Assembly (NCBI RefSeq): GCF_036345255.1
Contig: NZ_CP107783.1
Span: 10,099,001 to 10,163,000 of the forward strand
Direction: 5' to 3'
Origin: Streptomyces sp. NBC_00569
GTDB lineage: Bacteria; Actinomycetota; Actinomycetes; Streptomycetales; Streptomycetaceae
Length of the DNA: 64,000 nt
In this document: positions 1 through 64,000 of the stretch, one piece after another
Numbering within the stretch: position 1 is the first letter of the stretch
Layout: each line of letters starts with the position of its first letter
The notes under the pieces: model-generated
What the model saw: only the letters and a program-made list of their open reading frames with translations
Databases searched by the model: none
Told to the model about the DNA's origin: nothing
Made by a program: the position numbers and the translations under genes

Positions 1-255
1 TGGCCTGGCCTGCCCGGACGGCCGGACATCGTCCACTGCGCGCGCGACTGGCTGACGAAGCTTCAGTTGGTCGCCGGTGGCTTCGGGGTGACAACGGTGC
101 CCTCGCGGCTCTCGCCGGTGCTGCCGCCCGGGGTGAGCCTGCTGCACGTTGAAGGGGCACCTCCCGAGATCCGCCGGGTTCTCGTGGCGCGCCTCCCCGG
201 CCGCCCCACCCCGGCGATCACGGCCGTCACCCGAGCAATTGCCTCGACCACCTGA
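1..255 (+). CDS. LysR-family regulator, C-terminal end (partial)
   Basis: An open frame enters from the left edge and stops at TGA 253-255. About 84 residues are visible. The stretch reading GGFGVTTVPS followed by LPPGVSLLHVEG and a final helix resembles the last part of a LysR substrate-binding domain, in which a glycine-rich turn precedes the last strands. The DNA-binding half lies outside the window, so target genes cannot be inferred. Confidence is moderate because only the tail is seen. Confidence 0.6.
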   Translation, partial: WPGLPGRPDIVHCARDWLTKLQLVAGGFGVTTVPSRLSPVLPPGVSLLHVEGAPPEIRRVLVARLPGRPTPAITAVTRAIASTT

Positions 256-453
256 TACGCGCCGCCGAGACCGTCGGATTCGGTGCCGTGGTCCGCCGAG
301 GGCGTACACCATCACGTGTACCTCGGCGTTGGCCACTGCCCTTTCAGCAGGAGCACCCCTCTGCTGCCCGCGTAAGTACCCCAGTGACGTCAAAACTCGG
401 ATTCTGGCTCACTTTCCGTGGAACATGCACGCTGAGTCACGGTTGTCGGGTGA

Positions 454-709
454 GTGGGCTCTGGGGAAGTTGCCCGGAATTGGCCCGTACCGGGTTTGGT
501 GTGGCTGACAGTTCGGCCCGTGGAAGAAGTGGTGCTCCGGCTGGAGGAGTTGCTGTTCCCGTCGATTGCCGACGTAGCGGTGCTGTCCGTCGCCGTGAAC
601 GACGAGGCGGTACGCATAGAGGCTCGAAGTACGGTGGCTGGGGCCATCTGTCCCGGATGCGGGAGCTGGTCACGGCGGATTCGCAGTTCCTACCTGCGAC
701 TTCCCGCTG
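454..709 (+). pseudogene. ISL3-family transposase, N-terminal fragment
   Basis: The frame reads VLRLEELLFPSIADVAVLSV, then an acidic stretch, then ICPGCGSWSRRIRSSYLR. This is the N-terminal zinc-finger-like part of ISL3 transposases, with a C-x-x-C pair visible. Homology stops abruptly near 709, where a different gene fragment on the opposite strand begins, so the DDE catalytic domain is gone. The GGCTCTGGGGAAGTTG stretch at about 457-472 may be the left inverted repeat. This is a dead 5' fragment of an insertion sequence. Confidence 0.65.
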
Positions 710-1210
710 ATGGTAGTCGAACGCGGCGTCGTAGCCGAGCTCGTTCACCAGGTAGTCGGCCTTCGCCGGGCTGCCGGCGCTGCCGATCACCCGTGCCGCG
801 CCGAGGCACTTGGTGATCTGCCCGGCCAGCGAGCCGACCCCGCCGCGGCGCCGGAGACGAAGACCACGTCGCCTTCGCCGACGGCCGCCACATCGGCCAT
901 CCCGTAGTAGGCGGTCGGTCCCTGGCCGAGGTGGTAGCCGGGGTCGGCGAAGAGGGCACGGTCGAGCTTGAGGTACGAGCCGGCCGGGCCGGGGCGAGTA
1001 CTGGCTCCAGCCGGTCATCGACTGGACCAGGTAGCCGACCTCGAGGTCGGGGCTGTCGGATCGGATGGCGGTGCCGATGGCGGCCACCCCTACCTGCTGC
1101 CCCGGCTGCCAGGCCGGCACCGGGATGGTGCAGTCGGCCCGTATCAGCTCCAGGTATGTCGTGGCGAGCCCGACCTGGTGGCTGATCAGCTGGAGCCAAA
1201 CCTCTTGCCA
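706..1210 (-). pseudogene. Zinc-independent quinone/NADP oxidoreductase (MDR family), frameshifted fragment
   Basis: Three reading frames must be joined to recover the family pattern. Upstream is ISHQVGLATTYLELIRADCTIPVPAW, written here only in part. The middle frame gives LKLDRALFADPGYHLGQGPT and AYYGMADVAAVGEGDVVFVS, and the last gives GVGSLAGQITKCLGAARVIG. These match the substrate lobe and the NADP-binding AAGGVG region of medium-chain reductases. One shift lies near 975-1000, the other at the G-rich run near 842-846. Both termini are missing; the 3' end abuts the ISL3 fragment. It is not expected to make a functional enzyme. Confidence 0.65.
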
Positions 1211-1384
1211 AGCAGAAACTTTAGTGTAAATCATTTCAGCGGTTAGATAGATGCTGGCCGAGGTTCCAGGTCGGTCCCAGAGCTCGACGCGCTCCGCGCG
1301 GCAACGACCGAGAGTGTGCAAACCGGTTGGGCGCGGCCGGGTCCGGGCCCTGAACCGCCGCTCGCGCCTGCAGTGACGCCGACT

Positions 1385-1420
1385 GACCGCCCCCGGACTG
1401 ATCGAGGTCCGGGGGCGGTC
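1385..1420. terminator. Perfect 14-bp hairpin upstream of the regulator gene
   Basis: Arms GACCGCCCCCGGAC (1385-1398) and GTCCGGGGGCGGTC (1407-1420) pair perfectly around an 8-nt loop. No T-run follows, which is common for Streptomyces terminators. It lies 46 bp before the next start codon and probably insulates that gene from upstream transcription. Confidence 0.6.
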
Positions 1421-1466
1421 CGCGTGCGCGGGGTGGGAACGGGGAGCTCGTGAGGAGAGGACATTC

Positions 1467-2480
1467 ATGCTTGAGGCGCTGGGTCTGAGCACGGCCGAGT
1501 CGCGGGTGTACCAACTGCTGGTGGGGTTTGGGCGCTGCCCGGTGGGCCGGCTGGAGCAGCGGGCCGGCCTTACCGGGGCCCAGCTCGAACAGGCGGTCGC
1601 GGCACTGGCCGTGAAGGGGCTGGTCACCCTCACCGACGACCTGCCCGCGCAGCTGATTCCCGCCCCGCCGGACATCGCCGGGGAGACGCTGTTGCTGGCG
1701 CGCATGAACGAACTGCAGTCGGCCAAAGGCGTTCTGCAGCGACTCACCAAGGAGTACCGCGAGGCGCTCCGGCCGGCAGCCCTGGAGGAGATCGCCGAAA
1801 TCGTGCCCGCCGAGGCGTTGGCACAGCGGTACGAGCAGCTCCAGCTCCGCGCCCGACGGGAAGTACTGCGCTTCGACGCCCCGCCCTATCTGCTGATCGA
1901 GGAGTTCAACGTCGCGGAGCTGGAGCAACTGGCAGCGGGGGTGCGCTTCCGGACGGTGTACGACCGGGCCGCGATCGAGGGGTACGCGGTGCAGCTGGAG
2001 ATCCGCCGGTACATGGACGCAGGTGAACAGGCCCGCGTGCTGGCCAGACTCCCGGTCAAGTTGATCATCGTAGACCGGTCCACGGCCATGCTCGCGGTGC
2101 GGACGGACGACGGGCGGCCACCGGGCGCCGTCGTGCAGATCCACCAAGGCCCCCTGCTCGACGCTCTCGTCGCACTGTTCGAGCTGGTGTGGGTCACCGC
2201 GCTCCCTCTGGATCCGTCGACCGGCGAGACGCACCGCGGCGAACTCTCCGGCTCGGACACCCATCTGCTGCTCCTGCTCCTGTCCGGTCTCACCGACGAC
2301 GCGATCGCCCGCCTCATGGGGATCGGCAAGCGGACCGTCAACCGCCGGGTACGCGGCCTGATGGATCTGACGGGCGCTTCGAGCCGGATGCAACTCGGGT
2401 GGCACGCCTGCGAACGCGGCTGGGTCACGGCCGGGGACCTGGACGGGCTGCAGCCGCCGGGCATCGGCCAGGACACATAG
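1467..2480 (+). CDS. TrmB-like / LuxR-type HTH transcriptional regulator
   Basis: The 337-residue cytoplasmic protein has two putative DNA-reading ends. Residues 1-70 (LGLSTAESRVYQLLVGFG, AALAVKGLVTL) form a TrmB-like winged helix. The middle carries a PLD/TrmB-style sensor region (VKLIIVDRSTAMLAV). Residues about 262-310 (LLLLLLSGLTDDAIARLMGI then RTVNRRVRGLMDLTG) form a LuxR-type helix-turn-helix. The ATG has a strong GAGGAGAGG ribosome site at 1452-1460. It lies 211 bp upstream of a co-directional secreted peptidase and may control it, but that is inference from position. Confidence 0.8.
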   Translation: MLEALGLSTAESRVYQLLVGFGRCPVGRLEQRAGLTGAQLEQAVAALAVKGLVTLTDDLPAQLIPAPPDIAGETLLLARMNELQSAKGVLQRLTKEYREALRPAALEEIAEIVPAEALAQRYEQLQLRARREVLRFDAPPYLLIEEFNVAELEQLAAGVRFRTVYDRAAIEGYAVQLEIRRYMDAGEQARVLARLPVKLIIVDRSTAMLAVRTDDGRPPGAVVQIHQGPLLDALVALFELVWVTALPLDPSTGETHRGELSGSDTHLLLLLLSGLTDDAIARLMGIGKRTVNRRVRGLMDLTGASSRMQLGWHACERGWVTAGDLDGLQPPGIGQDT

Positions 2481-2691
2481 GGCCGCATCGGCGGCCCGGC
2501 GCCGCCCACATCGTGGACCCACGTGGCGGGTGCGCGCCATGTGGCGCGTATCCGCCACACCACCTCTGGAAGACGCACCGGCCGGAGAGCTAGGTTCCGA
2601 GCGGCGCGCGGAGTCGGCCGGACGTTCGGTCGGTCCCCCTCGGTATCAATTGCCCCGCAGCGCCCACCAGTTGAGCGTGAAAGGACAACCG

Positions 2692-5600
2692 ATGCACAAG
2701 GCCCGCCTCAGACGGGGGCGCACCGCCCTCGTCAGCGGGATCGCGGTGACAGTCGCCCTGTCACTGACGAGCCAGCTCGGAACCGCGACAGCCGCCACAC
2801 CCCCGGCGCCTCTCGACCTGAGCAGCCGCCCGACGCTGCACAAGCAGGCGGCGACGGCGGCGGCGGTGACTCTGATCACCGGCGACACGGTCTCGCTGAC
2901 CACCGAGCCCGACGGCAGGCAGGCGGTCTCCGTCATCTCCGGGGCGGGGACGTCCAAGACGTTCGAAACCGTCAGCGGACAAAACGGCGACCTGTACGTC
3001 TACCCGGACGACACCACGGCCGCGGTCGCCTCGGGCACGGTGGACCGTGAACTGTTCAACGTCAGCCGGATGGTCCGGGACGGGTACGGCGACGCGAAGA
3101 CCGACGAGGTCCCCGCCATCGTCGACTTCCAGGGGAAACCGACCGCCGCTGCCCTGACGCAGAAGACCCAGGACCTTCCGGGCAGCGACAACGAGCGGGT
3201 CATGCCCCGGCTGGGGCTGTCCGCGGTGCATGTCGACAAGCACCGCGCGAAGGGCTTCTGGCAGGCCGTCAAGCCCGTCCAGGCACGCAGCAGAGGCGCC
3301 CAGGCCGCCACGGTCCCCGGCACTGCCGGGGTCTCCAAGCTGTGGTACGACGGCAAGGTAAAGGCCGCACTGGACAAGAGCGTGCCGCAGATCGGCGCTC
3401 CGCAGGCATGGGCCAAGGGGTACGACGGCAAGGGCGTGAAGGTCGCCGTGCTGGACACCGGTGCCGACCTGAACAACGCCGACATCAAGTCCGAGATCGT
3501 CCAGAGCCAGAGCTTCGTCAACGGCCAGACGGTCCAGGACGGTCACGGTCACGGCACCCACGTCGCATCCACCATCGCGGGCAGTGGCGCCAACTCCGAC
3601 GGCAAGTACAAGGGCGTCGCCCCCGGCGCCGACCTGCTCATCGGCAAGGTGCTTGCCAACAGTGGGCAGGGCCTGGACTCCGGCATCCTGGCCGGCATGG
3701 ACTGGGCGGTCGAGCAGGGCGCCGACGTCGTCAGCATGAGCCTCGGCGGCACCGACACCCCCGGCGAGGACGTCCTGACCAACGCGGTCAACTCGCTCAG
3801 CGCCTCCTCGGGCACCCTCTTCGTCATCGCGGCCGGTAACAGCGGCCCCGGTGAGAGCACCCTCGGCACCCCCGGCGCCGCCGACGCGGCCCTCACCGTC
3901 GGCGCCGTCGACAAGTCCGACGTGCTCGCCGACTTCTCCAGCCGCGGCCCGCGCCTCGGCGACATGGCGATCAAGCCGGAGATCACCGCCCCGGGTGTGG
4001 GCATCGTCGCCGCCCGCGCGGCCGGCACCACCATGGGCACTCCGGTGGACGCCAACTACACCTCGGCCAACGGCACCTCGATGGCCACCCCGCACGTGGC
4101 CGGCTCCGCTGCGATCCTCAAGCAGCGCCACCCCGACTGGACCGGTCAGCGCATCAAGGACGCACTGACCGCGCACGCCAAGTCCGCCGCCGACCAGACC
4201 GTCTACCAGCAGGGTTACGGCCGGGTCGACATCCCCGCCGCCCTCGACCCGTCGCTGGAGCTGTCCGGCACCGCCGACTTCCGCGTCATACCGTGGCAGA
4301 AGGGCACCTACCCCACCCGCAGCCGCACCCTGACGCTGCACAACGACGCCGCGACCGACACCGTGGTGACCGTGACGGCCGACGCCGAGGACGCGAGCGG
4401 CACCGCGGTCCCGGCCGGCACACTGTCGCTGTCGGGAGCGGGCCTGTCCGACGGCCGGGTCACCGTACCGGCCGGCGGCACCGCCGAGGTCACCGTCACG
4501 CTCGACAACAACGGCCTGAAGACCGGCCAGTACGGCGGCTCGGTCACCGCCACCTCCGACAGCGGCGAGTCGGTGCACGCCGCGCTCGGCTTCGTCACCT
4601 CCGTCGAGCAGCACGACGTCACGCTCAAGGTCACGGACCGCTTCGGGAAGACCCCCAGTGCGTTCAGGTTCACCCTGCACGGGCTGGACAACACCGTCTG
4701 GCAGAGCCAGACCATGTACGCCAACGGCACCGCCACCCTGTCGGTGCCGCTCGGCCACTACTCCATCGAGGGCTCGCTCTACTCGGCAGACCCGGCCGGG
4801 GGTGCGGTCTCCTACGCGGCCGACCTGTTCACCGTGCCCAACATCGAGGTGAGCGACCGGGACCAGACCTTCACCGTCGACGGCACCACCGCCACCGACC
4901 TCAGCGTGAAGATCAAGGGCGAGAAGCGGCCACTGGAGAACGGCCAAGTCACTACGTTCATCGTCCGCGACCCCGGCACCGCAAGCGGCTACTCGAACTT
5001 CGCCGGCATCAGCAACCTGCTCAACCTCGCCGACACCAGGCAAGGCGCCATCCCCAGTGCCGGCGCCACCACCGGCACGCTGCGCCTGGAGACCTCCCTG
5101 GCCCGGCGCGAACCGCTGGTCCAGCTGGAGGTGACGGCCCCCGGGCACGTGACCATCCCGCTGAAGTCCGCGGTGAATGCGAAGCGCTTCGAGGGCACCA
5201 AGCACACCGAGCTGGTCGACCTCGGCGCCGGCACCGAGCAGGACTTCGCCGCTGCCGACGTCAAGGGCAAGACCGTTCTGGTCTCCGTGGCCGACGTCAG
5301 CAAGGCCGACGACCAGGCCACCAGGGCCGCGGCTGCCGGAGCCGTCGCAATGATCGTGGCCCCTGCCGACCCCGGGCCGAGCGGAAGCGGCGTTTCCGCC
5401 GGACAGACCATCCCGGTCGCCCACGCCACGTACGACAACGCCGCAACCCTCAAGGGCTTGCTGGCCAAGCACAAGGTCCGGATCGCCCTGAAGGGCGTCC
5501 TGGAGTCGGGCTACACCTACAACCCGCACTTCACCGACGACCGGATCCCCGCCGACCTGGCCAAGACCGTCGACGTCAAGGAATTCGCCAAGGTCACCAA

Positions 5601-6552
5601 TACGTTCCACTCCGACGGCGCCCGGCGCCTGGGCGCCGAGAACATGAACATCTGGGGCCCGCTGCAGGTGACCGCCGGCTCCGTCGGCCAGCCCCTCTAC
5701 CAGGGCACCACCCGCGACGACTACTTCCTCGCGGGCACCGGGGTGACGTACCAGCCGAGCGTGTCGGCCAACTTCAACTCCTCGACGTGGCGGATGAACG
5801 GTCAGCGCGCCACCTACCTCACCCCGGGCAAGGCCTACACCCGGAGCTGGTTCGATGCGCCGATGCGCCTGTCCCAGTACGAGTTCGGGCCGTGTGCGTT
5901 CTGCCGCGCCGACGTCTGGCAGAAACTTCCGGGCAGCAACGGTGCCGACAACGATCCCACCCACACCCTGTCGGGCCTGACCGGCACCTGGAGTTACTAC
6001 CTCAACGGGAAGCCGATCACCGGCTTCGGCCAGCTGGCGCAGGAGAAGGCGGACTACCGGTACGTCCTCGACCAGAAGCTGAACACCGACGTCCCGGGCG
6101 TCACCCTGGGCCGCCAGATGCACACGGAGTGGAATTTCAGCCAGGCGGCACCGACCACCATGGCCATCAAGGACTGCGACACGGCGTTCATTCCCACGCC
6201 CAAGGTCTGTGAGTCCATGCCCGTGATCCTGCTCGACTACGACCTGCCGCTGAACGTGCTCAACCAGGCACGGGCCGGACTGCCGTACACCTTCACCGTG
6301 AACGCGGGTCGCCCCAAGGGCTGGACCGGCTCCGCCGCGATGGCCGGCGCCAAGGTCTCCGTCTCGTACGACGACGGCGCCACCTGGAAGGAGGCGAAGG
6401 TGCTCCGGAAGGACAGCAACTCCTTCCAGGCCCTGCTGCGGCACCCGAAGCTCGCGGACACCAACGGATTCGTGACCCTCAAGACCGAGGCCTGGGACGC
6501 GGGCGGCAGCCGCACGACCCAGACCATCACCCGGGCATACGCCCTCAAGTGA
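2692..6552 (+). CDS. Secreted S8 (subtilisin-like) serine peptidase, large multidomain
   Basis: This 1286-residue extracellular protease starts at ATG 2692, behind AAAGGAC and directly ahead of a Sec signal peptide (basic MHKARLRRGRTALV, hydrophobic core, ATAA cleavage region). The catalytic triad is visible: Asp255 in VLDTGADLN, His287 in HGHGTHVAST, Ser463 in NGTSMATPHVAG. The oxyanion Asn383 lies in AAGNSGPG. A PA-domain-like segment near residues 835-930 (GAVAMIVAPADPG) and beta-rich C-terminal domains follow. The long pro-region before residue 230 fits a self-processing zymogen. It likely feeds on extracellular protein. An upstream in-frame start at 2530 would bury the signal peptide and was rejected. 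Confidence 0.93.
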   Translation: MHKARLRRGRTALVSGIAVTVALSLTSQLGTATAATPPAPLDLSSRPTLHKQAATAAAVTLITGDTVSLTTEPDGRQAVSVISGAGTSKTFETVSGQNGDLYVYPDDTTAAVASGTVDRELFNVSRMVRDGYGDAKTDEVPAIVDFQGKPTAAALTQKTQDLPGSDNERVMPRLGLSAVHVDKHRAKGFWQAVKPVQARSRGAQAATVPGTAGVSKLWYDGKVKAALDKSVPQIGAPQAWAKGYDGKGVKVAVLDTGADLNNADIKSEIVQSQSFVNGQTVQDGHGHGTHVASTIAGSGANSDGKYKGVAPGADLLIGKVLANSGQGLDSGILAGMDWAVEQGADVVSMSLGGTDTPGEDVLTNAVNSLSASSGTLFVIAAGNSGPGESTLGTPGAADAALTVGAVDKSDVLADFSSRGPRLGDMAIKPEITAPGVGIVAARAAGTTMGTPVDANYTSANGTSMATPHVAGSAAILKQRHPDWTGQRIKDALTAHAKSAADQTVYQQGYGRVDIPAALDPSLELSGTADFRVIPWQKGTYPTRSRTLTLHNDAATDTVVTVTADAEDASGTAVPAGTLSLSGAGLSDGRVTVPAGGTAEVTVTLDNNGLKTGQYGGSVTATSDSGESVHAALGFVTSVEQHDVTLKVTDRFGKTPSAFRFTLHGLDNTVWQSQTMYANGTATLSVPLGHYSIEGSLYSADPAGGAVSYAADLFTVPNIEVSDRDQTFTVDGTTATDLSVKIKGEKRPLENGQVTTFIVRDPGTASGYSNFAGISNLLNLADTRQGAIPSAGATTGTLRLETSLARREPLVQLEVTAPGHVTIPLKSAVNAKRFEGTKHTELVDLGAGTEQDFAAADVKGKTVLVSVADVSKADDQATRAAAAGAVAMIVAPADPGPSGSGVSAGQTIPVAHATYDNAATLKGLLAKHKVRIALKGVLESGYTYNPHFTDDRIPADLAKTVDVKEFAKVTNTFHSDGARRLGAENMNIWGPLQVTAGSVGQPLYQGTTRDDYFLAGTGVTYQPSVSANFNSSTWRMNGQRATYLTPGKAYTRSWFDAPMRLSQYEFGPCAFCRADVWQKLPGSNGADNDPTHTLSGLTGTWSYYLNGKPITGFGQLAQEKADYRYVLDQKLNTDVPGVTLGRQMHTEWNFSQAAPTTMAIKDCDTAFIPTPKVCESMPVILLDYDLPLNVLNQARAGLPYTFTVNAGRPKGWTGSAAMAGAKVSVSYDDGATWKEAKVLRKDSNSFQALLRHPKLADTNGFVTLKTEAWDAGGSRTTQTITRAYALK

Positions 6553-6578
6553 GGCGCTGAGCGCCTCGTACGACAGAG

Positions 6579-6619
6579 CGGCCCCCGCCGGGTGGTGACA
6601 TCCGGCGGTGGGCCGTTTT
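6579..6619 (+). terminator. Rho-independent terminator of the S8 peptidase gene
   Basis: A GC-rich hairpin lies 26 bp after the stop: CGGCCCCCGCCGG (6579-6591) pairs, with one bulge, with CCGGCGGTGGGCCG (6602-6615), and TTTTC follows directly. This is a standard intrinsic terminator for the upstream gene. Confidence 0.8.
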
Positions 6620-6918
6620 CCGGCATCACGGCGAGACTTTCGCGCACCGGACGGCGTCTTGGACACGCAACCCGGCCGGCTGGTCGTCGAGGAGATACGG
6701 GGGCCAGAAGTCCGGCTCCGCCATTCGGGCGGCTAGATCGTCGTCAAGGGGCATGTGGCCACGCTATTGCTAGGGTCCGACATGACCTTCGCGCTGGGAT
6801 CCCCACTGCAGCTCATCGCGCTCTCCGGCGGGGAACGATCACTGGCCAGACGGGGAATGATCTTTGAAGAGTCGAATCGCTGCTGATCAGCCCCTCTCGT
6901 GAACGCCCCCCAGGGTCG

Positions 6919-7050
6919 GTGCGGCTCGCCGACCGGCGGGCGAAGTCGAGGCACACGGAGCCGGAGAACGTCCGCCGCTACTTCAAGCCCTCCCCTGAGG
7001 CGGTCTCGGAGCTGACTGGCCTCCTGGCGTCCGGCGACGGACGGCGCTGA
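6919..7050 (+). pseudogene. Tyrosine recombinase/integrase, C-terminal fragment
   Basis: The 44-codon stretch ends with [20 protein letters not shown] and [10 protein letters not shown] before TGA. This matches the extreme C-terminus I recall from Streptomyces tyrosine-type integrases ([14 protein letters not shown]...). The catalytic Arg-His-Arg-Tyr core is absent, so only a tail remains. It marks a deleted mobile element between the peptidase and the next gene. Confidence 0.5.
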
Positions 7051-7126
7051 GTGATCTGTCCGGGCCGAACGGGCGAGGTGGACTCGGTGGCTGCGTCGTG
7101 CCTCGGCATGCACTGGGTGAAGGCGT

Positions 7127-7342
7127 TCAGCGCCCCATCAGCCGTTCGCGGCGCTGCTCACGGATGAAACGAAGTGCCCACTCAAGCCCGTCGCGCCAAC
7201 CGGCCCCGCCTGCGGGCTCGGCACCCTCAGCCTCTGTCCTGATCACGGAGACAAGGGCTTCAAGATCCCGCTCCAGGACGCGCCAACGCGCGCGCAGCGC
7301 AAGCTCATGCCCATCGTCCGGCAGGGAGTAACTCGGCTTCAC
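7127..7342 (-). CDS. Small hypothetical protein
   Basis: This 71-residue protein begins VKPSYSLPDDGHELALRARW and is rich in charged, helix-forming residues (VLERDLEALVSVIRTEAEG). No family is recognised. The GTG start at 7342 has a convincing AAAGGAAG ribosome site just upstream. Codon use fits the neighbours. It lies 46 bp downstream of, and on the same strand as, the TetR gene that ends at 7389, so it could be its co-transcribed partner. Confidence 0.5.
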   Translation of the reverse strand: MKPSYSLPDDGHELALRARWRVLERDLEALVSVIRTEAEGAEPAGGAGWRDGLEWALRFIREQRRERLMGR

Positions 7343-7388
7343 CGTTCTTCCTTTGCCCACGCGCCCAGACCGGCCGCGAGGTGCCGCG

Positions 7389-8000
7389 TCAACTCGACAC
7401 TTCCGTCCGTCGCCGGTCATCGCTGACTGTGTCGGGGATGGCGTTGTCGATGAGGACGGCGGCGATGGCGGCGGCGGTGGGGAAGGCGTCGGCGTTGAGG
7501 ACCCGGGTGCGGGCCGCGGCGCCGTCGATGAGCAACGCGAGCTGCTCGCCGAGCCGTTCAGGGTCGGCGGCGCCGGCTTCGCGGGCGGTGTCGGCGAGCC
7601 GCTCGGCGACGGCCTTCTTGTAGTCGCGCGCGTACTGGGATGCGGGGTGCTGGGGGTCGTGGAGTTCGACGGCGGCGCCGATGTAGGGGCACAGGGGTGT
7701 GGTGGGGGGGATGTCGAAGGCGGCGAGGAGCCGTTCGCGGGGCGTGAGGTCGGTGCGGTCGAACACGCCGGACAGAACGGAGGGGTCGAACCGGCGCAGG
7801 TACTCGGCGACGAGTTCGTCCTTGCCGCCGAAGTGCTGGTAGGCCGTGCGCTTGGACACCTCGGCCACCGCGCAGAGCTGGTCCATGCCCGTGCCGTTGA
7901 TGCCCTGCTCGCGGAACAGCTGCTGGGACGCGCTGAGGATGCGCTCGCGAGCGCCCCGGCCGCGGCGGCGGCCCGTGGGGCCCTTCTCCAAGTCCGTCAT
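7389..8000 (-). CDS. TetR/AcrR-family repressor
   Basis: The protein has 203 residues. Residues 17-63 (ARERILSASQQLFREQGING then VAEVSKRTAYQHFGGKDEL) form a typical TetR helix-turn-helix. The C-terminal ligand domain contains CPYIGAAVELHDPQHPASQY. The gene is divergent from a short-chain dehydrogenase starting at 8145, which is the classic layout for a TetR repressor controlling itself and the adjacent redox gene. Repeated GGTGTAC motifs in the shared promoter region are candidate binding sites. Confidence 0.9.
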   Translation of the reverse strand: MTDLEKGPTGRRRGRGARERILSASQQLFREQGINGTGMDQLCAVAEVSKRTAYQHFGGKDELVAEYLRRFDPSVLSGVFDRTDLTPRERLLAAFDIPPTTPLCPYIGAAVELHDPQHPASQYARDYKKAVAERLADTAREAGAADPERLGEQLALLIDGAAARTRVLNADAFPTAAAIAAVLIDNAIPDTVSDDRRRTEVSS

Positions 8001-8030
8001 GGGTCCAAGGTACCGCAGCTAGGTAACGAC

Positions 8031-8095
8031 CGGTGTACATAGTTTGCGCCCCGGCCACCCGCCCCGTACCGTAAGCACACAGGGCGGTGTACTTA
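8031..8095. promoter_or_regulatory. Candidate TetR operators, repeated CGGTGTACNTA
   Basis: CGGTGTACATA (8031-8041) and CGGTGTACTTA (8085-8095) are near-identical direct repeats 54 bp apart, inside the 144-bp divergent region of the TetR and SDR genes. A GTACACACGG near 8111 is a partial inverse copy. The repeats could be operators, or promoter elements that happen to match. Confidence 0.4.
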
Positions 8096-8144
8096 ATGTC
8101 GTCGCCCCAGGTACACACGGCACCACCGACCCAAGGGAATGACC

Positions 8145-8879
8145 ATGGGAAAGCTCGACGGCAAGGTCGCGGTCATCACCGGCGGCACCACCGGCATGGC
8201 GCTGGCAGGCGCGAAGCTGTTCGTCGACGAGGGAGCGCACGTCTTCATCACCGGCCGCCGCCAGGACGCCCTGGACCAGGCCGTGAAGCAGATCGGCCGC
8301 AACGTCACCGGCGTCCAGGGCGACGCCGCCGACCTGGACGACCTGGACCGCCTGTTCGACACCGTCAAGCGGGAGAAGGGAAGCCTCGACGTGCTGTGGG
8401 CCAGCGCAGGCGGGGGCGAGCCCGCCCCGCTCGGCGAGATCACCGAGGCCCACTTCGACGCCGCGTTCTACCTCAACGCCCGCGGCACTCTGTTCACCGT
8501 CCAAAAGGCCCTCCCGCTCTTCAACGACGGCGGCTCCATCCTCATGACCGGCTCCAACGCCTCCCTCGGCGCCTTCCCCGGCTGGAGCGTCTACGCCGGC
8601 AGCAAGGCCGTCCAGCAGGCATGGGCCCGCGTCTGGCTCAACGAGCTCAAGGACCGCCGCATCCGCGTCAACGTCCTGACCCCCGGCCAGGTCGCCACCG
8701 CCAAGCAGGAAGAACTCTTCGACGAGGCCACCAAGCGCCAGTTCGAGTCCCTCATCCCCCGCGGCCAGATGGGCCGCCCCGACGAAATCGCCACCGCCGC
8801 CCTCTTCCTCGCATCCGACGACTCCAGCTACGTCAACGGCATGGAACTCGTCGCCGACGGCGGCACCACCGCCATCTAA
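8145..8879 (+). CDS. Short-chain dehydrogenase/reductase (SDR)
   Basis: This NAD(P)-dependent oxidoreductase has 244 residues. The N-terminal Rossmann motif reads VAVITGGTTGMALAGAKLF. The active-site Tyr and Lys are in SVYAGSKAVQQAWARV, with the partner Ser in ILMTGSNASL. The tail FLASDDSSYVNGMELVADGG is the usual classical-SDR ending. ATG 8145 is preferred over 8139 because AAGGGA at 8133-8138 then has normal spacing. It is followed after 32 bp by an F420-reductase-like gene, likely one operon under the divergent TetR repressor. The substrate is unknown. Confidence 0.9.
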   Translation: MGKLDGKVAVITGGTTGMALAGAKLFVDEGAHVFITGRRQDALDQAVKQIGRNVTGVQGDAADLDDLDRLFDTVKREKGSLDVLWASAGGGEPAPLGEITEAHFDAAFYLNARGTLFTVQKALPLFNDGGSILMTGSNASLGAFPGWSVYAGSKAVQQAWARVWLNELKDRRIRVNVLTPGQVATAKQEELFDEATKRQFESLIPRGQMGRPDEIATAALFLASDDSSYVNGMELVADGGTTAI

Positions 8880-8911
8880 ACCGAACAACCACAACCAGGA
8901 CAGGACACCCC

Positions 8912-9535
8912 ATGAGCAACATCAGCATCATCGGCACCGGGAACATGGCCCGCACCATCGGAACGCGGGCGATAGCGGGCGGCAACACCGTCGAGGTCAT
9001 GGGCCGCGATCAGTCCAAGGCCGCTGACCTGGCCAAGGCTCTCGGCGGCGGCGCCACGACGGGAGAATGGGGCACCGCCCCGGCCGGGGACATCGTCATC
9101 GTGGCCCTGCTGTACGACGGCGTCGTGCCGGCCATCGCCCAGTACGGAGACGCTCTCGCGGGCAAGGTCATCGTCGACATCAGCAACCCCTTCAACTCCA
9201 CGTTCGACGGGCTAGCACACCGCGAGGAGACCTCGATCGCGCAGGAAGTCGCCAAGGCGGCCCCGGCCAGCACCAGCGTGGTGAAGGCGTTCAACACCAT
9301 CTTCCGTCACGTCCTGGAGAAGGGCCGGCCCGACGTCTTCATCGCCGGCGACAATGCGCAGGCCAAGGCAAGAGTGGAAGCGTTCATCGAAAGCCTCGGG
9401 CTGCGCCCGCTGGACGTCGGCGGCCTGAAAATGGCGCACTGGCTGGAAGGAGCGGGCGTGGTCACGGTGGGCCTCGCCAACCACGGCGTGGGGAACTTGG
9501 ACTTCGCCCTCAGCATCACCGAACTTCCCGCCTGA
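8912..9535 (+). CDS. NADPH-dependent F420 reductase-like / NAD(P)-binding oxidoreductase
   Basis: The 207-residue protein has a nucleotide-binding start SIIGTGNMARTIGTRAIAGG and the motifs VIVDISNPFN and SVVKAFNTIF, typical of the F420:NADP oxidoreductase-like family (F420_oxidored / ProC-like fold). Family members pass hydride between NADPH and F420 or use other substrates, so the exact reaction is uncertain. It is co-directional with the SDR 32 bp upstream and has an AGGACAGGAC ribosome site, which suggests joint induction. Confidence 0.8.
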   Translation: MSNISIIGTGNMARTIGTRAIAGGNTVEVMGRDQSKAADLAKALGGGATTGEWGTAPAGDIVIVALLYDGVVPAIAQYGDALAGKVIVDISNPFNSTFDGLAHREETSIAQEVAKAAPASTSVVKAFNTIFRHVLEKGRPDVFIAGDNAQAKARVEAFIESLGLRPLDVGGLKMAHWLEGAGVVTVGLANHGVGNLDFALSITELPA

Positions 9536-9623
9536 GCTAGTGCCGCATCAGGCAACGTTCGCCCGGGTGTGATGTGTTGCCGAGTTGCTGCGGCGGAGAG
9601 CCCGGCGCGGCCAGTGTGAACGC

Positions 9624-10589
9624 ATGGTTGAGCGTGTGCGGGTCCGGGAGATTGATGACGACGAGGGCAGGCGGTTGCTGCGGATCGTCCGCAGGGGGAC
9701 GGGGTCGGTGGTGACCTGGCGGCGGGCTCAGATGGTGCTGTTATCCGCGCAGGGCATGCCCGTGGCGAAGATCGCCGAGGTGTCGTTCACCAGTAACGAC
9801 CGGGTCCGTGACGTGATCCACAACTTCAACGCCGACGGCTTCGAGTCGCTCTACCCGAAGTACAAGGGCGGACGGCCGAAGACGTTCACGCTCCCCGAAC
9901 GCCGGGAGATCAAGAAGATCGCCAAGTCGAAGCCAACCGAGCACGACCTGCCGTTCTCCACCTGGAGCCTGGCCAAGCTGGCTGACTTCATGGTCGCCGA
10001 GGGGGTGGTCGACGACATCAGCCACGAGGGCCTTCGGGTCCTGCTCCGCGAGGAGGGCGTGTCGTTTCAACGTCTGAAGACCTTCAAGACCTCCCGCGAC
10101 CCGGACTACGCGGCCAAGAAGGCACGGGTCGAGCACCTCTACGCGATCGCCGACGGCGAGGTCATACCCGAGGAGGGCGAGCCCGAAATCGTCTTCTGCC
10201 TGGACGAGTTCGGCCCGCTCAACCGGATGCCCCACCCCGGCCGGCACTGGGCCGAACGCGGTGGCAGGCACAAAGACGCTGACCGGGAGCCCCGCCGACG
10301 GCGCCGGGCCACCTACAACCGTTTCCGCGGGGTGCGGCATCTGTTTGCCGCTCTGGACCTGACCCAGGACAAGCTCTACGGACACATCAAGCCCGTCAAG
10401 AAGCGCACACAGTTCCTGGAGTTCTGCCGCTACCTGCGCACCCTCTACCCGCCCGAGATCCACATCGCGATCGTCTGCGACAACTTCTCCCCGCACCTGA
10501 CGACCAACAGGTGCCAGCGGGTCGACACCTGGGCGAGTGCGAACAACGTCGAGATCGCCTACACCTGTTGCGGGTCAGGACGTTGTTGA
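9624..10589 (+). pseudogene. IS630-family transposase, C-terminally truncated
   Basis: The N-terminal helix-turn-helix (VTWRRAQMVLLSAQGMPVAK) and most of the DDE domain are present. Catalytic Asp residues lie in FCLDEFGPL and IVCDNFSPH. IS630 enzymes continue after VEIAYT with a segment holding the catalytic Glu (usually within WLNRIE). Here the frame instead ends CCGSGRC, so the third acidic residue is missing and the protein should be inactive. The break near 10565 falls at the end of the convergent Lrp gene. A possible left end lies near 9540. Confidence 0.85.
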
Positions 10590-11030
10590 CGGTGCCGTTG
10601 GCAACGACTTGGGCGGGTAGCTGCGCAGGACGAGTGAGGTGGTGACTGGTCCGTAACGGGCGAGGGAGTCCACGACCTGTTCAAGGCGTTCGGCGTGAGA
10701 ACAGTGCACGTCGAGCAGCAGGCAGTCCTCGCCAGTCACGCGGAGGGTCGAGACGACCTCGGGAGTCTGGGCGGCAAGGGTGAGTGCTTGGGACAGCTGC
10801 GCGTGGGTGGTGCGTAGCCGGACGACGGCGTGGATGTTCAATCCGACCGCGGGTGGGGCGACGACGGCACGATAGCCGGTGATGACCCCGTTCTTCTCCA
10901 GGCGTTGAATGCGGGCGCTGGCTGCCGGTTGGGACAGCCCGACTCGGCGTCCGACCTCGGCTCCGGTGAGCCGGCCGTCGGTCTGGAGCAGTTCCAAAAT
11001 GGCACGGTCGATCTCGTCGAGTGATTCCAT
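10575..11030 (-). CDS. Lrp/AsnC-family transcriptional regulator
   Basis: The protein has 151 residues, normal for the family. Residues 3-60 (LDEIDRAILELLQTDGRLTG, VGLSQPAASARIQRLEKNGV) form the winged helix. The rest is the RAM ligand-binding domain (VVSTLRVTGEDCLLLDVHCS). ATG 11030 is chosen because the open frame upstream lacks family sequence and GGGGGTGA precedes the ATG. Its last codons reach the edge of the IS630 remnant, so the natural C-terminus may be altered. It is divergent from a hydrolase gene and probably senses an amino acid. Confidence 0.88.
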   Translation of the reverse strand: MESLDEIDRAILELLQTDGRLTGAEVGRRVGLSQPAASARIQRLEKNGVITGYRAVVAPPAVGLNIHAVVRLRTTHAQLSQALTLAAQTPEVVSTLRVTGEDCLLLDVHCSHAERLEQVVDSLARYGPVTTSLVLRSYPPKSLPTAPSTTS

Positions 11031-11152
11031 CGTTGTCACCCCCACTTTCTTTGAGACCATTTGCTGAGCGCGATCGTTGCCGCTGATCCGTCGAGAATCG
11101 CCCCAGTGTGCCCCGACGATGTGGGGGGCCACGATTGGAAGGGCGGTAGGCG

Positions 11153-11698
11153 ATGGTCGCGTACGTCATCATCCCTGGGATCGACGGTTCGGATGAGCGG
11201 CACTGGCAGAGCTTGTGGGAGAAGCGATGGGGGTCCTCAGTGGTCCGGATCGCACCGGCCTCGTGGAGCAGGCCGGATCTGCAGGACTGGGTTGCCGCAA
11301 TCCAGGCGGCCTACGAGATCGCTTCCCGGCGTGACAGCCAGGTGGCGTTGGTGGCTCACAGCCTTGGCTGCTGGGCAGCTGCACACTGGCTGGAGCAGGC
11401 GCGACCCGACACGGTGGTGGCATTCCTGGTCGCGCCTCCCAATCCCCAGGGACCGGCGTTCCCACGTGAGGCAGCATCGACGTTCTTGGGCCTGTCCGCT
11501 CGCCCGTTGCCGTGCCCGAGCCTGATGGTGGCCAGCGACGACGACCCCTACTGCGACCCGACGACGTCCGCCTCCTTCGCGCGCGAGTGGCAGGCGCAAG
11601 GCCACCTCATCGGAAGCCACGGCCACATCAACTCCGACAGCAATCTCGGTGACTGGCAGACGGGGCTGCAACTCCTTCGCAGGCTCGTCGACTGCTGA
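11153..11698 (+). CDS. RBBP9/YdeN-family serine hydrolase
   Basis: This small alpha/beta hydrolase has 181 residues. YVIIPGIDGSDERHWQSLWE at the N-terminus and VALVAHSLGCWAAAHWLEQA around the nucleophile Ser fit the RBBP9/YdeN family. The acid is probably in ASDDDPYCD, and the catalytic His in GSHGHINSDSNLG. No signal peptide is seen, so it acts in the cytoplasm. The ATG is preceded by GGAAGGGCGG. It is divergent from the Lrp gene, with nadC downstream, which may reflect shared regulation. Confidence 0.85.
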   Translation: MVAYVIIPGIDGSDERHWQSLWEKRWGSSVVRIAPASWSRPDLQDWVAAIQAAYEIASRRDSQVALVAHSLGCWAAAHWLEQARPDTVVAFLVAPPNPQGPAFPREAASTFLGLSARPLPCPSLMVASDDDPYCDPTTSASFAREWQAQGHLIGSHGHINSDSNLGDWQTGLQLLRRLVDC

Positions 11699-11986
11699 GA
11701 TGACTGATCCGACACGGTGGCCCTCCGCGTCGACGCCTGCCTGCCCTCACCCTGCTCAGAAAGCCCGTGCATGGCGCATCGCAATGCTCCGCTGTCTCCT
11801 GAAGGGCGGCGACGTCTGATCGACCGCTGCCGGAACCGGCCGTCAACGCCGAGCCCTTGCCATAGATGCCGCCGGAACCGGCGCTGTCGGTACCGAGGAC
11901 GCCTGTGCGCCTTCGGCACCGGCAACCGCCTGATCCGCGATCAGCGGCAGGCCCCATCCGATCGAACCGGAAGCTAAGGACCCCGC

Positions 11987-12859
11987 ATGCAGTTCCCTCA
12001 CATGGCAGCCCGCAACGTCGTGACACTCGCGCTATCCGAAGATGCGGCCGCTGATGACGTCACCACTCGATGGAGCGTCGCGCCGCGACAATGGGCGACG
12101 GCAGTCATCATCACCCGCCAACCGGGCCTGGCTGCCGGGATGCCCCTGGCTGCCGAGGTTTATGCCCGTATCGGCGGCGAAACACGGATCGACGAATCGG
12201 TGCCCGACGGCACTCGACTTGAGGCCGACGATGTCCTGGCGATGATATCCGGCCCGGCACACCAGATCATCACCGGCGAACGGACGGTGCTGAACCTCCT
12301 CCAGCGGCTTTGCGGCATCGCCACACTCACCGATCGGTATGTGGCCGCCGTGCGCGATCTGCCTGTCCGCGTCCTGGATACCCGCAAGACCGCCCCTGGA
12401 CTTCGGTTGCTGGACAAGTACGCGGTCGCCGCGGGCGGAGGGCACAATCATCGGCTGGACCTCGGTGCCATGGTGCTCCTCAAGGAGAACCACATTGCGG
12501 CCGCTGGCGGCGTCACCGCCGCCATCGACAGCGTCCGTAAGAACATGGCGTCGGAGGGCAAGACCATGGCCATCGAGGTGGAGGTGGCCACGCTCGCCCA
12601 AGCCCGTGAAGCGCTGCAGGCCGAGCTGTCATGGATCATGCTCGACAACATGACCGTGCCGCAGCTGGCCGAAGCCGTCCGCCTTCGACGCGAACTGGCC
12701 CCCGACTCCGGCATCAAGCTGGAGGCCTCGGGCACGATCACCTTGGACGACTTGCGCGCCGTCGCGGAAACCGGTGTCGACGCGGTCTCCGTCGGCGCGC
12801 TGACCCACAGCGCGCCGGCCATGGATCTGAGCATGCTTCTGAGCATCTCCCCATCTTGA
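11987..12859 (+). CDS. nadC: Nicotinate-nucleotide pyrophosphorylase (carboxylating)
   Basis: The enzyme converts quinolinate and PRPP to nicotinate mononucleotide in NAD synthesis. The 290-residue protein contains the family signatures LNLLQRLCGIATLT, VRVLDTRKTAPGLRLLDKYA, GGGHNHRLDLGAMVLLKENH and the C-terminal KLEASGTITLDDLRAVAETG with VSVGALTHS. These supply the expected Arg, Lys and His residues of the substrate pocket. ATG 11987 follows AAGGA. No nadA or nadB gene is adjacent, so this is an orphan copy, possibly a paralogue serving a specialised pathway. Confidence 0.92.
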   Translation: MQFPHMAARNVVTLALSEDAAADDVTTRWSVAPRQWATAVIITRQPGLAAGMPLAAEVYARIGGETRIDESVPDGTRLEADDVLAMISGPAHQIITGERTVLNLLQRLCGIATLTDRYVAAVRDLPVRVLDTRKTAPGLRLLDKYAVAAGGGHNHRLDLGAMVLLKENHIAAAGGVTAAIDSVRKNMASEGKTMAIEVEVATLAQAREALQAELSWIMLDNMTVPQLAEAVRLRRELAPDSGIKLEASGTITLDDLRAVAETGVDAVSVGALTHSAPAMDLSMLLSISPS

Positions 12860-13078
12860 GAGGCCGAGTCGGCAGCCTCGGGCGAATCGCAGACTCCCAG
12901 CGTCGCAATTGCGACGCGACTGCACGATCCGGCATTCGGGAGGAGCCTGCGACGGTCGACCGCAGGGTCGGAGCCGACCAGCTCGTGCTCCGGATCATCC
13001 CGGCGACCCGCCGCCGGGTGCGATCGAACTGAATTGCGAATGCGAAGTCAGATGCGCTCTTCGAATACTGGAGGTTCC

Positions 13079-13372
13079 GTGCCCAAGGGCTACTGGGTCA
13101 GCGTCTACCGCACCATTTCAGACCCTGAGAAGCTGGCTGCCTACAACAAACTGGCCGGTCCGGCCGTCCGGGCCGGGGGCGGGCGGCTCCTCATCCGAGG
13201 CGGCCGGGTCGTCGCACACGACGCCGGAATCGCCGAGCGCACCGTCCTGATCGAGTTCGACAGCTTTGAACAGGCCCTCGCGGCACGCGAGAGCGAGGCC
13301 TACCAGGAGGCGCTGGTCGCCCTCTCCGACGGCGTCGAGCGCGACTTCCGCATCGTCGAAGGCATCGACTGA
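13079..13372 (+). CDS. DUF1330-family protein
   Basis: The 97-residue protein (VPKGYWVSVYRTISDPEKLA, LIRGGRVVAHDAGIAERTVL, IEFDSFEQALAA) has the ferredoxin-like dimeric alpha/beta-barrel pattern of DUF1330. The GTG start at 13079 has GGAGG five bases upstream and is preferred over the open frame from 13034. The function of the family is not established; related folds include small monooxygenases and EthD-like proteins. It stands alone between nadC and an IS5 remnant. Confidence 0.82.
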   Translation: MPKGYWVSVYRTISDPEKLAAYNKLAGPAVRAGGGRLLIRGGRVVAHDAGIAERTVLIEFDSFEQALAARESEAYQEALVALSDGVERDFRIVEGID

Positions 13373-13564
13373 CAGTCGGCGCCCCGCCCGGCGTCCAGTT
13401 CCGACAGGCACCGCGACGGAGAAGAAGCACCACACCGCCGGGCAGGCAGGCGGCCAGAGCGAAGATCCACCATCTTGAAAACCTCTGATCAACGGTGCTG
13501 GTGTGGCAGGGCTCGCGGGTTCTCGTGCTGGAGGTGGGCGGCTGCCTCGGGTCTTGATCGTCTG

Positions 13565-13954
13565 TCAGCGGTTGACTTCGAGGTCGGTCAGGACGAGCAG
13601 GGCTCGTAGGAGGCTGGTGGCGCGGGCGGGGTCGGTGCGGAGCTTGGTGGGGACGCGCCAGGTCTTGAGATGGGCGAAGCCGTGCTCGACGGCTGCCCGT
13701 GCCACTGAGATCACCTTGGTGGCGGTCTTCTGGCCGGTGGTGAGTTTGCGGGCGCGGGTGGCCTTGTAGCCGGTGATCACGACCTGGTCGTCGCCGACGG
13801 GGTCCAGACGCGGGGCCTTGGCCGCGAGCAGCGCGATCACCTCGTCGGTCCAGCGGCGGATCGTGGTGGCCGAGACGTTGTTGCCGCCGGCCAGGTCGGC
13901 TGCGCAAGCGCCCGCGCGGTAGGCAGGGCCGAACAAGATCAATCTCGGCGGCAC
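13565..13954 (-). pseudogene. IS5-family transposase with internal deletion
   Basis: The N-terminal part (RAGACAADLAGGNNVSATTI, RRWTDEVIALLAAKAPRLD) is fused in frame to the C-terminal part (VVITGYKATRARKLTTGQK, VEHGFAHLKTWRVPTKLRTD, LLRALLVLTDLEVNR). The middle of the DDE domain, including its first Asp motif, is missing. The reading frame is open but cannot encode a working transposase. It is a non-autonomous deletion derivative just upstream of the divergent phzF-like gene. Confidence 0.78.
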
Positions 13955-13989
13955 TTTCTGTACCTCAACTACTCACAAAAGGTGGGCCG

Positions 13990-14859
13990 ATGTCCTGGCC
14001 GAATGTCACGGTGGTTGATGCGTGCGTGCGGCGCGACGGCCGGGGCGGTAGCCCCACGGCCGTCACCGACGACGACCCGGCGGCGACGGACGCGGACCGG
14101 CGTGCGGTCGCTGCTGCGGCCGGCACCTCGCACGCGGCGTTCCTCGGCCCGGGGCGGACGCCGGACGGTGGCTGGCCGGTCCGGTTCTTCACCGCCACCG
14201 CCGAACTGTCCGGCTGCGGCCACGGCACCGTTGCCGCGCAGGCCGTCCGGTTGACCCGCACCGCGCGGGGCGAGCTGAACGACCGCCAACACACCGGCGG
14301 GCGCACGTTCGACACCGTCGCGATCCGCCGCCCCGCCGGCATCGAGGTGTGGTTCGACCAGGGCCTCGTCGCGCTGCGTCACCCGGCACCGGACGAGCGC
14401 GCCGCGATCGTCGCCGCGCTCGGGCTTACCGCGGACGATCCGCATCCGACCGACGCGCCACGGATCGCCGCGCCCGGCGCACCACGCATGCTGGTACCGG
14501 TCCACGACCGGTCGGCGCTGCTCCGAGTCTGTCCACACCTCGGCAGGCTGACAGCGGCGTGCCAGCGGTACGGGCTCCTCGGCTGTTTCGTGTACGTACC
14601 GCCGGTGGGCGACCGACCGGGTGCGGCGCGGATGTTCGCGCCGGCGATCGGTGTCGACGAGGACGTCGCCAACGCCAACAGCACCGGCTGCCTGGCCGCC
14701 CACCTGCTCGACACGACAGGGGCGCAGACGGTCGCGATCGAGGTGGAGCAGGGTGACACCCTCGGTCGACCGGCCAGCGTGCTCGCTTCGGCCCGACGCG
14801 GGCCGAAGGGCATCACGACCCGGGTCGGCGGGTTAGCGGTGGTCCGCGACGGACACTGA
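13990..14859 (+). CDS. PhzF-family isomerase/epimerase-like protein
   Basis: The 289-residue protein follows the duplicated PhzF fold. VTVVDACVRRDGRGGSPTAV at the start and FTATAELSGCGHGTVAAQAV carry the general acid/base Glu (Glu72 here). RMFAPAIGVDEDVANANSTG with CLAAHLL corresponds to the C-terminal half. PhzF enzymes isomerise a phenazine precursor, but most family members have unknown substrates, and no other phenazine genes are nearby. The ATG has AAAGGTGG upstream. The gene sits between IS5 and IS630 remnants, so it may be recently acquired cargo. Confidence 0.82.
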   Translation: MSWPNVTVVDACVRRDGRGGSPTAVTDDDPAATDADRRAVAAAAGTSHAAFLGPGRTPDGGWPVRFFTATAELSGCGHGTVAAQAVRLTRTARGELNDRQHTGGRTFDTVAIRRPAGIEVWFDQGLVALRHPAPDERAAIVAALGLTADDPHPTDAPRIAAPGAPRMLVPVHDRSALLRVCPHLGRLTAACQRYGLLGCFVYVPPVGDRPGAARMFAPAIGVDEDVANANSTGCLAAHLLDTTGAQTVAIEVEQGDTLGRPASVLASARRGPKGITTRVGGLAVVRDGH

Positions 14860-14946
14860 GGCGACGACTAGACCGTCCTCTTCTGCGACCGCGCATGGGG
14901 CTGGGGCTGTCCGCTGCGGTCAAGCGTTGGCACCCGGTGGCGGCCG

Positions 14947-15031
14947 TCAGCGGGACGCGGTGTCGAGGGCGCGGCTGAGTGTCCATCGGGAGACGCGCAG
15001 CTTGGCGGCGACGGCGGTTCGGGTTTGCCCG
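14947..15031 (-). pseudogene. Serine recombinase (resolvase) C-terminal HTH fragment
   Basis: Read leftwards from about 15031, the frame gives GQTRTAVAAKLRVSRWTLSR then ALDTASR and TGA at 14949-14947. This is the terminal DNA-binding helix-turn-helix of resolvase/invertase proteins. Only about 27 residues survive and no catalytic domain is present. It is a scar of another mobile element beside the IS630 remnant. Confidence 0.5.
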
Positions 15032-15045
15032 ACAGATCATGATCC

Positions 15046-15603
15046 TTGCGCTATTGCTGGATCACGAGGTATGCGGCAGCGGGCGGGTACACGCCCGAGG
15101 CCAGGCGCGGGGCTCGCCCGCAGGTCAGGGTGCACGTACGGAAGCGCGGGCGGGTCAACGCGCTCGGTGCGGCCTGCTACCGCCCCGGCGACCATCGGCC
15201 GCGCTTCGTATACCGGTTGCACACCTGGCACGGCCGCAAGAAGGAGGCCAAGAGCTTCACTCTGAACGAGTACTGCGCCTTCCTGACCGCACTGCACCAT
15301 CAGCTGCACGCCCCCGTCGTGCTGGTCTGAGACAACCTCAACGCCCACAAGACACCGGAGTTCACCACGTGGGTTGAGCGGCAGAAGTGTCTGCGGGTGT
15401 TCTACCTGCCCAGGTACGCACCCGAGTTGAACGCCGTCGAGTGGGTCTGGTCCTGGCTCAAGCGAGGCATCGTCAACTTCCTGCTCACCAGTATCGACGA
15501 CCTCGAAGCGCTCGTCCGCAGTCGACTCAAGCAGATCCAGTACCGGCCCGACGCGATCACCGGCTTATTCGCCGACACCGGACTGATCATGAAGCCACCA
15601 TGA
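15046..15603 (+). pseudogene. IS630-family transposase (second type), with internal stop
   Basis: One frame runs through 15046-15603 with a TGA at 15328-15330. It reads FVYRLHTWHGRKKEAKSFTL, HAPVVLV-stop-DNLNAHKT, then LPRYAPELNAVEWVWSWLKR. Relatives have Trp at the stop position (VLVWDNLNAH), so a TGG-to-TGA change is likely. Two of the three DDE positions are visible (Asp in DNLNAH, Glu in NAVEWVW), but the N-terminal half is missing. It differs from the IS630 remnant at 9.6 kb. Confidence 0.8.
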
Positions 15604-15626
15604 TCCATCATGGCGACGCTACACGT

Positions 15627-15932
15627 TCATCCTGAGTATCCCGCAGCGCAGGCGAGAAAGTGCAAGTCGTTCAGGTCGTGCTTGACCCACTTGTCCCCCG
15701 GAGACATCACCGGGCAGCTCTCGTATGCCCTCAGGGCCTGGGAGGCAGGGGCGAGGTCTCGTGCGCTTCGCAGTCCCGCCGGATCCCGGGACGATCTATG
15801 TGGGCAGGTGGGGAAGCGAGGGGCAGCTCGCAACACCACCGTCTTGATTGCCTGCGCCTTGCGCCACTGACCCTCGTAGTCGATCACGTCTCCTGCCTGC
15901 ACGACGGCGGCAAGGCTGGTCGGCGTGGTCAC
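15627..15932 (-). CDS. Hypothetical protein
   Basis: The 101-residue protein starts VTTPTSLAAVVQAGDVIDYE and ends WVKHDLNDLHFLACAAGYSG. The GTG at 15932 is preceded by AAGGACGAGTC, a good ribosome site. It is not recognised. Three cysteines and the absence of a signal peptide or membrane segment suggest a small soluble protein. Position between IS debris and a regulatory gap leaves some chance that it is a fragment. Confidence 0.45.
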   Translation of the reverse strand: MTTPTSLAAVVQAGDVIDYEGQWRKAQAIKTVVLRAAPRFPTCPHRSSRDPAGLRSARDLAPASQALRAYESCPVMSPGDKWVKHDLNDLHFLACAAGYSG

Positions 15933-16272
15933 GACTCGTCCTTGACAGGCCGGGCTCCGACCCGCCGGATGCAGGTCAAAACGGATCTGGTCCCATGCCT
16001 GACCTGTGGAGACCAGGGCAGGGGAGACACGCAGCCGAGCCGAATCTCAGTTGATCTGGGTCCGCGAAGATACTGCGAGGGCGCACCGAACGGGGATCAG
16101 GGCCCTGCTCTCGTATCGCCACCAAGCTCTGGGTGCGCGAGGCGAGACACCGGGGAGGGCTCAGGGACGCAACGCATCGGGAAGAAATTTTCCGGACTCC
16201 GGTCACATCGAGGTGAGTTGGTCCGTCAGTGCCGTGAGAACGCCAAACAGGCCGATATGAAGGAGTCCAGTC
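15933..16272. other. Intergenic stretch without recognisable gene
   Basis: About 340 bases separate the hypothetical gene from the carboxymuconolactone-decarboxylase-like gene. No convincing coding frame, hairpin or repeat was seen. It must hold the promoters of the two divergent genes. An AAGGAG ribosome site sits at its right edge. Confidence 0.4.
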
Positions 16273-16761
16273 GTGACCAGTACCCCGATCTCCCGGATGC
16301 CGAACCCGACCGAGTTCGTTCCCGAGCTGAACGACATCACCGCCACCCTGTTCCGTGCCACGGGCAACCGATCGGTGCCGCGCACCACGATGAGCCTGGT
16401 ACACCTGCGGGCCGGACAGATCGTCGGTAACACATACCTGACCATCCTGAACACCGGATTCCTGCGCAAGGCAGGGGTGTCCGAGGAGCGCATCACGGCC
16501 GTTTCCTCGTGGCAGGACGCCCCCTACTTCACCGACGCCGAGCGCGCGGCGCTGTCCCTGGTGGAAGCCACCCTCCAGCCTGCCCCGCATGGCCAGGAAC
16601 GGGTCACCGACGACCTGTACGCGGAAGTGGCCAAACATTACGACAAGAAGGCCCTGGCCACCTTGACCATCGCAATCGGCCAGATCAACTTCTTCATAGC
16701 CCTGGCCGTCATCGGCAAGCCCGCACCGGTAGCCTCCCTCGCCGACGAGCAGTGGGACTGA
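16273..16761 (+). CDS. Carboxymuconolactone decarboxylase/AhpD-like protein lacking the CxxC pair
   Basis: The 162-residue all-helical protein matches the CMD/AhpD fold: MSLVHLRAGQIVGNTYLTIL, RKAGVSEERITAVSSWQDAP, YFTDAERAALSLVEATL, and IAIGQINFFIALAV. In redox-active relatives the first of these contains a Cys-x-x-Cys before a His. Here the equivalent is NTYLTILN, so peroxidase activity is unlikely. The GTG start at 16273 follows AAGGAG. A damaged TetR gene lies downstream and may once have regulated it. Confidence 0.82.
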   Translation: MTSTPISRMPNPTEFVPELNDITATLFRATGNRSVPRTTMSLVHLRAGQIVGNTYLTILNTGFLRKAGVSEERITAVSSWQDAPYFTDAERAALSLVEATLQPAPHGQERVTDDLYAEVAKHYDKKALATLTIAIGQINFFIALAVIGKPAPVASLADEQWD

Positions 16762-16857
16762 CCCGACCCTCCCCTCCGGCCCGGCAGCCCCACCCGAACG
16801 AGTGAGCCACCCTGACGGCTCAGGCGGGTATCCGCAGGTGATGGAGGGACACATGCG

Positions 16858-16947
16858 GTGTTCGCCGCGGCGACCGGTCCGCTGTCACTCCACGAACAGC
16901 AGCTCATTCCCGACCTACTGGGCCGACTCGAGCCAGGAACGCTCCTC
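16858..16947 (+). pseudogene. Possible IS4-family transposase scrap
   Basis: The frame VFAAATGPLSLHEQQLIPDL then LGRLEPGTLLSA resembles the segment before the second Asp of IS4-type DDE transposases (LLGRLKPGMLLLADR). Only 30 codons match and both ends are lost, so the call is tentative. It abuts the damaged start of the TetR pseudogene. Confidence 0.25.
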
Positions 16948-16949
16948 AG

Positions 16950-17531
16950 CGCACGTTCGACAGGGACGCGGCGCTGGAGGCGGCCATCCGGCTGTTCTGA
17001 GGGCGCGGCTTCGAGGAGACCTCGCTGGGCGAGCTGACGGAGGCCATGGGTATCCGTCCGGGCAGCCTGTACGTGGCCTTCGGCGACAAGACGGCGCTTT
17101 TCAAGGAGGCCGTCGACGTGTACGGCCGCTCGCCGGTGGGGTCCTTCCCGGCGCGCGCTGGCCGAGGAGTCGACGGCTCGCGGGGCCGTGTCCCGATCCT
17201 GCGCGAGGCGGCGGTGGTCTACTCGGATCCGTCCCACCCGGCGGGCTGCCTGGCGATCAGCGCGGCCACCAACGTCAACGTGCACGACGAGGAGATCGCG
17301 AAGTTCCTGCGCGACGTGCGCAACACGGGCGTCGCTGCCATCGAGCAGCGGCTGCGCCGGGCCGAGGAGGAAGGGGAACTGCCGGCCGGGACCGATACGT
17401 CGGCTCTGGCGTCCTACTTCGCCACGATCGTGCAGGGATTTTTTTCGCAGCGCGCACGGGACGGGGCCGATACGGACGAGCTGTCCCGAGTGGCCGAGCT
17501 GGCACTGGTCGCGTGGCCAAGCGGCGATTGA
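16950..17531 (+). pseudogene. TetR-family regulator with lost start and internal stop
   Basis: The frame reads RTFDRDAALEAAIRLF, TGA (16998-17000), then GRGFEETSLGELTEAMGIRP and GSLYVAFGDKTALFKEAV, which is a TetR helix-turn-helix with Trp replaced by a stop. The ligand domain continues to 17531 (HPAGCLAISAATNVNVHDEE). No start codon with a ribosome site is found upstream, where IS4-like sequence begins. ATG 17046 could at most restart a product without a complete DNA-binding domain. Confidence 0.7.
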
Positions 17532-17685
17532 CGGGGGCATCGACAGCGTTCCGCGCCGCCCGGACCCATCGCGGCAGAGCTTCTCCCGCAGGAAGGCGGG
17601 CCCGCGTCACAGCTCATGGAGTGGACGCCGAGCCCGCCGCCTTGTCGGTTGTTCGCGGGGATGCCAACCGTCGCTTACGTCACCG

Positions 17686-17958
17686 CTACTCCGTGGCGTC
17701 GAGGTCCGTGGCGACGAGCGCGGCCAGTTCGTCGATCGCGGCATCCGCGCCGTCGCCCTCGGCGGCGAGCACCACGGAGTCGCCGTGCTTGACCGCGAGC
17801 GCGAGCACGGACAGAAGGCTGCGTGCGTCGACCGGGCTCTGCCCCTCGCGGGCCACCGTCACCTTGACCGGCTGCTTCGAGGCGGCCCGGACGAAGACGG
17901 AAGCAGGGCGGGCGTGCAGCCCGGTACGCGAACCGATGACGACTGTGCGCTGAGGCAT
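17686..17958 (-). CDS. HPr-family phosphocarrier protein
   Basis: The 90-residue protein has the phosphotransferase HPr signature SRTGLHARPASVFVRAA, with active His15. The regulatory-site region DARSLLSVLALAVKHGD carries Ser47. In the PTS, HPr passes phosphate from enzyme I to sugar-specific enzyme II proteins. No PTS genes are nearby, so it is an orphan, probably a paralogue of the chromosomal ptsH. ATG 17958 has an AGAGGATC ribosome site. Just upstream on the transcript lies a 7-copy heptanucleotide repeat. Confidence 0.9.
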   Translation of the reverse strand: MPQRTVVIGSRTGLHARPASVFVRAASKQPVKVTVAREGQSPVDARSLLSVLALAVKHGDSVVLAAEGDGADAAIDELAALVATDLDATE

Positions 17959-17973
17959 TAGTTGATCCTCTTT

Positions 17974-18022
17974 CTGACTGCTGACTGCTGACTGCTGACT
18001 GCTGACTGCTGACTGCTGACTG
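17974..18022. repeat. Seven tandem copies of a 7-bp unit (CTGACTG) in the HPr leader
   Basis: CTGACTG is repeated exactly seven times (17974-18022), followed by a partial CTG. On the coding strand of the HPr gene the unit is CAGTCAG. It ends 15 bases before the HPr start codon, just upstream of the ribosome site. The frame through the repeat is open and joined to HPr. Confidence 0.95.
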
Positions 18023-18162
18023 CTGGTTTGGATCCCTGAAGACGGATGTGGGTTTACATCCGTTTCATGTCCACTGTCCCGGGATGCTACGGGGATCGTG
18101 CGGGTGAAGTAAACAGATACGGGCATGAAACAGAAGTGACCGGGCTCCGTGCCGACCGGCAT

Positions 18163-18772
18163 CGGCGTGCGTGGTGGCTGCCCGCTGATCTCGTCCGGGA
18201 TGACCCTGGCGGTCTACGCGCCGGGAGGCGCCGCACGGATCGGGGAAGGGGCTTTGGATGCGTCTGGTACCCGAGCGGCTGGAGAAGCTGCTGAGCCGCG
18301 TCCCGAGGGGCCGTCGGCTCGTCCGGTCCGTCCTGTGTCCCTGATGGGGCCCACTCCCGGCGGGCGCCCGGGGAGGTGATCGCCGGATTCAGCGGCAGTG
18401 GGGCGGGCTGCGGGGGAGGGAAAGGGGACGTCTCGGCCGCAGTCGACGCCGGTGTACCCGGTCGAGTTCTGGTCTAGGCACCGCAGGAAGCGGCAGCGCG
18501 GAGGGCTCGGGAAAGGTGTCCAGGCCCCGGTCGACGGTCATGTATCCGGTGAATGGCCGCGGCCCCGGCTGACGCCGACCGTCTCGTGCCCGATCCCGTG
18601 GGACCGGGGAGCGAGAGCACCCGCAACAGTGAGCGGGGTCCGGCACGCAAGTCGTTCCGCGAGAGCGTTCCCAACTGCGCAGATAACAGTGGGTGATTGA
18701 TCGAGGTGCAGGGGGTGGCGGGGCCTGTTTCGCTGATGTGGCCCGCTCTTCCTCGTCCCCTAAGGAGTGATC
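18163..18772. other. Long intergenic region without supported gene
   Basis: About 600 bases lie between the HPr leader and the DUF6381-like gene. Several short frames are open on both strands, but none has family-like sequence together with a ribosome site. The right end carries TAAGGAG, the ribosome site of the next gene, and must contain its promoter. Confidence 0.4.
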
Positions 18773-18958
18773 ATGAGCGCTGCAGGCGAGTCAGGCCGTG
18801 CCCGGCAGATCCGTGCCAAGGCTCAGGACCTGGAACAGGCCGCGGAACGTGCTACTGACCCGCAGGAGCGTCAGCGCCTGAAGGACAAGGCACGCCACCT
18901 CAAGGAGCAGAGCGAGCAGGCCGGCGGTACGGGTAAGCCGGACATCCACCCGATGTAG
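18773..18958 (+). CDS. Small charged protein, DUF6381-like
   Basis: The 61-residue protein reads MSAAGESGRARQIRAKAQDL, EQAAERATDPQERQRLKDKA, RHLKEQSEQ. It is one long amphipathic helix with a flexible tail. This pattern matches the small Streptomyces DUF6381 proteins as I remember them; their role is unknown. ATG 18773 has a strong AAGGAG at spacing 5. It is a single gene with long flanking gaps. Confidence 0.7.
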   Translation: MSAAGESGRARQIRAKAQDLEQAAERATDPQERQRLKDKARHLKEQSEQAGGTGKPDIHPM

Positions 18959-19212
18959 TCCCGGCAGTTCCGAGTACAGACGCCGGCTGGTGGCCGGCCT
19001 CCGTGGCGTTGTGGCACGCGAGAGGCCCCCGGCCGGTCACCGCTGTCTGCGCTCGGTTGCCCGCGGACCCGGCAGGCACGCCGCGGTGGCACCTCTGGCG
19101 CATTCGGTGAAACCGGCCCGACCGCCGCGATCCACCGTCCGGCGATGTTGATGTGAGCCGTGGAGGTCGGACCCTCCGGTTGCAGTCCGGGCCATGTGGT
19201 GATGCCTAGTGG

Positions 19213-19830
19213 TCAGGCGGATGCAGGGGGTTTCGCTGTCAGTTCGAACCATACGGTCTTGCCGGTGGCCGTGCGGGTGCCGCCCCAGGCGTCGGCGAGC
19301 ATGTCGAGCAGTTCCATGCCGCGTCCGTCTTCCGCGTCGGCGTCGACGGTGCGGCGTATGGGACCGGCCGAATTGGTGTCCTCGACCTCACATCGCAGGC
19401 GGTCGCTGCGTATTTGCAGGTTGAGTCGCAGTGGGCCGCGCGTGTGCCGCAGGGCGTTGGTGACAAGTTCGCTGACCAGGAGTTCGGCGGTGTCGGCCGT
19501 CTCCGTTTGATTCCAGTCGCTCAGTTGCGTGGTTACCAATCGCCGGGCCTGGCGGACCGAGGTCAGTTCCCGTTTCAGGGGCCAGGAAGCATCCCAGAGG
19601 GTAGGGCGGGCACGGGGCGCGTCGAGCGGTCGCAGGGGTTGCAGGGTGCGCGACCACAGGGCCCACTGCCGAGTGAGCCACGAGGTGGGAGCGCCCTGCG
19701 GGGGCCTCTTCTGCCCCCCGCTGCGGTCTGCTGCGGCGTTCGGTGTCCACTGCCCATCCCGGCGACGGCACGGCCAGGCGAAACGTCCCCTTCGAGGGAC
19801 CTCGGCGATGCCGAGGGCTGGCGAGGCCAT
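19213..19830 (-). CDS. HATPase-domain regulator (RsbW-like anti-sigma kinase family)
   Basis: The protein has about 206 residues. The C-terminal half is a GHKL ATPase fold: LKRELTSVRQARRLVTTQLS, ELLVSELVTNALRHTRGPLR (N box), VEDTNSAGPIRRTVDADAED, then GRGMELLDMLADAWG (G box). Streptomyces has dozens of these RsbW-like proteins, which bind or phosphorylate anti-anti-sigma factors or sigma factors. The first 90 residues are low-complexity and basic. ATG 19830 is preferred because AAAGGA then lies 9 bases upstream. No partner is adjacent. Confidence 0.85.
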   Translation of the reverse strand: MASPALGIAEVPRRGRFAWPCRRRDGQWTPNAAADRSGGQKRPPQGAPTSWLTRQWALWSRTLQPLRPLDAPRARPTLWDASWPLKRELTSVRQARRLVTTQLSDWNQTETADTAELLVSELVTNALRHTRGPLRLNLQIRSDRLRCEVEDTNSAGPIRRTVDADAEDGRGMELLDMLADAWGGTRTATGKTVWFELTAKPPASA

Positions 19831-19935
19831 GGGAATCATTCCTTTCTGGACCGCTGGCGGGCAAGGGGCCGCGCGCCCGGGCGGTGTAGGCACGTGTTGA
19901 GCAGGCCCGGCATCACGTTTCGGGCTCGGTATACA

Positions 19936-19994
19936 TGTAGCAATCGCTACACATCAAATATACACGTAGCGGATGCTACGGTAAAGACCGTAGC
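19936..19994. promoter_or_regulatory. Two GTAGC-N6-GCTAC-type palindromes, likely TetR autoregulatory operators
   Basis: TGTAGCAATCGCTACA (19936-19951) and CGTAGCGGATGCTACG (19965-19980) share the half-site GTAGC and are spaced 29 bp centre to centre. A single half-site CCGTAGC follows at 19988-19994. The region is unusually AT-rich for this DNA. It precedes the TetR gene at 20054 by about 75 bases and the HATPase gene on the other side, so one repressor could control both. Confidence 0.75.
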
Positions 19995-20053
19995 AAAATG
20001 GACTAAGTGGGCACGGGGCTGGTAGCCCCGTGTGACTGCAGCAGGGAGCCCTC

Positions 20054-20650
20054 ATGCCGCGCTCGCCCGATCCGGCCAAACGGCGTGAACTACTGGACCA
20101 GGTCCGCCAGTACGTCATCCGCAACGGCCTGGTCGACCTGTCGCTGCGGCCACTGGCCCGGGCCTTGGGCACCAGCGACCGCATGCTGCTGTACTACTTC
20201 GGCACCAAGGAACGCATGATCGCCGATGCGCTCGCCCTGGACGAGAGCCGGCCGCTTCTGCGCGCCCCCGACCTGCTCGAAACCCTCGGTCGGCCCACAG
20301 ACCCGGCGGGGCTGCGCCGCTTCATGGAGGAAGTGTGGCGCCTGTTCAGCGCCACCGACCGGCGCGCCCTGATCCCCCTCTCCCTTGAAGTGATGGCCGC
20401 CAGCCTGCTCCACCCCGACCGGTACCAGCCACTCATGCACGACGTGATCACGGGGTGGACGCGCCTGCTGACCTCCGTGTTCGGTGACCTGGGCATGACC
20501 GAGGCCCGGGCCCGCACAGAGGCCACGCTCCTGGTGGACGCGGCCTTCGGCCTGGTCGTCGCACCCCAGGCCGACGGCGAGTGGGACCGAGCCGACGCAG
20601 CCTTCCGCGCCCTCCTCGACCGCCTCGAACCCGGCTGGCAAGCCACCTGA
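20054..20650 (+). CDS. TetR/AcrR-family regulator
   Basis: The protein has 198 residues. The HTH is at residues 8-55 (RRELLDQVRQYVIRNGLVDL, LRPLARALGTSDRMLLYYFG, TKERMIADAL). The helical C-terminal domain (LSLEVMAASLLHPDRYQPLM, AFGLVVAPQADGEW) should bind a ligand. A GCAGGGAG ribosome site precedes the ATG. Paired palindromes lie just upstream. No efflux or enzyme gene follows, so the main targets may be itself, the divergent HATPase gene, or distant genes. Confidence 0.9.
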   Translation: MPRSPDPAKRRELLDQVRQYVIRNGLVDLSLRPLARALGTSDRMLLYYFGTKERMIADALALDESRPLLRAPDLLETLGRPTDPAGLRRFMEEVWRLFSATDRRALIPLSLEVMAASLLHPDRYQPLMHDVITGWTRLLTSVFGDLGMTEARARTEATLLVDAAFGLVVAPQADGEWDRADAAFRALLDRLEPGWQAT

Positions 20651-21094
20651 TCAGTGCCTTTGAGTTCCGGCCCGGCTCGGGCCGCCCCGGGCACCGAACG
20701 CTTGGCCGGCCGGCCGGCCCGCCGCTGCTTGTCCCGCCGGTCAACCGCGGCCGCAGAGCGAGGGGCACGGCCACGTAGGACCTCTCGGCGGGTGCGGCGC
20801 AGATCAGGGGGAGTGTCTGATCAACGGCGGATCTGCTGATCAGGGGCAGACGCCAGGTGAGGGGGACGACGATCGGGCACGCGTCCGTCGAGGAACGCGC
20901 GAGCGCTGCCCGGCGGCGGCCCGGCGCCGCCCCGCAGGGCACTCTGGTTTACGGCTGCTGCTTCGTGCGGGTGGCTGAGGCTTGTTGGGCGTCCGTACAG
21001 AGATCGTGGAGACCACCACGATGGGGCCCGTCCGCGCTTGGGGCAGTCGCTCATGCACCTGTGCCACGCCCCGGCTGGTGGCACGGATCCACAA
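20651..21094. other. Intergenic stretch, no supported gene
   Basis: About 440 bases follow the TetR gene. A minus-strand frame (RATSRGVAQVHERLPQARTG) is open but matches no family I recognise and lacks a ribosome site. The right boundary is where DUF11-like coding sequence begins abruptly, so part of this DNA may be an insertion or deletion junction. Confidence 0.35.
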
Positions 21095-21603
21095 CGCTTA
21101 AGTCCCGCACGGGCAACTTCGCGCAGGGCGGTACCGGCAGCTACATGATCGCCGTGTCGAACGCCGCGTCCGCGAGTCCGACCAGCGGCACTGTCACTGC
21201 CACCGACACCCTGCCCACCGGGGTGATGCCGGCGAGCGTGTCCGGCACCGGCTGGACCTGCAACACCGCGGGGCAGACCATTACCTGCGAGCGCGAGGAC
21301 GCCCTCGCCGCAGGCGACAGCTACCCGCCGATCACGGTCACGGTCAACATCACTGCCACTGCGCCGTGCACGTTCAGCGACACCGCCACGGTCTCCGGCG
21401 GCGGCAGCGCTCCGGCATCCGACAACGACCCGACCATCGTGACCGGCGGAATCTGCAATGGCGGTGGCGGTGGCGGATCGATCCTGCCGATCAACCTCAG
21501 CGGTGTCATCCTGATGTTCAACAACATCAGCATCAACCACAACATCGACGGCCCCGGTGCGAGCAACAACAGCCGTCAGAACTTCGAGCTGAACGCGCCC
21601 TGA
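21095..21603 (+). pseudogene. DUF11-repeat surface/secreted protein, C-terminal fragment
   Basis: The frame begins inside a DUF11 (conserved repeat) domain: KSRTGNFAQGGTGSYMIAVS, SGTVTATDTLPTGVMPASVS, ADSYPPITVTVNI-like sequence, then FSDTATVSGGG. The tail ISINHNIDGPGASNNSRQNF is glycine- and asparagine-rich. No signal peptide or start precedes it, because the upstream frame is unrelated. Intact relatives are exported adhesin-like or sheath proteins. A strong hairpin follows the stop, as expected for the original 3' end. Confidence 0.6.
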
Positions 21604-21645
21604 GCCTGCGGCTTCCGCCCAGCGTTTCCGTTGGAGTGGCTGGCA

Positions 21646-21690
21646 GATGCCCCCGTGGTGCCCCCAATCCCCGGACCGGGGGCATCTGTT
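21646..21690 (+). terminator. Hairpin terminator after the DUF11 fragment
   Basis: GATGCCCCCG (21646-21655) pairs perfectly with CGGGGGCATC (21677-21686), and TGTT follows. The 21-nt loop is GC-rich. It is placed 43 bases after the DUF11 stop codon. Confidence 0.6.
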
Positions 21691-22160
21691 CGTTGCCGGC
21701 AACGCAGCCGGAGTCCTGGCGCCGTGGGCCCGCGGCCCCGCCCTCGCCCCGTCGCGGGCCTACGGCCCCCTTTCCGCCCGCCGGAAGCGGCGCACGCCCT
21801 CGGCAGCGCTCGGCTCTCTCATGGAGGCGTCGCGGACGTACGGCGGGGAACTGCAGGTCGGGATCTCGTGTTCCTCGGGGCATGCGCTGGACCTGGTGAT
21901 CCAGGAGACCGGCATCGATGACCCCGAAGACCGCGAGCTGCTTAAGCGCCATCCGCTGCGCGATTGATCCCCAAGGCCGTGCCCGGCGGCGGGAGCCCGC
22001 CACGCGGCGTCGATGACCAGGCTTCGTCAGTGCCCGGCGGCGGGCTTCTGCTCCCGGGCACGCACCGGAGCGAGGCACTCGACACACAGCGGGTTGGGGC
22101 ATGCCCCAAATACGCCAGAAACCCGCCACGGGATGATCTTGGAGGGCTCGCGCTGGCTAC
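21691..22160. other. Intergenic stretch with one doubtful small frame
   Basis: A frame from ATG 21822 to 21967 (MEASRTYGGELQVGISCSSG, then HALDLVIQETGIDDPEDREL) looks protein-like but has no ribosome site and no known family. The remaining sequence contains two GTGCCCGGCGGCGGG-like direct repeats near 21977 and 22029. Nothing else was recognised. Confidence 0.3.
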
Positions 22161-22445
22161 TCAGCGCTGATGGTCAGCCACGAGTGTGTTGAGGCGGTTC
22201 CCGTACTCGCGGCGGGCCTTGCGCGGGGCCGGGATCGCCGAGGTCCCCGGGGTGCCGTCGAGGCTCTGGCAGTGGGCGAGGAGTTGGCGGTGGACTGCGG
22301 GGGTGGCACTGACGCGCGCGCCCCAGGTCGTCGTTTGCCACGCGGTCACGGTGACCTTGGGGCGAGTGTTTTCGACAGGGTGTTTCGGAGCCACTCGGGC
22401 AGCGAGATCGGGAGCCGCTGTTTGGACACCGGAATTGAGAGCCAC
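22161..22445 (-). CDS. Possible small hypothetical protein
   Basis: A 94-residue frame starts VALNSGVQTAAPDLAARVAP at GTG 22445 with AGGAG two bases upstream, which is rather close. The middle reads VTVTAWQTTTWGARVSATPA and the end is basic. Composition is protein-like, but the family is unknown and another frame on the same strand is also open, so it could be spurious. Confidence 0.35.
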   Translation of the reverse strand: MALNSGVQTAAPDLAARVAPKHPVENTRPKVTVTAWQTTTWGARVSATPAVHRQLLAHCQSLDGTPGTSAIPAPRKARREYGNRLNTLVADHQR

Positions 22446-22603
22446 GTCTCCTGACCTGGTGTGGCATGCTGCCGTTGGCGTAATCGGCTCGTTGGGCCGG
22501 TTGGCCGCGTCAGGCTGTGCGGATTGACAGTCGTATCAGGAGCCCGTGTGTACCGATCACGTGATTGGGTCGTCGAGCGGATCCGTCAAAGGCGGGTGCG
22601 GCT

Positions 22604-23845
22604 GTGACGGCAGGGGAGTCGCAGCCCGAAAAGGGTGAGGTGGACCGGTCGGAAGGATTCGGTGAGCGGCTGCTGGGGGTGCTGCTGGAGCGGGCCCACG
22701 AGATGCCACCGCATCTGATCGCCCCGCTGATCGTGGAAGTGGTGGGCCGGGTCGGGGGCCGTGACGTCTCGGTCCTCCTGCAGGACTACGAACAGCTGAT
22801 GCTGGTGCCGCTGCCGGGCAGGCGGCTGACCGTCGGTGAGCGCGCGCCGATCGATGGCTCCCCCGCCGGCACGGCTTTCCGGAGCGGGGCCCCCGTTGAG
22901 GTGCCGCAGGCAGACGGTGTGCGGATGTACCTGCCGTTGCTGGACGGCAGCGACCAGGTGGGGGTGCTGGCGCTCACCCTGGACACCGTCGGCGACGACG
23001 ACCGGCGGCTGCTGCATCGACTGGCTGACCTGGCCGCCCACATGCTGGTCACCAAGAACAGCTACACCGACCAGTTCACCCAGACCCGACGGCGCGAGCC
23101 GATGAGCGTGGCCGCGGAGATCCAGTGGTCCCTCCTGCCCCCGCTGTCGATGTCCACCCCGCAGGTCGCGGTGGCCGGCATCCTCGAACCCGCCTACGAG
23201 GTCGCCGGCGACAGCTTCGACTACTCCCTCAACGGCGACATCCTGCACGTCGCCACGGTCGACGCGATGGGCCACGGCCTGGACGCCGCCACCATGGCGA
23301 CCGTCGCCATCGGCGCCTACCGGCACGCCCGACGCACCGAGGTCGGGCTGTCCGGGATCTACGCGTTCATGGACCGGGCCATCGCCGGGCAGTTCGGGCC
23401 CGAGCACTTCGTCACCGCACAGATGATGCGCCTGAACGTCGCCACAGGCCACCTGCAATGGGTCAACGCCGGCCACCCCGCGCCGCTGCTGATTCGCAAC
23501 CAACAGGTCGTCCGGCAACTGCACAGCCCCACCACCTTGCCGGTCGGCTTCGGCGGCGACGAGCCCCAGCTCAGCGAGCGGACGCTCCAGGTCGGCGACC
23601 GGGTGCTGTGCTTCACCGACGGCCTGATCGAGGAGCACGATGCCCGCGGCGGGCAGTTCGGCGAGGAGCAACTCATCGCCTGCGTCAACCGCATCGAGCA
23701 CGCCGAGGAAGGGGTTCGGGCGGTCGTGCGCTCCCTCTCCCACACTCTGATCCAGGAGCGGGGCGGGATCACCAGCGACGACGCGACCCTCTTCCTGATC
23801 GAGTGGCGCGGGGGCACCGCCGACCACCTTGCCACCCTGGAATGA
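22604..23845 (+). CDS. SpoIIE-type PP2C protein phosphatase with N-terminal GAF-like domain
   Basis: The protein has about 413 residues. Residues 40-160 form a GAF-like sensor (HLIAPLIVEVVGRVGGRDVS, YLPLLDGSDQVGVLALTLD). Residues 175-405 form the SpoIIE phosphatase: AAEIQWSLLPPLSMSTPQVA, EVAGDSFDYSLNG, TVDAMGHGLDAATMATVAIG, VLCFTDGLIEEHDARGG and TSDDATLFLIEW, with metal-binding Asp residues conserved. Such enzymes dephosphorylate anti-anti-sigma factors in partner-switching systems. The start is the GTG at 22604; an upstream TTG at 22565 is also possible. Partners are not adjacent. Confidence 0.88.
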   Translation: MTAGESQPEKGEVDRSEGFGERLLGVLLERAHEMPPHLIAPLIVEVVGRVGGRDVSVLLQDYEQLMLVPLPGRRLTVGERAPIDGSPAGTAFRSGAPVEVPQADGVRMYLPLLDGSDQVGVLALTLDTVGDDDRRLLHRLADLAAHMLVTKNSYTDQFTQTRRREPMSVAAEIQWSLLPPLSMSTPQVAVAGILEPAYEVAGDSFDYSLNGDILHVATVDAMGHGLDAATMATVAIGAYRHARRTEVGLSGIYAFMDRAIAGQFGPEHFVTAQMMRLNVATGHLQWVNAGHPAPLLIRNQQVVRQLHSPTTLPVGFGGDEPQLSERTLQVGDRVLCFTDGLIEEHDARGGQFGEEQLIACVNRIEHAEEGVRAVVRSLSHTLIQERGGITSDDATLFLIEWRGGTADHLATLE

Positions 23846-23933
23846 GCCGATACCGCCCGACTGGTGGTGCGGCCGTTGGCGGTGAGACCTGGCATGTCAC
23901 GCGAGAAAACCGCGAGGGATCTATCGTCAAGGT

Positions 23934-24182
23934 ATGAGCGTGTTCATCAAGCTGGTGGAGAACCGGCCCCCCAAGGAATACGCGGCGCTGGCAGCTGCAG
24001 ATATCTCCTACGACGACATCACCGAGGGTGAGTCGCCCGCCACGTACGAGTACGACCTCCTTCCGAGCGGCGCATTGCGGATCCTCAGGATGACCAAAGG
24101 CGAAGCCGCTGTCGTCGAATCGATCTACGCTCCCGGACTCTGGTTCCGTGTCCAGGGGCAATGCCGCGGTAACGCGGAATAG
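23934..24182 (+). CDS. Small hypothetical protein
   Basis: The 82-residue protein reads MSVFIKLVENRPPKEYAALA, ADISYDDITEGESPATYEYD, LLPSGALRILRMTKGEAAVV. It is acidic and beta-rich. No family is recognised, but a start near a TCAAGG site and clean codon use support a real gene. It follows the SpoIIE phosphatase by 88 bases on the same strand and may share its transcript. Confidence 0.6.
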   Translation: MSVFIKLVENRPPKEYAALAAADISYDDITEGESPATYEYDLLPSGALRILRMTKGEAAVVESIYAPGLWFRVQGQCRGNAE

Positions 24183-24357
24183 CAAGCACTCTGCCGGCGG
24201 CCGGGCGCGTGCCGGCTGCTGAGCCCGGTCGTCGGTGCTTGAGGTCCGAGCAGAATGTGCTAACGCTTCGCGACAGACTTCAAAATCACGTCGGAAACTC
24301 CCTGCAGGTGTACCGTGAATTGTGGGTTGCGCACTCTCACGTGTTGCGCCTGAAAGG

Positions 24358-24387
24358 ACGGCCCCGGCGGTTTCACCGGGGCCGTTT
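24358..24387. terminator. Bidirectional terminator between convergent genes
   Basis: ACGGCCCCGG (24358-24367) and CCGGGGCCGT (24376-24385) form a perfect 10-bp stem with an 8-nt loop, followed by TT. It lies between the convergent small gene ending at 24182 and the DUF5994-like gene ending at 24394, so it can serve both. Confidence 0.75.
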
Positions 24388-24393
24388 CGAGGT

Positions 24394-24948
24394 TCACGCT
24401 GAGCGTGCCGGCGCGGTCACACGGGCGCCATGGCCGCCCTCGGAGTCCCAGACCGCTTCTCGGACCTGGTCGGCTTCTGTCACGATCCGTTGGAATTCGG
24501 CCCTTTCCAGCAGATCACTCGCTGTGTGGCTGCGCAGCGGACCGGTAGCCGCGGTCATCAGCCAGGCGGCGATGGCCGGATCCGTCTGCGGCGGAATCAC
24601 CAGCAAGTCCCAGCGGCCGACGGTGTAGGAGAGCAGCAACAGCTTGTGGGGGTCTTGCTCGGCCTTGAACCAGCCGACGCTCACCACGTGCCCATCAACG
24701 GGCACCTTCCGTGGGATGACCGGCCATAGGGTCGGGTTCACCGTGACATGAGTGATGCGTCCCCAAAGGGGGTCCAGCGCCGCTGTCAGCGCAGGAAGTT
24801 CCGCCGCCAGGTCGCGGGAGCGGGGCCACCAGGCACCGTCCAGAAGAGCACCAGTGGTGTCCGTTGAGGCGAGCGCGAGACGCAGCGGCGGCGGCAGCGA
24901 AAAGGTCCGCTCCTCGACCGCCGACGTATACAGAATGGTCGCGGTCAT
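24394..24948 (-). CDS. DUF5994-like protein
   Basis: The 184-residue protein has PPPLRLALASTDTTGALLDG, AWWPRSRDLAAELPALTAAL, DPLWGRITHVTVNPTLWPVI and LLLLSYTVGRWDLLVIPPQT. This is the pattern I recall for actinobacterial DUF5994 proteins (RLALDGGWWPRSRD...). They are cytoplasmic and of unknown function, often near stress regulators. ATG at 24948; the upstream 150 bases to the next IS scar hold its promoter. Confidence 0.75.
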   Translation of the reverse strand: MTATILYTSAVEERTFSLPPPLRLALASTDTTGALLDGAWWPRSRDLAAELPALTAALDPLWGRITHVTVNPTLWPVIPRKVPVDGHVVSVGWFKAEQDPHKLLLLSYTVGRWDLLVIPPQTDPAIAAWLMTAATGPLRSHTASDLLERAEFQRIVTEADQVREAVWDSEGGHGARVTAPARSA

Positions 24949-25240
24949 GACGCGAACCTGTCCCCGGGCCGGTGTACACCGGCCCGGTGTTGTGAATCGC
25001 CGAGAACGACAGAAGCTTAGAAACTCTTATGCGAAATATCCTCGGTAATTCCAGGGTACTCTCGGATACAGCCCGCCGGACGGTTTCGGGGCGACGGATA
25101 TCAGGACGTTTTGACGGGACTTCGAATTGGGCGGTGCACTCGGCTGGAGGTGCTGACCTGTCGTCACGATGGTGAGAGTCGTGGTGGTTGTCAGCGTCCG
25201 ATTGCAAAGCACCCGTGGCCATACCTGATCATTTCTGTTC

Positions 25241-25485
25241 TCGGCGCAGAACGGCCGTTCCTGGACCGGCTGGCACCACCACGTCACCCTGGTCACCGCC
25301 GCCCACGCGTTCCTCACCGAGCAGCGACTGGCCCCAAAAGCCGATACAGCGGACTCACCCTCTACCAGACCCTCGGCGCCATCCAAGACCTGCTGAACTG
25401 CTGGACCGGGACCTGCACCACCTGCCACCGTCCCCTGCCCAGAACATCCGTCACCAGCCAGAACCCAAGAGCCAGAGCAACTTAA
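25241..25485 (+). pseudogene. IS701-family transposase, 3' remnant with frameshift
   Basis: The first frame reads NGRSWTGWHHHVTLVTAAHA then FLTEQRLAPKAD. A shift near 25350 leads to LTLYQTLGAIQDLLNCWTGT, CTTCHRPLPR and TAA at 25483. This is the C-terminal end of IS701-type transposases. The catalytic N-terminal part is absent. Confidence 0.7.
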
Positions 25486-25749
25486 CGGAGTCCTACTAGA
25501 CACAAACGGAGAGCAGCCGATCAACACTCACCGGGCTGCTTAACCAGAACTGCAACCATGCCCCACACCTCCCTGACCTCGCCTGCCGAGTAACTCAAAC
25601 AGTCACTAAACTTGGTCTTTAACGTCCGTCGTCGAATGACGGGTCGAACTTGATCACTCGGTTCGGTAACTGGCGTACGCGGAAGCGGCCTTCGGCTGAA
25701 CATGTGCTCCGCCCAAGGAACACACACGTCCAGCACGAAGGCCGTGAGA
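25486..25749. other. Intergenic stretch between two transposase remnants
   Basis: This AT-richer stretch of about 260 bases holds no gene. It probably contains the terminal sequences of the flanking transposase remnants. No clear inverted repeat pair could be assigned. Confidence 0.3.
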
Positions 25750-26077
25750 ATGAGTCTGCTGCATCACGACGCCCGGTCGGAGGCATTGGCCCAACTGTCA
25801 TGCTTCCGGGGCGAGTTCTACTCCTGCCTGACCGCCCGTTCGGACGCGTTGTTCGAGCTGGCTGATGCCGTTCTGTGCGGCGACGGGCCGGTGAGGTCAC
25901 TGGCCGAGCTGTCGCTGGTCGGCGAACACCGCCGCGGACATGGAGGGCTTTACGCGGCGGTGGCCCGTGGACGCATCGATGCCGGCCGACTGCGGCGGGC
26001 ACTGGCCGAAGTGCCACTGCCGCGGGCTGCTGACGGCCGGCTGGTCCTGGCCATCGATGTCACCTGCTGGCTGCGGC
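25750..26077 (+). pseudogene. DDE transposase (NF041680-like group), N-terminal fragment
   Basis: MSLLHHDARSEALAQLSCFR, GEFYSCLTARSDALFELADA, VRSLAELSLVGEHRRGHGGL and ADGRLVLAIDVTCWLRP match the beginning of a common Streptomyces transposase of about 450 residues. The first catalytic Asp lies in AIDVTCW. The match ends at about 26077, where the opposite-strand SUKH-4 gene begins mid-sequence. The remainder of the element is deleted. Confidence 0.7.
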
Positions 26078-26079
26078 CC

Positions 26080-26495
26080 CCAAGCTCCTGGCGGAGCGCC
26101 GCGAACTTGGTCAGTGCGTAGGTGAGGGATTCGACGTCGCGGTGAATCGGCGTGTAGACCAACTCGTCTTCTCCGTCGCCCAGCGCGTAGATCATCCCGG
26201 TGTCCGGGGCGAGCGCGAGAGTGGTGTCGGCGAAGAGGCCCAGCACGAGCCAGTCGTGGCACTCCTTGGGGACTGTGCCCCGATTGCTGTACCACTGGGC
26301 GACGTTGATGGAGTCGGTTGCGCTGAGGCTGGCCTTGGACATGAACCACTCGGTGTCAGGAAGCCCGACGCTGCTCAAGAGGAGCGCGGTTCGGTCGTTC
26401 ATCCGGCTGTGCATTGCGTTACAGCGGGGGAAGAAGACGACACCTGACAAGCCGAACACGGTGCGTACCTCGTCCGGTGTCACGGCGAAGTTCAT
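26080..26495 (-). pseudogene. SUKH-4-family immunity protein, C-terminally truncated
   Basis: About 138 residues remain: MNFAVTPDEVRTVFGLSGVV, SVGLPDTEWFMSKASLSATD, NRGTVPKECHDWLVLGLFAD, GDGEDELVYTPIHRDVESLT, YALTKFAALRQELG. SUKH-4 proteins are immunity factors of polymorphic toxin systems and usually continue for tens more residues. Here the frame runs into the transposase fragment at about 26078. No toxin gene is present nearby. It may be a residual orphan immunity gene. Confidence 0.65.
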
Positions 26496-26626
26496 GCTAA
26501 GCCTTTGCGTTGCTGGGCGATGGCGTGTGATCCATAGTGCCTCTGTGCTCGACCTCAGGCCGCTACCTCACCGACCGCCCGTCTCCAACTCCACCGACCA
26601 CGCCACCCCCCGGGGCCGTCGGGAAC

Positions 26627-26715
26627 GGACCATCCCCGCAGACGCAGGGGCGACTTGGAGCCGTCGATCGCACGGATCGAGAACTCCGGACCATCCCTGC
26701 GAGCCCGCGGGGACA
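26627..26715 (-). CRISPR. Relic CRISPR array: two degenerate repeats and one 33-nt spacer, type I-E-like
   Basis: Repeat A (26627-26654) begins GGACCATCCCCGC and ends CAGGGGCGAC. Repeat B (26688-26715) begins GGACCATCCCTGC and ends CGCGGGGACA. Each contains the short CCCCGC...GCGGGG-type stem of Streptomyces type I-E repeats, with substitutions. The start-to-start distance is exactly 61 bases, the type I-E period, leaving a 33-nt spacer at 26655-26687. By comparison with known repeats (GTC.CCCCGC...GCGGGGATGGTCC) the transcript would read on the minus strand. No cas genes are in the window. Confidence 0.7.
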
Positions 26716-26725
26716 TGCCCACCGG

Positions 26726-26941
26726 TCAGACGTCCTCGACTCCCAGCATCTGTACGGCCTTGCGGGCCTGGTAGAAGTCCTCGTCGGACACCTGCGGGTC
26801 GTCCTCCGTGTCGTGGAGCCAGTCCGCCAGGTCCGCGACGGACCACGTCTCGAACTCCTCGGGCACGTCGAGGGTGGTCGTCCTGCGCAGGTGCGTGGCG
26901 ACAGCAGCGTCCCGGACGCTACGCGTGCTCACCTCGGTCAT
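26726..26941 (-). CDS. Small hypothetical protein
   Basis: The 71-residue acidic protein reads MTEVSTRSVRDAAVATHLRR, TTTLDVPEEFETWSVADLAD, WLHDTEDDPQVSDEDFYQAR and ends KAVQMLGVEDV. It is predicted helical and cytoplasmic. The family is not recognised. AAAGG lies upstream of both the ATG at 26941 and an in-frame GTG at 26950. It sits at the presumed leader side of the relic CRISPR array, which may be coincidence. Confidence 0.6.
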   Translation of the reverse strand: MTEVSTRSVRDAAVATHLRRTTTLDVPEEFETWSVADLADWLHDTEDDPQVSDEDFYQARKAVQMLGVEDV

Positions 26942-27118
26942 GTTCCGCACCGCCTTTAGGTGTCATCGGGGATCGGACAGGCGACCTTGCCAGACAAAAT
27001 CCGTACTGTCCAAAACGGCTGCGCGAGGCTGAAACGGGCCTGGCAGGCATACGACCAGCCTGGCTACTCCCCGCTGTACGGGTCCTTCGAGACCGACCAG
27101 GACCCGGGCGCCAGGGCT

Positions 27119-27471
27119 GCGGATACACCGATCCGGGCGATCGCCCGGCATCTGGGCATCTCGAAGAACACGGTGAAGCGGGCACCGGCCAGTGACCGGC
27201 CGCCGAAGTACGAGCGGCCGGCCAGGGCTCGGCGGTCGACGCGGTCGAGGTGCAGATCCGTGAGCTGCTGCGGGAGACCCCGACGATGCCCGCCACGGTG
27301 ATCGCGGAGCGGATCGGGTGGGAACGCGGGCTGACGGTCCTCAGGGAACGAGTGCGAGAACTGCGTCCCGCCTACGTTCCGGTCGATCCGGTCTCGCGCA
27401 CGAGCTATCAGCCGGGCGAGCTGGCCCAGTGCGACCTGTGGTTTCCCGAGGCGGACATCCCGCTCGGCTAA
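27119..27471 (+). pseudogene. IS21-family transposase (IstA), frameshifted 5' fragment
   Basis: The first frame has IRAIARHLGISKNTVKRAPA then SDRPPKYERPARA. After a shift near 27230 the next gives VQIRELLRETPTMPATVIAE, RIGWERGLTVLRERVRELRP and GELAQCDLWFPEADIPLG, then a stop. This is the HTH and the start of the IstA integrase domain, with the first Asp in QCDLWFP. The remainder is absent. Confidence 0.75.
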
Positions 27472-27503
27472 CTGGCTCTAACAAAAGCTGTTGATCATGT
27501 GAC

Positions 27504-27640
27504 TGTTGGCCAACGAGTCCTTCGGCGGCTGGACCAAGACCTTCACCGACCCCCGCCTCTGCGCGGCCATCGTCGACCGCCTCACCTTCAACGGCACCAT
27601 CATCGAAACCGGCACCGACTCCTACCGCCTCGCCAGTACG
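27504..27640 (+). pseudogene. IS21-family helper ATPase (IstB), 3' fragment
   Basis: The frame LANESFGGWTKTFTDPRLCA, AIVDRLTFNGTIIETGTDSY, RLAST matches the C-terminal end of IstB (…AMIDRLVHHAEII…DSYRL). With the IstA fragment just upstream, this shows one IS21 element with a deletion of its centre. The Walker motifs are gone. Confidence 0.65.
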
Positions 27641-27676
27641 CGTGCACGAGCCGAGGAGCGCCAAGGCCGGCTGAGC

Positions 27677-28462
27677 TCAGGGCGACCACACATACGGCGT
27701 CGTCGTGGTGACCGCGTGCAGTCCAAGGCGGGTGAGGATCGGGGCGCTGTCAGCTGAGGCGTCGACGTAGACGTAGGGCACATCGCGGACGGCAGCGAGT
27801 TGGGCTCGGTGGGCGACCATGGCCCGGTAGATTCCCTGTCCGCGCCATTCCTTGAGCGTTGAGCCACCCCAGAGGCCGCCGAAGTCGACGCCGTCCTTGA
27901 ACACCAGCCAGGCTGCGCAGACGACTTCGGTGCGTGCCTCGGCGACGAGGACGATGGTGTTCTCCGGGGCGTTCTCGATCCGTGCGGCCAGGTCGCCGGC
28001 GAGCCAACTCCAGTCCTCGCCCCAGACAGTGCTCTCCATAGCGGCGATGCGCTGAAGGTCTGATCTGGCGGTGACACGGCGGAGGGTCACGCCGTCGGGA
28101 AGGACGGGGTCTGCGGCAAGGTCGGTGGACTGCCCGATGAGCACGGTCTCGCTGTCCTCGGCGACGAACCCGGCCGCCGTGAGTCGGTCGGTGAGGTCGG
28201 CAGGGAGATCGTGAGCGCGAGTCTTCCATTCGACCGCCTCACCACGGGCAGCATAGAAGTCACGCTGCCGCGCTATGAGCGTGTCGAGTTCTGCCCCGCG
28301 CACGCCGAGGTCGCGTGGGCCCGTGACGAAGCCACGGTGCCACCCGACGACACGGGTCAACAGGCCGTCCTTTTCGATACGAGCGCTGCCGCCAGGCGGG
28401 GTGACACCACGGAGTTGGGCGTCGTACGCGGTGCGGAGTTCGTTGATCAGAGTGTCCTTCAC
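27677..28462 (-). CDS. GNAT-family N-acetyltransferase
   Basis: The protein has 261 residues. The C-terminal half (residues about 125-255) is the GNAT fold: VTLRRVTARSDLQRIAAMES, VLVAEARTEVVCAAWLVFKD, LKEWRGQGIYRAMVAHRAQL (acetyl-CoA pyrophosphate loop R-G-Q-G-I-Y) and YVYVDASADSAPILTRLGLH. The N-terminal 100 residues are a less conserved GNAT-like half. The acyl acceptor is unknown. It ends close to the IS21 remnant, but the reading frame is intact. Confidence 0.88.
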   Translation of the reverse strand: MKDTLINELRTAYDAQLRGVTPPGGSARIEKDGLLTRVVGWHRGFVTGPRDLGVRGAELDTLIARQRDFYAARGEAVEWKTRAHDLPADLTDRLTAAGFVAEDSETVLIGQSTDLAADPVLPDGVTLRRVTARSDLQRIAAMESTVWGEDWSWLAGDLAARIENAPENTIVLVAEARTEVVCAAWLVFKDGVDFGGLWGGSTLKEWRGQGIYRAMVAHRAQLAAVRDVPYVYVDASADSAPILTRLGLHAVTTTTPYVWSP

Positions 28463-28865
28463 CCGAACACCGTATGGACCGGGTCAAGTGATTAAACGCC
28501 GGTCGAAACCGCGCGAACATCAGGGCTGCACTCTCTTACTGCCGCTACCTGCCTCGCCGGCCAGCCTGCGGGCGGCTGGCCGGCCCCACGTTCACATCCA
28601 CACAGTGCCGTCATTTCTCATCCACATTCCAGAGCCGGTTGATCACCAACTGCCTCCGGAAACCGTCGACAAATGCTGTCCTTGGAGATCAACGAAGCCA
28701 GCCGCCGATGTGGGCGGAGCACGACGGAGTGGCGGGGAAGTGACCGCTGTCGAGCTGGACGGTCGGGACACCCCGGCCATGCTGCTCAGCGAGAACGAAG
28801 TCAGCCGTCGGGTCGTCGTCCGTGACGACCGCGACCGATGTAGGACACAGTTGGAGCGGCTGCCG
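28463..28865. other. Intergenic stretch between GNAT gene and GH43 gene
   Basis: About 400 bases carry the GNAT promoter at the left and the 3' flank of the GH43 gene at the right. One weak hairpin is visible near 28555-28585 (GCCGGCCAGCCTGCG with GGCTGGCCGGC). No coding sequence is supported. Confidence 0.4.
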
Positions 28866-31709
28866 CTATCGGGGGATGCGGCGCGGCCGCACCCCGCTCA
28901 GCGTCGGAGTGACCGGCCGCAGCAGCCCGTCCCGCCCGAACTCGGCCCGGTCGATCGTGGTTTCGCGGTGCGTGCCGTCCCCGCCGGGGATCGCGAACCG
29001 GTGGTAGGCGATGTACCAGTCATCGGTGCCGGGCACCCGGAGCAGGGAGTTGTGCCCGGTGCCGAGGATGCCCTGCGACGGGTCCTTCTTCAGGACGACA
29101 CCGCGGGAGGTGAACGGTCCGTACGGTGAGTCTGAAGTGGCGTATCCGACGCGGTAGTTCGTACTGCCGGTGTCGTCGATGGAGTACATCAGGTGGTAGA
29201 CGCCCTTGCGTCGCACGACGAACAAGCCCTCCCTGAAGTCGTCAAGCCCTTGGATCTGCCGGGCCTTTGACGCTTCGTACGACACCATGTCCTCACCCAG
29301 CGGCACCACCCACGCCGAGCCGTTGCCCCAGTACAGGTACGCCTGCCCGTCGTCGTCCGTGAACACGGCCGGGTCGATGGCCTGCCCGCTGCCGTTTGGG
29401 TTGGCCGCGATCAGCACCTTGCCGCTGTCGGTGAACGGCCCGGTGGGGGAGTCGGCGGTCGCGACGCCGATCTTCGCCTCGGCGCAGTAGTAGAAGAAGT
29501 ACTTTCCGTCGCGCTCGGCGATCGTCGGCGCCCAGGCCCGCGACTCGGCCCAGCTCACGTCCTTGCCGAGGTCGAGGATGACACCCCGGTCGGTCCAGTC
29601 GACGAGGTTTTTCGACGACCAGACGCTGAACTTCGTACCGCTCCAGCCGTCGAACCCGTCTGTGGTCGTGTAGAGGTAGTATGTCCCGCCGAAGGCCACG
29701 ATGTTGGGGTCGGCGTGCAACCCCGGCAGCACGGGCGTGTTCATCTCCACGGCCGACACCTTCCACGTGCGCCGCGCGCCGTCCGCCGCCGTGACGGTGT
29801 ACGTCACCGGCTCGCGCAGATCCGTCTTCTTCCCGTTCGCCGGGCTGATCCGGGCGCCAGGCGCGAGGGTGAACTCCGGGCGCAGGCGCCGGAGATCGGT
29901 CCCCGGCTTCACCGGCAGGACGACGGTGCCGCCGTCGCCTTCGATCACGGCGGGCACCTTCAGTGGCGCCAGTTCGACGTCCCGGATGCGGGTCGCGTTG
30001 GACGGCAGGGCTGCGATCTCGTCGGCGGACAGGGCCCGGTTGTAGAGCCGCACCTCGCGCAGGCGGCCCTTCAGGGTGTGGTCGGAGGTGTACTGGGACC
30101 GGCCCAGGTAGTTGGCCGTGGTGCGGCCGCCGCCGATGTCGGAGGGCTGGATACTGACGGCGGTGTTGCGGGCGACGACTCTGCCGTCGAGGTAGAGGAG
30201 GGCGGTGTCGCCGTCAACGGTGTACGTGACGTTCGCCCAACGCCCGTGCCCAAGACCACTGTTGGCCTTCGCCTCCTGCTCCTTGCTCCAGTTGCCGTCG
30301 GAGAGAGCGGCACGGAAGCCGTTGTCGGCGCTGCCGCCGGTCGCGAACAAGTACCCGTTCCCGTTCCCGTCGGACCCGGTGTTCCCGAACCCGTAGAGGA
30401 AGTACGGCGTCTTCTGATCGGCGTCCACCCAGACATCGGTGGCCACGGTCACCGAGTCCACCCCGGAGAGCAGGTTGTCGGGCAGCTTCACGTGCCCGCT
30501 CGCCCCGCCGAGTACCAGCGCGCCGTCCGCCCAGCTCGTGTCGCCGCTGACGGTGCCGTGGTACTTGTGCCCGGAGGTGTCGTCGGCGCTGCCGTCCAGA
30601 GGCCAGTGCGCGACGAGTCCGTCCTTGTCGGCGAGCACGGGGGCGACGCCCCACTTCTTCTCGATCCGGCCGAACTCCTCGGCGGTGACCGGGAGTACGG
30701 TGCCGTGGCGCGGCGCCGACGGCAGCCGGTACTCGGCAGGCTTGGTCCAGGTCCCTCCCGCGAGATCGGTGCTCTCGAAGGGCATGTAGCCGGTGGCGGT
30801 GTAGTCGTCGATGAACAGGTACCACTTGTCCTCGGTGTTCGACTTGAAGACCAACGGCCCCTCGCCCTGCGCCATGGTGCCCATGCCGATGCCCTCGGAG
30901 ACAGTCGTCCACGAGGTCGAGAGCAGATGGGTGGACTTCTCCTCCAGGATGAACTTCCCGTACGGCGACTGCGAAGCCGACCGCTCGTCCTTCGTGAACC
31001 GGTAGTACGTCCCGTCGTGCGCGATGACGGTCGAGTCGATGACCGAGTATCCGGGGTCGTTCCACACCTTCGCCTCGCTGAACGTGACGAAGTCCTTGGT
31101 CGTCGCGTACAGCATCCGGTTGTAGGTGTCCCCGGTGTGGCCGGGGTCGTTGGCGGCGTACAGCTTCGACGCCCAGAAGACGACGTACGCGCCGAGATCC
31201 TCGCTCCAGCACGCCTCCGGAGCCCACGTGTTGCCGGCCGTCTCGGGCGACACCCGCACGGACCGCGGCTCGGACCAGCTCACGAGGTCGGCGGACTCCC
31301 ACACGATGATGGATCGGCTGCCGTGCCGCTGGACCTCGTCCCAGCTCGCCCCGCCGTAGATCTTCAGGTCGGTGGCGATGAGGAAGAACTTGTCCCCTTC
31401 GGGCGACCGGATGACGAAGGGGTCGCGCACGCCCTTGTCGCCGAGCGTGGAGGTCAGCACGGGCTGCCCGCCGTTCAGCTCCCGCCAGTGCAACGGGTCG
31501 TTGCCCTTGCTGAGCGCGAGGTGGATCTGCTCACCGTCGGCGGTGCCCTCCCCGGTGAAATAGACGAACAGATAGCCCTCGTAGGCGGCGCTCTTACCGC
31601 TCTTGGTGAGGGTGCTTGCACGGGCTGGAGAGGCGAGGGCGGTGGCCCCCAGAGTGAGGGCTCCGGCGACGAGGACATGGCGGCGGGACATTCCGTTACG
31701 GGGCGACAT
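28866..31709 (-). CDS. Secreted two-catalytic-domain GH43 enzyme (GH43-LamG-GH43)
   Basis: The 947-residue exported enzyme has a twin-arginine signal (MSRRHVLVAGALTLGATALA, cut near SPARA). Residues about 40-350 form a GH43-like five-bladed propeller (GVRDPFVIRSPEGDKFFLIA). Residues 370-550 are a LamG/concanavalin domain (LVAHWPLDGSADDTSGHKYH). An Ig-like linker follows (VTYTVTAADGARRTWKV). Residues 650-940 form a second GH43 (VLPGLHADPNIVAFGGTYYL, AQAIDPAVF-type motif, DFREGLFVVRRKGVYHLMYS). GH43 enzymes remove arabinose, xylose or beta-1,3-galactose from plant polymers. The start is uncertain (31709 or 31691). Confidence 0.88.
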   Translation of the reverse strand: MSPRNGMSRRHVLVAGALTLGATALASPARASTLTKSGKSAAYEGYLFVYFTGEGTADGEQIHLALSKGNDPLHWRELNGGQPVLTSTLGDKGVRDPFVIRSPEGDKFFLIATDLKIYGGASWDEVQRHGSRSIIVWESADLVSWSEPRSVRVSPETAGNTWAPEACWSEDLGAYVVFWASKLYAANDPGHTGDTYNRMLYATTKDFVTFSEAKVWNDPGYSVIDSTVIAHDGTYYRFTKDERSASQSPYGKFILEEKSTHLLSTSWTTVSEGIGMGTMAQGEGPLVFKSNTEDKWYLFIDDYTATGYMPFESTDLAGGTWTKPAEYRLPSAPRHGTVLPVTAEEFGRIEKKWGVAPVLADKDGLVAHWPLDGSADDTSGHKYHGTVSGDTSWADGALVLGGASGHVKLPDNLLSGVDSVTVATDVWVDADQKTPYFLYGFGNTGSDGNGNGYLFATGGSADNGFRAALSDGNWSKEQEAKANSGLGHGRWANVTYTVDGDTALLYLDGRVVARNTAVSIQPSDIGGGRTTANYLGRSQYTSDHTLKGRLREVRLYNRALSADEIAALPSNATRIRDVELAPLKVPAVIEGDGGTVVLPVKPGTDLRRLRPEFTLAPGARISPANGKKTDLREPVTYTVTAADGARRTWKVSAVEMNTPVLPGLHADPNIVAFGGTYYLYTTTDGFDGWSGTKFSVWSSKNLVDWTDRGVILDLGKDVSWAESRAWAPTIAERDGKYFFYYCAEAKIGVATADSPTGPFTDSGKVLIAANPNGSGQAIDPAVFTDDDGQAYLYWGNGSAWVVPLGEDMVSYEASKARQIQGLDDFREGLFVVRRKGVYHLMYSIDDTGSTNYRVGYATSDSPYGPFTSRGVVLKKDPSQGILGTGHNSLLRVPGTDDWYIAYHRFAIPGGDGTHRETTIDRAEFGRDGLLRPVTPTLSGVRPRRIPR

Positions 31710-31782
31710 GCGGGCCAGTGAAGAAGTCCGGGCCGGACCCGGTCAAGATCCTGGACACAGATTGGTCCGAAAAACCGAATGC

Positions 31783-31800
31783 CGTTCGGAGTCTCGAACG
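31783..31800. promoter_or_regulatory. Short inverted repeat upstream of the GH43 gene
   Basis: CGTTCG (31783-31788) and CGAACG (31795-31800) are perfect inverted arms, 74-91 bases upstream of the GH43 start. The arms could bind a regulator, but they do not match the TGTTTACG LacI operators, so independent control is possible. The 326 bases between the GH43 and lacI-type genes hold no gene. Confidence 0.35.
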
Positions 31801-32035
31801 ACAAAATAGGGTGAGGGTGGATGAACGGGCTTGCCGCGGGCTCATCGGGGGATCCGGTGCGGCCGCTCCGGTGTGGCCGGGGATCACGCCAACTCGCCCC
31901 CGCCAGAAATGAAGCCCCCGCGACCGCCGAAGGGGTCGCCCCGCTGGCCAAACCTGTCGCCCGACCCTGCAGCTGCCGTATTCGCCCCTCACCAGGGCTG
32001 AGAGACTCTGCATCGTTGACTCGCGCGGACATCGG

Positions 32036-33097
32036 CTACGCTCGCGCGCTGCCCTTCGACGGTGGTCGCCCCGTACTTTCCCTCACCACGAGCTGCGTCG
32101 GCACCAGCGTGGTGCCCTGTTCCACCTCGTTCTCCCGCACCTGGCGCAGCGCGCTCTGAACGCAGCGTCGGCCGACGTCGGCGAAGTCCTGATGGACCGT
32201 GGTGAGCGGGGGCTGGAACGAGCCCGAGTCGGGGATGTCGTCGAAACCGATGACCGAGACGTCCTGCGGGACCTTACGGCCGCGCTCGGCCAGCGCCCGC
32301 AGCAGCCCGAGCGCCATCTGGTCGTTCGCCGCGAACACCGCGGTGCAGTCGGCCTGTTCGGCCAGGCGCAGGCCCGCACGGTAGCCCGACTCGGCCGACC
32401 AGTTGCCCCGTACAAGCGGCGGGACGGCGCGGCCCGCGGCTTCAAGTGCCGTGCGCCAGGCGTCCGTTCGGCGCTGGGCGGCGTACGAGTCAGAGGGTCC
32501 TGCCAGGTGCCAGACCGTGCGGTGACCGAGGTCGAGGAGGTGGCGCACCGCGTCGCGGGTGCCGCCCGCCTGGTCCGTGTCCACCACCGCGTAGCGGTCG
32601 CCGGCGTCCGAGTCCGCGACCACCACCTTCACGTGCGGCGGCAGCGAAAGCCTCGCCGAGTCGAGAAGGTGGACCTCCATGATGACGATGACCGCGTCCA
32701 CAGCCAGCTCACCCAGGCGTGAGAACGCACCGCGCACCTCGTCCTGCGTGGGCACCGCGACCGGGAGCAGCGTGACCGCATAGCCCTCCTGTGCGGCCGA
32801 GGTGGCGATGGCCTCCAGCGTGCGCATGTTGCCCGTCGTCGACAGCGTGAACGTGATCACGCCGATCGTGTGGAAGTCGCCCCGCTTCAGCGCCCGCGCC
32901 GCGCTGTTGGGCCGGTAGCCCAGTTCCTTCATCGCGGCGAGCACCCGCTCGCGCGTCTCCTCGTTGACGCCGGGGAAGCCGTTCGAGACGCGGGAGACCG
33001 TCTGGGACGAGACGCCCGCGACCCGGGCGACGTCGGCCATCGACGCGTTCTGTGTACGGCGCCTGCCGCGCTGCGGGGCGCTCTCCTTGGTTGTCAC
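32036..33097 (-). CDS. LacI-family repressor of the galactan-utilisation locus
   Basis: The 353-residue regulator has the LacI HTH (NASMADVARVAGVSSQTVSR, VSNGFPGVNEETRERVLAAM, KELGYRPNSAARALKRG) and a periplasmic-binding-like sensor domain (GVITFTLSTTGNMRTLEAIA, VFAANDQMALGLLRALAERG, VSVIGFDDIPDSGSFQPPLT). GTG 33097 is chosen for its GAGGGA site; GTG 33109 with AAGGG is an alternative. It is divergent from the ABC transporter operon, with two near-identical palindromes between them. It probably senses a galactose- or arabinose-containing oligosaccharide. Confidence 0.9.
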   Translation of the reverse strand: MTTKESAPQRGRRRTQNASMADVARVAGVSSQTVSRVSNGFPGVNEETRERVLAAMKELGYRPNSAARALKRGDFHTIGVITFTLSTTGNMRTLEAIATSAAQEGYAVTLLPVAVPTQDEVRGAFSRLGELAVDAVIVIMEVHLLDSARLSLPPHVKVVVADSDAGDRYAVVDTDQAGGTRDAVRHLLDLGHRTVWHLAGPSDSYAAQRRTDAWRTALEAAGRAVPPLVRGNWSAESGYRAGLRLAEQADCTAVFAANDQMALGLLRALAERGRKVPQDVSVIGFDDIPDSGSFQPPLTTVHQDFADVGRRCVQSALRQVRENEVEQGTTLVPTQLVVRESTGRPPSKGSARA

Positions 33098-33158
33098 CGT
33101 GTCCCTCACCGACCCTTGACCGTCGTCCTCGGGGCAGTGTAGACATGCCGCCACCGAT

Positions 33159-33216
33159 TGTTTACGTAAACATAACAGCCGCGGGCCCTTCGCGCCCAAG
33201 AGTGTTTACGCAAACA
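33159..33216. promoter_or_regulatory. Two LacI-type operators TGTTTACGNAAACA
   Basis: TGTTTACGTAAACA (33159-33172) is a perfect palindrome. TGTTTACGCAAACA (33203-33216) differs at one central base. Centres are 44 bp apart, about four helical turns, suitable for looping or co-operative binding. The central CG is the hallmark of LacI/GalR sites. They lie in the divergent region of lacI and the ABC operon and should control both. Confidence 0.9.
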
Positions 33217-33254
33217 TCGAGGCCTGTGACGCACGGACGAGTGAGGGACGCGAG

Positions 33255-34151
33255 ATGACCACGCTGCAATCGCCGGTCGCCGTGAGGCGGCGCCGCTCGT
33301 GGACGGGATGGGGGTTCATCGGCCCCTTCGCCCTCGTCTTCGCCCTGGTCTTCCTGGCGCCGCTCGCCTACTCGGTCTACCTGAGCCTGTTCCGCACCCA
33401 ACTCATCGGCGGCACCACTTTCGTGGGCCTGGACAACTATCAACAGGCCTTGCAGGACAGCCAGTTCTGGGAGGGAGTCCTTCGCGTCGGCCTGTTCCTG
33501 CTGATCCAGGTGCCGATCATGCTGGGCATCGCCCTGCTCGTCGCCCTCGCGATCGACAGCGGCCGCCTCTACGGCAAGGACTTCTTCCGGATCACCGTCT
33601 TCCTGCCCTACGCGGTCCCCGCCGTCGTCGCCACCCTCATGTGGGGCTTCATGTACGGCACGCGCTACGGGCTGGTCGGCGACCTCAACGATGCGTTCGG
33701 CACCACACTGCCCAACCCGCTCTCCGCCGACCTGGTCCTCGCCTCCCTCGGCAACATCGTGACCTGGGAGTTCGTCGGCTACAACATGCTGATCTTCTTC
33801 GCCGCGCTGCGCGTCGTACCGCACTCCCTGTACGAGGCGGCCGAGATCGACGGCGCCGGGCAGTGGCGCGTCATCACCGCCATCAAGCTCCCGGCGATCC
33901 GCGGCGCCCTCGTCATCGCCACGATCTTCTCGATCATCGGCAGCTTCCAGCTCTTCAACGAGCCCGCCATCCTCCAGAAGCTCGCGCCGAACGCGATCAC
34001 CACCGACTACACCCCGAACTACTACACGTACTCGCTGTCCTTCGCCGGCCAGCAGCAGAACTACTCCGCGACGGTCGCCATCGTCATGGGCGTGATCACG
34101 ATGATCGTCGCCTACGTGGTCCAGCTGCGCGGCATGCGCAAGGGAGCGTGA
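33255..34151 (+). CDS. ABC sugar transporter permease 1 (MalF-like)
   Basis: The 298-residue inner-membrane protein has about six transmembrane helices (IGPFALVFALVFLAPLAYSV near the N-terminus, VIATIFSIIGSFQLFNEPAI later). The cytoplasmic EAA loop reads LYEAAEIDGAGQWRVITAIK. This is the MalF type of carbohydrate-uptake family 1 transporters. It is first in an operon with a second permease, a solute-binding lipoprotein and two glycosidases, downstream of two LacI operators. The ATPase is not encoded here, so the shared Streptomyces MsiK-type ATPase probably energises it. Confidence 0.92.
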   Translation: MTTLQSPVAVRRRRSWTGWGFIGPFALVFALVFLAPLAYSVYLSLFRTQLIGGTTFVGLDNYQQALQDSQFWEGVLRVGLFLLIQVPIMLGIALLVALAIDSGRLYGKDFFRITVFLPYAVPAVVATLMWGFMYGTRYGLVGDLNDAFGTTLPNPLSADLVLASLGNIVTWEFVGYNMLIFFAALRVVPHSLYEAAEIDGAGQWRVITAIKLPAIRGALVIATIFSIIGSFQLFNEPAILQKLAPNAITTDYTPNYYTYSLSFAGQQQNYSATVAIVMGVITMIVAYVVQLRGMRKGA

Positions 34152-34156
34152 GCGCG

Positions 34157-35089
34157 ATGACCACGACCACAGGACCCGTACGGTCGACCACTCCGGTCAA
34201 GTCCTCGGCCCTGCACCTGCGTTCACCGCGCCGCCGGACATCGGGGCGCCCACGGCGCAGCGTCCCGCTGACCGTGCTCACCGGAGTCGTCCTCGTCTAC
34301 AGCCTGCTGCCGCTGGTCTGGCTCCTGATCAGCGCCACCAAGTCCCAGCAGGGCCTGGCCCGTTCGTTCGGCCTCTGGTTCGACTCGGACTTCGACCTCT
34401 GGCACAACATCGCCGAGACCTTCACCTACCAGGACGGCGTCTTCGGACGCTGGCTCCTCAACACCCTCCTGTACGTGGTGGTGGGCGCCGGCGGCGCCAC
34501 CTTCCTCGCGGTCCTCGGCGGCTACGCGCTCGCCAAGTTCGCCTTCCCGGGCAAGCGTGCCGTGTTCGCCGTCGTCATCGGGGCGGTCGCGGTACCGGGC
34601 ACGGCGCTCGCCGTCCCCACGTTCCTGATGTTCAGCAAGATGGGGCTCACCGACACCCCGTGGGCCGTCATCATCCCGTCGCTGATCTCACCGTTCGGCC
34701 TGTATCTGATGTGGGTCTTCGCCACGGAGGCGATTCCCACCGAGCTGATGGAGGCCGCCCGCATCGACGGCGCGAGCGAGCTGCGCACTTTCTTCCAGGT
34801 CGCCCTGCCGTTGCTCGCGCCCGGCACCGTCACCGTCCTGCTCTTCACCACGGTCGCGACCTGGAACAACTACTTCCTGCCGTTGATCATGCTGAAGGAC
34901 CCCGACTGGTACCCGCTCACCCTCGGCCTCGACTCCTGGAACAAACAGGCACAGACGGCCGGCGGCGAGGCCATACCCCATCTGGTGCTCACCGGCTCCC
35001 TGCTCACCATCGTGCCGCTGATCGCCGCCTTCCTGCTGCTCCAGAAGTACTGGCAGTCCGGACTCTCCGCCGGAAGCGTCAAGGAATAG
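34157..35089 (+). CDS. ABC sugar transporter permease 2 (MalG-like)
   Basis: The 310-residue inner-membrane protein has six predicted helices. The EAA loop is ELMEAARIDGASELRTFFQV. The C-terminal IAAFLLLQKYWQSGLSAGSV KE ending is typical of MalG-type permeases. ATG 34157 lies six bases after the stop of permease 1; a GTG at 34148 that overlaps that stop is also in frame. It pairs with permease 1 to form the translocation channel for an oligosaccharide. Confidence 0.92.
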   Translation: MTTTTGPVRSTTPVKSSALHLRSPRRRTSGRPRRSVPLTVLTGVVLVYSLLPLVWLLISATKSQQGLARSFGLWFDSDFDLWHNIAETFTYQDGVFGRWLLNTLLYVVVGAGGATFLAVLGGYALAKFAFPGKRAVFAVVIGAVAVPGTALAVPTFLMFSKMGLTDTPWAVIIPSLISPFGLYLMWVFATEAIPTELMEAARIDGASELRTFFQVALPLLAPGTVTVLLFTTVATWNNYFLPLIMLKDPDWYPLTLGLDSWNKQAQTAGGEAIPHLVLTGSLLTIVPLIAAFLLLQKYWQSGLSAGSVKE

Positions 35090-35179
35090 CACCAGTCAGG
35101 AGCGGCATATCAGTGGCGCTCCCCGTCCTCTCTTTCGTCCACCCTCCCTGTTGAACCACGACGAAGTGGAAGAACCGTC

Positions 35180-36517
35180 ATGTCCAAGTACTCCCGCAGC
35201 CTGCTGCGCGGCATGGGAATCGTCGCTGTACTCGCCCTCGGGGCGACCGCCTGCGGCGGATCCGACGACAGCTCCGGACAGAAGCAGGTAAGCGCGTCCG
35301 ACATACAGTCCACGTTGAAGAAGGGCGGCACCGTCACGGTGTGGGCATGGGAGCCCACGTTGAAGCAGGTCGCCACCGACTTCGAGAAGAAGTACCCGAA
35401 GGTCGACGTCAAGCTGGTCAACGCCGGCACCGGCAACGATCAGTACAAGGCGCTGTCCAACGCGATCTCGGCGAAGAAGGGCGTCCCGGACGTCGCGCAG
35501 ATCGAGTACTACGCGCTCGGCCAGTACGCGCTGACGAAGCAGATCACGGACCTCAAGGCGTACGGCGCCGAGAAGCTGGCGGACTCGTACTCGCCGGGCC
35601 CGTGGAACTCGGTGAAGTCCGGTGACGGCGTGTACGGACTGCCCATGGACTCCGGCCCGATGGCGCTCTTCTACAACAAGAAGGTCTTCGACAAGTACAA
35701 GATCGCCGTCCCGACCACCTGGGACGAGTACGTCGAGGCCGCCCGCAAGCTGCACAAGGCCGACCCGAAGACGTACATCACCAGTGACACCGGCGACGCG
35801 GGCCTGACCACCAGCCTGCTGTGGCAGGCCGGTTCGCACCCGTACAAGGTCGACGGCACCAAGGTCGGCATCGACTTCACCGACGCGGGCGCGAAGAAGT
35901 ACAGCGACACCTGGCAGAAGCTCATCGATGAGAAGCTCGTCGCGCCCGTCACCGGCTGGACCGACGACTGGTACAAGGGCCTCGGCGACGGAACCATCGC
36001 CACGCTGCCCACCGGCGCCTGGATGCCCGCCAACTTCGCCTCCGGCGTGAAGGGCGCCTCCGGCGACTGGCGCGTCGCCCCCATGCCGCAGTGGGAGAAG
36101 GGCGCGAACAGCAGCTCCGAGAACGGCGGCAGCTCGCTCGCGCTGCCCGAGCTCGGCAAGAACAAGGAGCTCGCCTACGCGTTCGTCGAGTACGCCAACT
36201 CCGGCGCGGGCGTACAGACCCGCATCAAGAACGGCGCGTTCCCCGCGACGACGAAGGACCTGAACTCCTCGTCGTTCCAGAACACCGAGTTCCCGTACTT
36301 CGGCGGCCAGAAGGCCAACAAGATCTTTGCCGAGTCCGCGAAGAACGTGCCCACCGACTGGAAGTACCTGCCGTACCAGGTGTACGCCAACTCGATCTTC
36401 AACGACACCGTCGGCAAGGCGTACGTCTCCTCGACCAAGCTCACCGCCGGGCTCCAGTCCTGGCAGGACGCCTCCGTCAAGTACGGCACCGAGCAGGGCT
36501 TCACCGTCGAGAAGTAG
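35180..36517 (+). CDS. Extracellular sugar-binding lipoprotein of the ABC transporter
   Basis: The 445-residue lipoprotein has the lipobox LGATAC with Cys25 as lipidation site, followed by GGSDDSS. The mature part matches family 1 solute-binding proteins: VTVWAWEPTLKQVATDFEKK, PDVAQIEYYALGQYALTKQI, GLPMDSGPMALFYNKKVFDK, YEPTTWDEY-like sequence and ATLPTGAWMPANFASGVKGA. It captures oligosaccharides outside the membrane and delivers them to the two permeases encoded upstream. The gap of 90 bases after permease 2 suggests the same transcript. Confidence 0.92.
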   Translation: MSKYSRSLLRGMGIVAVLALGATACGGSDDSSGQKQVSASDIQSTLKKGGTVTVWAWEPTLKQVATDFEKKYPKVDVKLVNAGTGNDQYKALSNAISAKKGVPDVAQIEYYALGQYALTKQITDLKAYGAEKLADSYSPGPWNSVKSGDGVYGLPMDSGPMALFYNKKVFDKYKIAVPTTWDEYVEAARKLHKADPKTYITSDTGDAGLTTSLLWQAGSHPYKVDGTKVGIDFTDAGAKKYSDTWQKLIDEKLVAPVTGWTDDWYKGLGDGTIATLPTGAWMPANFASGVKGASGDWRVAPMPQWEKGANSSSENGGSSLALPELGKNKELAYAFVEYANSGAGVQTRIKNGAFPATTKDLNSSSFQNTEFPYFGGQKANKIFAESAKNVPTDWKYLPYQVYANSIFNDTVGKAYVSSTKLTAGLQSWQDASVKYGTEQGFTVEK

Positions 36518-36556
36518 CGCACACCGCTTCGCCTCCGCATTCCTGGAAGGACGTTC

Positions 36557-38605
36557 ATGACCACCCCCCTCGCCTCCCGCTTCCCGTACGCGAAGAGCTC
36601 GGACGGCACCCGGCGCCTCGGCTACGGCGCCGACTACAACCCCGAGCAATGGTCACGGGAGGTGTGGGCGGACGACATCCGGCTGATGCGCGAGGCCGGC
36701 GTGAACGTCGTCTCCCTCGCCATCTTCTCCTGGGCGCGGCTCCAGCCCACCGCCGACACCTGGGACTTCGGCTGGCTCGACGAGATCATGGACCTGCTGC
36801 ACGCCGGCGGCATCGGCGTCGACCTGGCCACCGCCACCGCGTCTCCGCCGCCGTGGCTGACCACCGCGCACCCCGAGATCCTGCCGGTGACCGCGAACGG
36901 CGAGACGATGTGGCCCGGCGCCCGCCAGCACTGGCGGCCCACGTCGCCCGTCTTCCGCGAGCACGCCCTGCACCTGGTGCGCAAGCTCGCGTCCCGCTAC
37001 GCGGACCACCCGGCCCTCGTCGCCTGGCACGTCAACAACGAACTGGGCTGCCACAACGTCTACGACCACTCCGACGACGCCGCCCGCGCCTTCCGTACCT
37101 GGCTGCGCCGCCGCCACACCACGCTCGACGCCCTCAACGACGCCTGGGGAACGGCCTTCTGGTCGCAGAGGTACAGCGACTGGGGGCAGCTCCTGCCGCC
37201 GCGGCTCGCCGCCTCGCACCCCAACCCGACGCAGCAGCTCGACTTCAAGCGGTTCTCCTCGGACGCGCTCAAGGACCATCTGCTCGCCGAGCGCGCGATC
37301 CTGCGCGAGCTCACCCCGGACATTCCCGTCACCACCAACTTCATGGTGATGGGCGGCACCAAGGGCATGGACTACGCGGACTGGGCGGGCGAGGTGGACT
37401 TCGTCGCCAACGACCATTACGTCGTCCCCGGCCCGCAGGACCGCGACGAACTCTCCTTCTCCGCCAACCTCACCAGCGGCATCGCCGGGCACCGGCCCTG
37501 GTTCCTGATGGAACATTCGACCAGCGCAGTGAACTGGCAGCCCGTCAACCTCGCCAAGAAACCGGGGGAGTTGGCCCGGGACTCGCTGCTGCACGTGGCG
37601 CACGGCGCCGACGCCGTCTGCTTCTTCCAGTGGCGCCAGTCGGCCGCGGGCGCCGAGAAGTACCACTCGGCGATGCTGCCGCACGCCGGAGCCGACAGCG
37701 AGCTCTTCCGCTCGGTGGTCGAACTGGGCCGCACCCTCGACCAGCTCGCCCCGATCGCGGGCAGCGGGCGCGAACCCGCCCGCGTCGCGATCCTCTTCGA
37801 CTGGGACTCGTGGTGGACCAGCGAGCAGGACTCCCACCCCACCTCCCGCCTCGACTACCACCGCGAGGCCCTCGACTGGTACTCGGCGCTGCTGCGCCTC
37901 GGGATCCGGGCTGACGTGGTGCCCGCGCACGGCACCGACCTGTCCGCGTACGACGTCGTCATCGCGTCCGTCCTGCACGTGGTGCCGCAGCCCCTCGCCA
38001 AGGAACTCACCCGGTACGTCGAGGGCGGCGGCCACCTCGTCACCACGTACTTCTCCGCGATCGTCGACGAGAACGACCACGTCTGGCTCGGCGGCTACCC
38101 CGGAGCGCTGCGCGACGTCCTCGGCATCCGCATCGAGGAGTTCGGCCCGCTCCTGGACGGCGACACCGTCCACCTGGACAACGGCACCACCGGCAGCCTG
38201 TGGACCGACCGGATCTCCGTCACCGGCACGGACGTCGAGGTCCTCGCCGGGTACCGCACAGGCACGTACGCGTCCCGCCCCGCCGTCACCCGGCGCGGCA
38301 CCGGCCGCGGCTCGGCCTCGTACGTCTCCACCCGCCTCGGCGTCGACGGCCTCACCATGCTGCTGCCCGAGCTGCTCGCACCCGCCGGGGTGCGCAGCGA
38401 ACTCCCGGAGCAGGCGCGGGGGCGGGTCGAGCAGGTCGTGCGACGCGACGCCGGGCACCGCTACGTCTTCCTGGTCAACCGGAGCGATGAGCGGGTGGCG
38501 CTGCCGGGCCTCACGGGCGACGTCCTCGTCGGCCCGGCCGACGAAGACCTCGTCCTGGCGCCCCGCCAGGTCGCCGTCCTGCGGCAGCCCGTCGCCGCCG
38601 CCTAG
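36557..38605 (+). CDS. Beta-galactosidase, GH42 family
   Basis: The 682-residue cytoplasmic enzyme has no signal peptide. Typical GH42 features are GYGADYNPEQWSREVWADDI, HVNNELGCHNVYDHSDDA with acid/base Glu162, and WFLMEHSTSAVNWQP with nucleophile Glu319. A trimerisation domain and a small C-terminal beta domain (GHRYVFLVNRSDERVALPGL) follow. It should hydrolyse imported beta-galactosides. It is in the same operon as the ABC system, 39 bases after the binding-protein gene. The GGAAGGA ribosome site is clear. Confidence 0.93.
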   Translation: MTTPLASRFPYAKSSDGTRRLGYGADYNPEQWSREVWADDIRLMREAGVNVVSLAIFSWARLQPTADTWDFGWLDEIMDLLHAGGIGVDLATATASPPPWLTTAHPEILPVTANGETMWPGARQHWRPTSPVFREHALHLVRKLASRYADHPALVAWHVNNELGCHNVYDHSDDAARAFRTWLRRRHTTLDALNDAWGTAFWSQRYSDWGQLLPPRLAASHPNPTQQLDFKRFSSDALKDHLLAERAILRELTPDIPVTTNFMVMGGTKGMDYADWAGEVDFVANDHYVVPGPQDRDELSFSANLTSGIAGHRPWFLMEHSTSAVNWQPVNLAKKPGELARDSLLHVAHGADAVCFFQWRQSAAGAEKYHSAMLPHAGADSELFRSVVELGRTLDQLAPIAGSGREPARVAILFDWDSWWTSEQDSHPTSRLDYHREALDWYSALLRLGIRADVVPAHGTDLSAYDVVIASVLHVVPQPLAKELTRYVEGGGHLVTTYFSAIVDENDHVWLGGYPGALRDVLGIRIEEFGPLLDGDTVHLDNGTTGSLWTDRISVTGTDVEVLAGYRTGTYASRPAVTRRGTGRGSASYVSTRLGVDGLTMLLPELLAPAGVRSELPEQARGRVEQVVRRDAGHRYVFLVNRSDERVALPGLTGDVLVGPADEDLVLAPRQVAVLRQPVAAA

Positions 38606-38673
38606 CACCACCACGTACCCCACCGTTCGGCACCACCAACACCCCACTCACACCACGACGTCGGGAGCACACG

Positions 38674-40698
38674 TTGGCACGCTTGACCCGCAGACGGTTC
38701 ATCGGCATCGCCGCCGCCACGGCGGCGGCCGCGGGAACCCAGATCTCCGCCGCTTCACTCGTCACCGCGGCCACCGCGGCGACGGTCACGGTCACCCCCG
38801 ACCCCTCGTACCTGCACGACCGGTTCGAGGGGTGGGGCACCAGCCTCGTCTGGTTCGCGAACGCCACGGGGCACTACCCGGACGAGATCCGCGAACGGAT
38901 AGCCGAGCTGGTCTTCGGACGGGACGGCCTCGCCCTGAACATTGCCCGCTACAACATCGGCGGCGGCAACGCCCCCGACGTGCCCGACTACCTGAGGGCG
39001 GGCGGCGCCGTCGAGGGCTGGTGGAAGGCGCCCGAGGGCACCACCCGCACCGACACCGACTGGTGGGACCCGGACGACCCGGGCCACTGGAACGAGGACG
39101 CCGACGCCACCCAGCGCTGGTGGGTCGACCGGATCAAGAAGGACATCACCCACTGGGAGACGTTCTCCAACTCCCCGCCGTACTTCATGACGGTCAGCGG
39201 CTATGTCTCCGGTGGCCTCGACGCGTCGAAGGACCAGCTGAAGGAGGCGTCCGTCGACGACTTCGCCACCTATCTGGCCCAGGTGACACAGCGCCTGGAG
39301 AAGGCGCACGGCATCAAGGTCAAGACCGTCGACCCGTGCAACGAGCCCAACACCAATTACTGGGGATCCAAGTTGGGCGCCGACGGTAATCCGACCGGCG
39401 GCCGACAGGAGGGCTGCCACATCGGCCCCGGCCTCCAGCAGAAGATCGTGCCCGCGCTCGACACCGCCCTGCGCAAGGCGCGGACCACCGCGGTCGTCTC
39501 GGCGATGGACGAGACCAACCCGACGACTTTCGTCACGAACTGGACCAGTTACCCGGCCGACGTGAAACGCCGTGTCGCCCAGATGAACGTCCACACGTAC
39601 GGCACCGGCGGGCGCACCTCCGTCCGCGACCTCGCCAAGGCCGACGGCAAACCGCTGTGGATGAGCGAGGTCGAGGGCGACTGGGGCGACGGCCAGTCCT
39701 TCACCGACATGCGCCCCGGCCTCGGGCTCGCCCAGCACATCGTCGACGACCTGCGCGAACTGGAGCCCAGCGCCTGGGTGTTCTGGCAGCCCGTCGAGGA
39801 CTGGGACAACATGAAGCCGGGCGGCGAGTCCGCCAAGGGCGGCAACTGGGGCGAGGTCCAGGTCTCCTTCAGCGCAGGCCCCGACGACACCCTGGAGACC
39901 TGCCCGGTCTTCACGAACACGAAGTTCGACACCGCCCGGAACTTCACCCACTACATCCGGCCCGGCGACCACCTCATCAAGGTCGACGACACCAGCAGCA
40001 CCGCGGCCGTCGCCCGCGGCGGCAACGGCGCCACCGTCGTGCACGTCAACAGCACCACGAGCACCCGCACGGTGACGCTCGACCTGACGAAGTTCGCGAC
40101 CGTACGCCGAGGCGCGACCGTCACCCCCGTCGTGACCAGCGAGGACGGCAAGCTCGCCGAGCAGGCACCGGTCGCCGTGAAGGGCCGCACCGCCACGTTC
40201 ACGGTCCCCGCGCAGTCGGTCACCACCTTCGTGATCGAGGGCGTGTCCGGGGTGGCGAAGGACGCCGCGACGCTGCGCCGGGGACGCACGTACGAGCTGG
40301 CAGGAGTGCAGAGCGGCAAGGACCTCACCGTCGCCGACGGCACCCTCGTCATCAAGTCCGGTGAGGGCGCGGCTGGTCAGCGGTGGCGGCTCGCGCAGAT
40401 CAGCGGCGACCGACCGGCGAACCGCAGGCGGCACGTCTTCACCAGCGCCGCGGACGGGAAGCGGCTCGCCGTCCGCGACGGCGCGGCGGTCGTCGAACCC
40501 GACACGGGCGAGCGCGACGCCGCCGCCCAGTGGATCCTGTCGACCACGGGCGACGGCACATACACGCTCGTCAACGCCGACACGGGCCGCCTCCTCGAGG
40601 TCGGTGGACAGGCCACGCACGAGGGCGCGCCCGTCGGCACCTGGCAGCCCAACTCCGGGGCCAACCAACGGTGGAAGATCACAGACGTGACGTCCTAA
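38674..40698 (+). CDS. Secreted GH30-type endo-beta-1,6-galactanase-like enzyme with ricin-type domain
   Basis: The 674-residue exported enzyme has a Tat-like leader (TRRRFIGIAAATAAAAGTQI). The catalytic barrel (residues about 40-390) shows FEGWGTSLVWFANATGHYPD, ARYNIGGGNAPDV, ETFSNSPPYFMTVSG, VDPCNEPNTNYWG with Glu224, and LWMSEVEGDWGDGQ with Glu332, as in GH30 beta-1,6-galactanases. A beta domain and a C-terminal ricin-type trefoil (residues 540-674, GRLLEVGGQATHEGAPVGTW QP) follow. The start is TTG 38674 behind GGGAG. It attacks galactan side chains outside the cell. Confidence 0.85.
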   Translation: MARLTRRRFIGIAAATAAAAGTQISAASLVTAATAATVTVTPDPSYLHDRFEGWGTSLVWFANATGHYPDEIRERIAELVFGRDGLALNIARYNIGGGNAPDVPDYLRAGGAVEGWWKAPEGTTRTDTDWWDPDDPGHWNEDADATQRWWVDRIKKDITHWETFSNSPPYFMTVSGYVSGGLDASKDQLKEASVDDFATYLAQVTQRLEKAHGIKVKTVDPCNEPNTNYWGSKLGADGNPTGGRQEGCHIGPGLQQKIVPALDTALRKARTTAVVSAMDETNPTTFVTNWTSYPADVKRRVAQMNVHTYGTGGRTSVRDLAKADGKPLWMSEVEGDWGDGQSFTDMRPGLGLAQHIVDDLRELEPSAWVFWQPVEDWDNMKPGGESAKGGNWGEVQVSFSAGPDDTLETCPVFTNTKFDTARNFTHYIRPGDHLIKVDDTSSTAAVARGGNGATVVHVNSTTSTRTVTLDLTKFATVRRGATVTPVVTSEDGKLAEQAPVAVKGRTATFTVPAQSVTTFVIEGVSGVAKDAATLRRGRTYELAGVQSGKDLTVADGTLVIKSGEGAAGQRWRLAQISGDRPANRRRHVFTSAADGKRLAVRDGAAVVEPDTGERDAAAQWILSTTGDGTYTLVNADTGRLLEVGGQATHEGAPVGTWQPNSGANQRWKITDVTS

Positions 40699-40800
40699 GG
40701 ATCTGCGTAGATGCGCCCCACGGCCGAGTACTCCAGCAGCAGTTCCCTATCTGGCCTGGCCAGAGGCATCGTCCGGAGTACAGGTGGCTGACTGTGCGTA

Positions 40801-40826
40801 AGGGGCGGTCCCCTCGGACCGCCCCT
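40801..40826 (+). terminator. Hairpin terminator of the galactan operon
   Basis: AGGGGCGGTC (40801-40810) and GACCGCCCCT (40817-40826) form a perfect 10-bp stem with a 6-nt loop. It lies about 100 bases after the last glycosidase stop codon. No strong T-run follows. Confidence 0.7.
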
Positions 40827-41011
40827 CCAACGCGTAGATGGCGAGTTGTTCCATTTCTTTGTCCCGTGCGGATCGCGGCCACGGGCCCCGCGGTAACAGG
40901 CTGCCCCGCGTCAGACCGCCCGTGCCGGCGGGTAGCTCAAACTCGACAAGGCTCGCTCCCCTCAAAGTCCTGCCACGCGAACGCGCAAGCAGAGCAACTG
41001 GTTCCGTCGGC

Positions 41012-41188
41012 AGCGGCCGAGGCCGCACGCCGCGAACGCCCGCTCCACATCGTGTACGGGGCTGACACGGACGCCCAAGGCCTCTACTTCTCGATGGAGA
41101 GCGTGCAGCGTGTCTGCCAGGCGGGCCGTGAACTGCTGGATTCCACGGCTGCCGCGGTGAAGGAACAGTTTCCTGGCCTGCGGGTCTG
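41012..41188 (+). pseudogene. Universal stress protein (UspA family) internal fragment
   Basis: The frame AAEAARRERPLHIVYGADTD, AQGLYFSMESVQRVCQAGRE, LLDSTAAAVKEQFPGLRV matches the first alpha/beta units of UspA domains (…EAARRG-PL-VVH…). No start precedes it and the match ends near 41188, where the frame runs into the TniB-like remnant. Roughly one third of a domain remains. Confidence 0.5.
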
Positions 41189-41214
41189 GCTGCGCTGCGG
41201 TGGACACACTCACG

Positions 41215-41620
41215 CCCCGGCTTTGTCGGTGCAGGTGTGGGATGCCCGGCCGCCTGCGGACGGTGGGGTGTGGGAGGCCGAGGCGAGGCGGGTATGGATG
41301 TTCCGTCCGGCCCGGTCGGGTTGAAGGTCGTGGCGGGTGCGTCGAGGTAGCGGGCGAGTTCGAGGGGCAGGGTCCTCGATCTGGGGGCGGGCGGGACCAG
41401 CGCGTCGGTGACCGATGCCTGCCCGGCTGCGTCGCCGCGGCGCCGGCTGTGGATCGGGTGGCAGGCGCGGCCGACGTGGAGCAGCGTGGTGGTCTTCCCC
41501 GCCCGGGTCTCTCCTGCGACGATCGAGGAGGGCCGTGCGGTGACCTTTTGATGGCGGCCCAGGACCACCACCGGAACGGTCCTGTCGGCGGTCGCTATCC
41601 GGTGTGTCGCCCACTTTCTT
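41215..41620 (-). pseudogene. TniB-like transposition ATPase fragment
   Basis: The frame SSIVAGETRAGKTTTLLHVG, RACHPIHSRRRGDAAG, then RTLPLELARYLDAPATT resembles TniB-type AAA ATPases. A Walker A-like GETRAGKTTT is visible. In intact relatives the segment VPVAYVLVPPGATAKTLATE precedes the last part; here it is garbled (ASVTDALVPPAPRSRTLP). The fragment loses both ends. Confidence 0.5.
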
Positions 41621-41785
41621 TTGTGACCAGATCGAGCCTCTGTTCGTAGCGGCGCGCTGCTCCCGGATGCGGGCATGGGAGTGGTCGCGTTGAGAGGACA
41701 TCAGAGTGCGCCGTTCTCGTGAATCCCAAGACCGGCCCGTGTTCCTGAGAAGGGCTCTCGTCCGGGAACCGGTTGAATCGTCGGC

Positions 41786-43150
41786 ATGACCAAGACAGAC
41801 GCCGCGGCCCTGTTCGGAAACCGCTTCCTGACCGAGCCCGCTCCCTCGGAGACTTTCCCCGAGGAGGGCATGACCGCGACGGACGCCATGAGGTTGCTGG
41901 ATGAGGACCTCGTCATGGAGGGTGACCCGCAGCGCAACCTCGCCACGTTCGTGACCACATGGATGGAGCCGGAGGCGCAACGGATCATCGCCGAGAACCT
42001 CCACCGCAACTTCATCGACCACGCGGAGTACCCCATCTCCGCCGAGATCGAGCAGCGCTGCGTGCGCATGCTGGCGAACCTCTTCCATGCCCCGGGCAAG
42101 ACCGCCGGATGCCGGACCCAGGGATCGTCCGAGGCGATCATGCTCGGCGCCCTGTCGCTGAAGTGGAAGTGGCGGCAGCGACGCCAGGCGGCCAATTTGT
42201 CGGTCGACCGGCCCAACCTGGTCTTCGGCGGCGACGTCCACGTCGTGTGGGAGAAGTTCTGCCGCTACTTCGACGTCGAGCCGCGGATCGTACCGCTTGC
42301 CGAGGACAAGTACACGATCGGCCCGGAGGACGTGGAACCTCACATCGACGAGAACACGATCGGTGTCGTCGCCGTCGTCGGCACCACGTTCACCGGCCAC
42401 AAGGACGACGTGGCCGGGATCGACAAGCTCCTCCGGGACGTCCGCAAGGAGCGGGACCTCGACATCCCGATCCACGTCGACGGCGCCAGCGGCGGCTTCG
42501 TGTGGCCTTTCCTCTATCCGGACTCGAAATGGGACTTCCGGCTCGAGCAGGTCCGCTCGATCAACGTATCGGGACACAAATACGGCCTGGTCTACCCTGG
42601 AATCGGCTGGCTGGTCTTCCGTCAGGAGTCCGACTTGGCCGAGGAACTCGTGTTCTACGAAAATTACCTGGGCAAGACCGACGCGACGTTCACGCTGAAC
42701 TTCTCGACCGGTGCGTCGATGGTGCTCGCCCAGTACTACAACTTCGTGCGGCTCGGTCGTCAGGGCTATACCTACGTCATGGAGACGATGCAGAAGAACG
42801 CCCACGCGTTGGCGGACAACCTGCAGAGCAGCGGCCGCTTCGAAGTGATCGGCAGCGACCTCGAGCAGCTGCCGCTGGTAGCTTTCCGTCTCGCCGGCAA
42901 GCACGCCTATGACGAGTCCGACATTGCTTGGCAGCTCTCGGCCGAGCGCGGCTGGATGGTGCCGGCGTATACGCTCCCGCCCAATGCGGAGCGGGTGAAG
43001 ATCCTTCGGGCCCTGGTCAAGGAGACCCTGAGCCGCGAGCAGATCGAGCGTCTGGCTCGGGACATCGCCGATGCGTGCGACACCTTGGACCACAAGGGTG
43101 GGACCACCGACGTCGAGCGAGCCCAGATCAAGCGCGGCACCGGCTACTGA
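41786..43150 (+). CDS. gadB: Glutamate decarboxylase
   Basis: This PLP enzyme converts glutamate to GABA and CO2, consuming a proton. The 454-residue length and sequence fit GadA/GadB: FGNRFLTEPAPSETFPEEGM, LAALRNLATF-like start, GCRTQGSSEAIMLGALSLKW, HVDGASGGFVWPFLYPDSKW, and the PLP lysine in INVSGHKYGLVYPG (Lys265). The ending resembles the Streptomyces enzyme rather than the long enterobacterial C-terminus. No antiporter gene is adjacent. The gene is intact and monocistronic among fragments. Confidence 0.93.
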   Translation: MTKTDAAALFGNRFLTEPAPSETFPEEGMTATDAMRLLDEDLVMEGDPQRNLATFVTTWMEPEAQRIIAENLHRNFIDHAEYPISAEIEQRCVRMLANLFHAPGKTAGCRTQGSSEAIMLGALSLKWKWRQRRQAANLSVDRPNLVFGGDVHVVWEKFCRYFDVEPRIVPLAEDKYTIGPEDVEPHIDENTIGVVAVVGTTFTGHKDDVAGIDKLLRDVRKERDLDIPIHVDGASGGFVWPFLYPDSKWDFRLEQVRSINVSGHKYGLVYPGIGWLVFRQESDLAEELVFYENYLGKTDATFTLNFSTGASMVLAQYYNFVRLGRQGYTYVMETMQKNAHALADNLQSSGRFEVIGSDLEQLPLVAFRLAGKHAYDESDIAWQLSAERGWMVPAYTLPPNAERVKILRALVKETLSREQIERLARDIADACDTLDHKGGTTDVERAQIKRGTGY

Positions 43151-43249
43151 CGCTCGCAGCCGGCTGAGCCGGCAGAGCGCGGGATCGTCGACCGTTGGCC
43201 TGATGAGCAGTGGTGCACAAACCTCAAGTCCTGTGACTCCGATCCCCAG

Positions 43250-43551
43250 CTTGTTCCCGAGCTGGCGCGCTTGCAGGCCTCCGGCGCGAACACCGCACTG
43301 CACGAACGAGGGCTGCGCATCCCGGACGATGTCAGTGGGATCGGCTTCGACGACGTGCCGGTGACCCGCTGGAGCGATCCGGTGCTGACCACGGTGCGCC
43401 AGCCGCTCCGGGAGATGGCCGCGATGGCAGCCGGAACGCTGCTGCGGCTCATCGACGGCGAGCGTCAACCTGCCCCGCGGCGAACTCGCCACCCGCCTGG
43501 TGGTCTGCGCCAGCACGGGCGCATTCGGGGGATTGGTACCGGGGAGAAAGT
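43250..43551 (+). pseudogene. LacI-family regulator, C-terminal fragment
   Basis: ALHERGLRIPDDVSGIGFDD, VPVTRWSDPVLTTVRQPLRE, MAAMAAGTLLRLIDGER is the end of a LacI sensor domain. A frameshift near 43468 is needed to continue into NLPRGELATRLVVCASTGAF and stop at 43551. The HTH half is missing. It is too divergent from the LacI gene at 32 kb to be a recent copy of it. Confidence 0.7.
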
Positions 43552-43626
43552 GACGAGTTGCGCCACCGGCGGGACACCCGCACCGCACATCGCTTGATCA
43601 CTTCGGAGTCGGGGTAGCAGGGCACC

Positions 43627-45585
43627 ATGGTCACTGACTCCTTCACGCACCAGGACGGCTACGTGCAGCCCGACGTCGACGTATGTGCCCTGCGCACCGT
43701 GCTCGACGGCGAATACGCGCAGATCCGCGATCTCGTCCGCACCAATCTCGTCGCGCACGCCTCCGTTCTCGACGAGGCCGAAGAGCTCGGCATCGACGAC
43801 TTCCGCGAACGCGTGCGGGGGCTCGTCGTCGAGCTGGCGGCGACCGGCCAGACCGGGATGGGATTTCCGAGGGAGTACGGCGGTGGCGGCGACATCGGCG
43901 CCTCCATCGCCGCGTTCGAGACGCTCGCCTTCGGCGACCTTTCGGTGCTGGTGAAGGTCGGTGTGCAGTTCGGTCTCTTCGGCGGCGCGATCCTGCAGCT
44001 CGGTACCGAACGTCACCACGAGGCCTACCTGCCGGACCTGATCACCGGGAAGCTGATGGGCTGTTTCGCGATGACCGAGACCGGCCACGGGTCCAACGTC
44101 CAGGCACTCGGCACGGTGGCGACGTACGACGTCGACACCCAGGAGTTCGTCATCACCACGAGCGGTGACGAGGCCCGCAAAGACTACATCGGCAACGCGG
44201 CCCGGCACGCCGAACTGGCCGTCGTCTTCGCCCAGTTGCGGGTGGGCGGCGCGTCTGAGGGCGTGCACGCCTTCGTCGTCCCGATCCGCGTCGACGGTGC
44301 ACCGGCGCCGGGCGTCCGGATCGAGGACGACGGCCGCAAGATGGGTCTCAACGGTGTCGACAACGGCCGCCTCTGGTTCGACGGCGTACGCGTGCCGCGC
44401 GAGGCCCTCCTCAACCGGTTCGCCGACGTCACCCCGCAGGGCGAGTACGAGAGCCCGATCGAGAACCCCGGCCGCCGCTTCTTCACCATGCTCGGCACCC
44501 TGGTCCAGGGACGGGTCAGTGTCGGCGGCGGCGCCATCAATGCCGCCAAGGTGGCACTGGCGATCGCGACGAAGTACGCGCTGCGCCGACGGCAGTTCGA
44601 GGCGACGTCGGACACCGAGGAGCAACTGCTGCTCGACTACGGCATGCACCAGCGCCGTCTCCTTCCGCTCCTCGCGCGCACCTACGCGCTGCACTTCGCC
44701 CAGGACGTGGTGCGCACGGACCTGCACGAGGTCCTCTCGGGGATCAAGGACGACGAGCAGGAGCGCCGGGAACTGGAGGCGCGGGCGGCGGGCACCAAGG
44801 CGCTCGGCACCTGGCACGCGACCCGGGTGATCCAGGAGTGCCGCGAGGCGTGCGGGGGCGCCGGCTACCTCGCCGAGAACCGGTTCGCCGCGCTCAAGGC
44901 CGACAGCGACATCTTCACGACGTTCGAGGGCGACAACCACGTCCTGCTCCAGCTGGTGGCCAAGGGCCTGCTCACGGGGTACGCGAGCGAGTTCGAGGAC
45001 CTCGACCAGCTCGGCATGGTCCGCTTCGTCACCGGCCTCGCCGTCGAGACCGTCATCGAGAAGACATCGGCCCACAAACTGCTGGAGCGCGTGCGCGACC
45101 TGCTGCCGGGCGGCGACGCGTGGGACCAGGAGGCGGGTCTGCTCGACTCGGAGTACCACCTGGCCATGCTGCGCTTCCGCGAGGAGCACATGGTCGCCGG
45201 TGTAGCCCGGCGACTCAAGCGCGGCGTCGAGAAGAACGGCAGCCCCGGCGCCGTCTTCTCCCGGGTGCAGGACCACGTCATCGCGGTGGCCCGCGCGCAC
45301 GTTGAGCGACTCGTGCTCGAAGCGTTCGTCGACAAGCTGGGCACGTTGCCCGAGGGGGACGACAAGGTCGCGCTGGGGCTGCTGTGCGACCTCTTCGCCC
45401 TCTCGACGATCGAGGCGGACCGCGCCTGGTTCATGGAGCACGGTCGGCTGACGGTGCAGCGTTCCAAGGCGATCACCCGTGAGGTGAACGACCTCTGCCG
45501 CAAGGTGCGCCCGCTCGCGGGCGACCTCGTCGACGCCTGGGGAATCCCGCCGGAGATGCTCCGCTCCCCGGACCTGATCAAGTAG
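43627..45585 (+). CDS. Acyl-CoA dehydrogenase/oxidase-family flavoprotein
   Basis: The 652-residue protein has the acyl-CoA dehydrogenase core (MGFPREYGGGGDIGASIAAF, GCFAMTETGHGSNVQALGTV, QGRVSVGGGAINAAKVALAI) and the longer C-terminal domain of acyl-CoA oxidases (ECREACGGAGYLAENRFAAL, FTTFEGDNHVLLQLVAKGLL, with catalytic Glu434). Members oxidise acyl-CoA to enoyl-CoA in beta-oxidation, passing electrons to oxygen or a flavoprotein; which applies here is not clear. It stands alone; the next segment carries remnants of lipid-related genes. Confidence 0.9.
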   Translation: MVTDSFTHQDGYVQPDVDVCALRTVLDGEYAQIRDLVRTNLVAHASVLDEAEELGIDDFRERVRGLVVELAATGQTGMGFPREYGGGGDIGASIAAFETLAFGDLSVLVKVGVQFGLFGGAILQLGTERHHEAYLPDLITGKLMGCFAMTETGHGSNVQALGTVATYDVDTQEFVITTSGDEARKDYIGNAARHAELAVVFAQLRVGGASEGVHAFVVPIRVDGAPAPGVRIEDDGRKMGLNGVDNGRLWFDGVRVPREALLNRFADVTPQGEYESPIENPGRRFFTMLGTLVQGRVSVGGGAINAAKVALAIATKYALRRRQFEATSDTEEQLLLDYGMHQRRLLPLLARTYALHFAQDVVRTDLHEVLSGIKDDEQERRELEARAAGTKALGTWHATRVIQECREACGGAGYLAENRFAALKADSDIFTTFEGDNHVLLQLVAKGLLTGYASEFEDLDQLGMVRFVTGLAVETVIEKTSAHKLLERVRDLLPGGDAWDQEAGLLDSEYHLAMLRFREEHMVAGVARRLKRGVEKNGSPGAVFSRVQDHVIAVARAHVERLVLEAFVDKLGTLPEGDDKVALGLLCDLFALSTIEADRAWFMEHGRLTVQRSKAITREVNDLCRKVRPLAGDLVDAWGIPPEMLRSPDLIK

Positions 45586-45604
45586 CCCTGGCCGACTTCC
45601 CGCC

Positions 45605-45671
45605 CGACACACAGGAGCTGGTCGCCGCCGAGCGCCTTGGGCAGACCGGTGGTGCCCGAGGTGTAGCCGAA
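45605..45671 (-). pseudogene. Acyl-CoA synthetase (AMP-binding) P-loop fragment
   Basis: Read leftwards from about 45671, the frame gives FGYTSGTTGLPKALGGDQLL. This is the ATP-binding signature of the AMP-forming acyl-CoA synthetases (YTSGTTGxPK). About 22 codons survive, fused to the methyltransferase fragment on the same strand. It is a clean deletion junction. Confidence 0.6.
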
Positions 45672-46060
45672 TGGTCGAACCAGTTCTCGGCCCGGACCTC
45701 GCAGCCTGGCCAGTGCTGGTCACGGGCCCACGCGACCTGGCAGGGGCTCATGGTGATCCCTACCGCGTGCTTGACGTGGTGGGCTTGCACCAGGCGGTGC
45801 AGGAGGCTGCCGTATCCGCAGCCGATGTCGAGCACACGGTCCGCGCCCACGGCGTGTGCCGCCTCGGCGTGGTAATCGAGCTTCCTGATCTGAGCCGAGT
45901 CGAGTGTGTCGCCCTCCTCCCACATACCGTAGGAAAAGACGAGCTCGGGCCCCAGGATCAGGTAGAAGTCACCCAGGAAATCGTATTGATGAAGGATCGC
46001 CTTCGACGAGGTGCCCTTGTAGGCGGATCTCGTCTTCGATTCGTGTCCCACAGTGCCCAC
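45672..46060 (-). pseudogene. CFA-synthase-like SAM methyltransferase, C-terminally truncated
   Basis: The frame reads VGHESKTRSAYKGTSSKAIL, HQYDFLGDFYLILGPELVFS, YGMWEEGDTLDSAQIRKLDY, and the SAM-binding VGADRVLDIGCGYGSLLHRL. YGMW and DIGCGYG are typical of cyclopropane-fatty-acid-synthase-like methyltransferases. After WFDHS the frame enters the acyl-CoA synthetase scrap, so the catalytic C-terminal half is lost. The GTG near 46060 is the probable start. Confidence 0.7.
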
Positions 46061-46578
46061 CAGTCCATTTCGGCGACGAAGGTCAGTCGGCCAGCGCAGA
46101 CCATCGCTCCAGGTAACTGGGTTCGAAGGCAGAACCTTCGGCCACACACCGGGCCACGCTCTGCAACCCGCTCGATCGGCGGCGAACCTGACCATGAGCG
46201 AGGTTCGGCGCTCCGCTCTTGCGCCCACTTTGAGCAACGTGCCCACCCTGGCCGGCCGACTGGACTTCGACCTGATGCCCAGGACCAAGGGGGAAGGCCC
46301 TGACCTTCTACCGGCCACCCAAACCCCCGAGCGGGACCGAATGCCCGATCGGGGGTGCTGGTTCATGCTGGGTGATGCTGTCCTCGCAGGTCAGCACCGT
46401 CTGCTTGATAGCAGTCCTGCGGGTTGGCTCATGTTCCTCCGTCCGCTGACGCACGGAGCGCGGGGAAGAAGGATGAGCGGGAGCGCTTCCGGCTCTTCGG
46501 CCCGTCATGGAGGGATGACCGACTCGACTGCTTGCTGCCGCCGGGGCTCAAAGGTCGGCAAGCGACCCGTGACCTGCC
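46061..46578. other. Intergenic stretch with one hairpin
   Basis: About 520 bases hold no supported gene. A hairpin at 46322-46355 is the main feature. The left part is the upstream region of the methyltransferase remnant; the right end is the 3' flank of the aldo/keto reductase gene. Confidence 0.4.
46322..46355. terminator. Hairpin terminator candidate
   Basis: ACCCCCGAGCGGG (46322-46334) pairs with CCCGATCGGGGGT (46343-46355) with one mismatched position. It lies about 225 bases downstream of the aldo/keto reductase stop on the minus strand. It may close that transcript. Confidence 0.5.
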
Positions 46579-47463
46579 TCAGCCCGGTAGAGCGTCCTCG
46601 AGCCGCGCCAGCTCCAGCGTGCTCAGCGTGAGATCCGCGGCCGTGGCCGAGTCGGTGATGGAGGGCGGGCGGCTGGCTCCCGGTACCGGGATCACTGCCG
46701 GGGAACGGGCGAGCAGCCAGGCCAGGGCGATCTGCTGCGGGCTGACGCCGCGCTCGGCTGCGATGCGGTGGAAGGCAGTGGCGACGGAGGTGGGGCCGCA
46801 GGGGCCGTCGAGGGAGCTGCGGGAGATGCCGCCAAGGGGGCTCCAGGGCAGAAAGGCCAGACCCAGCTGGGCGCTCAGCCGCAGCTCGGGCTCGCTGTCG
46901 CGGAAGGCGGGCGAGTACTGGTTTTGCACGGAGACGAGTCCCTCGCCGAGGATCTGATGCGCCTGGCGGATCTGGGCGGTGGTGACGTTGGAGATTCCCG
47001 CGGCGCGGATCGTGCCGGCGTCGAGCAGCTCGCGCAGCGCGCCGACGGACTCCGCCCAGGGCACGGCCGGGTCCGGCTTGTGCAGCTGGTACAGGCCGAT
47101 CGCGTCGACGCCCAGGCGCTTGGCGGAGGCCTCGGCAGCTTGCTTCAGGTGGGCGGGGGTGGCGGTGACTGTCCATGTGCCGTCGCCGGGGCGGCCACGG
47201 CCGCCTTTGGTGGCCACCAGGACGCCGGAGGTGTCGCCGCCGTAGCGGGACAGGGCCCGGGCGATCAGTAGCTCGTTGTGGCCGACCTCGCCGGGGTGCC
47301 AGTGGTAGCTGTCGGCGGTGTCGATGAGTGTGACGCCGGCGTCGAGGGCGGCGTGGACGGTGGCGATGGCCCGCGTCTCGTCCGGGCGGTGCTCGATGGA
47401 CAGCGGCATGGCGCCCAGGCCGATGGCGCTGACGGTGGTGCGGGCGATGGTGCGGTACTGCAT
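46579..47463 (-). CDS. Aldo/keto reductase
   Basis: The 294-residue NADPH-dependent TIM-barrel reductase has the active-site Asp and Tyr in LIDTADSYHWHPGEVGHNEL, Lys in VLVATKGGRGRPGDGTW and His in LYQLHKPDPAVPWAE. The NADPH site near the end reads VIPVPGASRPPSITDSATAA. The substrate is unknown. It follows the epimerase-like gene by 14 bases on the same strand, so the two form an operon divergent from a LysR regulator that probably controls them. Confidence 0.92.
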   Translation of the reverse strand: MQYRTIARTTVSAIGLGAMPLSIEHRPDETRAIATVHAALDAGVTLIDTADSYHWHPGEVGHNELLIARALSRYGGDTSGVLVATKGGRGRPGDGTWTVTATPAHLKQAAEASAKRLGVDAIGLYQLHKPDPAVPWAESVGALRELLDAGTIRAAGISNVTTAQIRQAHQILGEGLVSVQNQYSPAFRDSEPELRLSAQLGLAFLPWSPLGGISRSSLDGPCGPTSVATAFHRIAAERGVSPQQIALAWLLARSPAVIPVPGASRPPSITDSATAADLTLSTLELARLEDALPG

Positions 47464-47477
47464 GGTGGCTCTCTTCC

Positions 47478-48416
47478 TCAGGCGGAGGGTGAGGGTTCGA
47501 TGGTGAGGGCTTCGGAGACGGCGCCGGGCAGCCAGTCCGTGGTGCGGGAGAAGGAATAACCCAGCTCCTTCGCACGGGCGTTGTGCATGGCGTAGTGGCG
47601 GTCGAAGGAGAACGCCGAAGCCTCCTCGCCCGCCGGGACAATCCGGTAGACGGGCTCCCGGCCGGTCTGCGCGGCGATGATCGCGGCGAGGCCGTGTACG
47701 TCGAGCGGGCCATCGGAACAGGCGTTGACCGGACCGGTGAAGTCGGCTGTGGTCGCCCACAGCAGCAGGTCCGCCAGCTCCTCGTAGTGGATGAAGACCG
47801 TGGGCAGCGCCTTCGCGTGCACAGTGATCTCCACGCCCGCGGCGATGCGCCCGGCGTAGTGCGCCAGCCGGCCGGTGAACTCCTGCGCGCCGCCGCCGAG
47901 CACATGGGCGCAGCGCACACTGGCGAACTCGAAGCTGCCGGCGCGGGTGAAGACGGCCTCCGCCTGGCGCTTGCCCTCGGCGTAGTGCGCCTCTAGGTAC
48001 GCCTCGTCGTGCCAGGGAAGGTCCATGGCCACCAGCCAGGTGGCCGGGTCCACGATCTCCTCCGGCACCGGCGTACCTGGGGGCACAGCCGCCATCGCGG
48101 CGGTCGCGGGGTCGTAGACCTCGATCGTGGAGGTCATGACATAGCGCCGGGTGCGGCCGGCAAAGGCGCGGGCGGCGACAGCAGCCTGCACCGGGGTGTA
48201 GCAGACCTGGTCCACCACGACGTCGAAGGTGCGGGAGCCGAGCGCGGCCGTCAGGGCGGCCTCGTCGTTTCGGTCGACAACGAGGTGCTCGACCCCGGCG
48301 GGCGGCGGGGTCGAGCCGCGGTTGATCACAGTGACCTGGTGGCCCGCAGCCTGCAGGCGCTTCACCAGGAGCTTTCCGAAGTACCGGCTTCCGCCGATGA
48401 CGCAGATCCTTTGCAT
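47478..48416 (-). CDS. NAD-dependent epimerase/dehydratase-family protein
   Basis: The 312-residue extended-SDR protein has the Rossmann motif ICVIGGSRYFGKLLVKRLQA, then VTVINRGSTPPPAGVEHLVV and TSTIEVYDPATAAM, with YAEGKRQAEAVF as the active-site Tyr-x-x-x-Lys region. The C-terminal substrate domain fits isoflavone-reductase/epimerase relatives. ATG 48416 is preferred over the upstream frame because family sequence starts there. It is transcribed with the aldo/keto reductase and faces the LysR gene across 70 bases. Confidence 0.9.
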   Translation of the reverse strand: MQRICVIGGSRYFGKLLVKRLQAAGHQVTVINRGSTPPPAGVEHLVVDRNDEAALTAALGSRTFDVVVDQVCYTPVQAAVAARAFAGRTRRYVMTSTIEVYDPATAAMAAVPPGTPVPEEIVDPATWLVAMDLPWHDEAYLEAHYAEGKRQAEAVFTRAGSFEFASVRCAHVLGGGAQEFTGRLAHYAGRIAAGVEITVHAKALPTVFIHYEELADLLLWATTADFTGPVNACSDGPLDVHGLAAIIAAQTGREPVYRIVPAGEEASAFSFDRHYAMHNARAKELGYSFSRTTDWLPGAVSEALTIEPSPSA

Positions 48417-48486
48417 GCCCCCATCCTGGAGACCTATCGTCATCAGCAGAAGTCCCGACTTGCTGGATACGTATTAAGGACAACTG

Positions 48487-49398
48487 TTGATCGATGTGCA
48501 GCGGCTCCGCGTCCTGCGGGCAGTGGCGGAGCACGGCAGCTTCAACCAGGCGGCCACGGCTCTCCGCCTCACCCCCTCGGCTGTCTCCCAGCAGGTGGCC
48601 GCCCTGGAGCGCAGCCTCGGAGCTGAGGTCGTCGCCCGCAGCACCCGCGGCGTCACCCTCACCCAGGCCGGACAGATCATGGTCGGCGCCGCCGAATCCG
48701 TCGCCGCGGAGCTCGAACACGCACAACAGCAGGTCGCCCAGCTCAGCACCGGCCGTACGCAACTCACCGTCGCCACCTTCACCAGCGGCGGCAGGCTCCT
48801 GATGCCCGCTGCTCTCACCCGGCTCATGGCAGCCCATCCCCGCACCGTGCTCCACATCAGGGAGGGCGAACCCGAGGACACCCTGCCGCTCGTCCGCCAG
48901 GGCGCCGTGGACCTCGCTCTCGCCTACCACTTCGACGGCCCGCTCCCCGTCGGGCCGGGCCCCAGCTCCAGCGTGGAGTGGACGCCGCTCCTGGAAGACC
49001 CCCTGCACGTCGTCCTGCCGCAAGGGCACCGACTCGCCAACCGCCATGCGCTCGACCTCGCCGAGCTGGCAGCCGAACCCTGGGTGCTCGGCTGCCTGAA
49101 GACCGAGGCATACCTGCGCCGCTACGCCGAGCGCGCCGGCTTCGATCCGGACGTGCGCGGGACCACCACCGACTACTTCTTCGCCCGCTCGCTCGTCGCC
49201 GCCGGCGTGGGAATCTCCCTGATCCCCTCCATCGCGCTCACCCCGGAGGTCCCTGGCCAGTGCACCGTCCCGATCAAGTCGCCGGGGCCGATCCGGTACA
49301 TCGGCGTCGCCGCAATCAACCGTAGCGACCGGCCCCACGTCACGACGCTCATCCACGCCCTCCGCGAGCAGGCGATGCAGCAGCACAAGGGGCGTTGA
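48487..49398 (+). CDS. LysR-family transcriptional regulator
   Basis: The 303-residue protein starts at TTG 48487 behind AAGGAC. The winged helix reads LRVLRAVAEHGSFNQAATAL, RLTPSAVSQQVAALERSLGA. The co-inducer domain includes VATFTSGGRLLMPAALTRLM and VEWTPLLEDPLHVVLPQGHR. The gene is divergent from the epimerase/aldo-keto reductase operon across a 70-bp region with AT-rich sequence, the usual arrangement for LysR control of the neighbour. Confidence 0.92.
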   Translation: MIDVQRLRVLRAVAEHGSFNQAATALRLTPSAVSQQVAALERSLGAEVVARSTRGVTLTQAGQIMVGAAESVAAELEHAQQQVAQLSTGRTQLTVATFTSGGRLLMPAALTRLMAAHPRTVLHIREGEPEDTLPLVRQGAVDLALAYHFDGPLPVGPGPSSSVEWTPLLEDPLHVVLPQGHRLANRHALDLAELAAEPWVLGCLKTEAYLRRYAERAGFDPDVRGTTTDYFFARSLVAAGVGISLIPSIALTPEVPGQCTVPIKSPGPIRYIGVAAINRSDRPHVTTLIHALREQAMQQHKGR

Positions 49399-50423
49399 TC
49401 CCGCCACGGGTAGCCCCGGCCGGACGCCGACCGGACCGGCGTTTCATAGGTGGTCGCGCCGGGTTACCCCAGTGTGGAGTCCCGCAGGGCGGCGCGTGCC
49501 TGGTCGGCGTCCAGCATCAGAGAGAACTCTTCGAAGGCCACGGCCATCACCTCCCTGGGGGTGGCCCGTCCCTCGGGGGCCCGACGGACGGCGAGCTGGG
49601 CGCGCCGCGGGCCAGGATGCCGACCGTCTGGAGAACCGCGAAGTCGGCATGGCCCGCATGGACGGCTTCGGAATACGCCGTGGCTGTTCGAGGCCGATTA
49701 CCTCACCGGCGAACACGCGAAAATCTCTGTCGGCCAGAGTAGACATTGGGTGGCGGCGCGGTTACGGTTTTTGTCGTAGTCAGAAGTCAGCAAGGCCAGG
49801 CAGACACGAACTGCCGGGTCGTGGTGCGGAAGTTGCAGTTCGCAGGGCGGTGCGGTGGTGGAGTTCCGAAGCCAGGGTTGTTGCAGGACGGCGACGGGGC
49901 TGACGACCGGACCGGGTGGCCCGCAGTGATCAGGGGCCGCCGGCGGGGCCGCGGTCAGCAGGGGCGGTTCCCGTGAGTGCAGTTCGCGGTACCCAGCAGT
50001 GAATCGGTGAGCAGTACCTCGGTGAAGGCGTCGGCTGCTGGCGCGCGCACCGGGAGGTTCGGCAGTGGGGTTCTAAGCCAGAGCAGATGCACGATGGGCG
50101 ACGGGGCTGGCTGCCGGAAAGGTGGCGCTGTCACAGGTCACTGAGCAGTTCGCATCACCAGCAGTACGCAGTAGAGCAGTGCCAGCAGTATGTAGTCCCC
50201 CCGTTTTGTAAGTGGTTGATCACCGAGGGAAGAACGGAGGAACGAGCGCCATCAGGATCGCCCGGGCGGAGTGTTGAGCCCGGGTACCGCAGGACATCGA
50301 TAGTGAGGTGGTCTCCGGTCAAGCAACCGCGATCCCCGCACCCCCGACAACTCCCAGGTCGGGTCGGCGGACACAGAAGGCCGGCGCAGTTCCAGGGCCG
50401 GCAGATGGTGTAGATGTTCCTTC
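49399..50423. other. Long intergenic region with only coding scraps
   Basis: About 1 kb separates LysR from the MerR gene. On the minus strand near 49470-49560 a short frame, EVMAVAFEEFSLMLDADQAR then AALRDSTLG, looks coding but has no start and no recognised family. The rest shows no family-like sequence and no ribosome site. It appears to be decayed DNA. Confidence 0.4.
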
Positions 50424-50455
50424 GGGGCCCTGGTGCCATATGGCACCAGGGCCCC
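50424..50455. repeat. Perfect 32-bp palindrome upstream of the MerR gene
   Basis: The sequence GGGGCCCTGGTGCC-ATAT-GGCACCAGGGCCCC is fully self-complementary over 32 bases. It ends 27 bases before the MerR start codon. It could be an operator for a dimeric regulator, a cruciform/hairpin acting as a terminator of upstream transcription, or an attenuator in the leader. The absence of a T-run argues slightly against a simple terminator. Confidence 0.95.
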
Positions 50456-50482
50456 TCGAGCGTGTTCCACAGAGAGGTGCAA

Positions 50483-50818
50483 ATGACAGCAGACGACTCG
50501 TTCGACCGTCTCGAGGACGAGGACTACCCCGCCTACACGATGGGCAGGGCCGCCGAGATGCTCGGCACCACCCAGGGCTTCCTCCGCGCCATCGGCGAAG
50601 CCCGCCTCATCACCCCGCTGCGCTCCGAGGGCGGCCACCGCCGCTACTCCCGCTACCAGCTGCGCATCGCCGCCCGCGCTCGGGAACTCGTCGACCAGGG
50701 CACTCCCATCGAGGCGGCCTGCCGCATCATCGTCCTCGAGGACCAGCTCGAAGAGGCCCAGCGCATCAACGCCGAATACCGTCGCGCCGCCGAGTCGGGT
50801 TCACCGCCCGCGGGCTGA
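50483..50818 (+). CDS. MerR-family transcriptional regulator
   Basis: The 111-residue protein has a MerR HTH at residues 17-65 (AYTMGRAAEMLGTTQGFLRA, IGEARLITPLRSEGGHRRYS, RYQLRIAARARELVDQG), followed by a short dimerisation helix (EDQLEEAQRINAEYRRA). It lacks the cysteine-rich metal-binding tail, so the signal is unknown. Similar short MerR proteins occur beside cold-shock and heat-shock genes in Streptomyces, as here. ATG 50483 follows AGAGAGG. Confidence 0.88.
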   Translation: MTADDSFDRLEDEDYPAYTMGRAAEMLGTTQGFLRAIGEARLITPLRSEGGHRRYSRYQLRIAARARELVDQGTPIEAACRIIVLEDQLEEAQRINAEYRRAAESGSPPAG

Positions 50819-51066
50819 GGTGACATTGGGCCATCGCGCGCCGGCAGATCCCGCACGCACCTGCCGGGGACGCGGCGTGTGGGCCGTTTCTGATGGTGAC
50901 AGCGTGTGAGGGCGTGTAGCGTTTGGGTCAGCTGTCGTGGTTCGGAAGTTCTCTTTTGCCCGCGCTTCGGCGTGGGCGTTCTGCTGTGCTGTGCCGCAGG
51001 AACCAGGACGATCACCTCCGCCTTCCGCATGGTGCGGGAGGCGTTTGTGACTGGAAGGCATGAGAC
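50819..51066 (+). promoter_or_regulatory. Leader region of the cold-shock gene
   Basis: The 248 bases between MerR and the cold-shock gene contain the promoter and a likely long 5' leader. Typical cold-shock genes have structured leaders. Here GCGGGAGGCG lies near 51030 and GGAAGG just before the ATG (51053-51058). No single hairpin dominates. Confidence 0.4.
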
Positions 51067-51270
51067 ATGGCTACGGGAACTGTGAAGTGGTTCAACGCGG
51101 ACAAGGGCTTCGGTTTCATCGCCCAGGACGCCGGCGGCCCCGACGTCTTCGCCCACTACTCGGCGATCAACTCCACGGGCTTCCGTGAGCTCCAGGAGGG
51201 TCAGAGCGTGACATTCGACGTCACCCAGGGCCAGAAGGGCCCCCAGGCGGAGAACATCAACCTGGCCTGA
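51067..51270 (+). CDS. cspA: Cold-shock protein
   Basis: The 67-residue OB-fold RNA chaperone reads [40 protein letters not shown] and ends [10 protein letters not shown]. The RNA-binding motifs KGFGFI and VFAHYS are intact. It melts RNA structure at low temperature or in stress. It lies 248 bases after MerR and shares its direction, within a cluster of heat- and cold-stress genes. Several paralogues are normal in Streptomyces. Confidence 0.95.
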
Positions 51271-51673
51271 CCGCCCCACTCGAGCCCATCATCGCGGAGT
51301 CGGTCCCGCAGCGGCTGGCCTGCCGCCAGTCGCTGTGAGCCCTCGCCAGCGCTGTCGTCTGCGTCCCCGCCTTCTTGCGAGGCTGCGCGCACCCGTGGCC
51401 GAAGCATTCTCGAGCGGGGCGCGTAACCTGCCGACAGGTCCGGTAGTTGGGCCGTCTGGGTTGGGTTCGGCAGAAGCCCTGCACTTGTCCTTTCCGAGCG
51501 TCTGGGGGCTCGGCGCGGGCGGGTGCGGGGCTTCTGCTTCGTCGGCAGGTACGGCCTGGCCCGCTGCTCTGGCTAGAGGCCGGGCAAACCGTCCGGGCGG
51601 CGTCCTGAAGCTCCTGCTTGAACTTTGCCGTGGCAGCAGTGCTGCTGCCTCGGACACCGCCCACGACGTGCTG
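51271..51673. other. Intergenic stretch between convergent genes
   Basis: About 400 bases separate the cold-shock gene from the convergent HSP18-type regulator. No gene or clear hairpin is seen. Confidence 0.4.
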
Positions 51674-52321
51674 TCAGCCGTGGGTGCTGCCGTTGTGCAG
51701 GCGGGCGGTGTTACGGGTGACGAGGTCGATGCGCGCTGCGAGGTCGGGGTGGCTGGCCATGAGATGGCTGTGGGTGTCGGCGAGCGGGTCGATGAGATTG
51801 GCGGCGTCGTTGTCGGCGAGGGCCTCGGTGAGGCGGGCCAGCGGCTGCTGGGCCTGGGCGGGGAGGTCGGTGAGGGCGGTGATCTGCCCGGCAAGCTGTC
51901 GCAGATGGGCGGCGTTGGTCCGGGCCCAGGTGGCGATCGTGCGGTCGGCGGCGCGGCGGCTGCGGGTGGCTTGTACGCGTTGTTCCCTTGTGGTGCCGGG
52001 GGCTCCGGGGCGTACGCGCAGGTAGCGCCGCTCCGCGGCCTGGCGGCTGGCCACGCCCAGGGGGTGGGCGAGGTCGGCCCAGCTGGAGCCCGCTGTGCGG
52101 GCTGCCTCGATCAGCCCAGGTTCCCATCCGGCGAGCTGGTCGCGCAGTTCGCGCAAGAGAAGGAGGGCGGCCAGAGCCTGGTCCGCGCCTGCTTGTGCGT
52201 CCTGCGGGCGGTTCTCGGCCTGCGGGGTCTGGGCGGTGCGGACGGCTTCGTCGATCGTGTTCAGCGCTTGCGCGGCGGCCAAGAACGACGTGGGGCCACG
52301 GGGCGCGGAGGAAGCGTTCAT
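51674..52321 (-). CDS. HSP18-type transcriptional regulator
   Basis: The 215-residue protein reads MNASSAPRGPTSFLAAAQAL, LALLLLRELRDQLAGWEPGL, AARTAGSSWADLAHPLGVAS, RQAAERRYLRVRPG. The middle is a helix-turn-helix (SWADLAHPLGVASRQAAERR). The sequence matches the Streptomyces regulator annotated next to HSP18 small heat-shock genes, as far as I recall. It is divergent from the Hsp20 gene at 52449, with repeated GGATGAC motifs between, and should repress it until heat stress. Confidence 0.82.
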   Translation of the reverse strand: MNASSAPRGPTSFLAAAQALNTIDEAVRTAQTPQAENRPQDAQAGADQALAALLLLRELRDQLAGWEPGLIEAARTAGSSWADLAHPLGVASRQAAERRYLRVRPGAPGTTREQRVQATRSRRAADRTIATWARTNAAHLRQLAGQITALTDLPAQAQQPLARLTEALADNDAANLIDPLADTHSHLMASHPDLAARIDLVTRNTARLHNGSTHG

Positions 52322-52347
52322 TCAGATCCCCTCAGGACTGTCACCCG

Positions 52348-52383
52348 TTGGATGACGCATCACTTGTCATCGTTTGGATGACA
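52348..52383. promoter_or_regulatory. Operator region of the Hsp20 gene: repeated TTGGATGAC and TGTCATC/GATGACA
   Basis: TTGGATGAC occurs at 52348-52356 and 52374-52382 (26-bp spacing). The second copy overlaps a 7-bp inverted repeat, TGTCATC (52365-52371) and GATGACA (52377-52383). The site lies 27 bases upstream of the HSP18-type regulator start and 66 upstream of Hsp20. It is not the HspR motif (HAIR) or CIRCE. Confidence 0.7.
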
Positions 52384-52448
52384 TGTTACAACGGTGTCAG
52401 GTGAAGCGCATTGGCAGTTTCCTGCCAGACTTGTGGAGGTGTTTCGCG

Positions 52449-52883
52449 ATGTTGATGCGCACTGACCCGTTCCGTGAACTCGACCGGCTCGCCCAGCAGC
52501 TGACGGGGGTGTCCGGTACCTGGTCCAGGCCCTCGGCGATGCCGATGGACGCCTACCGCGAGGGCGAGGACTACGTGATCGCCCTCGACCTGCCCGGTGT
52601 CGCGAAGGACGCGATCGACATTGATGTCGAGCGGAACATGCTCACCGTCAGGGCCGAGCGCCGCCCGGCCGCGAAGGCGGACGACGTGCAGATGGAGCTC
52701 TCTGAGCGGCCCCTGGGGGTCTTCTCCCGCCAGCTGGTGCTGGCCGACACCCTGGACACCGAGCGCATCACGGCCGACTACGAAGCAGGGGTGCTGACCC
52801 TGCGCATCCCGATCGCCGAGCGTGCCAAGCCCCGCAAGATCGCGATCGGCGGAGAGTCCGAGCACAAGCAGATCAGCGGCTGA
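52449..52883 (+). CDS. Hsp20/alpha-crystallin small heat-shock protein
   Basis: The 144-residue chaperone binds unfolding proteins in stress. The alpha-crystallin domain runs about residues 35-130: [80 protein letters not shown]. The C-terminal IPI motif is present for oligomer assembly. GGAGG precedes the ATG by 10 bases. It is divergent from the HSP18-type regulator and followed by two DUF2267 genes on the same strand. Confidence 0.95.
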
Positions 52884-52993
52884 CAAGCCGGTTTCTCGAC
52901 CGCGACGACGCGGCGGAGGGCGGGCATCCATCTCCCCTTCCGGCCCTGTCCTCCGCCATCCGTCCTTCGCGCCACGATGCAGAAGGGGCCGTG

Positions 52994-53389
52994 GTGGCCA
53001 TGCGTTGGGAAGCATTCCTCGACAACGTGCAGGAACGCGGCGAGTACGGCACACCCCAGGAAGCCGAGCGGGCCGCGCGTACCGTCTTGGCCCTGCTGGG
53101 CGCGCATCTGGTGGGTGAGGTCCGGGCCGAGCTGGCCGCCCGGCTTCCGGAGACCTTCGCGGTGATTTTGCTCAACCCGTTGCAGGCCACCGAGCCCCTC
53201 TCGCCGGAGCGGTTCCTGCGGGCGACCGCGGCGTGGATCGAGGGAGCCACCGAACGGACCGCGGCCTGGGACGTCAGCGCCGTGCTGAGCGTGGCCGCCG
53301 ATGCGGCGGGCGAAGAACTCACCCGGCGCATCCTGCTCCAACTGCCCCCGGGCTACGACCTCCTCTTCGGCCGTCCCGAGCACACCTGA
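52994..53389 (+). CDS. DUF2267 protein 1
   Basis: The protein has about 131 residues. Family sequence: FLDNVQERGEYGTPQEAERA, ARTVLALLGAHLVGEVRAEL, AARLPETFAVILLN, then RRILLQLPPGYDLLFGRPEH. DUF2267 proteins are small, helical and of unknown role, often near small heat-shock and general-stress genes. GTG 52994 fits the AAGGGG site at normal spacing; ATG 53000 and GTG 52991 are alternatives. It lies 110 bases after Hsp20, so co-transcription is likely. Confidence 0.85.
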   Translation: MAMRWEAFLDNVQERGEYGTPQEAERAARTVLALLGAHLVGEVRAELAARLPETFAVILLNPLQATEPLSPERFLRATAAWIEGATERTAAWDVSAVLSVAADAAGEELTRRILLQLPPGYDLLFGRPEHT

Positions 53390-53436
53390 GCCCTAAAGAG
53401 CGACAACCCCCTTTGGACACGAAAGGCAACCACCCG

Positions 53437-53928
53437 ATGCTCCCGCTGCGTGAACCGGCGCCGGCCGCTGCCCGGCCCGGCGTGACGTTTCACCAGATGC
53501 TGGAAAGAATCCGCTACGACGGCGCCTATCCCACCCGGGAGCGGGCCGAGGAGGTCACACGTGACGTCCTGGCGGCGCTGGGCCGTCAGCTCACCGGCGA
53601 CGAGCGCGTCGATCTCGCCGCCTGCCTCCCCACGGAGGCCGCACGGATCTTCGCCGGCCAGATCCCCGACCGCCGGCCACTCACCGGCTGGGGCTTCGTC
53701 AAGGACCTGGCCACCCGCACAGAGGCGACTCCCGCGACCGCCCGTTGGGACACCGGAACCGTCCTCACCACTATCGGCGACCTCGCCGGTCGCAGCCTCC
53801 TGGACCGCATCCTCACCCAGCTCCCGCCCGGATACGCACTCCTTTTCGGCCGCGCCGAACTCACCCAGCAGTCGGCCAGTACGTCGATCCGCACACCGGT
53901 CTCGGCGTCGGTCGGGTTGGTGACATAG
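53437..53928 (+). CDS. DUF2267 protein 2
   Basis: The 163-residue protein is a second DUF2267 copy: FHQMLERIRYDGAYPTRERA, EEVTRDVLAALGRQLTGDER, VDLAACLPTEAARIFAGQIP, RILTQLPPGYALLFGRAELT. It is 47 bases after copy 1, with GAAAGGC upstream. The normal end would be near LFGRAELTQQ; the extra tail SASTSIRTPVSASVGLVT looks like read-through into foreign DNA, because the reverse strand there (53876-53935) reads RYVTNPTDAETGVRIDVLAD. Confidence 0.82.
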   Translation: MLPLREPAPAAARPGVTFHQMLERIRYDGAYPTRERAEEVTRDVLAALGRQLTGDERVDLAACLPTEAARIFAGQIPDRRPLTGWGFVKDLATRTEATPATARWDTGTVLTTIGDLAGRSLLDRILTQLPPGYALLFGRAELTQQSASTSIRTPVSASVGLVT

Positions 53929-54204
53929 CGGTGTCGCCCGCGTCAGGACGAAATCGGATCGCGACGACGAGACAGAGCGAGAAGCGCCCGCCCGGCCTGC
54001 CAACTCTTTGACCACAGAGCACAGTTGGCCAGCCAGACGGTCGTGCGGTGCTGGTATCCCTCCGGGGACCTGCTCGCGGAAGGTCCGCCTCACTTCCGAC
54101 TGGTCCAGACGAGGCGGTAGTACTCGAGTTCGGACTGGCGCGCAGCCTCCACGGAGAGGCCGACGCCGTCGAGCTGCTCTGCTCAGAGGGGAAAGCTCGG
54201 CGCG
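53929..54204. other. Intergenic stretch after the DUF2267 pair
   Basis: About 275 bases. The left end continues the possible minus-strand coding scrap noted with the second DUF2267 gene. The right end carries GAGGGGAAAG, the ribosome-site region of the DUF5133-like gene. Nothing else was recognised. Confidence 0.35.
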
Positions 54205-54474
54205 ATGTTGAAGCCGAGAGAAACTGACGTGGCACGCCACCTGGCCTCGTACCGGGCGTGGGAGCGTCGGTTGCTCGCGGTGCCTGCGGATCTGCGGGCT
54301 CGGGAACGGTTCGAGGACGCCGCCTACACACTGTGCGTCCTGATGGGCACGCGCTGTGGCCGCGAGGCCGCTGACACGGCGGAGAATTATCTGCGCCCAC
54401 GAACTCCGCAGCCTACGCGCGCCGCCCCGCGTTCAGCAGGCACGCGAGCACGTCCCGCGCACCACACGACCTGA
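54205..54474 (+). CDS. DUF5133-like small protein
   Basis: The 89-residue protein has MLKPRETDVARHLASYRAWE, RRLLAVPADLRARERFEDAA, YTLCVLMGTRCGREAADTAE, NYL. The order (ML.P, RARERFEDAAYTLCV, TGTR-like) follows the Streptomyces DUF5133 family. The last 20 residues are a basic low-complexity tail. The family has unknown function but often accompanies stress-responsive sigma factors. It precedes a SigB-type gene by about 180 bases. Confidence 0.75.
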   Translation: MLKPRETDVARHLASYRAWERRLLAVPADLRARERFEDAAYTLCVLMGTRCGREAADTAENYLRPRTPQPTRAAPRSAGTRARPAHHTT

Positions 54475-54657
54475 GCCGCGGGCCCGACTCGAAGTCTTCG
54501 TTGCTCTGGCAGATAATTCAGGGAGGAAAGTCATACCTTCGCTTCGGACCAGTGGCATCAACCCGCGAGCGGTGTAACGCTCCCTGGTCGATGACCGTCC
54601 GGGCACTGCGCTCCTCGCGGACAGAACCGCAGGCAGATCGTGGAGGAGCGATTTCAC

Positions 54658-55464
54658 ATGCTCTGCGACTGTGAGCGTACGGCCGCTGACGACAGTCCCG
54701 ACACGTCGGCCGTCTTCGCCCGCCTCGCCGGCCTGGGGGAAGGACCCGAGCGGGACCTTCTTTGTGAGGAGGCCGTGAAGGCGTGGCTGCCGATGGCGCA
54801 TCGGATCGCCGGACGCTTCCGCGACAAGGGCGAAAGCCTTGAAGACCTCAAGCAGATTGCGGCCATGGGGCTCGTCAAGGCCGTCAACAACTACGATCCG
54901 CAGCGCGGGCCGTTCGAGCCCTACGCCGTCCCCACCATCAGGGGCGAACTGCGCCGGCACTTCCGCGACCACACCTGGGACGTACACGTCCCGCGACGGG
55001 TCCAGGACCTGCGCAACAGGGTGCGACGCGCCCGCCGCGACCTTAGCCAGCAGCCCGGGGCCGGGCCCGAACCCAGCATCGGTGGCATCGCGGAGCGCGC
55101 CGGTCTGACCGAGGACGAGGTCCGGGACGGCCTGCAGGCCATCGACGGCTACAACGCGCTCTCCCTCGACGCAGGGCTGCTGCCCTGCGAGGACGCCTTC
55201 CTCATCGACGGGCTCGGCGCAACCGAGGGCGCCTACGACGTCGTCACCGACCGCGAAGCAGCCAAGGCCGGCCTTGGGCATCTCTCGGATCGCGAGCGCG
55301 CCATCCTCTACATGCGGTTCTTCGAAGACATGACGCAGAGCCGGATTGCGGAGAAATTCGGCATCTCCCAGGTGCATGTCTCGCGCATCATCCGCGAGAG
55401 CTGCAGGCGCGTACGCGACGCCACCTGCGACTGGGGGCGGTTCGAGAAGACGCGCGCAGCCTAG
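54658..55464 (+). CDS. RNA polymerase sigma factor, SigB/SigF/SigG type
   Basis: The 268-residue alternative sigma factor contains region 2 (LEDLKQIAAMGLVKAVNNYD, PQRGPFEPYAVPTIRGELRR), region 3 (PSIGGIAERAGLTEDEVRDG) and region 4 (LSDRERAILYMRFFEDMTQS, RIAEKFGISQVHVSRII). This combination marks the SigB group of Streptomyces, which directs stress and developmental genes. ATG 54658 has GGAGGAG upstream; the GTG at 54640 would lie on top of that site. No anti-sigma gene is adjacent, so its control must be in trans. Confidence 0.93.
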   Translation: MLCDCERTAADDSPDTSAVFARLAGLGEGPERDLLCEEAVKAWLPMAHRIAGRFRDKGESLEDLKQIAAMGLVKAVNNYDPQRGPFEPYAVPTIRGELRRHFRDHTWDVHVPRRVQDLRNRVRRARRDLSQQPGAGPEPSIGGIAERAGLTEDEVRDGLQAIDGYNALSLDAGLLPCEDAFLIDGLGATEGAYDVVTDREAAKAGLGHLSDRERAILYMRFFEDMTQSRIAEKFGISQVHVSRIIRESCRRVRDATCDWGRFEKTRAA

Positions 55465-55533
55465 AGCTCTGGCGCCCCTGCAGCCCTGTCGTTTGCGGCC
55501 GGCGTTGCCGGGCACCCGACGCATGAGCGGTCA

Positions 55534-55563
55534 GGTTCCTCCCGCCGGTGGGCGGGAGGAACC
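55534..55563. terminator. Perfect 13-bp hairpin after the sigma-factor gene
   Basis: GGTTCCTCCCGCC (55534-55546) pairs perfectly with GGCGGGAGGAACC (55551-55563) around a 4-nt GGTG loop. It is 69 bases after the stop codon. No T-run follows, as usual in Streptomyces. Confidence 0.8.
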
Positions 55564-55886
55564 ACCGGCCTCCGCTTCCATCTGCACGGGGGCGGAGGCA
55601 CCTCAACTTCACATCGTGAGCGCGCGCTGAGCGGCCACGCCGACGCCCCGTGCAGGACGCCGCGCCTGTCGAGGCCCCGTCAATGACCTGGCAAGCTCTG
55701 CGAGCGTTATCCGTCGGCATGCACGAGGGGGTGTCGACCGATGGTCAAGAGTCGCTCGGTGACCTGGCGGTGGCGACACAACCAACTCAGACGCCGGGTG
55801 GACGTCCTGGAGGGCTGGCTGACTCTGGGGTTGCGTCCAGGGAAGTGGTGTACGGGTTCGGCCTGATCCGGGGGTCTGCCCCGGCA

Positions 55887-56105
55887 TCGACTCCCAGGCC
55901 GCGGAGGGCCAGCCGGCCACAGGCATCGGCCGCGACAAGGCCGAGCAGATCTGGTTCAAGGCCCCTGACGTCGTACTTCACGACGAACACGGACTACGCC
56001 AGTGCCCGCAAGGGCACGCTGAGCGCGGCGGCCGATCTGTACGGCGCCGACTCGGCGGAGTGCAAGGCGGTCGACCGGGCGTGGGCCGCGGTCAACGTCA
56101 AGTGA
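55887..56105 (+). pseudogene. M4 (thermolysin-type) metallopeptidase, C-terminal fragment with frameshift
   Basis: Frame one: IDSQAAEGQPATGIGRDKAE, QIWFKA. After a shift near 55963, frame two: LTSYFTTNTDYASARKGTLS, AAADLYGADSAECKAVDRAW, AAVNVK and stop. This is the last part of secreted M4 peptidases, including the IGRDKAEQIW...TYF region. The HExxH zinc site is not present. Confidence 0.75.
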
Positions 56106-56158
56106 CGTCTGAAGCACCGTAGTTGTGGGGCGGTACCTTGGGGTGCCGCCGCCACTTC

Positions 56159-57160
56159 TCAGTTCACGATCAGTATGCCGATCATCGCCGCCCAGCACAG
56201 GGCGACAAGGACCGGAAGCAGCATCATGATGAGTCCGGTCGGCGACTGTTTCAGCCAGGCATTGCCGTCGGCCTGGGTCTCGCGGCCCACTATCCGCTGC
56301 CCGCCGTGCCAGGCCATGTACTCCTCCAGCTCCATCGCGGCGCGCTTACGGGCACCGAGGTAGCGGCGGCCGTAACGCAGCATCTGCGAGAAGGCGAGCG
56401 CGGAGCCGAGCCCGATGACGCAGATGACCATCGCGAGGCTCTGCGAGATCTCCTCCATGGACCGGGTCGGCTCGCCCTCCTTGCCGAGAGTGAAGCCGAG
56501 CGCCGCCGCCAGGCCCGCGGTGATGTAGAAGAAGTTGTTCAGCTTGTGCCAGTTGGTGGTGTCCTCGTGCTTGTAGAGGTCGATGGCCACTGCGTACTGG
56601 GCCTGCAGCATCGCCTCGCGCGGCTTGCGCCACACCCAGACCATCCGCTGCTTGCCGTCGGGCGGCGTGAGCCGGGTCAGCTCCTCGAAGCCGAGCTTGC
56701 GGTGGAAGAGGGTGGACGCCTCGTTGTACGGCTCGCTGACGACGGCCGCGATCACCGGACTGGTCGACCATTGCTCCAGCACGTGGTGGTACAGCCGGGA
56801 CGCCACCCCGCTGCGGGCGGCCCGGCGCGAGACGCAGATCTGCTTGATGACGAGGAACGCGCCGAGCGTCGACTTGATCCGGTGGTTCAGCCATTCGTCG
56901 GGCTCGATCTGCCCGTCGCTGTACGCCATCAGATAGCCGAGCACCTCGGTGCCCTTGACGGCCACCCAGAAGTGCTCGGCCGTGGTGAGCCGCGCCCGGT
57001 AGTCGGCCAGGGTGTAGTTCGACACCAGGAATCCTTCGCGTCCGGCCCGCTGCGGATCGGTGACGTCGAGCCGCCGGTCCGCGGCGAGTTCGACGATGCT
57101 CTGGAGGTGGGCCTCGCCGGCCCGGACGATCTCGATGGTGGCGGTTCCCGCCGTGGACAT
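56159..57160 (-). CDS. GNAT acetyltransferase fused to a membrane-anchored C-terminal region
   Basis: The protein has 333 residues. Residues 1-175 are a GNAT domain (IEIVRAGEAHLQSIVELAAD, AFLVIKQICVSRRAARSGVA with the acetyl-CoA loop, YNEASTLFHRKLGFEELTRL). The C-terminal 130 residues hold transmembrane segments (LNNFFYITAGLAAALGFTLG, SLAMVICVIGLGSALAFSQM, LIMMLLPVLVALCWAAMIGI LIVN). The fusion would place the acetyltransferase on the cytoplasmic face of the membrane. ATG 57160 begins the family sequence. It stands alone; the substrate is unknown. Confidence 0.85.
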   Translation of the reverse strand: MSTAGTATIEIVRAGEAHLQSIVELAADRRLDVTDPQRAGREGFLVSNYTLADYRARLTTAEHFWVAVKGTEVLGYLMAYSDGQIEPDEWLNHRIKSTLGAFLVIKQICVSRRAARSGVASRLYHHVLEQWSTSPVIAAVVSEPYNEASTLFHRKLGFEELTRLTPPDGKQRMVWVWRKPREAMLQAQYAVAIDLYKHEDTTNWHKLNNFFYITAGLAAALGFTLGKEGEPTRSMEEISQSLAMVICVIGLGSALAFSQMLRYGRRYLGARKRAAMELEEYMAWHGGQRIVGRETQADGNAWLKQSPTGLIMMLLPVLVALCWAAMIGILIVN

Positions 57161-57227
57161 GCCTGGCCTCCGTTGCTGGACGTGAGGCCAAGTTACCTTC
57201 TGCGTAAGGAAGTTGTCCGCGAGTGGA

Positions 57228-57522
57228 TCAGCCTTCGTATTCCGGGAGGTCGATCTCGTGCACCTGGAGCGGGTAGCCGTGCTTCGGGTGCGCGAACTCG
57301 TGTGCCTCCGTCTTGATCCGTTCGCGGTACAGCACTGAGTGCTGCCTTCTTCGAGGTGCAGGCGCGCAGCTTGGCCGCAAGGTCGATACGGCTCTCTTCT
57401 GGCCGCATGTCCGCCGCGCTCGACGACTGCAGCCGGGCAAACTCGCCGTACACCGCTGCCGGGTCTACGCCCACGCCCAGGGCGGCCTGGCCTACCCGCA
57501 GACAGAACTCCCCGCACGCTGA
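57228..57522 (-). pseudogene. Unrecognised gene fragment with frameshift
   Basis: Frame one: EFCLRVGQAALGVGVDPAAV, YGEFARLQSSSAADMRPEES, RIDLAAKLRACTSKKAALS. After a shift near 57330 the other frame continues VLYRERIKTEAHEFAHPKHG, YPLQVHEIDLPEYEG and a stop at 57228. The sequence is clearly protein-like in both parts, but I do not recognise the family. It lies between the GNAT-membrane gene and an IS110 element. Confidence 0.4.
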
Positions 57523-57785
57523 CGCTCGATCTCAACGGCCAGGGCTTGGTCAACGCTCTCTTTGAGCAGTCAGAGAGCGGGCGGTGCCGCCGTCAGCCCG
57601 CACCGAGGCCACCAACCAACGAGGAGAACACCAACCCCCTCGTTATGCTTTCCGCGGTCCTGCAAGAGGGCCGCTGGCCTCCGGGGCCGGCATGGCTGTT
57701 CCCCCCTGTCGAGGGCATGGCCTGGGGGGTGGTGCCACTGGGCTCGAGAGGCGCCGTTGGAGACGCTGATGAGTGCCTCTGTGTG

Positions 57786-58840
57786 TCAAGTGACAGCAGC
57801 GAGCGGCGTGTGGCGGTCGCGTTTCAGGGTGCGGTAGACGACGTTCGACAGGCGTCGTTTCAGCGCACGACGGGCCTCGGACGGGGTCTTGCCTTCGGTG
57901 ATCTTCCGCAGGTAGTAGTCCTGGCCGCGACCTCCGTCGCGGATTTGGCAGACGGCGATGATGTGCAGCACGGAGTTCAGCGCCCGGTTGCCTCCGGTGT
58001 TGAGGCGGTGGCGGGTGTTCTTGCCGCTGGAGGCGTCCAGGGGCGCTGTGCCGGTGTAGCTGGCGAAATGGTGCTCAGTGGGGAAGCGTGCGACGTCTCC
58101 AACGTGCCCGAGGAGTTTGGCAGCGAGCACGGTGCCCAGGCCGGGGAGCTCGGTCAGCGCAGTGCGGGCGGCTGCCAGCGCGTCGCGCATCTGGGCTTCG
58201 TTGTCGCGGACTTGCCGGTCGACGCGTCGCAGGTCGGCGAGAAGGTCTCGAAGTCGGCGAGAAGGTCTCGAGAGAGATCACGGCGGCAGCAGTCGGTGGC
58301 CGTTGCAAAGCGGATGCCCTTCATCAGGACTGCGGCCTTTTCCGCGGACAAGCGGGTAGGGGCGCCGCCCGGCAGCAGGTCCCGGAGCACGGCAAGGAGT
58401 CGGTTGATGATGCGGGTGCGTTCGTTGACCAGGTCATCGTGCCGTTCGGTCAGCAGTCGCAGGATCGTGGACTGGTCTTCCGTCTCCACCCTGCGCAGGC
58501 CGTGCCGGAAGAGGGCGACCTGGGCGACGTGGAGGGCGTCGGCTTCGTCGGTCTTGCGGTCCCCGCCGGTGGCCAGGAGTCGGGCTCGGGCGGAGAGAGT
58601 GTCGGGCACGTCCACGACGTGTTCGTCGGCGGGGGCCAGCTGCTGGGCGAGGCTGCGGCCGAGACCTTTGGCCCCTTCAACGGCGAAACGGCGCTCGGGC
58701 CACTGCTCACACCAGCGCATCAGCTGCCGGACGGTCCCTGCGTTCACGACGAAGCGTTGCTGGGCAAGCTGGTGGCCGGCCGCGTCCACGGCGACGGCAG
58801 TGTGGGAGGACTTGTGGGGATCGATGCCGATAGTGATCAC
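57786..58840 (-). pseudogene. IS110-family transposase broken by a 20-bp duplication
   Basis: The N-terminal DEDD domain reads VITIGIDPHKSSHTAVAVDA, VEGAKGLGRSLAQQLAPADE, GGDRKTDEADALHVAQVALF. The C-terminal Tnp_20 domain reads ALTELPGLGTVLAAKLLGHV, FASYTGTAPLDASSGKNTRH, with the catalytic Ser. A 20-bp tandem duplication at 58233-58272 shifts the frame between them. Removal of one copy restores DLSRDLLADLRRVDRQVRDN and a full 344-residue enzyme. The element must be recently inactivated. Confidence 0.88.
58233..58272. repeat. 20-bp tandem duplication inside the IS110 transposase
   Basis: GTCGGCGAGAAGGTCTCGAA (58233-58252) is followed directly by GTCGGCGAGAAGGTCTCGAG (58253-58272), identical in 19 of 20 bases. 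Its length is not a multiple of three, so it shifts the transposase frame. Confidence 0.95.
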
Positions 58841-59209
58841 GTGCACCCTGACCAGGTCGGAGAGGAATGGGACAGGTGCGGTGGGCACTCTGACTTGACG
58901 TCTCAGCGTCCATTGGTCACGCCTCTGTCGAGCCACACCGCGCGGGTGCCGACCGACGGCGGCAAACTCATCATGAGCCAGCCCGAAATTGAGGCGGCAT
59001 GAGGTCACGCGAGCCCGTGCCGGTCGGCACCCTGGACGCTACGGCTGCAGACCGCGCGTCTGGGTCCGATTCAACAAGTCAGAGGTCCGACTACCGCCCC
59101 GCCGAGCGTAATGCCCGGCACCTGGTGGGCGGCAGGTCTGCATAACGTGGATGCGCGCACGACGCCAACGCCCCGGCCAGCACCGCACCAATCCGTTCGG
59201 GAGGACGGC

Positions 59210-59403
59210 TTGAACGACAGCGTCGAGATAGGCGTCTTCCTCGGCCTGGACGTCGGCAAGAGCGCCCACCACGGCAATGGACTCACCCCTGCCGGCAAGA
59301 AGGCCTTCGACAAGCAACTGCCCAACACCGAACCGAAGTTGCGGCAGGTCTTCGACAAGCTCCGCGAAAAGTTCGGCACCGTCCTGGTCATCGTGGACCA
59401 GCG
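59210..59403 (+). pseudogene. IS110-family transposase, N-terminal fragment (second element)
   Basis: LNDSVEIGVFLGLDVGKSAH, HGNGLTPAGKKAFDKQLPNT, EPKLRQVFDKLREKFGTVLV IVDQ is the N-terminal DEDD domain of a different IS110 subgroup. The first Asp lies in LGLDVGK, the second in VIVDQ. The match stops at about 59403. It is on the opposite strand from the longer IS110 element. Confidence 0.75.
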
Positions 59404-59542
59404 CCGCCTGCCAGGTGAGAGCGAACTCACTGCAGGAATCGCAGCATCGTCCGTCCTCCGAGCCACCTTTCGACAGAGTGCCCTTCGCATCGACCACGCT
59501 CTGGTTCAGAGTGATCATTCGTCGGGGCGAGGGTGTGCCCCC

Positions 59543-60802
59543 TCAGGACCAGGGCAGGACGAGAGCGCCCCAGGCCACCACGGGGCCCGCGGCGACGATG
59601 CCGCAGGTGTAGCCGAGGACCTGGCGGTAGAAGCCGCGGCGCTCCACGCCCCGCGCGTTGCTCAGGACCAGCGCCCCGTTGGTGGAGAACGGTGAGACGT
59701 CGACGATCGTGGTGGAGACGGCGAGAGCGGCTATCAGGCCGGTCGAGCTGAGGTGGCTGGACAGCAGCAGCGGAACGGCGATCGGGATGATCGCAGTGAG
59801 GATCGCGGTCGAGGAGGCGAAAGCGGAGGTGACGGCGACCGTGAAACACAGGAGGAGAGCCACAACGAGTGGGGTGCCGAAACCGGCCGCGTGCTCGGAG
59901 ATCTTCTCGATGATCCCGGCGTGCTCCAGCATCGCGATGTAGGTCATCATGCCGCCGACCAGCAGAAGGGTGTGCCAGCTGATGCCGTCCACCGCCTTCT
60001 CCTGGCGCTTCATGTCCAGGAGGGCCAGCAGCGCACCGGCGGCCAGGGCGAGAACGCCGATCTGCATCTGGAATCCGAGGGCACACACCACCAGTGCGGC
60101 GAGGGCGGCCAGCGTGGCCCACTGGTGCCAGGTGGCTCGCTCCGTGCCCGTCTCGCCGTCCGTTGCCTCCTGCTCGGGCTGCGCGGAGGAGTCCGCCGCC
60201 ATCGTGCGGCGTCGCAGGGCGGCGAAGGTGAGCAGGGACAGCAGGAGATTGACGGCGAAGCTGGCGAAGAAGAGTGTCGCCGGCGCGACGGACAGATCGG
60301 TGTCGTCGACCATGCCGAGCACCAGCGCGCCCGAGACGGCCACGGGAGAGAACGCCCCGGCATGGGCGCCGCTGATCACCATCATCCCGGTCATGAGCGG
60401 GTTGATGTTGTGGCGGAAGGCGAAGTTCATCCCGATGGGCACCAGGATCGCCACGGCAGCGGGGGTGAAGGTGCCCAGCGAGGTCAGCACCCCGGCCAGG
60501 AGGAAGAGCACCCAGGGGATCAGGGCGGTCCGCCCCCTCACCAGGCGGACTCCGGCGGCGACCAGCAGATCGACCGTACCGTTGCGGCGGGCCACGGCGA
60601 ACAGATAGGTGACGCCGACGATGGTGAGGAAGAGCTCCACGGGGAAGCCCTCGAATATCTGGTCCTCGGTCATGTTCAGCGCGGTCGTACCGACCGCGAA
60701 GCACGCAACGAAGGCCAGGATGCCGATGTTGATCGGCAGGACGGTGCCGACGACGAACATGACGAGCAGCGCGCCGACGGAGATCAGCTCAGGAGACATC
60801 AT
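59543..60802 (-). CDS. MatC-type dicarboxylate/carboxylate transporter
   Basis: The 419-residue integral membrane protein has about ten or more hydrophobic helices. The N-terminal segment LISVGALLVMFVVGTVLPIN, IGILAFVACFAVGTTALNMT follows the MatC N-terminal domain (malonate/dicarboxylate carrier). HAGAFSPVAVSGALVLGMVD and TSAFASSTAILTAIIPIAVP resemble ion-transporter-superfamily re-entrant motifs. It lies 150 bases after the PrpF-like gene on the same strand. Together they suggest uptake and isomerisation of a tricarboxylate- or oxalomesaconate-like acid. Confidence 0.85.
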   Translation of the reverse strand: MMSPELISVGALLVMFVVGTVLPINIGILAFVACFAVGTTALNMTEDQIFEGFPVELFLTIVGVTYLFAVARRNGTVDLLVAAGVRLVRGRTALIPWVLFLLAGVLTSLGTFTPAAVAILVPIGMNFAFRHNINPLMTGMMVISGAHAGAFSPVAVSGALVLGMVDDTDLSVAPATLFFASFAVNLLLSLLTFAALRRRTMAADSSAQPEQEATDGETGTERATWHQWATLAALAALVVCALGFQMQIGVLALAAGALLALLDMKRQEKAVDGISWHTLLLVGGMMTYIAMLEHAGIIEKISEHAAGFGTPLVVALLLCFTVAVTSAFASSTAILTAIIPIAVPLLLSSHLSSTGLIAALAVSTTIVDVSPFSTNGALVLSNARGVERRGFYRQVLGYTCGIVAAGPVVAWGALVLPWS

Positions 60803-60952
60803 TGTCCTCTTTGTCCTGCGGGAGGGGGAGTTGGGCAGGGGCCAGATCGGCTGAGGCGTGCCAGATGGGGAAGCACGACAAACATGGTGAAGAACAGTCC
60901 CGAAGGGACACTGCGGGGGTCCGCTGTATGCGGCTCACCGGGGGCGGCAGGG

Positions 60953-62095
60953 TCAGGCGGCTGCCGGGAGGGCCAGGTCACGTACGAGGATGCGGGCCTG
61001 GCACAGGATGCGTGCGGCCCGGGCGACGGTGACCCGCTCGGGCCCGGCTCCCGAGGACTCGACGGCCAGGACACCCGCCGGGGTGCCAATGCGCAGGACG
61101 CGGCCGCCGGGTGCGGTGGAGGCGTTGGCCACCACGGTGCCCTCGACAAGGTTGGCCGCGGCCACGGCGACCGCGGAGGTGAGGCCGATGGCTGGGTGGG
61201 GGGAGTTCATGGACAGCATTCGTGCCGACACGTCGTACTCGTGCGCGGCCACATGCTCGCCCAAGGTCGTCGTGTAGGCGACGGGAGGGCCGATGAGGCC
61301 CGTCTTGGGAACGGCGTCGCCCGGCTCGGCTCGGGGCTGTACCAACCCCATGTGGACGGCGGTGGCATGGCGCGTCGCGCGCAGCCAGGACGCCTCGGCA
61401 CGCATCTGGTCCAGCGTCTCGGCCCCGGTCCGGCCGGCTCGCACAGCGTCCACCAGGACGACCGGCGCACCGGCGTCCACCATGCTCACGATGAGCGGTG
61501 CCCCGGAGTTCGGGATCCTGACACCGCCCGCAAGTTCACCGACCGGTAGTTCCTGGGCAGGCAGGCCAGTGGGCAGCAAGTGGCCCGTCGTCGCCCCCGC
61601 CGGGTCGCGGAATGCGAGTCCCACCGGTACGCCGCCGGCCAGCGTGCCCGGGACCGTACGGTCACCGAACTCCTGGACCCGGCCGCCCGGCGTGTCCACC
61701 TCGGCCTCCAGCACAGCGCCCGTGTTGATGTTGCGCATGACCACCGGAGTGCGGTCGCCCTTGAGCGGCACCAAGCCCTCGGCCACGGCGTAAAGGGCGA
61801 TGGCCGTCGCGCAGTTGCCGCAGTTGCTGCCCCACTCGACCGTGCCGGTGCCGATGCCGACCTGGGCGAAGAGGTAGTCGATGTCGACGCCCTCGCGGGC
61901 ACTGGCCCCCACCACGGCCGCCTTGGACGTGGTGGGGGTGGCGCCGCCGACTCCGTCGAGCTGAACGGGGTCTGCCGCGCCGTACGCGTCGACCAGAATG
62001 CGCTCGATCCGGTCGCGGTCGGTAGGCATGTGCACCTGGGGGAAGAGCCAGCACTTGCTGGTCCCACCTCGTACCAGTGTTGCGGGAACGTGCAT
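60953..62095 (-). CDS. PrpF-family isomerase (4-oxalomesaconate tautomerase-like)
   Basis: The 380-residue protein has the two-domain diaminopimelate-epimerase-like PrpF fold: MHVPATLVRGGTSKCWLFPQ (with the RGGTSK motif), VGIGTGTVEWGSNCGNCATA containing a catalytic Cys, VRIPNSGAPLIVSMVDAG and a later MLSMNSPHPAIGLTSAVAVA. Family members isomerise aconitate-like acids (PrpF) or tautomerise 4-oxalomesaconate (GalD). ATG 62095 is where family sequence starts. The gene is divergent from a LysR regulator and leads a pair with the transporter. Confidence 0.9.
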   Translation of the reverse strand: MHVPATLVRGGTSKCWLFPQVHMPTDRDRIERILVDAYGAADPVQLDGVGGATPTTSKAAVVGASAREGVDIDYLFAQVGIGTGTVEWGSNCGNCATAIALYAVAEGLVPLKGDRTPVVMRNINTGAVLEAEVDTPGGRVQEFGDRTVPGTLAGGVPVGLAFRDPAGATTGHLLPTGLPAQELPVGELAGGVRIPNSGAPLIVSMVDAGAPVVLVDAVRAGRTGAETLDQMRAEASWLRATRHATAVHMGLVQPRAEPGDAVPKTGLIGPPVAYTTTLGEHVAAHEYDVSARMLSMNSPHPAIGLTSAVAVAAANLVEGTVVANASTAPGGRVLRIGTPAGVLAVESSGAGPERVTVARAARILCQARILVRDLALPAAA

Positions 62096-62198
62096 GTCAG
62101 AGCGTCTTTCTCTCAGCACAACGGGTGCGGGGCCGCTACGTCGCGCCGACTCTCGCAGAGCCGGTGGATTGAGCACAATGTCTCTTTCCTTGAGTAGG

Positions 62199-62215
62199 GT
62201 TTAGCTGAGCTAAAC
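62199..62215. promoter_or_regulatory. LysR-type operator GTTTAGC-TGA-GCTAAAC
   Basis: A perfect 7-bp inverted repeat, GTTTAGC (62199-62205) and GCTAAAC (62209-62215), surrounds TGA. It has the T-N11-A form of LysR sites (TTTAGCTGAGCTAAA). It ends seven bases before the LysR start codon and lies 104 bases upstream of prpF, so the LysR protein probably represses itself and controls the divergent operon. Confidence 0.8.
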
Positions 62216-62222
62216 TCACTGC

Positions 62223-63203
62223 ATGCTCAATGTTCGCCGACTGTTGCTGCTCGCCGAGGTTGCCGAGCGCGGCTCGCTGACTGCTGCCGCCGAGGCGCTG
62301 TCCATGACGACCTCGGCTGCCTCCCAACAGATGTCCCTGCTCGAGCGCGAGGCCGGACAGCCACTGATCGAGCGGCTGCCCCGGGGCGCGCGCACGACCG
62401 CCGCGGGCGCCGCGCTGGCCGAGCGAGGCCGTGCCATCCGCCGTGAACTCCAGGCTGCGGAAGCCGACCTGGAGGCCTTCGGACACCTGGACCGCGGGGT
62501 CGTGACCCTCGGCTCCTTCCCGACGGCCAGTGCCTCGCTGCTACCGCTGGCCCTGACCCGCTTCCGCCGGGCGCACCCGCAGGTGCGTACGGTCGTGCGC
62601 GCCGGAGTCCTCGCTCAGCTGCGGGAGATGCTGCACACAGGCGAGGTGGAACTTTCACTGCTCTGGGACTACGACTGGAACCGTGTCGACGACGATCAGT
62701 TGATCCTCACGCCGCTCCTCGAGGACCCGACGGTGCTGGTCGTGCCCACCAGTTCCCCACTGGTCAGCTCCGATCACGTAAGGCTGTCCGACCTGGCGGA
62801 CCAGGAGTGGATCATCCGCGCGGAGAACCATCCTGTCGCGGACGTGTTGCGCCGCGCCTGTCGCCAGGCGGGGTTCGAACCGCGTATCGCCTACGCCTCG
62901 CATGATTACCAGGAGGCCCAGGCCATGGTCGCCGCCGGCCTCGGCCTGGCCCTTGCCCCTCGGCTGGCTCTGACCAACCGGAGAAGTGATGTACGCCTTC
63001 TCTCCCTGTCCAGCGAGCAGTCGGCCAGCGACAGCGCCCCGGTCCGCCGTATCCTCCTGGCCAGGCCCGTCCAGCGCGCCAGCACGCCGGCGGCCCAGGC
63101 GATGGCCCGTGTGCTGCACACTGTCGCGCGGGGCTTCACGGACCCGGGCCTCGACCGCTCTCAACTGGGTGCGGTGCGAACGCGCACACTCGCGTCGAGC
63201 TGA
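62223..63203 (+). CDS. LysR-family transcriptional regulator
   Basis: The 326-residue protein has the winged helix MLNVRRLLLLAEVAERGSLT, AAAEALSMTTSAASQQMSLL, EREAGQPLIERLPRG. The sensor domain includes VTLGSFPTASASLLPLALTR and LTPLLEDPTVLVVPTSSPLV. It is divergent from the PrpF/MatC-type pair and has a palindrome at its own start, so it likely responds to the carboxylate they handle. The C-terminal 25 residues are a variable tail. Confidence 0.93.
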   Translation: MLNVRRLLLLAEVAERGSLTAAAEALSMTTSAASQQMSLLEREAGQPLIERLPRGARTTAAGAALAERGRAIRRELQAAEADLEAFGHLDRGVVTLGSFPTASASLLPLALTRFRRAHPQVRTVVRAGVLAQLREMLHTGEVELSLLWDYDWNRVDDDQLILTPLLEDPTVLVVPTSSPLVSSDHVRLSDLADQEWIIRAENHPVADVLRRACRQAGFEPRIAYASHDYQEAQAMVAAGLGLALAPRLALTNRRSDVRLLSLSSEQSASDSAPVRRILLARPVQRASTPAAQAMARVLHTVARGFTDPGLDRSQLGAVRTRTLASS

Positions 63204-63227
63204 ACCGTCGGCACGCACCCGAACTCG

Positions 63228-63411
63228 ACTCTCCGCCGGGAGAGGCGGTGTCGGCGCTGATCTCCGCGACGAGGTCGGGGCGGACCAGGATTGTGTCGAG
63301 GACGTCGCGAGTGCCGCATGCCGAGGAGAACTTCGCGCCGGTCCATGGATGGCCGGGGCTGGCGGCGGTGTGCTCTGCGAGCCGGCGGGCCGCGTCGGGG
63401 AACAGGGGTAC
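63228..63411 (-). pseudogene. ATP-dependent DNA ligase, C-terminal fragment
   Basis: Read leftwards, the frame gives VPLFPDAARRLAEHTAASPG, HPWTGAKFSSACGTRDVLDT, ILVRPDLVAEISADTA. This matches the part after the adenylation core of Streptomyces ATP-dependent ligases (HPWTG..F...WGT...L.VTLV.P.LVAEI..D.A). The rest of the domain is frameshifted or absent on both sides. Confidence 0.5.
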
Positions 63412-63641
63412 GGCGCGGCCGACGGCACGGAGGCGGCCGGCCCTTCACCTCGTCGTACTGCTCCACTGTGAGGTGTGAAATCTACCCCGTAGAGGGCCTT
63501 TCTGGCAGCCTCGGCGACTGCCTTCACCGGCTCCCGTTGGTGGCGATCGCGTCGTGGACAGGCGGGCCGTACGAGAGAACGGGGCGTCCCTGGGGCTCGT
63601 CCTCGCTACGGGCCATGTCGGTCTGTGCAGCTGACGGACGC

Positions 63642-64000
63642 CTATGACAGTGGGTTCTGAGCTTTCTGCCGAAGTCGTTCGTAGGGTGTCTGGCCGGTGA
63701 GTGCGCCGTGGGGGCGATGGTGGCTGTAGTAGTCCTCCCACTCCTGGAGCTTGGTGCTGAAGAGGCGGACGTCGTCGATGACTTGGCCCTCCAGTAGCCG
63801 GTAGAACTCCTCGGAATCGATGCGGTGGGACCGTTCGACCTTGCCGTTCAACCGCGGCGTGCGGGGCTTGATGTGCACGTGGCCGATCCCCTTGTCGAGC
63901 AGGCGCCAGTGGAAGGCTGAGCCGAATTCCTGGCCTTTGTCGGTCTGGACCTGCTCGACGGCGAAGGGCAGCTTGGCCAGCACGTGGTCGATGAACTGGA
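63642..64000 (-). CDS. IS481-family transposase, C-terminal part (runs off the window)
   Basis: The frame continues beyond the right edge. The visible part reads FIDHVLAKLPFAVEQVQTDK, GQEFGSAFHWRLLDKGIGHV, HIKPRTPRLNGKVERSHRID, SEEFYRLLEGQVIDD. The second Asp (QTDKGQEF) and the Glu (GKVERSHR) of the DDE triad are present. Stop at 63642. TGACAGTGGGTTCTGAGC near 63627-63644 resembles the terminal repeat of IS481 elements, so this end looks intact. Confidence 0.85.
   Translation of the reverse strand, partial: QFIDHVLAKLPFAVEQVQTDKGQEFGSAFHWRLLDKGIGHVHIKPRTPRLNGKVERSHRIDSEEFYRLLEGQVIDDVRLFSTKLQEWEDYYSHHRPHGALTGQTPYERLRQKAQNPLS

Follow-up and report, generated by a model that had tools for sequence, protein, structure and literature searches.

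A two-repeat array fragment, very probably of CRISPR type I-E, with a spacer matching a phage tape measure gene in Streptomyces sp. NBC_00569

In actinomycetes, type I-E repeats share a conserved core, CC(T)CCGCNNNNGCGGG(A)G, and in S. avermitilis the acquisition motif AAG lay beside all protospacers except four; the final G of this motif is taken over as the repeat's last base (PMC4762764). As described there, the S. avermitilis system has cas genes, a leader and long arrays, and its activity was shown (PMC4762764). Across the genus, a 2018 study cited in PMC12231136 found that, of 70 Streptomyces genomes, 46 had arrays and 26 had cas genes, and that 99.5% of 2104 spacers were without a phage or plasmid match. 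Isolated arrays have been viewed either as remnants or as served from afar (PMC5294841). In the Streptomyces isolates QF2, DF, and SFW, many two-repeat, one-spacer CRISPRs were found scattered, with spacer-phage matches of 14–18 identical nt, at least one of them in a tape measure gene (PMC8782336). In kind, therefore, neither mini-arrays scattered over a chromosome nor spacers directed at tape measure genes are new (PMC8782336; PMC5294841; PMC12231136).

The locus described here lies in a window (the whole stretch of DNA that was analysed, 64,000 nucleotides) comprising bases 10,099,001–10,163,000 of the one-contig genome of Streptomyces sp. NBC_00569, which has 10,324,489 bases; mirrored copies at both ends, together with the phages and plasmids that its arrays resemble, suggest a linear Streptomyces chromosome. 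On the minus strand of the window, at 26626–26715, is a two-repeat, one-spacer array fragment with 29-nt repeats, a 32-nt spacer and a period of 61, in which the sequence CGGACCATCCC(C/T)GC occurs in two copies starting at 26626 and 26687, 61 bases apart. An earlier, sequence-only reading had proposed a relic two-repeat type I-E array at this place. Given the period, the presence of the repeat family elsewhere in the genome and an exact phage match, we hold it very likely that 26626–26715 is a genuine type I-E CRISPR array fragment, most likely the non-functional fossil of a phage encounter. The 61-base period of that reading stands, and its 28-nt repeats and 33-nt spacer give way to repeats of 29 nt, each 28-mer being joined by the base preceding it, and a spacer of 32 nt (26655–26686, minus strand). 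The far repeat, R2 (26626–26654, minus strand), is near-intact, with a stem and a 4-nt loop, and matches the repeat consensus at 27 of 29 positions; in minus-strand reading its sequence is GTCGCCCCTGCGTCTGCGGGGATGGTCCG, which carries the variant CCCCTGCG. A crRNA from this locus would be ~61 nt long and would begin with the handle GATGGTCCG or its shorter, 8-nt form. The gene-side repeat, R1 (26687–26715, minus strand), is a chimera, whose crRNA-5′ 15–18 bases are the native flank of a neighbouring 74-aa gene and whose remainder is CRISPR repeat; between the two 28-mers, 17 of 28 bases are identical.

R2 and the spacer agree with the actinomycete core, the AAG motif and the last-G rule, and the array belongs to the same 29-nt repeat class as that of S. 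avermitilis (PMC4762764). Unlike the system described in that source, the array in the window has two repeats, a different repeat sequence, and no cas gene that was found. It resembles the orphan or isolated arrays portrayed in PMC5294841 and PMC12231136 in having no nearby cas genes and in being a possible remnant, and differs from what those accounts describe in its exact protospacer and in the chimera of repeat and gene flank. Similarly, two-repeat arrays across the chromosome and the tape measure similarity of some spacers recall QF2, DF, and SFW, whereas the spacer match is 33/33 here and 14–18 nt there (PMC8782336).

The repeat consensus was read from other arrays in this genome. The repeat at 26627 departs from it at 2 of 28 positions, compared with a best of 8–10 mismatches in a background of ten random sequences (first-order, as long as the window), scanned on one strand. 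At 26688 the count is 9 mismatches, a chance-level value when taken alone (9 is also reached at six other sites in the window); this repeat is distinguished by its 14-base handle side, identical at 13 of 14 positions, and by the exact period. R2 has the form of a type I-E repeat (28–29 nt, short GC stem, 4-nt loop) and the chimeric R1 has it only partly; spacer length and period are those of type I-E (~32 nt and ~61). The comparison with a type I-E consensus proposed in the sequence-only reading therefore gave a match, not the repeats no better than random hairpins that would have spoken against it. An Rfam search of 26000–27500 gave 0 matches.

With as many as 3 mismatches allowed, the full repeat occurs at 14 places in the whole genome and its reversed control at 0. 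The handle pattern GGACCATCCCNGC occurs at 22 places, against 4 for its reversed control, with 16 of the 22 within arrays and 6 isolated. Including the array in the window, the genome holds eight distinct mini-arrays with at least two recognisable repeats. The seven others, near 89.7, 91.4, 118.0, 131.7, 134.5, 1804.8, and 10092.4 kb, belong to the same repeat family and do away with the idea that the array in the window is the last trace of an immunity island; three of the seven (89.7, 91.4, and 118.0 kb) are duplicated at the opposite chromosome end. Perfect-stem repeat patterns returned 0 sites in this genome, and R2 returned 0 in a genome contig collection from which this genome or very near ones may be excluded. 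Among plasmids, the array region matched 12 records, chiefly other Streptomyces arrays. For the other mini-arrays, 5 of 13 spacers were searched (three in phages and four seeds in viral contigs, two spacers being in both), and none of these five had a convincing phage match: the three phage searches gave E 0.9 or worse, the spacer of the 10092-kb array matching actinophages only (33 records, E 0.9–3 among the matches listed), and the four seeds gave one viral-contig match, at 26/32 and without AAG.

G205 (L053), which belongs to the same genus, has one array in which this consensus, with the CCCCTGCG variant of R2 among its forms, gives 28 repeat matches; the array is followed by cas6e, cas5e, and cas7e, whose proteins are over NCBIfam cut-offs. 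The family repeat is thus found with type I-E cas genes. The comparison covers the repeats, of which the array in the window has two. The family arrays of G205 (L053:11062-14526) and of the S. virginiae plasmid NZ_CP108865.1 (L154:16664-20143) are both situated close to the 3′ end of a ~1155-aa gene, which is annotated as LysM on the plasmid, where it adjoins a tad-type pilus cluster, and has a LysM match under cut-off in G205. Elsewhere, one contig (G135:C222; L061 and L062) bears two long arrays in opposite orientation with repeats of the GTCG(C/A)CCCCGCACCCGCGGGGATGGTCC type.

The spacer, together with the G that precedes it, is matched at 33 of 33 positions in the viral contig L090 (IMG/VR), in a tape measure gene and beside AAG. 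Identity between L090 and the window reaches to the edge of the repeat in one direction and runs a single base past the spacer in the other, boundaries that fit a spacer. A PF10145 (phage minor tail) match of the L090 protein spans the site, and tape measure is the name given to 15 of the protein's 21 matches in PHROG; the top-ranking one, PHROG 971, is named endolysin. A pattern made of AAG and the first part of the spacer, with one base free, found 61 IMG/VR contigs and its reversed control 0; L090 has 0 mismatches over 33, five contigs have 2, and the others 3–9. Some of these contigs are near copies of one another, so the 61 are not independent cases. The longest frame contains KEFSI in 56 of the 61, a different frame being longest in the other five. 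A second, independent pattern, built on the middle and distal portions of the spacer, had L090 as its only match. When AAG was omitted from the pattern, 36 contigs were found, with AAG upstream in 26 and AAA in 10. Since AAG is the lysine codon of a conserved protein motif, motif and match are not independent.

Within the genus, a search of 392 genomes for the spacer at up to 3 mismatches gave two sites, the array itself and one in G314, the latter with 3 mismatches and also beside AAG, the conserved lysine codon. The G314 site (G314:C33:159917-159949; L050) lies in a tape measure-like open frame of 710 aa that reads KEFSIRAIDGS. Against a phage collection the spacer matched 26 records, individually weak (best E 0.09). 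The best 8 of the 26 lie in tape measure genes of VWB, SF1, and SF3, twice each, and of Parvaparticeps and Gingerbug, with 6–8 mismatches over 33 and E 0.09–1, and the next 12 of the best 20 fall in assorted genes and are either shorter or less strong. The genes of Parvaparticeps and Gingerbug are annotated as tape measure; that of VWB and SF1/SF3 is labelled endolysin or hypothetical protein, is near major tail protein genes and, in SF1/SF3, directly adjoins tail assembly chaperones. The genes called endolysin in the RefSeq records of VWB, SF1, and SF3 (L042, L043, L044) thus appear to be tape measure genes, as all share the KEFSIRA motif with annotated tape measure proteins and those of SF1 and SF3 have chaperone neighbours. 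Plasmid searches with E up to 10 returned 16 records, none convincing (best E 0.3), and when one base of the spacer was left free, 0 matches were obtained in the genome contig collection, where this genome and very near ones may be missing. Of the phage, plasmid and actinobacterial sequences that the sequence-only reading had proposed to search, those covered here gave one exact counterpart of the spacer, in the viral contig L090.

On the crRNA-5′ side of the array no leader was found; that side joins directly the flank of a small gene (26726–26950, minus strand) encoding 74 aa, or 71 aa from ATG, which lies just upstream in the same orientation and whose product has no Pfam match over cut-off. 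Among 295 genomes searched, this gene is present in G161 (98% identity) and G059 (93%), in both cases without the array, and neither genome contains the spacer within 3 mismatches. Similarity of G161 and G059 to the window ends inside R1, and in G161 a 12-bp palindrome, perfect and with a 4-nt loop, follows the gene. Compared along all 29 bases, R1 differs from the G161 flank at 9 positions, from the CRISPR consensus also at 9, and from a chimera of the two at 3; when random 29-mers of the window replaced the flank in the chimera, 0 of 20,000 were equally good. A breakpoint scan placed the best-supported junction at 26697–26701 (minus strand), with four equally best positions, and both R1 and R2 still form a hairpin. 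The difference between the repeats, which had been read as old decay, is hence mainly a junction, as R1 is a chimera with native gene flank. An intact spacer, still 33/33 identical to a phage gene, also sits uneasily with a very old relic. The two sister loci, the kind of evidence that the sequence-only reading had proposed to seek, lack the array, and in neither was the region seen as ordinary coding sequence. The junction is visible in R1 itself, and recombination would be the route by which it arose. A 48-base fragment of the end of the 74-aa gene, 96% identical, lies at 63.8 kb (G000:C1:63786-63833; L049:1787-1834), with a mirror copy at the opposite end; it also ends in the palindrome, ~10–14 bases earlier, and continues into other sequence. 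These two cases suggest that the palindrome may be a point of breakage and joining.

On its far side, the array is followed by a stretch (26536–26625) with no further repeat and then by a truncated SUKH-4 immunity gene (26072–26495, minus strand; PF14435, residues 5–141, profile 1–138 of 179), of which G253 has a longer relative. Alignments of the SUKH-4 gene to 11 other genomes and to one second copy in this genome all end at or before 26535; the second sequence is 76% identical to the broken gene (G000:C1:2209267-2209687). A DDE_5 transposase fragment (PF13546, profile positions 1–90 of 272) lies at 25702–26118 on the plus strand. A broken immunity gene in an IS-rich zone had been noted here, and the SUKH-4 gene without its end and the transposase debris nearby agree with this. 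The SUKH-4 gene gives no evidence for a CRISPR island, its Pfam name referring to toxin immunity, which is of a different kind.

Models of four type I-E families, Cas1, Cas6e, Cas7e, and Cas8e, each had 0 matches in the whole genome; for these four, the absence of cas genes stated in the sequence-only reading held. Cas6e was matched in 25 of 61 related genomes, so that the model works in relatives, and the Cas1 control search was positive in 9 of 14 named genomes. Ten proteins near the other mini-arrays of this genome, chosen by size and codon use, included no Cas protein. Cas genes could be on an unassembled plasmid. With no Cas6e and Cascade, the fragment would be neither processed nor used, and is thus most likely non-functional.

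Several other explanations can be set against the array fragment. That two GC-rich hairpins resemble a CRISPR by accident would suit the low agreement between the repeats and the chance-level score of the repeat at 26688 taken alone; this has next to no probability, as the full repeat occurs at 14 places against 0 for the control, the protospacer in L090 is exact and has AAG, and the same repeat adjoins type I-E cas genes in G205, results by which chance is ruled out. It is just as barely credible that the supposed spacer is a leftover piece of tape measure gene from a prophage, lying amid gene debris; the region is full of gene fragments, but the identity with L090 stops where that of a spacer should, which contradicts this origin. 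Integration of a spacer by Cas1-Cas2 off target, straight into the hairpin behind a gene, would account for the position of the element exactly at the hairpin behind the 74-aa gene and would be expected to duplicate the target, leaving two flank-like repeats, whereas R2 is CRISPR consensus at 27/29 and R1 alone is flank-derived; we dismiss it as extremely improbable.

Two further proposals concern a present role of the fragment. A mini-array that is still usable, through read-through transcription from the 74-aa gene and a type I-E Cascade acting in trans, for example from an incoming plasmid, is in keeping with the shared strand of array and gene with no T-run terminator between them, the hairpins of both repeats, the intact seed and spacer, and the occurrence of Cas6e in related genomes, but the genome has no matches to Cas6e, Cas7e, Cas8e, or Cas1, the leader is absent and R1 is altered, and we consider it very improbable. 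It is unlikely, to a somewhat lesser degree, that the hairpins were kept as the end signal of the 74-aa gene, terminating transcription or stabilising the mRNA in place of a palindrome like that of G161. The junction does sit in the hairpin behind this gene, and the 95-nt element has a folding z of −4.89 (0 of 200 shuffles as good), compared with −1.76 to 0.77 for six other repeat-spacer-repeat units. Against this, the unusual folding is partly due to an inverted repeat inside the spacer, which is a phage coding sequence, there is no T-run, and the arrangement is not conserved in a second genome. Promoter and terminator signals in Streptomyces often differ from the sigma-70 and T-run consensus, and a scan that used these consensus sequences, which may not suit this genus, found 0 of each.

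For the fossil fragment, the following origin can be proposed. In an ancestor with type I-E cas genes, Cas1-Cas2 would have captured a 32-bp piece of the tape measure gene of a tailed phage beside AAG and stored it between two repeats, as spacer, motif and spacing suggest. Later, the leader and the remaining array may have been lost in a rearrangement of the chromosome arm, which would also have joined one repeat, at a point inside its hairpin, to the sequence downstream of the 74-aa gene, itself able to form a hairpin. The cas genes tested would since have been lost, and the fragment would remain as a non-functional record. More speculatively, and with a small probability, hairpins of CRISPR repeats may recombine with hairpins behind ordinary genes and so scatter one-spacer fragments along the arms; here the fragment would have replaced the downstream hairpin of a co-oriented gene, with a seed that still matches a conserved tape measure motif perfectly, and could thus be both a gene end and a dormant memory, reusable by a plasmid-borne type I-E Cascade. 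The locus shows that an array fragment can seem decayed when it has in fact been cut and joined. With almost all Streptomyces spacers unmatched in the survey reported in PMC12231136, a relic spacer that has both a perfect match and a motif is valuable as evidence that a phage was once met; it also points to a conserved part of the tape measure gene, at which one spacer would be able to hit many viral contigs.
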